DNA from: a virus | Strand: one strand, 5' to 3' | DNA: 26,271 nt | IMG/VR virus record: IMGVR_UViG_3300045107_000393 | Coordinates: 1-26,271 of that record | Part shown: positions 1-26,271 of the stretch, piece after piece | Numbering within the stretch: position 1 is the first letter of the stretch | Layout of the letters: every line of letters begins with the position of its first letter | Translations under genes and position numbers: made by a program | Notes under the pieces: generated by a model | Database searches by the model: none | What the model saw: only the letters and a program-made list of their open reading frames with translations | Told to the model about the DNA's origin: nothing

Positions 1-127
1 AGCGGATCGGCTGAATGCAGCGTGTGCGTGCGCGGCATGAGGCTCAGAACCAAATCACAGCACTAAGCATGTAGCGCCTGATGTGGATGGCTCGCGGACG
101 GGGGTTCAATTCCCCCCGGCTCCACCA
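1..127 (+). ncRNA. ssrA: tmRNA (ssrA), 3' end, partial
   Basis: This is the 3' part of transfer-messenger RNA, which rescues stalled ribosomes and tags the nascent peptide. The visible part ends in a T-arm (five G, TTCAATT, five C) followed by the acceptor strand GGCTCCACCA, so the encoded CCA ends at 127. The preceding sequence matches the pseudoknot/3' region style of proteobacterial tmRNA. The 5' acceptor strand and tag reading frame lie upstream of the window. A rho-independent terminator follows. The 3' end of ssrA is a well-known integration target, so this boundary may also be the left attachment site of the prophage. Confidence 0.88.
90..127 (+). other. putative attL core (tmRNA 3' end)
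   Basis: The tmRNA T-arm and acceptor stem sit directly next to cargo and phage genes. Elements that insert into ssrA normally rebuild the 3' end and leave a duplicate of this segment at the other end. No second copy is present in this window, so the site is inferred from position only. The exact core cannot be defined here. Confidence 0.45.
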
Positions 128-134
128 CTTACCC

Positions 135-165
135 AAAACCCAACCCTTATCGGTTGGGTTTTTTT
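135..165 (+). terminator. rho-independent terminator of ssrA
   Basis: The arms AACCCAACC (137-145) and GGTTGGGTT (152-160) form a perfect 9-bp stem, extendable by A-T pairs, with a 6-nt loop. An uninterrupted T run (159-165) follows. It lies about 10 nt after the tmRNA CCA end, as expected for ssrA. Confidence 0.85.
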
Positions 166-384
166 ATGCCCGGAATGCCAGTGTTGGCGCGGTTTCCGGC
201 CTTGCTGCGACGGACGCCGCCGCCCCGGATGACCCGGTTTCGGGCGGTTTTCCGTTCTCTGTCCCCGCCCATTCTCTGTTTCTGCGAAGGAGGACTTCGC
301 ACCCACCCCAGAGCTGGCGCGGGTTTCCGGCGGCTTGTTCGTCAGGCAAACCACCTGCACGCTGGCGACCCGACCCCGAACGGG
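166..384. other. noncoding gap between ssrA terminator and QueC-like gene
   Basis: I see no convincing gene; short ORFs here lack ribosome sites. Two imperfect copies of GGCGCGGTTTCCGGC lie at about 187 and 317 in direct orientation. A 7-bp hairpin (GAACGGG 378-384, CCCGTTC 388-394) spans the stop codon of the minus-strand gene that ends at 385. It has no T run in that direction, so it is only a weak candidate terminator. Confidence 0.4.
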
Positions 385-2502
385 CTACCCGTTCACGATA
401 GGCCGGACCTCCCAGGTGATTGCCATGCCGGGCCGGTAGACCACCTCGTTGCCGTACTTGATGCTGGCCTTCAGGTGTTCTGCCAAGGGCTTGTCGTACT
501 TTTCGATCTGCCTGATGGCGCGGTCGACGGCGTTGCGGAAGGCGTCACGGACGTTCTTGCGCTTGTCTCCGACCCTGCGCTGTCGCCCGCCGAGGCCCTT
601 GCCGCCCTCGATGTACTTGACCAGGGCCGCCATCTCCTTCTCGATTTCCTCAATGCGGGCGTGGTCATCACGTTCACGCGCTTCTTCCATTTCCTCGAAC
701 AGTTCCCTCGCTTGCTGCTTGCACTCGTTCAGCGCACGCCTGTCCGCGACGTCTCCGGCGTCCCCCAAGGGGATACCCTGAGTCACTTGGTAGCCATCTT
801 CAATATCCTCCGGAGCGATGCCGCTGCCGGCAGGCTGTTCAATTGTGTTGACGGCATTTCCGACAGCGATCTCATAGACCGACATCTCTCGATCCGGAAA
901 CGCCAGCAGGAGGTTGATGTACTCCGCGCCCTTGTCGACGTTGAGCAGGCAGATGGTGTTGCGGCCCTGAAATCGCGTCTCCCAGACCGCACCGCGTTTG
1001 CGAAAGAAGTTCTCCGGCTGCTTCTCCAACGAAATCACCGCCGGTACCGAGTTCACCGAAGCGGACTCGTAGACCGTTCGCAGCAGACAGTCGCCGGGCA
1101 ATGAGCGCTCCCGGATCTGGGTGAAGTAACGCCGCCCGAGCTCGTCGAGCGCTCCCGTCACCTCGTCGGCGTGCCGCTTGTAGAGATCGAATACCCGCTG
1201 CGCAGCCTGACCGGCGCTGCTGTAGTTCAGGTACTTGAGTACGCGACCGACGTCGGGGTAGCTGCTGATGAACTGTGTCACGTCCGTCAGGTTCTTCACC
1301 TGGTTGGCTCGCTCCAGGTAGGCGGCGGCCATGATCTTGTCCTCGCCTTTGTCCCGGCTCTGGGTGAAGACGTCGACCTTGTAGTGCTCCACCGGGTCGT
1401 GCTGATCGGCCTTGGCGGCGAGAATGGCGAAGCGCCGGTCGATGCACTGCGAGCAGCCGCCGCAATGGGTGTGCTGATTCGTCATCTCCCAAGTGTGCGT
1501 GCAGGTCATCGAGTGCTTGATCAAGTCGTGGCAGCCCGCGTCGGTGATGATCTTGACGACGTCGGCCTTGGTTTTCCAGATGTAGGGGTTCTCGACGGTG
1601 AAAGGCTCGCCTGCCACCAATGAAAGCAGGTCTTGGAAGCCTTTCATCACTCTCGGGTGCGTTGTCCTTGTGGCACGGCCACCGACCACCTGAGCGCACA
1701 CAGGAAGGTTCAGGCTGATGACGCCGTTCTCGTAAAAGCGGACGCTCTTGAGATTGAGCATCCGAGCAATCGTCGCGCCGATGGAGACGTACAGGAACGA
1801 CCGGCTGCGCTGGGTGTACTCATGGTTCAGCTCCTTGGCTTTGTGCACGCGGACGCTGATGCGATGCGGCACGTTGTCGCCAGCCTTCTCGGCCAGCATC
1901 TGCTCAAGGGTGCGGTGACGCTTGTTGAGCTTGGAAGTGGACTTGTGGGTGACCAGGAGCACGCGTCGCTTCTGGTTCACGACCTCGTCGATGGCGCCTG
2001 CCAGCGAGTCCAGTCCGCCTGAAAACATCACCACCTGCTCCGGCTTTCCGTACACCTGCTGGGTGTCGTCAAACTGGAGGTATTGCTGGAATGGGTGCTC
2101 CTGGTCGAGCTTGACGAAATCGAAGCGGTATTGGTCGTCGGACAGGAATCCGAGCGTCGAGCACAACGTGTCCTGCACCTGCGCGCTGCTCCAGAAGTCC
2201 GGATCGCGCACCGGCACGACGAAATGCAGATCGCGCCGCCAGCCATCGCCAAAGGTATCGACATCGTCCGCGCCGCGCCGGATGACCTGGTCGGCGCTGT
2301 AGACGTAGGTGGCGATCTCCAGCAGATCGTGGAACCGCGACGGCACGCTACTGAACAGCTTGCTGTGGACGTCCTCGATGCGCAGGGTGATGTTGCCGTG
2401 CCCCGGCCTGCCCGAGAGTCGGAGCCGCAGATCGCGCGCAGGATCTTCGCTGATGCCTTGGGCGGACACGTTGCCGCAGAGAACGTATCGCTTATCTTGC
2501 AT
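385..2502 (-). CDS. QueC-like PP-loop enzyme with long C-terminal extension (predicted defence protein)
   Basis: 705 residues. The PP-loop motif FSGGLDS at 160-166 binds ATP in the N-type ATP pyrophosphatase family. A four-cysteine zinc site (C334, then CGGC and SQC giving C347, C350, C353) is the signature of QueC, which makes 7-cyano-7-deazaguanine. Housekeeping QueC is only about 220-240 residues. Here about 150 residues precede the PP-loop and about 350 follow the zinc site. The tail includes an acidic, Glu-rich probable coiled coil at 590-632 and a basic helical end around 645-695. Long QueC relatives are known from the Qat (QatC) and type IV CBASS (Cap9) anti-phage systems. The start at 2502 overlaps the upstream gene by 11 nt, with GGGAG upstream, indicating coupled translation. 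A role in protein or nucleotide modification during defence is inferred; substrate unknown. Confidence 0.82.
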   Translation of the reverse strand: MQDKRYVLCGNVSAQGISEDPARDLRLRLSGRPGHGNITLRIEDVHSKLFSSVPSRFHDLLEIATYVYSADQVIRRGADDVDTFGDGWRRDLHFVVPVRDPDFWSSAQVQDTLCSTLGFLSDDQYRFDFVKLDQEHPFQQYLQFDDTQQVYGKPEQVVMFSGGLDSLAGAIDEVVNQKRRVLLVTHKSTSKLNKRHRTLEQMLAEKAGDNVPHRISVRVHKAKELNHEYTQRSRSFLYVSIGATIARMLNLKSVRFYENGVISLNLPVCAQVVGGRATRTTHPRVMKGFQDLLSLVAGEPFTVENPYIWKTKADVVKIITDAGCHDLIKHSMTCTHTWEMTNQHTHCGGCSQCIDRRFAILAAKADQHDPVEHYKVDVFTQSRDKGEDKIMAAAYLERANQVKNLTDVTQFISSYPDVGRVLKYLNYSSAGQAAQRVFDLYKRHADEVTGALDELGRRYFTQIRERSLPGDCLLRTVYESASVNSVPAVISLEKQPENFFRKRGAVWETRFQGRNTICLLNVDKGAEYINLLLAFPDREMSVYEIAVGNAVNTIEQPAGSGIAPEDIEDGYQVTQGIPLGDAGDVADRRALNECKQQARELFEEMEEARERDDHARIEEIEKEMAALVKYIEGGKGLGGRQRRVGDKRKNVRDAFRNAVDRAIRQIEKYDKPLAEHLKASIKYGNEVVYRPGMAITWEVRPIVNG

Positions 2503-3280
2503 CGCTACTCGCTCCCATCTTCAACTCGTCCCTCATCTTCTTCAGCGCGTAGCCCGCGAATCCGTCCGACGATTTTCTGGAGATGTCGCCGCCCTCGTGA
2601 AAGCGGTGCTTGGAAAACCACTCGCTCGAAAACTGCTCGACGATGAGCGAGGCTTCCCGGGTATGGATTTGCAGTGCGGCATTGAATTCGGCGGCCTGAT
2701 TCATCGTGGCAAAACGCATCCCCTCGCCGAGCTGGGTGTTGACGACCTTGCTCAGGAAATACTGGAGACCCTCGTTGGCCAGCCGAGCGAAAAAGTGCCG
2801 TGAAAACTCGCCGAACTCCCGAGGCTTGCCCAAGTCGGCCAAGGCCGCACGCATCGTGTCCGGGTCGGAAGAGAACAGCGAATGCAGCTTGGGGGCGAGC
2901 ACATCGTTGACGGCACCGACGATGGCCCGGTTGGCGAGCATGCCGAGATCGGAGCGCTTGCCGTTGCCTTCTACGCGCCGATCCAGCGCCTCGGTGATTG
3001 CCGTGGTCACATCGGTGAGCGAGGGATCGGCGGGGAGATGGATGCCCGCCGCGGCGAGATGCAAGAGGATGTCGGGCTTCTTGGCGGCAATCGCCATCTG
3101 CGTCATCAGCCAGACGGCCTCGGTGTAGCCGACATCCTTCATGACGAAGGAGAAAGCCTTTTCCGCCGCCGCGATGGTGGCTTGGGCGATCTGAGACACG
3201 TTGGCGCCGGCGGCGATCAGGCCGACGACCTCCTTCCACTCCTTCGTCCTTGGCAGAACCCCGAGCCGAACATGCCCCAT
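2492..3280 (-). CDS. MGHVRLG-type protein, partner of the QueC-like enzyme
   Basis: 262 residues, mainly predicted helical, with no enzyme motif, signal peptide or membrane segment that I can see. The N-terminus is Met-Gly-His-Val-Arg-Leu-Gly followed by LPRTKEW, a start I recall from widely distributed hypothetical proteins. Start at 3280 is preceded by a purine-rich GGGGGAAA stretch. The gene overlaps the QueC-like gene by 11 nt, so the two are probably made in fixed ratio. In Qat, QatB sits beside QatC and also begins Met-Gly. Qat-type QueC enzymes are reported to modify partner protein N-termini, so this protein may be a substrate. That role is inference; similarity to QatB beyond the Met-Gly start is not evident by eye. 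Confidence 0.72.
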   Translation of the reverse strand: MGHVRLGVLPRTKEWKEVVGLIAAGANVSQIAQATIAAAEKAFSFVMKDVGYTEAVWLMTQMAIAAKKPDILLHLAAAGIHLPADPSLTDVTTAITEALDRRVEGNGKRSDLGMLANRAIVGAVNDVLAPKLHSLFSSDPDTMRAALADLGKPREFGEFSRHFFARLANEGLQYFLSKVVNTQLGEGMRFATMNQAAEFNAALQIHTREASLIVEQFSSEWFSKHRFHEGGDISRKSSDGFAGYALKKMRDELKMGASSDAR

Positions 3281-3313
3281 CCTGTTTCCCCCGTAGAGAT
3301 CAGTGCATCGCCG

Positions 3314-3547
3314 TCAATCGTCGCGCTTGATCACGACGATGCTGCGTGCCTTCTTTGCTTCCTTCCTCACATACCCCTTGCGCACCAACTGTGTGATCTG
3401 TTCATGAGCGCTGGCGTGGCTGATCCCCAGCGCCTCGGCCAGCTCCTTGACGGTGGGCGGCAGGCCTGTGCTGTCGAGGATCTGACAGATCGCCCTCAAC
3501 GTCCTGGCCTGCGGCTCCGTAATCCCCTCGGTCTTTCGCTTGCTCAT
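3314..3547 (-). CDS. LexA-type winged-helix regulator, DNA-binding domain only
   Basis: 77 residues from ATG 3547, which has AGGAG 7-8 nt upstream; an upstream TTG at 3574 would add nine residues and overlap the promoter. The sequence TEPQARTLRAICQILDSTG, then PPTVKELAEALGIS, then KGYVRKE follows the LexA DNA-binding domain closely. The C-terminal S24 self-cleavage domain of LexA is absent, so this protein cannot respond to RecA by autocleavage. It is the first gene of the minus-strand operon, 33 bp ahead of the MGHVRLG gene. A perfect 9-bp-arm palindrome lies inside its promoter, which suggests autorepression and control of the two downstream genes. It is also divergent from the recombinase operon and could affect that too. 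Confidence 0.8.
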   Translation of the reverse strand: MSKRKTEGITEPQARTLRAICQILDSTGLPPTVKELAEALGISHASAHEQITQLVRKGYVRKEAKKARSIVVIKRDD

Positions 3548-3572
3548 GGCTTTGCTCCTGGCCGACGCGTGC

Positions 3573-3601
3573 AATATATGACCTGATGAATATCAGGTCA
3601 A
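3573..3601 (-). promoter_or_regulatory. sigma70-type promoter for the QueC-like operon
   Basis: Read on the minus strand, TTGACC (3596-3601) and TATATT (3573-3578) are separated by exactly 17 nt (3579-3595), close to the sigma70 consensus. The promoter lies just upstream of the winged-helix gene that starts at 3547. It is the strongest promoter I recognise in the window. Confidence 0.75.
3579..3600. promoter_or_regulatory. palindromic operator overlapping the promoter
   Basis: Perfect inverted repeat: TGACCTGAT (3579-3587), a 4-nt centre (GAAT), and ATCAGGTCA (3592-3600). It fills the spacer and most of the -35 hexamer, the position expected for a repressor that blocks RNA polymerase. The adjacent LexA-type winged-helix protein is the likely ligand. 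The sequence is not the usual SOS box CTG-N10-CAG. Confidence 0.72.
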
Positions 3602-3727
3602 TGGAGGCGACCCGGCGCGAAATCTCTCCGAACCGGCTGCTGACCGAAGGTGCGTCGCCCCCCCGCTCATGCCGGTTGAAACGGGATACTCCGACCGCCG
3701 CTCGGGCATATTCTTCGTGACGGTCTG

Positions 3728-3937
3728 ATGATTTCACTGGGTACCGATATGACCGTCGAACAAACACTCCCCGAATTGATGTCGCCCTGCGCCCGGGCGC
3801 GCGAGGCCGCAGCCATCCTTGCGGCCGCCATTGCCCGCCTGCATGCCACCCGCCCCTGCGACAGCGAGATTTCTCTTGGCTTCCCGGCAGCCGAGCGCGT
3901 TCATACAAACCCCTCTACAGAAGGAGTTTGCCAATGA
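3728..3937 (+). CDS. small ORF coupled to DUF2924 gene, unknown function
   Basis: 69 residues from ATG 3728, or 62 from ATG 3749 (MTVEQTLPELM). Neither start has a clear Shine-Dalgarno, so the start is uncertain. The stop codon overlaps the ATG of the DUF2924 gene in an ATGA arrangement, as in the next two junctions of this module. That argues for a real first gene of a coupled operon. The middle is alanine-rich and probably helical. Not recognised. Confidence 0.5.
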   Translation: MISLGTDMTVEQTLPELMSPCARAREAAAILAAAIARLHATRPCDSEISLGFPAAERVHTNPSTEGVCQ

Positions 3938-4389
3938 ATGCATCGACAACCGGCCCGTCCCTGGCGGCGCAGATCGCCAATCTGCCCAAACTGCCCATGA
4001 GCGAGTTGTGGGCGCTTTGGGACAAGTATTTCCCGCGCCGCCCGCCGCACCACAACCGGAACTATGTCGAAGGTCGGCTCGCCTACAAGATCCAGGAGGA
4101 AGCGCTGGGCACCAAGCTCGAGGTGCAGACGCAGATGGCGCGCATCGGCGAAGCGCAATCGAAGATCAAGACGCAGCGCGGCGTCGAAGTCCAGGTGGTG
4201 CCGGGCACCGTGCTGGTGCGCGAATTCGACAACCGCGAGCACCGCGTGACCGCGCAGGCCGACGGCAGCTTCGAATATGAAGGCCGCCGCTTCAAAAGCC
4301 TGTCTGGTGTCGCGCGCCACATCACCGGTACCCAATGGTCGGGACCGCTGTTCTTTGGCATCACCAAGACCAAGCGGGGTGGGAAATGA
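3934..4389 (+). CDS. DUF2924 protein, recombinase-associated
   Basis: 151 residues. ATG 3934 has AAGGAG at 3921-3926; an in-frame TTG at 3928 would put the ribosome site too close. ELWALWDKYFP, then the NYVEGRLAYKIQEEALG stretch in the N-terminal third, is the DUF2924 pattern. The C-terminal half (VEVQVVPGTVLVREF, then YEGRRFKSLSGVARHITG) looks like a small DNA-modulating fold often seen in this family. DUF2924 genes commonly stand next to serine recombinases. Here the stop overlaps the recombinase ATG by 4 nt. A role as accessory factor of the recombinase is inferred. Confidence 0.82.
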   Translation: MNASTTGPSLAAQIANLPKLPMSELWALWDKYFPRRPPHHNRNYVEGRLAYKIQEEALGTKLEVQTQMARIGEAQSKIKTQRGVEVQVVPGTVLVREFDNREHRVTAQADGSFEYEGRRFKSLSGVARHITGTQWSGPLFFGITKTKRGGK

Positions 4390-5753
4390 AAGCGGTGGTC
4401 ACCAAGAAACGCTGCGCCGTCTACACCCGCGTGTCCACGGATGAGCGCCTCGACCAGTCCTTCAACTCGCTCGACGCCCAGCGCGAGGCGGGCCAGGCCT
4501 ACATCGTGAGCCAGCGCGCCGAGGGCTGGCTGCCGGTGGGCGACGACTACGACGACGGCGGCTACTCGGGCGGAAACATGGAACGCCCGGCCTTGAAGCG
4601 CCTGCTGGCCGACATCGTCGCCGACCAGATCGACATCGTGGTGGTCTACAAGATCGACCGCCTGACCCGCAGCCTGACCGACTTCGCCAAGCTGGTGGAG
4701 GTGTTCGAGCGCCACAAGGTGTCGTTCGTGTCGGTCACCCAGCAATTCAACACCACGACCTCGATGGGACGGCTGATGCTCAACATCCTGCTGTCCTTCG
4801 CCCAGTTCGAGCGCGAGGTCACGGGCGAGCGCATCCGCGACAAGATCGCCGCCAGCAAGCGCAAGGGCTTGTGGATGGGCGGCTACACGCCGCTGGGCTA
4901 CGAGATCAAGGACCGCAAGCTCGTCATCGAGGAAAAGGACGCCGAGATCATCCGGCGGATCTTCACGCGCTTCACCGAGCTGCGCTCGATCACCGACGTC
5001 GTCCGCGAACTCGCCCTCGAAGGCCTGACCACCAAGCCCAACCGTCTCAAGGACGGCCGCGTGCGCAACGGCACGCCGATGGACAAGAAGTACATCTCCA
5101 AGCTGCTGCGCAATCCGATCTACGTCGGCGAGATCCGCCACAAGGGAACGGTGTTTGCCGGGCAGCACGAGCCGATCATCACCCGCCAACTGTGGGATCG
5201 GGTGCAGGGCATCCTGGCCGAGGATGCCTACGAGCGGATGGGCAAGACCCAAACCCGCCACAAGACCGATGCCTTGCTGCGCGGGCTGATGTACGGCCCC
5301 GACGGCGGCAAGTACCACATCACTTACAGCAAGAAGCCCTCGGGCAAGAAGTACCGCTACTACATCCCCAAGGCCGACAGCCGCTACGGCTACCGCAGCA
5401 GCGCCACCGGCATGATCCCGGCCGACCAGATCGAGGAAGTGGTGGTGAACCTGCTGATCGGCGCGCTGCAGTCGCCCGAGAGCATTCAGGGAGTCTGGAA
5501 CACCGTGCGCAGCCAGTACCCGGAGATCGACGAACCGACCACCGTGCTGGCCATGCGCCGTCTCGGCGAGGTCTGGAAACAACTGTTCCCCGCCGAGCAA
5601 GTGCGTCTGGTCAATCTGCTGATCGAGCGTGTCCAGCTCCTCTCCGACGGCGTCGACATCGTCTGGCGCGAGTCCGGCTGGCGGGAGCTGGCCGGGGAAC
5701 TGCGTCCTGACAGCATCGGCGGCGAGATGCTGGAGCTGGAGGCACTGTCATGA
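4386..5753 (+). CDS. large serine recombinase (probable phage integrase)
   Basis: 455 residues. An N-terminal resolvase domain (about 8-150) carries the catalytic serine S17 in YTRVSTDE, with R15 beside it and the IDRLTRS motif further on. A Recombinase domain follows (about 165-285, including GLWMGGYTPLGYE and KLLRNPIYVGEI). The zinc-ribbon region (about 295-335, LRGLMYGPDGG to KKYRYY) keeps the general fold pattern but has no CxxC cysteine pairs. The enzyme would cut and join DNA through a covalent phosphoserine for integration or excision. The start overlaps DUF2924 and the stop overlaps the next gene, each by ATGA. It is the only integrase visible; tmRNA sites are more usually used by tyrosine integrases. 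Confidence 0.9.
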   Translation: MKAVVTKKRCAVYTRVSTDERLDQSFNSLDAQREAGQAYIVSQRAEGWLPVGDDYDDGGYSGGNMERPALKRLLADIVADQIDIVVVYKIDRLTRSLTDFAKLVEVFERHKVSFVSVTQQFNTTTSMGRLMLNILLSFAQFEREVTGERIRDKIAASKRKGLWMGGYTPLGYEIKDRKLVIEEKDAEIIRRIFTRFTELRSITDVVRELALEGLTTKPNRLKDGRVRNGTPMDKKYISKLLRNPIYVGEIRHKGTVFAGQHEPIITRQLWDRVQGILAEDAYERMGKTQTRHKTDALLRGLMYGPDGGKYHITYSKKPSGKKYRYYIPKADSRYGYRSSATGMIPADQIEEVVVNLLIGALQSPESIQGVWNTVRSQYPEIDEPTTVLAMRRLGEVWKQLFPAEQVRLVNLLIERVQLLSDGVDIVWRESGWRELAGELRPDSIGGEMLELEALS

Positions 5754-6226
5754 ACCGCTCATCCAAGAAGCTGATCAGCGATGGCAAACCCCACGAGCGC
5801 CGCCACCCGCTGGAGGGAGGCGGGGTGCGCATCACCACCTTCGTTCCCTTCCATTTCAAGAAACGGGGCGTCAAGAAGGTGATCGTCGCACCGGAGGGCG
5901 TCAGCCAGCCGGTCGCCGTCACCGCGACGCCGGTGCTCACTCCCGAACAGGATCGCCCGCTGCTCAAGGCACTGGGGCGCGGTATCTACTGGCAGCAACT
6001 GATCGACAACGGGACGGTGACCAGCGGCACCGAGATCGCCGAGCGCGAAGGCATCCACCGCTCCACGGTGAACGACCTGCTGCGGCTGGCGCTTCTCGCC
6101 CCCGACATCGTCCAGGCCGCCTACGAAGGACGGCTGCCCCGGGCGGTGTCGCTGGAGGCCATCCTGCGGGCCAAAGTGCCCTTGGACTGGAATGAGCAAC
6201 GTCGTTTGATCGCCTCCCTCGGGTAG
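5750..6226 (+). CDS. HTH protein coupled to the serine recombinase
   Basis: 158 residues. It starts within the recombinase stop codon (ATGA overlap). A helix-turn-helix is visible at about 92-112 (GTEIAEREGIHRSTVNDLLR), followed by helices with LAPDIVQAAYEGRLP, reminiscent of the C-terminal helices of ParB-like HTH proteins. The N-terminal 60 residues are basic and unrecognised. Coupling suggests it helps the recombinase, for example in site choice or direction control. The stop codon forms part of the first of a series of GTAGC/GCTAC repeats. Confidence 0.75.
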   Translation: MNRSSKKLISDGKPHERRHPLEGGGVRITTFVPFHFKKRGVKKVIVAPEGVSQPVAVTATPVLTPEQDRPLLKALGRGIYWQQLIDNGTVTSGTEIAEREGIHRSTVNDLLRLALLAPDIVQAAYEGRLPRAVSLEAILRAKVPLDWNEQRRLIASLG

Positions 6227-6291
6227 CGGAGGGGCCGCGCAAAAAATTTTTCCGCTACGCCAAAAGTAGCTGTTGCTACGCCGGATGTAGC
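6223..6291. repeat. GTAGC/GCTAC repeat cluster with 21-bp period
   Basis: GTAGC occurs at 6223, 6266 and 6287 and GCTAC at 6254 and 6275. The last four form two units of GCTAC-N7-GTAGC exactly 21 bp apart, about two helical turns. GTAGCGG (6223-6229) and CCGCTAC (6252-6258) make a further 7-bp inverted repeat around an A6T5 tract. This looks like a multi-site protein-binding region between the recombinase module and the early genes. It could hold operators of a nearby HTH protein or arm-type recombination sites. Confidence 0.55.
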
Positions 6292-6386
6292 GCCTTCCCC
6301 GATGAAGGCGTGAACCGGCGTCAACGGCCAGTACAGGACTGGCCACCGGTCGCGCCCCCATCCCTGAACGGGAAAGGAGCACGGCA

Positions 6387-6698
6387 ATGGCCTATGAATT
6401 GGCACTGTCAGGCGGCGTCGGTGGCACACCGGACCGCAAATCCGGCGTCGGCTTCAGTTCGACGCCAACTTCTGAATCCACGGCGCTGTCCGAGCGGCGC
6501 TTCCTCTCCGAGGCCGAACTCGCCCAACGCTGGGGCATGTCCCCCAAGACACTGACGCGCTGGCGCGGCCTCGGCCGGGGCCCGGTCTTCAACAAGTTCT
6601 CGAAGAAGGTGGCCTATCCCCTCGATGGCAAGAACGGCGTGCTCGATTACGAGAAGCGCCACGTCTATGCCTCGACGTCCGAACGTGTGCAGGCGTGA
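6387..6698 (+). CDS. AlpA/excisionase-like wHTH protein
   Basis: 103 residues; ATG 6387 has AAGGAG 7 nt upstream. The stretch at about 39-80 (FLSEAELAQRWGMSPKTLTRW, then FNKFSKKVAYPL) is a MerR/AlpA-type winged helix. In phages such proteins act as transcription regulators or as recombination directionality factors. The N-terminal 35 residues are low-complexity (Gly, Ser, Thr). It is the first gene after the repeat cluster, so binding there is plausible. Confidence 0.72.
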   Translation: MAYELALSGGVGGTPDRKSGVGFSSTPTSESTALSERRFLSEAELAQRWGMSPKTLTRWRGLGRGPVFNKFSKKVAYPLDGKNGVLDYEKRHVYASTSERVQA

Positions 6699-6708
6699 GG
6701 AGATGACC

Positions 6709-7188
6709 ATGAACGAACTCACCATCTTCCCCGCCGACATCGCCGCGATGTCCGTCAGCCAACTGGCCGCACTGCCGCCCGCGCAGAAAGCCGAGATCGA
6801 CAAGAACCTCGATGCGGCCATCGACTGGCTGAAGAAGGCGCGCAACAAGTTCGATGCCGCGCTGGAGCAGTGTTACGGCGAGCAGGCCCGCGCCGCGCTG
6901 CGTGAATCCGGCCGCGATTTCGGCACCGCTCACATCAGCGATGGCCCGCTGCACATCAAGTTCGAGCTGCCCAAGAAGGTCAGCTGGAACCAGCAGCAAC
7001 TGGCCGAAATCGCCGAGCGTATCGTGGCTTCGGGCGAGAAGGTCGAGGGCTACCTCGACATCAAGCTGTCCGTCTCCGAATCCCGCTTCACGAACTGGCC
7101 GCCTGCCTTGCAGCAGCAGTTCGCCGCCGCTCGCACCGTGGATTCCGGCAAGCCGTCGTTCCGGCTGGCCCTGGTCTCGGAGGACTGA
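6709..7188 (+). CDS. phage early protein, unknown function
   Basis: 159 residues from ATG 6709, with GAGGAG 6 nt upstream; ATG 6703 would abut that site. The first third is helical with a Lys/Ala-rich stretch (DWLKKARNKFDAALEQCYGEQA). The rest has alternating strand-like segments (GPLHIKFELPKKVSW, YLDIKLSVSESRF) and may form a small alpha/beta domain. Not recognised by function. It lies between two regulators and is probably in the same early operon. Confidence 0.7.
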   Translation: MNELTIFPADIAAMSVSQLAALPPAQKAEIDKNLDAAIDWLKKARNKFDAALEQCYGEQARAALRESGRDFGTAHISDGPLHIKFELPKKVSWNQQQLAEIAERIVASGEKVEGYLDIKLSVSESRFTNWPPALQQQFAAARTVDSGKPSFRLALVSED

Positions 7189-7191
7189 ACC

Positions 7192-7950
7192 ATGAACACC
7201 CAACTGATCCCATTCGCCTTCGAAGGCTTGCCCATCCGTGTGACCACGGATGCACAGGGCGATCCCTGGTTTGTCGCGGCCGATGTGTGTGCCGCGCTCC
7301 ATCTGCCCGATACCCACAAGGCCGTCGCCCGCCTGGACGATGACGAAAAGGGGCGGAATTCAATTCCGACCCCTGGCGGCGAGCAGGACATGACCATCGT
7401 CAACGAGCCGGGCTTGTACAGCCTCGTGCTGGGCAGCCGCAAGCCAGAGGCCAAGCGCTTCAAGCGCTGGGTCACGCACGAGGTCTTGCCGGCGATCCGC
7501 AAGACGGGCAGCTACGCCGTTCCCGGCGCAGTGGCGGCCTTGCCTGCTCCGACGCACGACCGCGTGTCGGCGATCCTGCTGATCGGCGAGGCCGTGGCGA
7601 AAGTGCCGGGGGTCAAGCCGGGCATCGCGGCGGCGGCAACGCTGACCTGCATCCAGGAGAACACCGGCATCAGCACCGAGGTGCTGCGCCGCGCGCTGCC
7701 GTCGGCCAACGCGCCGGTCTGCGCGCTCAACGCGACCCAGCTCGGCAAGTTGCTGAACCGCTCGGCCAAGGCCACGAACCAGTTGCTGGCGTCCAGCGGA
7801 TTCCAGTTCCGCAACGACCGCGACGAATGGGAACTGACCAAGGCCGGTGAAGCCTGGGCCGAGGCCATGCCGTACTCGCGCAACGGGCACAGCGGCTACC
7901 AGATCCTGTGGAATCCAGCGGTCGCCGAGCAGTTGAAGGAGGTGGCGTGA
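7192..7950 (+). CDS. BRO-family phage antirepressor
   Basis: 252 residues; ATG 7192 has CGGAGGA 7 nt upstream. The N-terminal Bro-N domain (about 5-105) shows IPFAFEGLPIRV, WFVAADVCAALHL, IVNEPGLYSLVLGSRKPEAKRFKRWV and EVLPAIRKTG, all typical. The C-terminal part (about 120-250) has ALNATQLGKLLNRSAKATNQLL, a probable second DNA-binding domain of the antirepressor/KilA-C kind. Such proteins counter lysogenic repressors or regulate early genes. No lysogeny repressor gene with an S24 domain is visible in the window. Confidence 0.88.
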   Translation: MNTQLIPFAFEGLPIRVTTDAQGDPWFVAADVCAALHLPDTHKAVARLDDDEKGRNSIPTPGGEQDMTIVNEPGLYSLVLGSRKPEAKRFKRWVTHEVLPAIRKTGSYAVPGAVAALPAPTHDRVSAILLIGEAVAKVPGVKPGIAAAATLTCIQENTGISTEVLRRALPSANAPVCALNATQLGKLLNRSAKATNQLLASSGFQFRNDRDEWELTKAGEAWAEAMPYSRNGHSGYQILWNPAVAEQLKEVA

Positions 7951-8810
7951 TGGCACTTCCCATCGTCACCGCCGACCAGCGACTGGCCGAGAAGCGCGGC
8001 GTCAAGGGCGTGCTGATCGGCAAGGCCGGCATCGGCAAGACCTCGCAACTGTGGACGCTCGATGTCGCGTCCACCCTGTTCTTCGATCTGGAGGCCGGCG
8101 ATCTGGCCGTCGAGGGCTGGGCCGGCGACACGATCCGGCCGCGCACCTGGGCCGAGTGCCGCGACTTCGCCGTGTTCATCGGCGGACCGAACCCGGCGCT
8201 GCGCGACGACCAGCCGTACAGCCAGGCGCATTTTGAGGCCGTCTGCGCCCGCTACGGTGATCCGACCCAGCTCGCCAAGTACCAGACCCTGTTCGTCGAT
8301 TCGATCACGGTCGCCGGCCGGCTTTGTCTGCAGTGGTGCAAGGGCCAGCCGCAGGCCTACTCGGAGAAAACCGGCAAGCCGGACAGCCGGGGCGCTTACG
8401 GCCTGATGGGTCAGGAGATGATCGCCTGGCTCACCCACCTGCAGCACACGCGCGGCATGAACGTGTGGTTCGTCGGCATCCTCGAGGAGAAGCTCGACGA
8501 CTACAACCGCCGCATCCAGCAGTTGCAGATCGACGGCGCCAAGACCGGCCTCGAACTGCCCGGCATCGTCGACGAGGTGATCACGCTCGCCGAACTGAAG
8601 GCCGACGACGGCTCGAGCTACCGCGCCTTCGTCTGCCACACGCTGAACGCGTGGGGTTTCCCCGCCAAGGACCGCTCCGGCCGCCTCGACGCGATCGAGG
8701 AGCCGCACCTCGGCCGCCTGATGCAGAAGATTGCCGGCCCCGCCCGCCCCGCGCCCGAGCGGCTCGACTTCACGCGCCCGGCCGCCGCCCCTCAAACCAC
8801 CGAATGCTGA
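7950..8810 (+). CDS. Sak4-like ATPase, single-strand annealing recombinase
   Basis: 286 residues. The Walker A motif GKAGIGKTS is at 24-32 and a Walker B-like strand (TLFVDSIT) lies near 108. The family pattern is an AAA-type, RecA-like ATPase used by phages for annealing (Sak4). The start shares one base with the upstream stop (TGATG), with AAGGAGG upstream. The next gene is a probable ssDNA-binding protein, a frequent partner of Sak4 proteins. The Pro/Ala-rich C-terminus is probably disordered. Confidence 0.8.
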   Translation: MALPIVTADQRLAEKRGVKGVLIGKAGIGKTSQLWTLDVASTLFFDLEAGDLAVEGWAGDTIRPRTWAECRDFAVFIGGPNPALRDDQPYSQAHFEAVCARYGDPTQLAKYQTLFVDSITVAGRLCLQWCKGQPQAYSEKTGKPDSRGAYGLMGQEMIAWLTHLQHTRGMNVWFVGILEEKLDDYNRRIQQLQIDGAKTGLELPGIVDEVITLAELKADDGSSYRAFVCHTLNAWGFPAKDRSGRLDAIEEPHLGRLMQKIAGPARPAPERLDFTRPAAAPQTTEC

Positions 8811-8823
8811 GCAGGAGTAAACC

Positions 8824-9432
8824 ATGACCACCTGGAACGATTTCAACGACGCCGAACAGCAGCACGACTTCGACCTCATCCCCAAGGGCACCGTCGCCCG
8901 CTTGCGCATGACCATCAAGCCGGGCGGCTACGACGACCCAAGCCAAGGCTGGACCGGAGGTTACGCCACCCAGAGCTTCGACACCGGCTCGGTCTATCTC
9001 GCCTGCGAGTTCGTCGTGCTGGAGGGCGAGTACGCGAAACGCAAACTGTGGAGCAACGTCGGCCTCTACAGCCCCAAGGGGCCGACCTGGGGTCAGATGG
9101 GCCGCAGCTTCGTCCGCGCTGCGCTCAATTCGGCGCGCAACGTCCACCCGCAGGACATGAGCCCGCAGGCGGCGGCCGCCCGTCGCATCCAGGGTCTCCA
9201 CGAGCTCGACGGCCTCGAATTCGTCGGCCGCATCGATGTGGAGAAGGACGCCAAGGGCGAGCTGCGCAATGTGGTCAAGCTCGCGGTCGAGCCGGGCACG
9301 CCCGAGTACGCGCAGGCGATGGGGCAAGCGAGCCGGCCGCCCCAGCCAACAGCGGGCACGGCCGCACGTCCCGCGCCTGCGGCCCAGCACCGCGCCGCGC
9401 CCGTCACCGGCAAGCCCGCCTGGGCGCAGTAA
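8824..9432 (+). CDS. probable phage ssDNA-binding-type protein
   Basis: 202 residues. It begins MTTWNDFNDAEQQHDFDLIPKG and continues with beta-rich segments (TVARLRMTIKPGG, SVYLACEFVVLEGEYAKRKLW), a DUF669-like layout that suggests an OB-fold. The C-terminal 45 residues are rich in Pro, Ala and Gln and probably disordered, as in many SSB proteins. It follows the Sak4-like gene by 13 nt. Function is inferred from layout and neighbour. Confidence 0.65.
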   Translation: MTTWNDFNDAEQQHDFDLIPKGTVARLRMTIKPGGYDDPSQGWTGGYATQSFDTGSVYLACEFVVLEGEYAKRKLWSNVGLYSPKGPTWGQMGRSFVRAALNSARNVHPQDMSPQAAAARRIQGLHELDGLEFVGRIDVEKDAKGELRNVVKLAVEPGTPEYAQAMGQASRPPQPTAGTAARPAPAAQHRAAPVTGKPAWAQ

Positions 9433-9449
9433 GGGAGGAGACGACGTGG

Positions 9450-9887
9450 ATGAAGTGCTGGATCTGCAAGCGACAGGCGCGCGGGTACGGCTTCACGGAC
9501 GGCCGCTACGAGGCGGCCGATCCGCGACGCTATCCGATGGACTGGGTGTTTTGCTCGCGCCGTTGCCAGGACGCGTTCGCCGCGATGTACGGCAACTGGC
9601 GGGACGGCCGCAAGGGAGGGCTGGCGATGAGCGTGTCTGACATTGAACAGGGCGCGCGGCGCGCCTGCCTCAAGGCCTTCGGCGCGGCGGCCGGCCACAT
9701 CGGTTTCGACAAGCCCTTGGGCGCCTACTCGGAAGCCGAGGCGCTCGCCGTGATCGACGCCATCGTCACCCGCTACAGCGAGGCGATGGTCGAGCACCAC
9801 GAGGCGAGCAAGTACCCGCCGGTGCGCGGCCTCGAGAACCCGGTGAGCGATCCGCTCGCCGATTTTGACGACGACATTCCATTTTAG
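9450..9887 (+). CDS. DUF6511-like zinc-binding phage protein
   Basis: 145 residues; ATG 9450 has GAGGAG 9 nt upstream. The N-terminus (MKCWICKRQARGYG, then MDWVFCSRRCQDAF) has two CxxC-type pairs, a treble-clef-like zinc site. The rest is helical and ends in an acidic tail (DFDDDIPF). Similar tails bind partners in SSB proteins, and the gene lies in the recombination block, so a role on replicating DNA is possible. I recall the family as DUF6511. Confidence 0.7.
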   Translation: MKCWICKRQARGYGFTDGRYEAADPRRYPMDWVFCSRRCQDAFAAMYGNWRDGRKGGLAMSVSDIEQGARRACLKAFGAAAGHIGFDKPLGAYSEAEALAVIDAIVTRYSEAMVEHHEASKYPPVRGLENPVSDPLADFDDDIPF

Positions 9888-9898
9888 CGAGGGATGCG

Positions 9899-10636
9899 AT
9901 GCTGGATTTCAATTCAAGTTCGTCCCTCTCCGGGCGGCTTACCGCGCTGGTCGATCTGGGCATGCAGCGGACACGCGCCACGCAACCCAGACGCGCCTAC
10001 CTGGGCGCCTCGCGTCTCGGCGCCAGTTGCGAGCGCGCGCTGCAATACGAGTACGCCGACGCGCCGGTCGACACGGGTCGCGAGATCGGCGGCCGGATGC
10101 TGCGCATCTTCGAACGCGGCCACGTCATCGAGGACTGCATGGCGGGCTGGTTGCTGGAGGCGGGTTTCGAACTTCGCACACGCCGGGACGACGGCGAGCA
10201 GTTCGGCTTCGCGGCGGCGGACGGCCGCCTGCAGGGCCACATCGACGGCGTCATCGTCGGTGGCCCGGAGGGCTTCGCCTATCCCGCGCTGTGGGAGTGC
10301 AAAGCCTTGAGCCACAAGTCCTGGAACGACCTGGAGAAAAAGGGCTTGGCCACGTCCAAGCCCATCTATGCCGCGCAAGTGGCGCTCTACCAAGCCTATC
10401 TCGAATTGCACGAGCACCCGGCGCTGTTCACTGCAGTGAACGCCGACACGATGGAGATCTACGCCGAACTCGTGCCCTTTGACGCAGCGCTCGCTCAGCG
10501 CATGTCGGATCGGGCGGTGAAGGTCATCACGGCGACCGAAGCCGGCGAGCTGCTGCCGCGCGCCTTCCATGACCCGACCCACTTCGAATGCCGGATGTGC
10601 GCGTGGCAAGACCGCTGCTGGAGGGTAACACCATGA
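9899..10636 (+). CDS. Cas4/RecB-like Fe-S exonuclease (PD-(D/E)XK)
   Basis: 245 residues. Nuclease motifs in order: GHVIED (H75, E78), HIDGVI (D116) and ECK (E133, K135). Four cysteines are placed as in Cas4 and AddB Fe-S nucleases: C44 near the N-terminus, then C231, C234 and C240 in a C-x2-C-x5-C motif at the C-terminus. It would resect DNA ends to feed the annealing ATPase encoded upstream. The stop overlaps the next ATG by 4 nt. Confidence 0.82.
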   Translation: MLDFNSSSSLSGRLTALVDLGMQRTRATQPRRAYLGASRLGASCERALQYEYADAPVDTGREIGGRMLRIFERGHVIEDCMAGWLLEAGFELRTRRDDGEQFGFAAADGRLQGHIDGVIVGGPEGFAYPALWECKALSHKSWNDLEKKGLATSKPIYAAQVALYQAYLELHEHPALFTAVNADTMEIYAELVPFDAALAQRMSDRAVKVITATEAGELLPRAFHDPTHFECRMCAWQDRCWRVTP

Positions 10637-10845
10637 AGCATTTCCACCCGCAGCCTCCGGCGGCGGAACCGATGGTGGACGCCCGCCAGGCCGCCAGTCT
10701 GCTGAATCTGCCTGCGTACTACTTCACCAAGCCTCGGTGCCGCGCCTCGAAGCGCATCCCGCACTACCGGGTCGGCCGGATGGTTCGTTTCCGCATGTCG
10801 GAGCTCATCGCATGGGCAGCCACGCTGGGAGGCGCTCATGAGTGA
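10633..10845 (+). CDS. small AlpA/excisionase-like HTH protein
   Basis: 70 residues from ATG 10633, which has GGAGGG upstream and overlaps the exonuclease stop. DARQAASLLNLPAYYFTKPRC followed by IPHYRVGRMVRFRMSELIAWAAT is a MerR/excisionase-type winged helix. It is the second such protein in the window and differs clearly from the one at 6387. Possible recombination directionality factor or local regulator. Its end overlaps the next start by 8 nt. Confidence 0.72.
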   Translation: MKHFHPQPPAAEPMVDARQAASLLNLPAYYFTKPRCRASKRIPHYRVGRMVRFRMSELIAWAATLGGAHE

Positions 10846-11437
10846 CTACCGTGTCCGTATCTCGGTGCGCAATGCCCGGTTGCTGCGCGCCATCGAACAG
10901 GCGGGCCACCGGCCGGGGGCTCAGTTCGCCAATGCAGTTGGCATCAGCTACAGCGGGGCGCTGCTGCCCTACCTCAATCTCACGCGCTCACCGCTGACGC
11001 CGGATGGCCTGCTGCGGGAATGCGCCTGGGCCTTGTGCGACTTCCTGCAAGCATCCCCTTCCGATCTGTGGTCGGACGCCCAGCTCCAGCCGCTGCAGCA
11101 GAACTATTCCAGCGTCGATCTGGACGCGGACAGCGTGCAATCGCTGGTCAGCGGCACATATACCGTAGACGACCCGCTGCGGCTGGCCAGCCACGCGCAG
11201 GCAGGCCGCATTCTTCAGAGCGCCATCGACTCGCTGACACCGCGTGAGGCCCGCGTGATCCGCGAACGGTTCTTTGCCGATGCCTCGCTTGACGAGGTTG
11301 CCGAAAAGATGGCGGTCACACGCGAGCGTGTCCGCCAGATCGAGGTCAAGGCCATGCGCAAGCTGCGCCACGAATCGCGCATCCCGCGTGATCTGGCCGG
11401 CATCGCTGACGTGATCGGAGGAGCTGCGGATGCTTGA
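10838..11437 (+). CDS. XRE-like HTH fused to sigma70 region 4
   Basis: 199 residues. Residues 128-178 (SLTPREARVIRERFF, SLDEVAEKMAVTRERVRQIEVKAMRKL) are a textbook sigma70 region 4, which reads the -35 element. Residues about 8-80 look like a Cro/C1-type HTH with the usual C-terminal extension (NARLLRAIEQAG, FANAVGIS, then ALCDFLQASPSDLWSD). Region 2 is absent, so it cannot act as a complete sigma factor. It may redirect host polymerase or act as a phage transcription activator. It overlaps the primase gene by 8 nt. Confidence 0.78.
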   Translation: MSDYRVRISVRNARLLRAIEQAGHRPGAQFANAVGISYSGALLPYLNLTRSPLTPDGLLRECAWALCDFLQASPSDLWSDAQLQPLQQNYSSVDLDADSVQSLVSGTYTVDDPLRLASHAQAGRILQSAIDSLTPREARVIRERFFADASLDEVAEKMAVTRERVRQIEVKAMRKLRHESRIPRDLAGIADVIGGAADA

Positions 11438-13712
11438 CTTCAACGACGCGCAAACGCCCCCTCCTCAAGACCTCGGCGCCGAACGCGAAGCGATCCGCGC
11501 CGAGCTGCTGGTGCGCCTGGAATCTGTGCTGTTCACGCTGTTTCCGGCCGGCAAGAAGCGCCGAGGGCGTTTCCTGATCGGCGACATCCTCGGCAGTCCC
11601 GGCGACAGCCTCGAAGTCGTGCTCAATGGCGACAAGGCCGGTCTGTGGACAGATCGCGCCACTGGCGATGGCGGCGACATCTATGCACTGATCGCCGCGC
11701 ACCTCGGTATCGACGTACTGAGCGACTTTCCTCGGGTGCTCGACGCGGCCGCCGATCTGCTCGGACGCTCGCGCTCTGTACCGCTGCGCAAGTCCCGCAA
11801 AAAGGAAGTGCCCGTCGATGAGCTGGGGCCGGCCACGGCGAAGTGGGACTACCTCGATGCCGAGGGCCATCTCATCGCCGTCGTCTATCGCTACGACCCG
11901 CCTGGGCAGAAGAAACAGTTTCGGCCCTGGGATGCGAAGCGGCGCAAGATGGCCCCGCCCGAGCCGCGCCCGCTGTACAACCAGCCGGGGCTGAAGGACG
12001 CCGCGCAGGTGGTGTTGGTCGAGGGCGAGAAGTGCGCGCAGGCGCTGATCGACGCTGGCATCAATGCCACCACTGCCATGCACGGCGCCAACGCGCCGGT
12101 CGACAAGACCGACTGGTCGCCGCTGTCCGGCAAGGCAGTTCTGATTTGGCCCGACCGTGACAAGCCGGGCTGGGAGTACGCCACGCAGGCGGCACAGGCG
12201 CTGCTGTCGACTGGCGCCAAGTCCTGCCACATCTTGTACCCGCCCGAAGAAGCCGCCGAGGGCTGGGACGCGTTTGATGCCATCGCCGAGGGCTTCGACG
12301 TCGCCACCTTCCTCACTCACGGCCCGCGCCTGCAAATGCACGACGTCGCCGATGACGTTGATCCAGTCGTCAGCAGCGACGAGTCGGTGTGGGGCACCGA
12401 GGACGCGCTGGCGCTGTCCTTCACGCGGCGCTACCACCGCGACTGGCGCTACGTCGCCGCGTGGGGCCGCTGGCTGGTATGGGACGGACAACGCTGGCGC
12501 GCCGAGGACACGCTGGCGGCGACCGACCTGATCCGCAGCGTCTGCCGCCAGGCGGCCGTGCGCGCCGACAACCCCAAGGTCGCCGCCAAATTGGCCAGCT
12601 CCGGCACGGTCGGCGGCGTCGAGCGGCTGGCGCGCGCAGACCGCCGGCACGCGGCGACCACCGACGAGTGGGACGCCGATCCCTGGCTGCTCAACACGCC
12701 GGGCGGCGTGGTCGATCTCAGGACAGGCCGGATACGCCCGCACGAGCGCGCCGACCGGATGACCAAGATCACCACGGCCACGCCGGCGGGCGAATGTCCG
12801 CGATGGACGTCCTTCCTGTCCGACATCACCGGTGGCGACGCCGAGTTGCAGTCCTACCTGCAACGAATGGTCGGCTACTGCCTGACCGGCGTGACCAGTG
12901 CGCACGCGCTGTTCTTCCTGTACGGCACCGGCGCCAACGGCAAGAGCGTGTTCGCCAACGTGGTCGCTACCCTCCTCGGCGACTACGCCTCCACCGCGCC
13001 GATGGACACCTTCGTCGAGACGCGCGGCGACCGCCATCCGACCGATCTCGCCGGACTGCGCGGCGCCCGCTTCGTGACGGCCATCGAAACCGAACAGGGA
13101 CGGCGTTGGAACGAGTCCAAGGTCAAGGCGATCACCGGCGGCGACAAGATCTCCGCGCGCTTCATGCGCCAGGACTTCTTCGAGTACGTGCCGCAGTTCA
13201 AGCCGGTGATCGTCGGCAACCACAAGCCCGCCATCCGCAACATCGACGAAGCGATGAAGCGGCGCATGCACCTCGTCCCGTTCACGGTGACCATCCCGCC
13301 CGAGAAGCGCGACGGCCGACTGACCGAGAAGCTGCTCGCCGAACGCGACGGCATCCTTGCCTGGGCCGTCGCCGGTTGTCTCGAATGGAGGCGCGAGGGC
13401 TTGAAGCCGCCCGCCTGTGTCGTATCGGCGACGGAGGAGTACTTCGAAGCCGAGGACGCGCTCGGGCAGTGGATCGATGAGCGCTGTCTGCTCGCCAACA
13501 GCCACCGCGAAGGCGTGTCCGAACTGTTCGCCGACTGGCGCGAATGGGCCGAACGGGCCGGCGAATACGTGGGCTCGGTCAAGCGCTTCTCCGAGCTGAT
13601 GGCGGCGCGCAAGTTCGAGAAATGCCGGCTGACCGGGGGCGCCCGCGGCATCGCGGGGATCGCCCTGCGCCCCAAGCCGTACAGCCACGCCTACCCCTAT
13701 CGGGACGACTGA
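11430..13712 (+). CDS. phage primase-helicase (TOPRIM + SF3/D5-like)
   Basis: 760 residues. A TOPRIM-type domain lies around 190-290, with the acidic residue E198 in VVLVEGEKC and D242/D244 in WPDRDKPG. After a linker, a D5_N-like region (about 325-490) leads into a superfamily 3 helicase with Walker A GTGANGKS (499-506). Helicase continuation includes FVTAIETEQG, KVKAITGGDKISARFM and PVIVGNHKP. This is the P4-type primase/helicase layout that opens and primes the phage origin. A symmetric repeat block that could be that origin follows 23 bp downstream. Confidence 0.9.
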   Translation: MLDFNDAQTPPPQDLGAEREAIRAELLVRLESVLFTLFPAGKKRRGRFLIGDILGSPGDSLEVVLNGDKAGLWTDRATGDGGDIYALIAAHLGIDVLSDFPRVLDAAADLLGRSRSVPLRKSRKKEVPVDELGPATAKWDYLDAEGHLIAVVYRYDPPGQKKQFRPWDAKRRKMAPPEPRPLYNQPGLKDAAQVVLVEGEKCAQALIDAGINATTAMHGANAPVDKTDWSPLSGKAVLIWPDRDKPGWEYATQAAQALLSTGAKSCHILYPPEEAAEGWDAFDAIAEGFDVATFLTHGPRLQMHDVADDVDPVVSSDESVWGTEDALALSFTRRYHRDWRYVAAWGRWLVWDGQRWRAEDTLAATDLIRSVCRQAAVRADNPKVAAKLASSGTVGGVERLARADRRHAATTDEWDADPWLLNTPGGVVDLRTGRIRPHERADRMTKITTATPAGECPRWTSFLSDITGGDAELQSYLQRMVGYCLTGVTSAHALFFLYGTGANGKSVFANVVATLLGDYASTAPMDTFVETRGDRHPTDLAGLRGARFVTAIETEQGRRWNESKVKAITGGDKISARFMRQDFFEYVPQFKPVIVGNHKPAIRNIDEAMKRRMHLVPFTVTIPPEKRDGRLTEKLLAERDGILAWAVAGCLEWRREGLKPPACVVSATEEYFEAEDALGQWIDERCLLANSHREGVSELFADWREWAERAGEYVGSVKRFSELMAARKFEKCRLTGGARGIAGIALRPKPYSHAYPYRDD

Positions 13713-13735
13713 GCCAACCCAATGAACACAGGGGC

Positions 13736-13833
13736 GAGTGACGGATTTGACAGGTCTGCTGGTTTACCTCTCACGCGTGCGCGCACGCGCACATCATGGA
13801 GAGTTTCCGGCAAACCCGTCACATCCGTCACTC
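13736..13833. repeat. symmetric iteron-like repeat block, candidate replication origin
   Basis: Four copies of a 9-bp unit (GTGACGGAT and variants): two in direct orientation at 13738-13755 and two inverted at 13814-13831. The outermost arms GAGTGACGGAT (13736-13746) and ATCCGTCACTC (13823-13833) are a perfect 11-bp inverted repeat. Nested inside are GGTTT/AAACC, CTCTC (13768)/GAGAG (13799) and a 16-bp perfect palindrome at 13774-13789. It lies between the primase-helicase and the resolvase genes. Origin or structured RNA are the two main readings. Confidence 0.6.
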
Positions 13834-13858
13834 ACCCACCGGAAATGGAGCAATGACG

Positions 13859-14323
13859 ATGACCACGACCATCCTTGCCCTCGATCTGGGCACCACCACC
13901 GGCTGGGCGCTGCGCGACAACGACGGCCATATCACGAGCGGCACCGAGCATTTCAAGCCGCAGCGCTTCGAAGGCGGCGGAATGCGCTTCCTGCGCTTCA
14001 AACGCTGGCTCAGCGAGATCAAGCAGTCCTGCGACGGCATCGACTGCCTGCACTTCGAGGAAGTGCGCCGCCACGCATCAACCGACGCCGCACACGCCTA
14101 CGGCGGCTTTCTGGCCACGCTCACCGCTTGGTGCGAGCACCACGGCATCCCCTACCAGGGCGTGCCGGTCGGCACGATCAAGAAGCACGTCACCGGCAAG
14201 GGTAATGCAGGCAAGGACGAGGTGATCGCGGCGATCCGCGCGCGCGGCCATGCCCCGGCCGACGACAACGAAGCCGACGCACTGGCGCTGCTGGCCTGGG
14301 CCATCGACACGCAGGAGGTGTGA
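13859..14323 (+). CDS. RuvC-like Holliday junction resolvase
   Basis: 154 residues from ATG 13859 (GGAG 8 nt upstream); ATG 13853 would sit 2 nt from that site. RNase H-fold resolvase motifs: D9 in ILALDLGTTTGWAL, E67/E68 in LHFEEVRRH, and DDNEADALALLAWA with D136, D137 and D140. It would resolve branched DNA before packaging. It follows the candidate origin and is coupled to a small gene starting 1 nt after its stop. Confidence 0.85.
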   Translation: MTTTILALDLGTTTGWALRDNDGHITSGTEHFKPQRFEGGGMRFLRFKRWLSEIKQSCDGIDCLHFEEVRRHASTDAAHAYGGFLATLTAWCEHHGIPYQGVPVGTIKKHVTGKGNAGKDEVIAAIRARGHAPADDNEADALALLAWAIDTQEV

Positions 14324-14324
14324 C

Positions 14325-14540
14325 ATGGACATCCCGAGCAACCGTTACCGCTGCCCGCTGGGCAGACTGCAACCGCAGCACACCGATCTGGAGGCGCTCA
14401 AGGAACGCGGCTGGCGCGAGCAGGGCCTGCTGGTCGTGGCGCAGGACGACGAACGACTGGACTGGATGGAGCGGCAACTGCTGAAGAACATCGGCGAGCG
14501 GTTGTACGGCACTCCCCGTCAGGGAGGTCGTCATGGCTGA
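14325..14540 (+). CDS. small phage protein, unknown
   Basis: 71 residues; ATG 14325 has AGGAGG 6 nt upstream. Begins MDIPSNRYRCPLGRLQPQH, then a helical part rich in Glu, Arg and Leu. No motif recognised. Good ribosome site and an 8-nt overlap with the next gene support it as real. Confidence 0.68.
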   Translation: MDIPSNRYRCPLGRLQPQHTDLEALKERGWREQGLLVVAQDDERLDWMERQLLKNIGERLYGTPRQGGRHG

Positions 14541-14922
14541 ATGGACCAACGACGACGTCGCCAAACGCTTCGAGGAGGCGGCCAACACGGGCCGCCGCCT
14601 GCCGCCCGTTCGCGTCCAGGGCTACTTCAACACCTGGCCGGCCTTCGCGCGCAGGGAGTGGGAGGCGTTCGCCGCCGACGAGAAGGTGTACCGTCCGTTT
14701 CCGCCCAGCCCCGAGGCCATCGAGCGCATGCTGGAGACGATGCGCTGGGTGCAATGGCTCGAAGTCGAGCAGCGCCACCTGGTGTGGATGCGGGCCAAGC
14801 ACTACGGCTGGCGGGAGATCTGCATTCGCTTCGCCTGCGACCGGACCACGGCGTGGCGGCGCTGGCAGCGCGCCTTGCAGACCGTAACCGACCACCTGAA
14901 CGGATGCGTGGTCGCAGTGTAG
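14533..14922 (+). CDS. DUF6362-like phage protein with HTH
   Basis: 129 residues. The pattern WTNDDVAKRFEEAANTGRRLPPVR, then GYFNTWPAFARREWE fits the family I recall as DUF6362. Residues about 90-118 (MRAKHYGWREICIRFACDRTTAWRRW) form a helix-turn-helix like a sigma region 4. It is the last gene before the noncoding block and the late genes, the usual place of a phage late-gene regulator. That role is inferred from position. Confidence 0.72.
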   Translation: MAEWTNDDVAKRFEEAANTGRRLPPVRVQGYFNTWPAFARREWEAFAADEKVYRPFPPSPEAIERMLETMRWVQWLEVEQRHLVWMRAKHYGWREICIRFACDRTTAWRRWQRALQTVTDHLNGCVVAV

Positions 14923-15151
14923 TCTTTGAACGCGAATAGGCGCGAACAAGCTGCCATGTGCTGCCATCAGCTACCAAGAGCGGTTTTTGCCCCTGCAACA
15001 AAGCGGCCCGTTCTGGGGTAGTATTTCAGCTATCTTCTGGACAGCGGTGTAGGCAGCGAGGACGGCACGAGGCAAAAGGGGTCCTTCCTGGCCGAATCGC
15101 CATGCGGGGGGCGCGAGCGCGGCGCTTTTTTAGCGTCAGGCCGCAAAAACA

Positions 15152-15207
15152 GGTTACCACCCGGCCAGGTTACCGGCCCCGGTTACCACCCCGAACGCAG
15201 TTACCAC
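15152..15207 (+). repeat. four GTTACC direct repeats
   Basis: GGTTACCAC at 15152, GGTTACCGG at 15168, GGTTACCAC at 15181 and AGTTACCAC at 15199, all in the same orientation with 13-18 bp spacing. This is a likely multi-copy binding site just ahead of the ParB-methyltransferase gene. Confidence 0.55.
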
Positions 15208-15229
15208 TCACCAGAATCGTCATTCAACC

Positions 15230-15261
15230 AACCCGCCCGGCGGCAACGCTCGGCGGGTTTT
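15230..15261 (+). terminator. terminator-like hairpin
   Basis: AACCCGCC (15230-15237) pairs with GGCGGGTT (15252-15259), with a 14-nt loop, followed by a short T run (15258-15261). It stands 19 nt ahead of the TTG start of the first methyltransferase, so it may be a terminator or a leader attenuator. Confidence 0.5.
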
Positions 15262-15279
15262 GCTTTTGGGACTTCCACT

Positions 15280-16701
15280 TTGAACACGCTCAACGTCGAG
15301 TACCGCAAGGTCGAGGCGCTGATTCCCTACGCCCGCAATCCGCGCACGCACGCCGAGAGCCAGATCGCCAAGATCGCGGCCAGCATCGTCGAGTACGGTT
15401 GGACGAATCCGATCCTGGTCGACGGCGACAACGGCATCATCGCCGGGCACGGGCGTTTGGCCGCTGCGCGCAAGCTCGGCCTGGATCAGGTGCCGGTGAT
15501 CGAACTTGCGCACCTGACCCCGGCGCAGAAGCGCGCGCTCGTCATCGCCGATAACCGGCTGGCGCTGGATGCGGGCTGGGACGAGGAGCTGCTGGCGCTG
15601 GAACTGGCCGAGCTTTCCGAGGCCGGGTACGAGCTGGCGCTGACCGGCTTCGAGCGGTTCGAGATCGACGCGCTGCTGGCCGATGCCGCCATTGCCGATG
15701 AGCCAGAGCAGCAGGATGCGGAAGCTGATGACGAGCCCGACGCCGACGATGACGTGCCGGGTACGCCGGTGGTGCCGGTGTCGCGCCCGGGCGACGTCTG
15801 GCAGCTCGGGGCACACCGCTTGATCTGCGGCGACGCCGCCGACCCGAGCGTGATCGCCGCGCTGATGCAAGGCGACAGCGCGCGGCTGTGCTTCACTTCG
15901 CCGCCCTACGACAACCAGCGCGACTACACCTCGGGCGGGATCAAAGATTGGGATGGCCTGATGCGCGGCGTGTTCGCGCACCTGCCGATGGCCGACGACG
16001 GTCAGGTGCTGGTCAACCTGGGCCTGATCCACCGCGACAACGAGGTGATCCCGTATTGGGACGCGTGGCTCGGCTGGATGCGCCAGCAGGGGTGGCGGCG
16101 CTTTGCGTGGTACGTGTGGGACCAGGGGCCAGGCATGCCCGGCGACTGGGCGGGCCGCTTCGCGCCGAGCTTCGAGTTCGTCTTCCACTTCAACCGGCAG
16201 AGCCGCAAGCCGAACAAGATCGTCCCCTGCAAGCACGCAGGCCAGGAATCCCACCTGCGCGCTGACGGGTCGTCCACCGCGATGCGCGGTAAGGATGGCG
16301 AGGTGGGCGGTTGGACGCACAAGGGGCTGCCCACGCAAGACAACCGCATCCCCGACTCGGTGATCCGCGTGATGCGCCACAAGGGCAAGATCGGTCAGGA
16401 CATCGATCACCCGGCCGTGTTCCCGGTGGCCCTGCCGGAGTTCGTCATCGAGGCCTACACGGACGCGGGCGACATCGTGTTCGAACCCTTCGGCGGCAGC
16501 GGCACGACGATGCTGGCCGCCGAGCGCACCGGTCGCATCTGCCGTACGGTGGAGATCGCGCCCGAGTACGTGGATGTGGCGATCAAGCGCTTCCAGCAGA
16601 ACCACCCTGGTGTGCCGGTCACGCTGCTGGCAACGAGCCAGTTCTTCGAGCAGGTCGCCGCCGAGCGCGCCACCACCCCTGATGCCGAGGTGGCCGCATG
16701 A
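15280..16701 (+). CDS. ParB-domain DNA methyltransferase fusion, TSPPY type
   Basis: 473 residues from TTG 15280, with GGGA upstream; no better in-frame ATG is near and the start fits the paralogue. The ParB N-terminal domain (about 8-130) includes PYARNPRTH, GWTNPIL and GIIAGHGRLAAARKLGL. A beta-class methyltransferase follows, with motif IV TSPPY at 206-210 before the SAM motif EPFGGSGTT near 430. TSPPY occurs in N4-cytosine and some N6-adenine enzymes, so the target base is open. An acidic linker (about 138-160) joins the domains. No restriction enzyme gene is nearby, so this is an orphan phage methyltransferase. Confidence 0.85.
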   Translation: MNTLNVEYRKVEALIPYARNPRTHAESQIAKIAASIVEYGWTNPILVDGDNGIIAGHGRLAAARKLGLDQVPVIELAHLTPAQKRALVIADNRLALDAGWDEELLALELAELSEAGYELALTGFERFEIDALLADAAIADEPEQQDAEADDEPDADDDVPGTPVVPVSRPGDVWQLGAHRLICGDAADPSVIAALMQGDSARLCFTSPPYDNQRDYTSGGIKDWDGLMRGVFAHLPMADDGQVLVNLGLIHRDNEVIPYWDAWLGWMRQQGWRRFAWYVWDQGPGMPGDWAGRFAPSFEFVFHFNRQSRKPNKIVPCKHAGQESHLRADGSSTAMRGKDGEVGGWTHKGLPTQDNRIPDSVIRVMRHKGKIGQDIDHPAVFPVALPEFVIEAYTDAGDIVFEPFGGSGTTMLAAERTGRICRTVEIAPEYVDVAIKRFQQNHPGVPVTLLATSQFFEQVAAERATTPDAEVAA

Positions 16702-16771
16702 CAAAACGACAGGACTGGCGTTTTGCACGCCCGCAGGGCGCCCGTCAGGGTGGCGCACAGGGATGTGCGCC
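16702..16771 (+). promoter_or_regulatory. three consecutive hairpins ahead of second methyltransferase
   Basis: CAAAACG (16702-16708)/CGTTTTG (16719-16725), CGCCC (16728-16732)/GGGCG (16736-16740), and GGCGCAC (16752-16758)/GTGCGCC (16765-16771). The third has the only Shine-Dalgarno-like sequence (AGGGA) in its 6-nt loop, and its stem touches the ATG at 16772. This suggests translational control of the second methyltransferase. Confidence 0.5.
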
Positions 16772-18034
16772 ATGAACTGGCTGGCCGACAAGATCGAACA
16801 GTGGCCGACCGCCAAGTTGCTGCCCTACGCACGCAACGCGCGCACCCATTCCGAGGAGCAGGTGGCGCAGATCGCCGCCAGCATCGCGGAGTTCGGATTC
16901 ACCAATCCGATCCTGGCGGGCAGCGACGGCATCATCGTCGCTGGCCACGGACGTCTCGCCGCCGCCCAGAAGCTCGGGCTGGAGCGCGTGCCGGTGGTCG
17001 TGCTCGATCACCTGACGCCGACCCAGCGCCGGGCGCTCGTCATCGCGGACAACCGCATCGCCGAGAACGCAGGCTGGGATGAGGCGATGCTGCGGATCGA
17101 ACTGGAAGCCTTGCAGCTCGAAGGCTTCGATCTGGACATCACCGGCTTCGACGCCGACGCGCTGGCCGAACTGATTGCGGGCGACGAGCCGGATAACGAG
17201 GGTCAGACAGACGAGGATGCGGTGCCCGAGGTCGGCGAGACGCCCATCTCGCGTCCGGGCGATGTCTGGATCATGGGCCAGCACCGCCTGCTGTGCGGCG
17301 ACTCGACCGTGGTCGAGAGCTACGAGCGGTTGATGCAGGGCGACCTGGCGGACATGGTCTTCACCGACCCGCCGTACAATGTGAACTACGGGAGCAGCCC
17401 GAAGGACAAGCTGCGCGGCAAGGATCGCGCGATTCTGAACGACAACCTGGGGGATGGCTTCTACGACTTCCTGCTGGCGGCGCTGACGCCTACCGTGGCG
17501 CATAGCCGTGGCGGCATCTACGTGGCGATGTCCTCCAGCGAACTCGATGTGCTGCAGGCCGCCTTTCGCGCCGCTGGCGGTCACTGGTCGACCTTCATCA
17601 TCTGGGCGAAGAACACCTTCACGCTGGGTCGTTCCGACTACCAACGCCAGTACGAACCGATTCTGTACGGATGGCCCGAGGGAGCGCATCGGCACTGGTG
17701 TGGCGACCGCGACCAAGGCGACGTGTGGAGCATCAAGAAGCCGCAGAAGAACGACCTGCACCCGACGATGAAGCCGGTGGAGTTGGTCGAGCGAGCCATC
17801 CGCAATTCGAGTCGCCCGGGTAACGTGGTACTCGATCCGTTCGGTGGTTCTGGCACAACGTTGATCGCCGCCGAGAAGTCAGGCCGCATCGCGCGGCTGA
17901 TCGAACTCGATCCGAAGTACGTCGATGTGATCGTGCGCCGGTGGGAGGAGTTCACCGGGAAGCGGGCCACCCGCGAAGCGGATGGCGCGGTGCTTGATCA
18001 GGCGGCCAGCGAGTCCTCGACGATCTCGCAGTGA
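16772..18034 (+). CDS. ParB-domain DNA methyltransferase fusion, TDPPY type
   Basis: 420 residues from ATG 16772; ATG 16763 is possible but would abut the ribosome site. The ParB-type domain (about 10-130: PYARNARTH, GFTNPIL, GHGRLAAAQKLGL) is closely related to that of the preceding gene, so the two are paralogues. The methyltransferase half has TDPPY at 198-202, then HPTMKPVEL and DPFGGSGTT near 361-370. The catalytic halves have diverged more than the ParB halves, which suggests different target sites. The 3' end overlaps the minus-strand gene 17998-18366 by 37 nt. Confidence 0.85.
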   Translation: MNWLADKIEQWPTAKLLPYARNARTHSEEQVAQIAASIAEFGFTNPILAGSDGIIVAGHGRLAAAQKLGLERVPVVVLDHLTPTQRRALVIADNRIAENAGWDEAMLRIELEALQLEGFDLDITGFDADALAELIAGDEPDNEGQTDEDAVPEVGETPISRPGDVWIMGQHRLLCGDSTVVESYERLMQGDLADMVFTDPPYNVNYGSSPKDKLRGKDRAILNDNLGDGFYDFLLAALTPTVAHSRGGIYVAMSSSELDVLQAAFRAAGGHWSTFIIWAKNTFTLGRSDYQRQYEPILYGWPEGAHRHWCGDRDQGDVWSIKKPQKNDLHPTMKPVELVERAIRNSSRPGNVVLDPFGGSGTTLIAAEKSGRIARLIELDPKYVDVIVRRWEEFTGKRATREADGAVLDQAASESSTISQ

Positions 18035-18366
18035 ATCACGAAGCCCGTCAGGTAAGGCAGGCCGCGCGGGATGCCATAGTCTTTGCTGGTCTGGCGGCCA
18101 ATCGTCCAGCCCATCCAGCGTTGGGTGGCTGCGTTGATCGCCTCCTGCAAGGCTTGGCCTTGGTACAACCCGTTCTGAACGTCGTCCGCAAAGTGGCGGC
18201 CGTGGCGGCTGTCGAGGAAGGCCCGAACCGATTCGAGGGGCTGGCCGGTGGCGTCCGAGATGGCGGCCATTGCCAGGGCCCATGCAGCGCTGGCGTGTTC
18301 GTTCATCGTGCCCCAAAAGCCCCAGGCCTCGTTCTGGGTGGCGGGGATCTGCGTGGTGGTGTTCAT
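17998..18366 (-). CDS. small prophage protein, unknown
   Basis: 122 residues from ATG 18366, with AAGGAG 7 nt upstream; longer in-frame starts lack such a site. Contains EAWGFWGTMNEHASAAWALAM, a helical Ala-rich segment, then HFADDVQNGL and a Trp/Gly-rich part (RWMGWTIGRQTSKDYGIPRG). No known domain recognised. Its end overlaps the methyltransferase gene on the other strand. The 28-bp element shared by this gene group lies 39 nt ahead of its start. Confidence 0.7.
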   Translation of the reverse strand: MNTTTQIPATQNEAWGFWGTMNEHASAAWALAMAAISDATGQPLESVRAFLDSRHGRHFADDVQNGLYQGQALQEAINAATQRWMGWTIGRQTSKDYGIPRGLPYLTGFVIHCEIVEDSLAA

Positions 18367-18405
18367 CTCTGGCTCCTTCGGGTTGATCGTTGCGACACCC
18401 GTAGT

Positions 18406-18433
18406 AACGCGCTGTTCGATTGAGAAGCCAAGC
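18406..18433 (-). repeat. shared 28-bp leader element, copy 1
   Basis: AACGCGCTGTTC, six variable bases, GAAGCCAAGC (plus-strand reading). It lies 39 nt upstream of the minus-strand start at 18366. GCCAAGC also pairs with GCTTGGC (18437-18443) to form a hairpin just after the stop of the upstream minus-strand gene. Confidence 0.7.
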
Positions 18434-18463
18434 GCCGCTTGGCCTCTTTCTCGATCTTTCTGA

Positions 18464-18985
18464 TCAGGCAATGCGGTAGACCCGCTCGCCGCCCTGCGGC
18501 TTGTCCGACACGATGGTCAGGCCCAGCTTCTTCTTGAACGCCCCGGCGAAGGTGCCGCGCACCGTGTGCGCCTGCCAGCCGGTGGCGGCGCAAATCTGGC
18601 CAATGGTCGCGCCCTCGGGGCGTTGCAGCATCCGGATCACTTCGGCTTGCTTGCTGTTGTCGCGCGTGCGCGGCTTGGCCTTTGTCGGCGCTTGCGTCCA
18701 CGTCGCTTCGGCGGCGGCAACAGCCTGCTCCAGTTCGGCATCGACTTCCGGCGTCGGCTGCGGGATCGTGGGGCGCTTCATTCCCAAGGCGTCGTAGCCC
18801 TCGGCGGCGACACACCACCCGTCGCCGTCGGGCGTGATCAGGGCGCGGTTGAACATCCCGTCGAGCACCTTCTTGCGTGCGCCGCCTTTGATGTTGTCGG
18901 GGAACCAGTCGATCTTGCCGGCGGTGTGGTTGATGGCGTATGCCAGGATGGCGTGTTGCGCCGGGGTGAGTTGGACGGTGGTCAT
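18464..18985 (-). CDS. DUF3489 protein
   Basis: 173 residues; ATG 18985 has AAGGAG 8 nt upstream. The C-terminal 60 residues (SKQAEVIRMLQRPEGATIGQI, then TGWQAHTVRGTFAGAFKKKLGLTI and GERVYRI) are a clear DUF3489 winged-helix-like domain. The N-terminal 75 residues form a second unit (LTPAQHAILAYAINHTAGKI, GGARKKVLDGMFNRALI) that also looks HTH-like. A Pro/Ala linker joins them. Probable DNA-binding protein; target unknown. Confidence 0.85.
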   Translation of the reverse strand: MTTVQLTPAQHAILAYAINHTAGKIDWFPDNIKGGARKKVLDGMFNRALITPDGDGWCVAAEGYDALGMKRPTIPQPTPEVDAELEQAVAAAEATWTQAPTKAKPRTRDNSKQAEVIRMLQRPEGATIGQICAATGWQAHTVRGTFAGAFKKKLGLTIVSDKPQGGERVYRIA

Positions 18986-19021
18986 TTGCTGCTCCTTCTG
19001 GGTGGTGATGACGATGTGATG

Positions 19022-19049
19022 AACGCGCTGTTCAAGAGTGAAGCCAAGC
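19022..19049 (-). repeat. shared 28-bp leader element, copy 2
   Basis: The same two blocks with identical 6-nt spacing, 36 nt upstream of the DUF3489 start at 18985. GAAGCCAAGC (19040-19049) pairs with GCTTGGCTTC (19057-19066) in a perfect 10-bp stem shortly after the stop of the DUF6900 gene. The hairpin has no T run, so terminator activity is uncertain. Confidence 0.72.
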
Positions 19050-19078
19050 GATTTCTGCTTGGCTTCGTCGGTTTCCGA

Positions 19079-19285
19079 TCAGTCCTTGGCGATTTCCGCG
19101 TCCTTGGCCTTCGGGTTCGATGCGGCAAATTCGACGCCGGCCTGGAAGGCTGCTTCCAACGCGTCCTTGAGGCACCACACTGCCGTGTCGTGGAAGTCCA
19201 GGCTGTCGGCGTGGCGGGTTTGCAGGGTGTCGATGCCCAGATGCTTCTGGGCGATGAGGGTGAGGATGGTGTCGATCTGGCTCAT
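19079..19285 (-). CDS. DUF6900 protein
   Basis: 68 residues; ATG 19285 has AGAGGAA upstream. ILTLIAQKHLGIDTLQTRHAD, then SLDFHDTAVWCLKDALEAAFQAG matches the small family I recall as DUF6900, common on plasmids and prophages beside DUF3489-type genes. Two helical segments; no catalytic motif. Function unknown. Confidence 0.8.
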   Translation of the reverse strand: MSQIDTILTLIAQKHLGIDTLQTRHADSLDFHDTAVWCLKDALEAAFQAGVEFAASNPKAKDAEIAKD

Positions 19286-19324
19286 GGCGTGTTCCTCTCG
19301 AGGGATGGTTGGCGTGACGTGATG

Positions 19325-19352
19325 AACGCGCTGTTCGCCGGTGAAGCCAAGC
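19325..19352 (-). repeat. shared 28-bp leader element, copy 3
   Basis: Third copy with the same spacing, 39 nt upstream of the DUF6900 start at 19285. Unlike copies 1 and 2 there is no complementary GCTTGGC arm next to it, and no minus-strand gene ends here. The hairpin arm is therefore seen only where an upstream gene ends. Confidence 0.7.
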
Positions 19353-19395
19353 TCGAAACGCAGGAATGACGAACAAATGATTGAAGAAGGTGACG

Positions 19396-19956
19396 ATGGG
19401 ACTCTCGATTCGCGCCTACGCGCGCCACCGTGGCGTGTCGCACGTGGCCGTGAAGAAGGCCATCGACACCGGGCGCATCACGCCGCTTCCCGACGGCACC
19501 ATTGATCCGCAGGCGGCCGACGCGCAGTGGGCACAAAACACATTGCAGCCGCGCAGGGCCGCAGCAGCCGACAAGGCGCCTGCAACGAAAGTGCGTGTAG
19601 AACCGGCGACGCCACCGCCTCCTCGTGAAACGCCGGAGGTCGCTACGCCGCCGCTATCGGCGGGCGGCACCTCACTGCTGCAGGCACGCACCGTCAACGA
19701 GGTGCTCAAGGCCCAGCTCAACAAGGTGGAGCTGGCCCACCGAAAAAGGGAACTGGTCGACCGGGCGCAGGCGGTCGCGCACGTGTTCAAGCTGGCGCGC
19801 ATCGAGCGCGACGCCTGGCTCAACTGGCCGGCGCGCGTGTCCGGGCAGATGGCATCCACGCTCGGCGTCGACCCGCACACGATGCACGTGGCGCTGGAGG
19901 CCGCCGTGCGTGAGCACCTGATCGAGTTGGGCGAGCTGCGCCCGCGGGTGGATTGA
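19396..19956 (+). CDS. terminase small subunit (Nu1-like)
   Basis: 186 residues from ATG 19396, with AGAAGG 5 nt upstream; TTG 19381 is a less likely start. The N-terminal HTH (SIRAYARHRGVSHVAVKKAIDTGRI) reads DNA at the packaging site. A Pro/Ala-rich linker (about 50-90) and a helical C-terminal part (AQLNKVELAHRKRELVDRAQ, then HVALEAAVREHLIELGEL) for assembly with the large subunit follow. The next gene encodes the GpA-type large subunit, supporting the call. Confidence 0.85.
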   Translation: MGLSIRAYARHRGVSHVAVKKAIDTGRITPLPDGTIDPQAADAQWAQNTLQPRRAAAADKAPATKVRVEPATPPPPRETPEVATPPLSAGGTSLLQARTVNEVLKAQLNKVELAHRKRELVDRAQAVAHVFKLARIERDAWLNWPARVSGQMASTLGVDPHTMHVALEAAVREHLIELGELRPRVD

Positions 19957-19958
19957 CA

Positions 19959-21917
19959 ATGGATGACTACGAAGGCGCCGACGAGATTGAACGCGCGTGG
20001 CGCGACGGGCTGACGCCCGATCCGCTGCTCACCGTGTCCGAATGGGCGGATCGGCACCGGATGCTCTCCAGCAAGGCCTCTGCCGAGCCCGGGCGCTGGC
20101 GTACCAGCCGCACGCCGTACCTCAAGGCCATCATGGACTGCCTGTCGCCGACCTCGCCGGTCGAGCGTGTGGTGTTCATGAAGGCCGCGCAGCTTGGCGC
20201 GACCGAAATGGGATCGAACTGGATCGGCTATGTGATCCACCACGCACCCGGGCCGATGATGGCGGTATGGCCGACGGTGGAGATGGCCAAGCGCAACTCC
20301 AAGCAGCGGATCGACCCGCTGATCGAGGAATCGTCCGCCTTGGCCGAACTGATCGCCCCGGCGCGCTCGCGCGACTCAGGCAACACCATTCTGGCCAAGG
20401 AGTTCCGGGGCGGCGTGCTGGTGATGACGGGGGCCAACAGCGCGGTGGGCCTGCGCTCGATGCCGGTGCGGTATCTGTTTCTCGACGAGGTTGACGGGTA
20501 TCCGCTGGACGTCGAGGGTGAAGGCGATGCGATCTCGCTGGCCGAGGCGCGCACGCGCACCTTTGCGCGGCGCAAGATCTTCATCGTCTCGACGCCGACG
20601 ATTTCGGGGGCATCGGCCATTGAGCGCGAGTACGAGGCCAGCGACCAACGTCGCTACTTCGTGCCGTGTCCGCATTGCTCACACCGGCAGTGGCTGCGTT
20701 TCGAGCAGCTGCGTTGGGATAAAGGGCAACCGGAAACCGCCGCCTACATCTGCGAGTCGTGTGACACGGCTATCCCTGAGCATCACAAAACGTGGATGCT
20801 GGAGCACGGCGAGTGGCGCGCGATGGCCCCGGAGAACGGCGCCAAGACGGCGGGTTTTCACCTGTCCTCGCTGTACAGCCCGGTGGGCTGGCGTTCGTGG
20901 CGCGAGATCGCCGCTGCGTGGGAGAGCGCGGTCAACAAGGAATCAGGATCGGCCGCCGCCATCAAGACCTTCAAGAACACCGAACTGGGCGAGACCTGGG
21001 TCGAGGAAGGTGAAGCACCCGACTGGCAACGGCTGGTCGAGCGCCGTGAGGATTACCGCATTGGCAGTGTGCCGCTGGGCGGTCTGCTGCTGGTTGGCGG
21101 CGCGGACGTGCAGAAAGATCGCATCGAAGCGTCGGTCTGGGCCTTTGGGCGCGGCAAGGAGTCGTGGCTGGTCGAGCACCGCGTGCTGATGGGTGACACC
21201 GCCCGCGACGCGGTGTGGAAGCGCCTTGCTGAAATGCTGGCCGAAACCTGGACGCATGCCTCGGGCGCATCGATGCCGCTGGCCCGCTTTGCACTGGATA
21301 CCGGGTTTGCAACGCAGGAGGCCTACGCCTTCGTGCGGGCTTGCCGCGATTCGCGTGTGATGGCGGTCAAGGGTGTGGCTCGTGGTGCAGCCCTGATCGG
21401 CACGCCGACCGCCATCGATGTCTCGCAGGGTGGCAAGAAGCTGCGCCGGGGCATCAAGGTGTACTCGGTGGCGGTCAGCATCGCCAAGCTGGAGTTCTAC
21501 AACAACCTGCGCAAGAGCGCGGAGGTGGCCGAGGACGGCGTGACGGTGACCTACCCGGCCGGCTTCGTCCACCTGCCCAAGATCGACGCTGAGTTCATCC
21601 AGCAACTCTGCGCGGAACAACTGATTACCCGCCGCGACCGCAACGGCTTCCCGGTGCGTGAGTGGCAAAAGATGCGTGAGCGCAATGAGGCGCTCGACTG
21701 CTACGTCTACGCCCGTGCGGCTGCATCGGCGGCGGGTCTGGATCGCTTCGAGGAACGTCACTGGCGGGAACTGGAGCGACAACTGGGGCTGGCCGGTCCG
21801 CCAGCCCTTGAAACACCTACTGAATCGATCAACGAGGCCACCCAACGCGGTGGCCTCGCTGTTTCTGGCAATCGCAACACCGGTCGGCGCGTGATCAAAA
21901 GCCGCTGGCTGTCCTGA
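19959..21917 (+). CDS. terminase large subunit (GpA family)
   Basis: 652 residues from ATG 19959; TTG 19953 overlapping the previous stop is an alternative. ATPase domain: variant Walker A in FMKAAQLGATE (about 74-83) and Walker B FLDEVD (D176, E177). Four cysteines (about 237, 240, 265, 268; PCPHC and CESC) form a zinc site typical of lambda-type GpA. The C-terminal nuclease region includes GGADVQKDRIEASVWAFG and FALDTGFATQEAY. It cuts concatemers and drives DNA into the head. Confidence 0.92.
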   Translation: MDDYEGADEIERAWRDGLTPDPLLTVSEWADRHRMLSSKASAEPGRWRTSRTPYLKAIMDCLSPTSPVERVVFMKAAQLGATEMGSNWIGYVIHHAPGPMMAVWPTVEMAKRNSKQRIDPLIEESSALAELIAPARSRDSGNTILAKEFRGGVLVMTGANSAVGLRSMPVRYLFLDEVDGYPLDVEGEGDAISLAEARTRTFARRKIFIVSTPTISGASAIEREYEASDQRRYFVPCPHCSHRQWLRFEQLRWDKGQPETAAYICESCDTAIPEHHKTWMLEHGEWRAMAPENGAKTAGFHLSSLYSPVGWRSWREIAAAWESAVNKESGSAAAIKTFKNTELGETWVEEGEAPDWQRLVERREDYRIGSVPLGGLLLVGGADVQKDRIEASVWAFGRGKESWLVEHRVLMGDTARDAVWKRLAEMLAETWTHASGASMPLARFALDTGFATQEAYAFVRACRDSRVMAVKGVARGAALIGTPTAIDVSQGGKKLRRGIKVYSVAVSIAKLEFYNNLRKSAEVAEDGVTVTYPAGFVHLPKIDAEFIQQLCAEQLITRRDRNGFPVREWQKMRERNEALDCYVYARAAASAAGLDRFEERHWRELERQLGLAGPPALETPTESINEATQRGGLAVSGNRNTGRRVIKSRWLS

Positions 21918-21934
21918 CACCTCAAGGAGAAAAC

Positions 21935-22426
21935 ATGTCCCTCGCCACTCGCATCGAAAGCCTGGTCATCCGCGTCGCGCAGGAGTTCAACGACGTCCGC
22001 GCCAAGGCGGGCAACCTGGCCAACCTCACCACGACTGACAAGTCGAATCTCGTGGCGGCCATCAATGAACTGCAGGCTGCCGTTGCCGCATCCAGCGCCA
22101 TCGATGACGCACAGATCAGCACGAGCACCACCTATTCCTCGAGCAAGATCGTCACGCTGCTCGACGCGCTCAAAGCCGAGATTCTGGGCGGCGCCGATGC
22201 CGCCTACGACACGCTGGTGGAAATCCAGCAACTGCTGCAAAACGGCACCAGCGGTCTGGATGCGCTGCTCGCCGCCGTGAACAACCGCGTGCGCTTCGAT
22301 GCGGCGCAGTCGCTGACCGTGGCCGAGCAACTTCAGGCTCGCAGCAACATCGGCGCTGTCGCCGCCAGCGACGTTGGCAACACCGACACAGACTTCGTCG
22401 CCGTGTTCGAAGGCGCACTGGTCTGA
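21935..22426 (+). CDS. tail-fibre-like phage protein
   Basis: 163 residues; AAGGAG lies just ahead of ATG 21935. The N-terminus MSLATRIESLVIRVAQEFNDVRAKAG is helical. The middle (LTTTDKSNLVAAINELQAAV) and end (AAQSLTVAEQLQARSNIGAV) carry motifs common in phage tail fibre and tail-needle proteins. Its position between terminase and gpW is unusual. Its stop shares one base with the next start. Structural role likely, exact one unknown. Confidence 0.68.
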   Translation: MSLATRIESLVIRVAQEFNDVRAKAGNLANLTTTDKSNLVAAINELQAAVAASSAIDDAQISTSTTYSSSKIVTLLDALKAEILGGADAAYDTLVEIQQLLQNGTSGLDALLAAVNNRVRFDAAQSLTVAEQLQARSNIGAVAASDVGNTDTDFVAVFEGALV

Positions 22427-22818
22427 TGAGCCTTGCGTCGCGCATCAGTGCGCTGGCCAGCCGTGTCGGACTCGAGGTCAAGACCAAGATCGACGCCACC
22501 CACCCAGGCCTCGCCCGGGCGTGGGTGTGCTTCGGCTACGTCGGCAACCAGATCGTCGTGCGGTCGTCGCACAACGTGGCCAGCGTGACCCGGACGGCAA
22601 CGGGCCGCTACCGCGTCACTTTCGCCACCGCCATGCCAGACGCCAACTACTGCTGGACGGCGCTTGCCCGCAGCAGCACCAACAGCGGCACGCAGCGCAT
22701 TGCCATCGTGCGATCCAGCACCGACCAGAAGACCGCCCAGTTCGTCGACATCAGTTGCGCGACGACCTCAGCGTCGTTTTCCGATTCCTCCGAAATCAAC
22801 CTCACGGTGTACCGCTGA
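22426..22818 (+). CDS. tail-fibre C-terminal-like protein
   Basis: 130 residues. The core ARAWVCFGYVGNQIVVRSSHN, then GRYRVTFATAMPDANYCWTALAR matches the beta-rich C-terminal domain found at the tip of many tail fibres. The first 20 residues (MSLASRISALASRVGLEVK) resemble the start of the preceding protein, as if both carry the same attachment peptide. Both junctions share single bases (TGATG), so translation is coupled from the upstream fibre-like gene to gpW. Confidence 0.72.
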   Translation: MSLASRISALASRVGLEVKTKIDATHPGLARAWVCFGYVGNQIVVRSSHNVASVTRTATGRYRVTFATAMPDANYCWTALARSSTNSGTQRIAIVRSSTDQKTAQFVDISCATTSASFSDSSEINLTVYR

Positions 22819-23039
22819 TGGCCTACACACAAGCACACCTCGACGCACTGGAAGCGGCGCTGGTCAAGGGCGAAAAGCGCGTGATCTTTGGCGACAAGAC
22901 CGTCGAGTACCGCAGCGTCGATGAACTCCAGGCCGCCATTGCGGCGGTCAAGCGCGACCTCTTCGAGCAGGCCGTGGACACCGGGCTGTGGCCTGGCGCG
23001 CCACGCCAGATCCGGGTCACCACCGGCAAAGGGTTCTGA
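22818..23039 (+). CDS. head-tail joining protein gpW-like
   Basis: 73 residues, close to lambda gpW (68). LDALEAALVKGEKRVIFGDKTVEYRS and VDELQAAIAAVKRDL give the gpW pattern of helix, beta-hairpin and helix. In lambda gpW seals the filled head ahead of tail joining. It lies between terminase and portal, as in lambda. The portal gene starts 2 nt after its stop. Confidence 0.85.
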   Translation: MAYTQAHLDALEAALVKGEKRVIFGDKTVEYRSVDELQAAIAAVKRDLFEQAVDTGLWPGAPRQIRVTTGKGF

Positions 23040-23041
23040 AC

Positions 23042-24529
23042 ATGGCGTGGTATTCTAAAATCCGCAGCCTGTTCGGCCCGTCACCTGTTCACGAAGCAGC
23101 CGGACGCGGGCGGCGAGCCCTTGCGTGGATGCCTGGGAATCCGGGCGCCGTGGCCGCCATGCTGGCGACCTCCCACGAGCTGCGTGTGAAATCGCGTGAC
23201 CTGGTGCGCCGCAACGCCTGGGCCAACGCCGGAATCGAAGCCTTCGTGTCCAACGCAGTCGGCACTGGCATCAAGCCGCAGTCGATGGCCAAGGACGAAA
23301 CCTTCCGCGCTGACGTGCAAGCGCTGTGGCGCGACTGGACCGAGCAGGCTGACGCCAGCGGGCAGACCGATTTCTACGGCTTGCAGGCGCTGGCTGCCCG
23401 GGCGATGTGCGAAGGAGGCGAATGTCTGATCCGGTTACGCCACCGTCGCCCCGAGGATGACCTGGTCGTTCCGCTGCAACTGCAGTTGCTCGAGGCCGAA
23501 CACCTGCCGCTGAATCTCAACACTGAACTGCCGTCAGGCAATGTCGTTCGCTCCGGCATTGAGTTCGATTCGATGGGGCGGCGGGTGGCGTATCACCTGT
23601 ACCGCTCGCATCCGGAGGACGACCGGCTTTCCCCGATGTCCGGACAAGGCGGCCAGGACACGGTGCGCGTGCCGGCGGCCGAGATCATGCACCTGTACCG
23701 CGTGCTGCGCCCCGGACAGATCCGGGGCGAGCCGTGGCTGGCGCGCGCCCTGGTGAAACTCAACGAACTCGACCAGTACGACGACGCCGAGCTCGTGCGC
23801 AAGAAAACCGCCGCGATGTTCGCCGGCTTCATCACGCGCCTGTCTCCCGAGGACAACCTGCTGGGTGAAGGCGTGGCCAACGATGCAGGCATCGCGCTGG
23901 CGGGAATGGAGCCCGGGACGCTGCAAATCCTGGAACCCGGCGAGGACGTGAAGTTCTCCGATCCCGCCGACGTGGGTGGCAGCTACGGCGAATTTCTGCG
24001 CGCGCAGTTTCGCGCGGTCGCCGCTGCCATTGGCGTGACCTACGAGCAGCTGACCGGTGATCTTTCCGGCGTCAATTACTCCTCGATCCGCGCCGGAATG
24101 CTGGAGTTCCGCCGTCGCACCGAAGCTATTCAGCATGGCGTTCTGGTGCATCAGCTGTGTCGCCCGGTCTGGAATGCCTGGCTCGATCAAGCAGTGCTGT
24201 CCGGCAGCCTCACGGCGCCAGGCTATGCCAGACATCGGCGTGACTACATCGCCTGCAAATGGATTCCGCAGGGCTGGCAATGGGTCGATCCCGAGAAGGA
24301 ATTCAAGGCGATGCTGCTGGCGATCCGCGCGGGCTTGATGTCGCGCTCGGAAGCCATCTCGGCGTTCGGTTACGACGCCGAGGACGTTGACCGCGAGATC
24401 GCCTTGGATAACCAGCGAGCCGATGAACTTGGCCTGATCTTCGACTCCGATCCGCGCCGCACCTCCAAGGATGGCGGCAGCGCCGAACCCAACTCACAGG
24501 CGACCGACAGCAATCCGTCGCCCCCCTGA
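23042..24529 (+). CDS. portal protein (lambda gpB family)
   Basis: 495 residues from ATG 23042. Typical lambda-type portal stretches: SRDLVRRNAWANAGIEAFVSNAVG, then GTGIKPQ, ADASGQTDFYGLQALAAR, IMHLYRVLRPGQIRGEPWL and YEQLTGDLSGVNYSSIRAG. It forms the dodecameric ring through which DNA enters the head. The Ser/Pro-rich end is probably disordered. An internal start at 22988 in the same frame belongs to the gpW overlap and is not used. Confidence 0.92.
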   Translation: MAWYSKIRSLFGPSPVHEAAGRGRRALAWMPGNPGAVAAMLATSHELRVKSRDLVRRNAWANAGIEAFVSNAVGTGIKPQSMAKDETFRADVQALWRDWTEQADASGQTDFYGLQALAARAMCEGGECLIRLRHRRPEDDLVVPLQLQLLEAEHLPLNLNTELPSGNVVRSGIEFDSMGRRVAYHLYRSHPEDDRLSPMSGQGGQDTVRVPAAEIMHLYRVLRPGQIRGEPWLARALVKLNELDQYDDAELVRKKTAAMFAGFITRLSPEDNLLGEGVANDAGIALAGMEPGTLQILEPGEDVKFSDPADVGGSYGEFLRAQFRAVAAAIGVTYEQLTGDLSGVNYSSIRAGMLEFRRRTEAIQHGVLVHQLCRPVWNAWLDQAVLSGSLTAPGYARHRRDYIACKWIPQGWQWVDPEKEFKAMLLAIRAGLMSRSEAISAFGYDAEDVDREIALDNQRADELGLIFDSDPRRTSKDGGSAEPNSQATDSNPSPP

Positions 24530-24539
24530 AGGTTTTTCG

Positions 24540-25769
24540 ATGACCCTGCTACCGCATATGGCGGCGCGTATCTTTGGCGCGCCGCTGCTGATTCATCGCC
24601 CGAAACTCGAGGTGATCCTCGCCGTACTGGGGCCACGCATCGGGTTGACGGATAACGGCACGCCACTTCCTTCACCTGCTACGCGCAGTCCACCCGCACC
24701 GGATGCGGGCATCGCCGTCCTGCCGATCTATGGCACGCTGGTGCGGCGAACAGTGGGGCTGGATGCCGCCTCTGGCCTGACCAGCTATCAGGACATTGCC
24801 CGTCAGCTCGACAGCGCCATCGCTGATCCGTCGGTGGCGGCCATCGTGCTCGACATCGATAGCCCGGGCGGTGAGTCCGGTGGTGTGTTCGATCTCGCCG
24901 ACCGCGTGCGTGCTGCCGCGCAGATCAAACCGGTCTGGGCGCTGGCCAATGACATGGCGTACTCGGCGGCCTACGCCATCGGGTCGGCGGCGAGCCGCTT
25001 CTTTGTCACCCGCACCGGCGGCGTCGGCTCGATTGGCGTCATTGCCATGCACGCCGATCACTCGGTGAAGGACGCCAAGGACGGCGTCCGCTACACCACA
25101 GTCTTTGCCGGAGCGCGCAAGAACGACCTCAACCCGCACGAGCCGATCTCCGACGAGGCCCACGCCGTCCTCAAGGCCGAGGTGGATCGCGTCTATGACC
25201 TGTTCGTCGAGACGGTCGCGCGCCATCGCGGCATCGACGCGGACGCCGTTCGCGCCACCGAAGCGGGCCTGTTCTTCGGCTCGAACGCCGTCGCCGCCGG
25301 TCTGGCCGATGCCGTCGGCGGCTTCGACGACGCGCTCACACAACTCACGCAATCGCTTTCCCCTCTCCCGACTCAGGTGGCTCCGGCCAGCCAAGCGGGC
25401 TTTCTTCGCAACCACCAGATGGAGTCTTCCATGAATGATCGAACCAACCCCGCTGCTGCTGATCGGCCTCTTGCTGATCCTGCTGGCAGTCCTTCTCAAT
25501 CGGCCACCACCACGGCAATGACCGTGGCCGACGCCGTCGAAATCGCTCAGACCTGCACCTTGGCCGGGCGCACCGACTTGATCGCGGGCTTCCTCGAAGC
25601 CAACGACTCGCCCGCGAAAGTGCGCAGCCAACTGCTCGCGGCGCAGGCCGAAGCCAGTCCCGAAATCACCAGCCGCATCGCACCCGATGCCGCGCGCCCT
25701 GCGGCCGGCAATCCGCTGATCGAGGCCGCCAAGCAGATCGCGGCGGCATCCACCAAGAAGGAGTTCTGA
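24540..25769 (+). CDS. S49 head maturation protease (gpC-like) with scaffold tail
   Basis: 409 residues from ATG 24540, with GAAGG upstream. The S49/SppA-type domain (about 55-300) has IVLDIDSPGGESGG, a catalytic serine at S142 in AYSAAYAI, and a likely general-base lysine at K194 in AGARKND. The 52-residue spacing equals that of single-domain SppA enzymes. Residues about 298-409 are Ala/Pro-rich and helical, like the scaffold part of lambda gpC/Nu3. The enzyme processes head proteins during assembly. Confidence 0.88.
   Translation: MTLLPHMAARIFGAPLLIHRPKLEVILAVLGPRIGLTDNGTPLPSPATRSPPAPDAGIAVLPIYGTLVRRTVGLDAASGLTSYQDIARQLDSAIADPSVAAIVLDIDSPGGESGGVFDLADRVRAAAQIKPVWALANDMAYSAAYAIGSAASRFFVTRTGGVGSIGVIAMHADHSVKDAKDGVRYTTVFAGARKNDLNPHEPISDEAHAVLKAEVDRVYDLFVETVARHRGIDADAVRATEAGLFFGSNAVAAGLADAVGGFDDALTQLTQSLSPLPTQVAPASQAGFLRNHQMESSMNDRTNPAAADRPLADPAGSPSQSATTTAMTVADAVEIAQTCTLAGRTDLIAGFLEANDSPAKVRSQLLAAQAEASPEITSRIAPDAARPAAGNPLIEAAKQIAAASTKKEF
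25431..25769 (+). CDS. nested scaffold protein (Nu3-like), internal start
   Basis: 112 residues in the same frame as the protease gene. ATG 25431 has GGAG at 25421-25424, 6 nt away, an efficient ribosome site inside a coding region. Lambda makes Nu3 scaffold from the same kind of in-frame start at the end of gene C. The product (MNDRTNPAAADRPL onward) is Ala/Ser-rich with helices at its end, as expected for scaffold. Separate expression is inferred. Confidence 0.6.
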   Translation: MNDRTNPAAADRPLADPAGSPSQSATTTAMTVADAVEIAQTCTLAGRTDLIAGFLEANDSPAKVRSQLLAAQAEASPEITSRIAPDAARPAAGNPLIEAAKQIAAASTKKEF

Positions 25770-25770
25770 A

Positions 25771-26148
25771 ATGTCCGTTCTCGCCGAACCGCTGAACCTG
25801 GGCGACCTGCTGAAGTACGAGGCGCCCAACCTGTACTCGCGCGACCGCGTCACCGTGGCCGCAGGCCAGAACCTGCCGCTGGGTACGGTGCTCGGCATCG
25901 TTACCGCCACCGGTAAGTACAAGCAGCTCGATCCGTCCGCCGAGGACGGCACGCAGGTCGCCGCAGGCGTTCTGCTGCAAGCCTGCGACGCCGCATTGAT
26001 CGACCGTGATGACGGCCTCGTCGTCGCACGCCACGCCATCGTCGCCCACCACGCACTCGCCTGGCCCGACGCCATCACCACTGCCGAACAATTCGCCGCC
26101 ATCGCGCAACTGAAGGCGCTGGGCGTGCTCGTTCGTCAAGGAGCCTGA
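25771..26148 (+). CDS. head decoration protein (gpD-like)
   Basis: 125 residues; ATG 25771 has GAAGGAG 7 nt upstream. YEAPNLYSRDRVTVAAGQNLP, then GTVLGIVTATGKYKQLDPSAEDG and ARHAIVAHHAL are typical of the lambda gpD family, which trimerises on the capsid surface and stabilises it after expansion. It lies between the protease/scaffold and the capsid genes, exactly as in lambda. Confidence 0.9.
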   Translation: MSVLAEPLNLGDLLKYEAPNLYSRDRVTVAAGQNLPLGTVLGIVTATGKYKQLDPSAEDGTQVAAGVLLQACDAALIDRDDGLVVARHAIVAHHALAWPDAITTAEQFAAIAQLKALGVLVRQGA

Positions 26149-26150
26149 CC

Positions 26151-26271
26151 ATGAACAACCCCTTCAGCAATCCCGCCTTCTCGATGGCCGCGCTGACCGC
26201 CGCCATCAACATCCTTCCCAACCGCTACGGGCGTCTGGAAGAACTGAACCTGATGCCGGCGAAGCCCGTGC
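26151..26271 (+). CDS. major capsid protein (gpE-like), 5' part
   Basis: Only the first 40 residues are in the window. ATG 26151 has AAGGAG 7 nt upstream. MNNPFSNPAFSMAALTAAINI followed by LPNRYGRLEELNLMPAKPV fits the N-terminus of the lambda E capsid family, and the gene order agrees. The gene runs off the end of the window. Confidence 0.85.
   Translation, partial: MNNPFSNPAFSMAALTAAINILPNRYGRLEELNLMPAKPV

Follow-up and report, generated by a model that had tools for sequence, protein, structure and literature searches.

Genes at the locus

The analysed window, a stretch of 26,271 nucleotides comprising positions 1 to 26,271 of the IMG/VR record IMGVR_UViG_3300045107_000393, is a prophage-type fragment stored as a virus record. 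It encodes a large serine recombinase (4335-5753), an antirepressor, a Sak4-like annealing protein, a Cas4-type exonuclease, a primase-helicase, a RuvC-like protein, two ParB-methyltransferases, a GpA-type terminase, a portal protein, and an S49 protease. The gap between the stop codon of the primase-helicase gene (13712) and the start of the RuvC-like gene (13853) is filled by a 98-nt element (Table 1), and its location between a primase-helicase and a resolvase gene, as given in an earlier note on this DNA, is thus correct. The RuvC-like gene was judged to be a neighbour that lies outside the element.

Other parts of the window contain several features that are not connected with the element. 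The 3' part of a tmRNA at positions 1-127, together with the large serine recombinase, points to a probable prophage end in a tmRNA gene. A QatC-like (QueC-fold) protein encoded on the minus strand (385-2502) adjoins this end and is a candidate defence gene; the uncharacterised gene beside it (2492-3280) had no match to a defence model. Two tandem overlapping ParB-N6/N4 methyltransferase genes (15280-18034) are apparently a duplicated pair, and two adjacent methylase genes are also present in the isolated phage AcaML1.

The primase-helicase matches the Pfam families D5_N and DUF5906 and phrog_6088; NF005477 (NCBIfam) matches it over the whole length, and a match to TIGR01613 ('phage/plasmid primase, P4 family') was also obtained. 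For the full-length AF2 model, whose mean pLDDT is only 60, Foldseek identified DnaG primases and AsfvPrimPol, with the DnaG likeness in the N-terminal part. Because of the poor quality of this model, the C-terminal domain (residues 623-760) was modelled alone. The obtained model (mean pLDDT 84.7) confidently predicts a winged helix with a helix-helix-strand-strand wing, comprising a helix at residues 696-710, the recognition helix at 717-726, and the wing strands at 730-733 and 739-746. Among solved structures, its top match in Foldseek is the winged helix of RFX in complex with X-box DNA (E 1.8e-3, TM 0.72 by target).

Table 1. Coordinates of the origin-like element, its parts, and the adjacent genes in the window
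Feature	Position	Strand	Basis or remark
P4-family primase-helicase gene	11430..13712	+	DnaG/TOPRIM-type primase, D5_N/SF3-type helicase, C-terminal winged helix
Winged-helix coding part, residues 690-760	13497..13709	+	Inferred iteron-binding domain; AF2 and Foldseek
Recognition helix, residues 717-726	13578..13607	+	Codon of residue 718 at 13581-13583; residues 718 and 725 follow iteron class
Whole origin-like element	13736..13833	.	Anatomy, fold; homologous elements after ~200 unique primase genes
Left outer iteron GTGACGGAT	13738..13746	+
Left inner iteron TTGACAGGT	13747..13755	+
Inner dyad	13757..13812	.	Pairs in the fold; two-sided changes of inner pairs in relatives
Inner dyad, pair 1	13757-13762 / 13807-13812		TGCTGG / CCGGCA
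Inner dyad, pair 2	13768-13772 / 13799-13803		CTCTC / GAGAG
Core, 23-bp alternating purine-pyrimidine run (Z-DNA-prone)	13772..13794	.	Contains the 16-bp palindrome CGCGTGCGCGCACGCG at 13774-13789
Right inner iteron GTGACGGGT	13814..13822	-	Reads 13822-13814
Right outer iteron GTGACGGAT	13823..13831	-	Reads 13831-13823
RuvC-like Holliday junction resolvase gene	13853..14323	+	phrog_159, E 2e-37; neighbour, judged outside the element

Anatomy of the element

The element consists of two tandem nonamer pairs of 18 bp each that are opposed across a 58-bp spacer (13738-13831), with a 16-bp palindrome near the centre. These features, as well as the ability of the 98 nt to fold into one long interrupted hairpin, had been proposed in the earlier note and were reproduced here: the predicted folding energy is -55.4 kcal/mol, compared with -27.4 (sd 3.4) for shuffled sequences (z = -8.3). 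The two pairs of the inner dyad are both paired in the fold. The label 'mirror-like' in the earlier note proved to be wrong, since the element is an inverted (dyad) repeat, and the reading as a mirror repeat was rejected. The two left nonamers match each other only imperfectly. The 22-bp motif has two matches in the window at three or fewer mismatches, both of them within the element, and none in 100 shuffles. The purine-pyrimidine run in the core is the longest alternation in the window.

Conservation of the element after primase genes

A scan of IMG/VR with one double nonamer revealed at least 119 stretches, at least 103 of them with an inverted partner. Among the matches listed, all 103 paired motifs are located directly after a primase gene, and none of the 13 chance matches, defined by the absence of both an inverted partner and an edge problem, has a primase. 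The first tally among the matches listed had found a primase match in 101 of the 103 paired stretches; in the two exceptions, L010 and L093, the last 25-27 primase residues are encoded directly upstream of the motif, either without the matching rest of the primase gene (L010) or with the primase end at the contig end (L093).

Inverted 22-bp arms were observed after 212 unique primase genes, mostly with 17-21 of 22 matches, the shuffles reaching 16 at most. Conservation of the nonamers and compensatory changes in relatives, which the earlier note had suggested looking for, were both found: the arms are kept, and both members of a pair have changed in 16 of 30 cases in one set and in 4 of 21 in another. 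Protein-binding sites that change in concert would produce such a pattern, and so would a cruciform. Many close relatives, with primases 75-85% identical, have different iterons in the same layout; the alternative iterons are mainly TCTGACGCA GCTGACGCA, and the GGTGACCGAA-type and GGTGACTCAA-type were also observed. In the arms of 67 non-redundant elements, the tandem period is exactly 9 (13.7 of 18 matches versus 7.3 in shuffled arms, z = 28), and none of the other tandem shifts tested in these arms exceeds z 6.6. The number of iterons is variable, with three copies in the left arm and two in the right arm of AcaML1. The motif was found in seven of the ten host genomes or records searched, with essentially only one inverted pair per primase locus.

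A looser form of the element, inverted tandem 8-10-mers at the same place, follows the distant primases (39-50% identity) of the mycobacteriophage Keshu (39% identical), Microvirga, and M. nodulans, and is also found on alphaproteobacterial plasmids. Comparable inverted tandem nonamers were not found for the distant primases of Curtobacterium phage Gambol and a Thermaerobacter plasmid, so not every member of the P4 family has this anatomy.

Two individual elements are of separate interest. In Keshu (L284, 4001-4128), inverted tandem octamers GATCTACA are located after the primase/helicase gene, with a RusA-like resolvase gene adjoining, and this site is a candidate origin for that mycobacteriophage group. 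In an Eleftheria terrae plasmid (L281, 4899-4997), a 61% identical primase is followed by an inverted repeat that is almost uninterrupted, its arms being 48 nt long and separated by only 3 nt. This is an extreme version of the element in which the centre is different and AT-rich.

Co-variation of iterons and the recognition helix

The iterons were divided into two classes according to base six of their core, TGACGG (G-class) or TGACGC (C-class). Among the 25 primase columns that are most informative for the class, 23 fall within residues 687-758, and residue 718 ranks first: 118 of the 121 G-class proteins have K at this position, and 74 of the 77 C-class proteins have R. The class correlates with C-terminal distance after the rest of the protein is removed (partial r 0.51; -0.20 for the reverse). 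On the tree of residues 1-640, 14 changes were counted for the class and the same number for residue 718. In nine independent supported pairs, residue 718 tracks the class in 8.6 on average and never opposes it. Over all variable columns, six or more of the nine pairs are reached only by residues 718 and 725 of the recognition helix and residue 738 of the wing, the average for the 293 variable columns of residues 1-640 being 0.17.

Natural swaps were observed in the pairs L235/L231, L245/L135, and L236/L232, which are ~90-100% identical until ~180 nt before the stop codon, ~60-85% identical over the winged-helix end and the element, and then again ~90% identical. In L235 and L231, the primase and helicase domains are 97-100% identical, and similarity is regained in the RuvC-like gene. 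At the level of sequence, these swaps exchange the winged-helix end and the element as one block. Since the end of the gene is adjacent to the element, hitch-hiking in recombination contributes to the linkage and could explain part of it. The restriction of the signal to three contact-type positions argues for function and against hitch-hiking, without excluding the latter. In the absence of binding data, we predict that residues 718, 725, and 738 likely set the origin specificity.

A contig with two primase loci was also observed. On this contig of Stenotrophomonas acidaminiphila (NZ_LDJO01000022.1), the loci L143 and L148 are ~53 kb apart and belong to different classes, TGACGG and TGACGC, respectively, as would be expected if equal classes interfere with each other.

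The alternating core

An AT-rich region between the iteron sets is absent: the GC content of the core is 57% on average, and no 40-mer at the element exceeds 47.5% AT. The purine-pyrimidine alternation of the core extends in relatives over 20.5 nt on average, compared with 6.3 nt in shuffled sequences, and is 12 nt or longer in 60 of 64, while the sequence itself varies; in AcaML1 it covers 20 nt. Comparison of 70 disjoint pairs gave 70 transitions and 5 transversions inside the run, and 167 and 145, respectively, outside (p ~7e-12). A CpG mutation bias was considered as the source of this excess and rejected: the ratio at non-CpG sites of the run is 53:2, compared with 70:40 for alternating runs of 8 or more in the coding region of the same pairs. 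As the transition excess is not a result of CpG decay, the alternation appears to be under selection. Such a pattern would be expected if the core were prone to form Z-DNA or sensitive to torsion in some other way, and it suggests that the core is of this kind, in the absence of any data on Z-DNA formation. No purine-pyrimidine alternation was found in P4 crr, pRN1, or Keshu, and searches of the open-licence literature revealed nothing specific on Z-DNA at phage origins or on this phage element.

Comparison with known replication systems

The Sulfolobus plasmid pRN1 has a ~100-nt inverted repeat directly 3' of its gene for a primase-SF3 helicase-winged helix protein; this stem-loop, with 21-nt arms and a 58-nt loop, is required in cis for replication and is sufficient in cis when moved (PMC4234260). 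The element studied here is likewise a ~100-nt inverted repeat 3' of the replication gene. It differs in the primase, which has the DnaG/TOPRIM fold here and is AEP-type in pRN1, an archaeal plasmid with an AT-rich core (26% GC) that does not alternate. In the pRN1 sequence (L289, ~5081-5185), we also noted a tandem 9-bp repeat in the arms, TGTCCATAG TGTCCAACT. This is our own reading of one sequence and goes beyond the published description, in which the pRN1 origin has no iterons (PMC4234260). A stem-loop 3' of the replication gene was also proposed for the Bordetella phages (BIP-1), which have an AEP primase (PMC4234260); unlike the element, the downstream BIP-1 sequence examined has no tandem nonamer arms.

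The origins of SaPIs and PICIs (Rep or Pri-Rep) and the SCCmec Cch2 site are located immediately 3' of the initiator-helicase gene, and two iteron sets that surround a central region are bound by the C-terminal domain of the helicase (PMC6092414, PMC7581432). The element shares with them the position immediately 3' of the initiator gene and the two iteron sets, whereas their central region is AT-rich and that of the element has ~57% GC and the alternating run.

The P4 alpha protein combines a TOPRIM primase-helicase with a C-terminal iteron-binding winged helix (PMC4234260). The similarity with P4 thus includes an initiator composed of a TOPRIM primase, an SF3-type helicase, and a C-terminal winged helix, and short tandem iterons directly downstream: P4 crr begins 46 bp after the alpha gene and contains type 1 octamers in 9-bp tandem and in inverted orientation. 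P4, a satellite, differs in having two separate cis regions, two 120-bp copies of crr, and AT-rich sequence (38% GC in crr), whereas the studied element is the only cluster in the window, itself a fragment, and belongs to a prophage that carries terminase and portal genes of its own.

Interpretation as a replication origin

The replication-origin reading of the iterons, suggested in the earlier note, is strongly supported: they are conserved, exclusively linked to primase genes, phased at exactly 9 bp, and variable in number, and they have co-evolved with the primase recognition helix. Replication activity itself has not been shown. The element is very probably the phage's self-encoded replication origin, or an essential initiator-binding part of it, that is bound by the phage's own primase-helicase; data on replication, binding, or the start site are lacking. 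The choice of an origin over a required accessory site rests on the analogy with pRN1, SaPI/PICI, and P4. P4 alpha requires both ori1 and crr in cis, and the element, which lies within an operon-like gene row, might similarly be a site that the primase-helicase binds to enhance or regulate replication or its own operon, with strand opening elsewhere. We consider this unlikely: there is one pair per primase locus in the seven host genomes, no promoter-like site is located nearby, and no convincing second iteron cluster was found either in the window, which as a fragment does not exclude a site outside, or in positions 1-50000 of AcaML1. In addition, the single site 3' of the pRN1 gene is sufficient in cis, and PICI rep with the adjacent ori drives plasmid replication.

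The very stable fold and the pairs that change on both sides in relatives are also compatible with a function as RNA: a long hairpin, formed by the transcript of the primase and resolvase genes or by one antisense to it, would serve as a regulator, processing site, or terminator. This reading, which covers the small RNA named in the earlier note as the alternative, is highly improbable. An RNA would favour G-U pairs on its own strand; the mismatches of inverted pairs in the 67 non-redundant elements comprise 111 G.T and 158 A.C, the folding energies of the two strands are -56.8 and -57.7 kcal/mol, and the plus strand folds better in 31 of 67, so no RNA of the plus strand is favoured. At the gathering score, Rfam matched only the tmRNA elsewhere in the window and nothing at the element; a permissive search yielded only hairpin matches of the microRNA type, which scored far below gathering, and one C4 antisense match (E 7.5), and these were taken as chance. 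Neither a U-run after the hairpin, as required for an intrinsic terminator, nor a promoter was found at the element. Moreover, a hairpin needs neither iteron phasing nor a variable number of iterons, and co-evolution with the winged helix and the conserved purine-pyrimidine alternation also speak against an RNA. Extrusion of the palindrome as a cruciform that is cut by the RuvC-like resolvase, the nick or break then starting replication or packaging, is hardly credible. The RuvC-like gene follows the element in 182 of 194 relatives, and a resolvase gene, of the RusA-like type, adjoins the Keshu element as well, but the element is kept at several loci where no RuvC-like neighbour was detected (L035, L034, L037, and L119), and its specificity tracks the primase and not a structure-specific nuclease.

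For the element as an origin, we propose the following scheme, in which binding, ring loading, melting, and the bidirectional start are inferred. The nonamers would be read by the C-terminal winged helix of the primase-helicase encoded immediately upstream, and the two inverted sets of two nonamers would give rise to two oppositely facing helicase rings that flank the 58-bp core and melt or pump it. The TOPRIM primase domain would then prime both strands, and the host polymerase would extend them in both directions. The alternating core would probably serve as a torsion-sensitive (Z-DNA-/cruciform-prone) opening element instead of an AT-rich one. In the window, the cumulative GC skew is lowest at 14156, which is only a weak hint; in AcaML1, the minimum is ~4 kb from the element.

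A more far-reaching hypothesis, which we put forward tentatively and with more doubt than conviction, is that the core of the whole family is a selected Z-DNA- or cruciform-forming replacement for the AT-rich unwinding element, flipped from the B-form by nonamer-bound rings or negative supercoiling as the opening step, and that iterons and winged helix switch jointly, forming an interchangeable specificity module by which related prophages can coexist in one cell.

Two of these observations are surprising: the alternation of the core, which appears to be selected, and the fact that iterons and recognition helix have repeatedly switched together. For a large group of proteobacterial prophages without an annotated replication start, the element provides a concrete candidate. 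A single anatomy, a helicase gene followed by inverted tandem nonamers, would link pRN1, P4, SaPI/PICI, and these phages. The family is further an experimentally accessible example of an origin core that appears to be selected for alternation and not for AT-richness, which bears on how self-loading helicases open a duplex.
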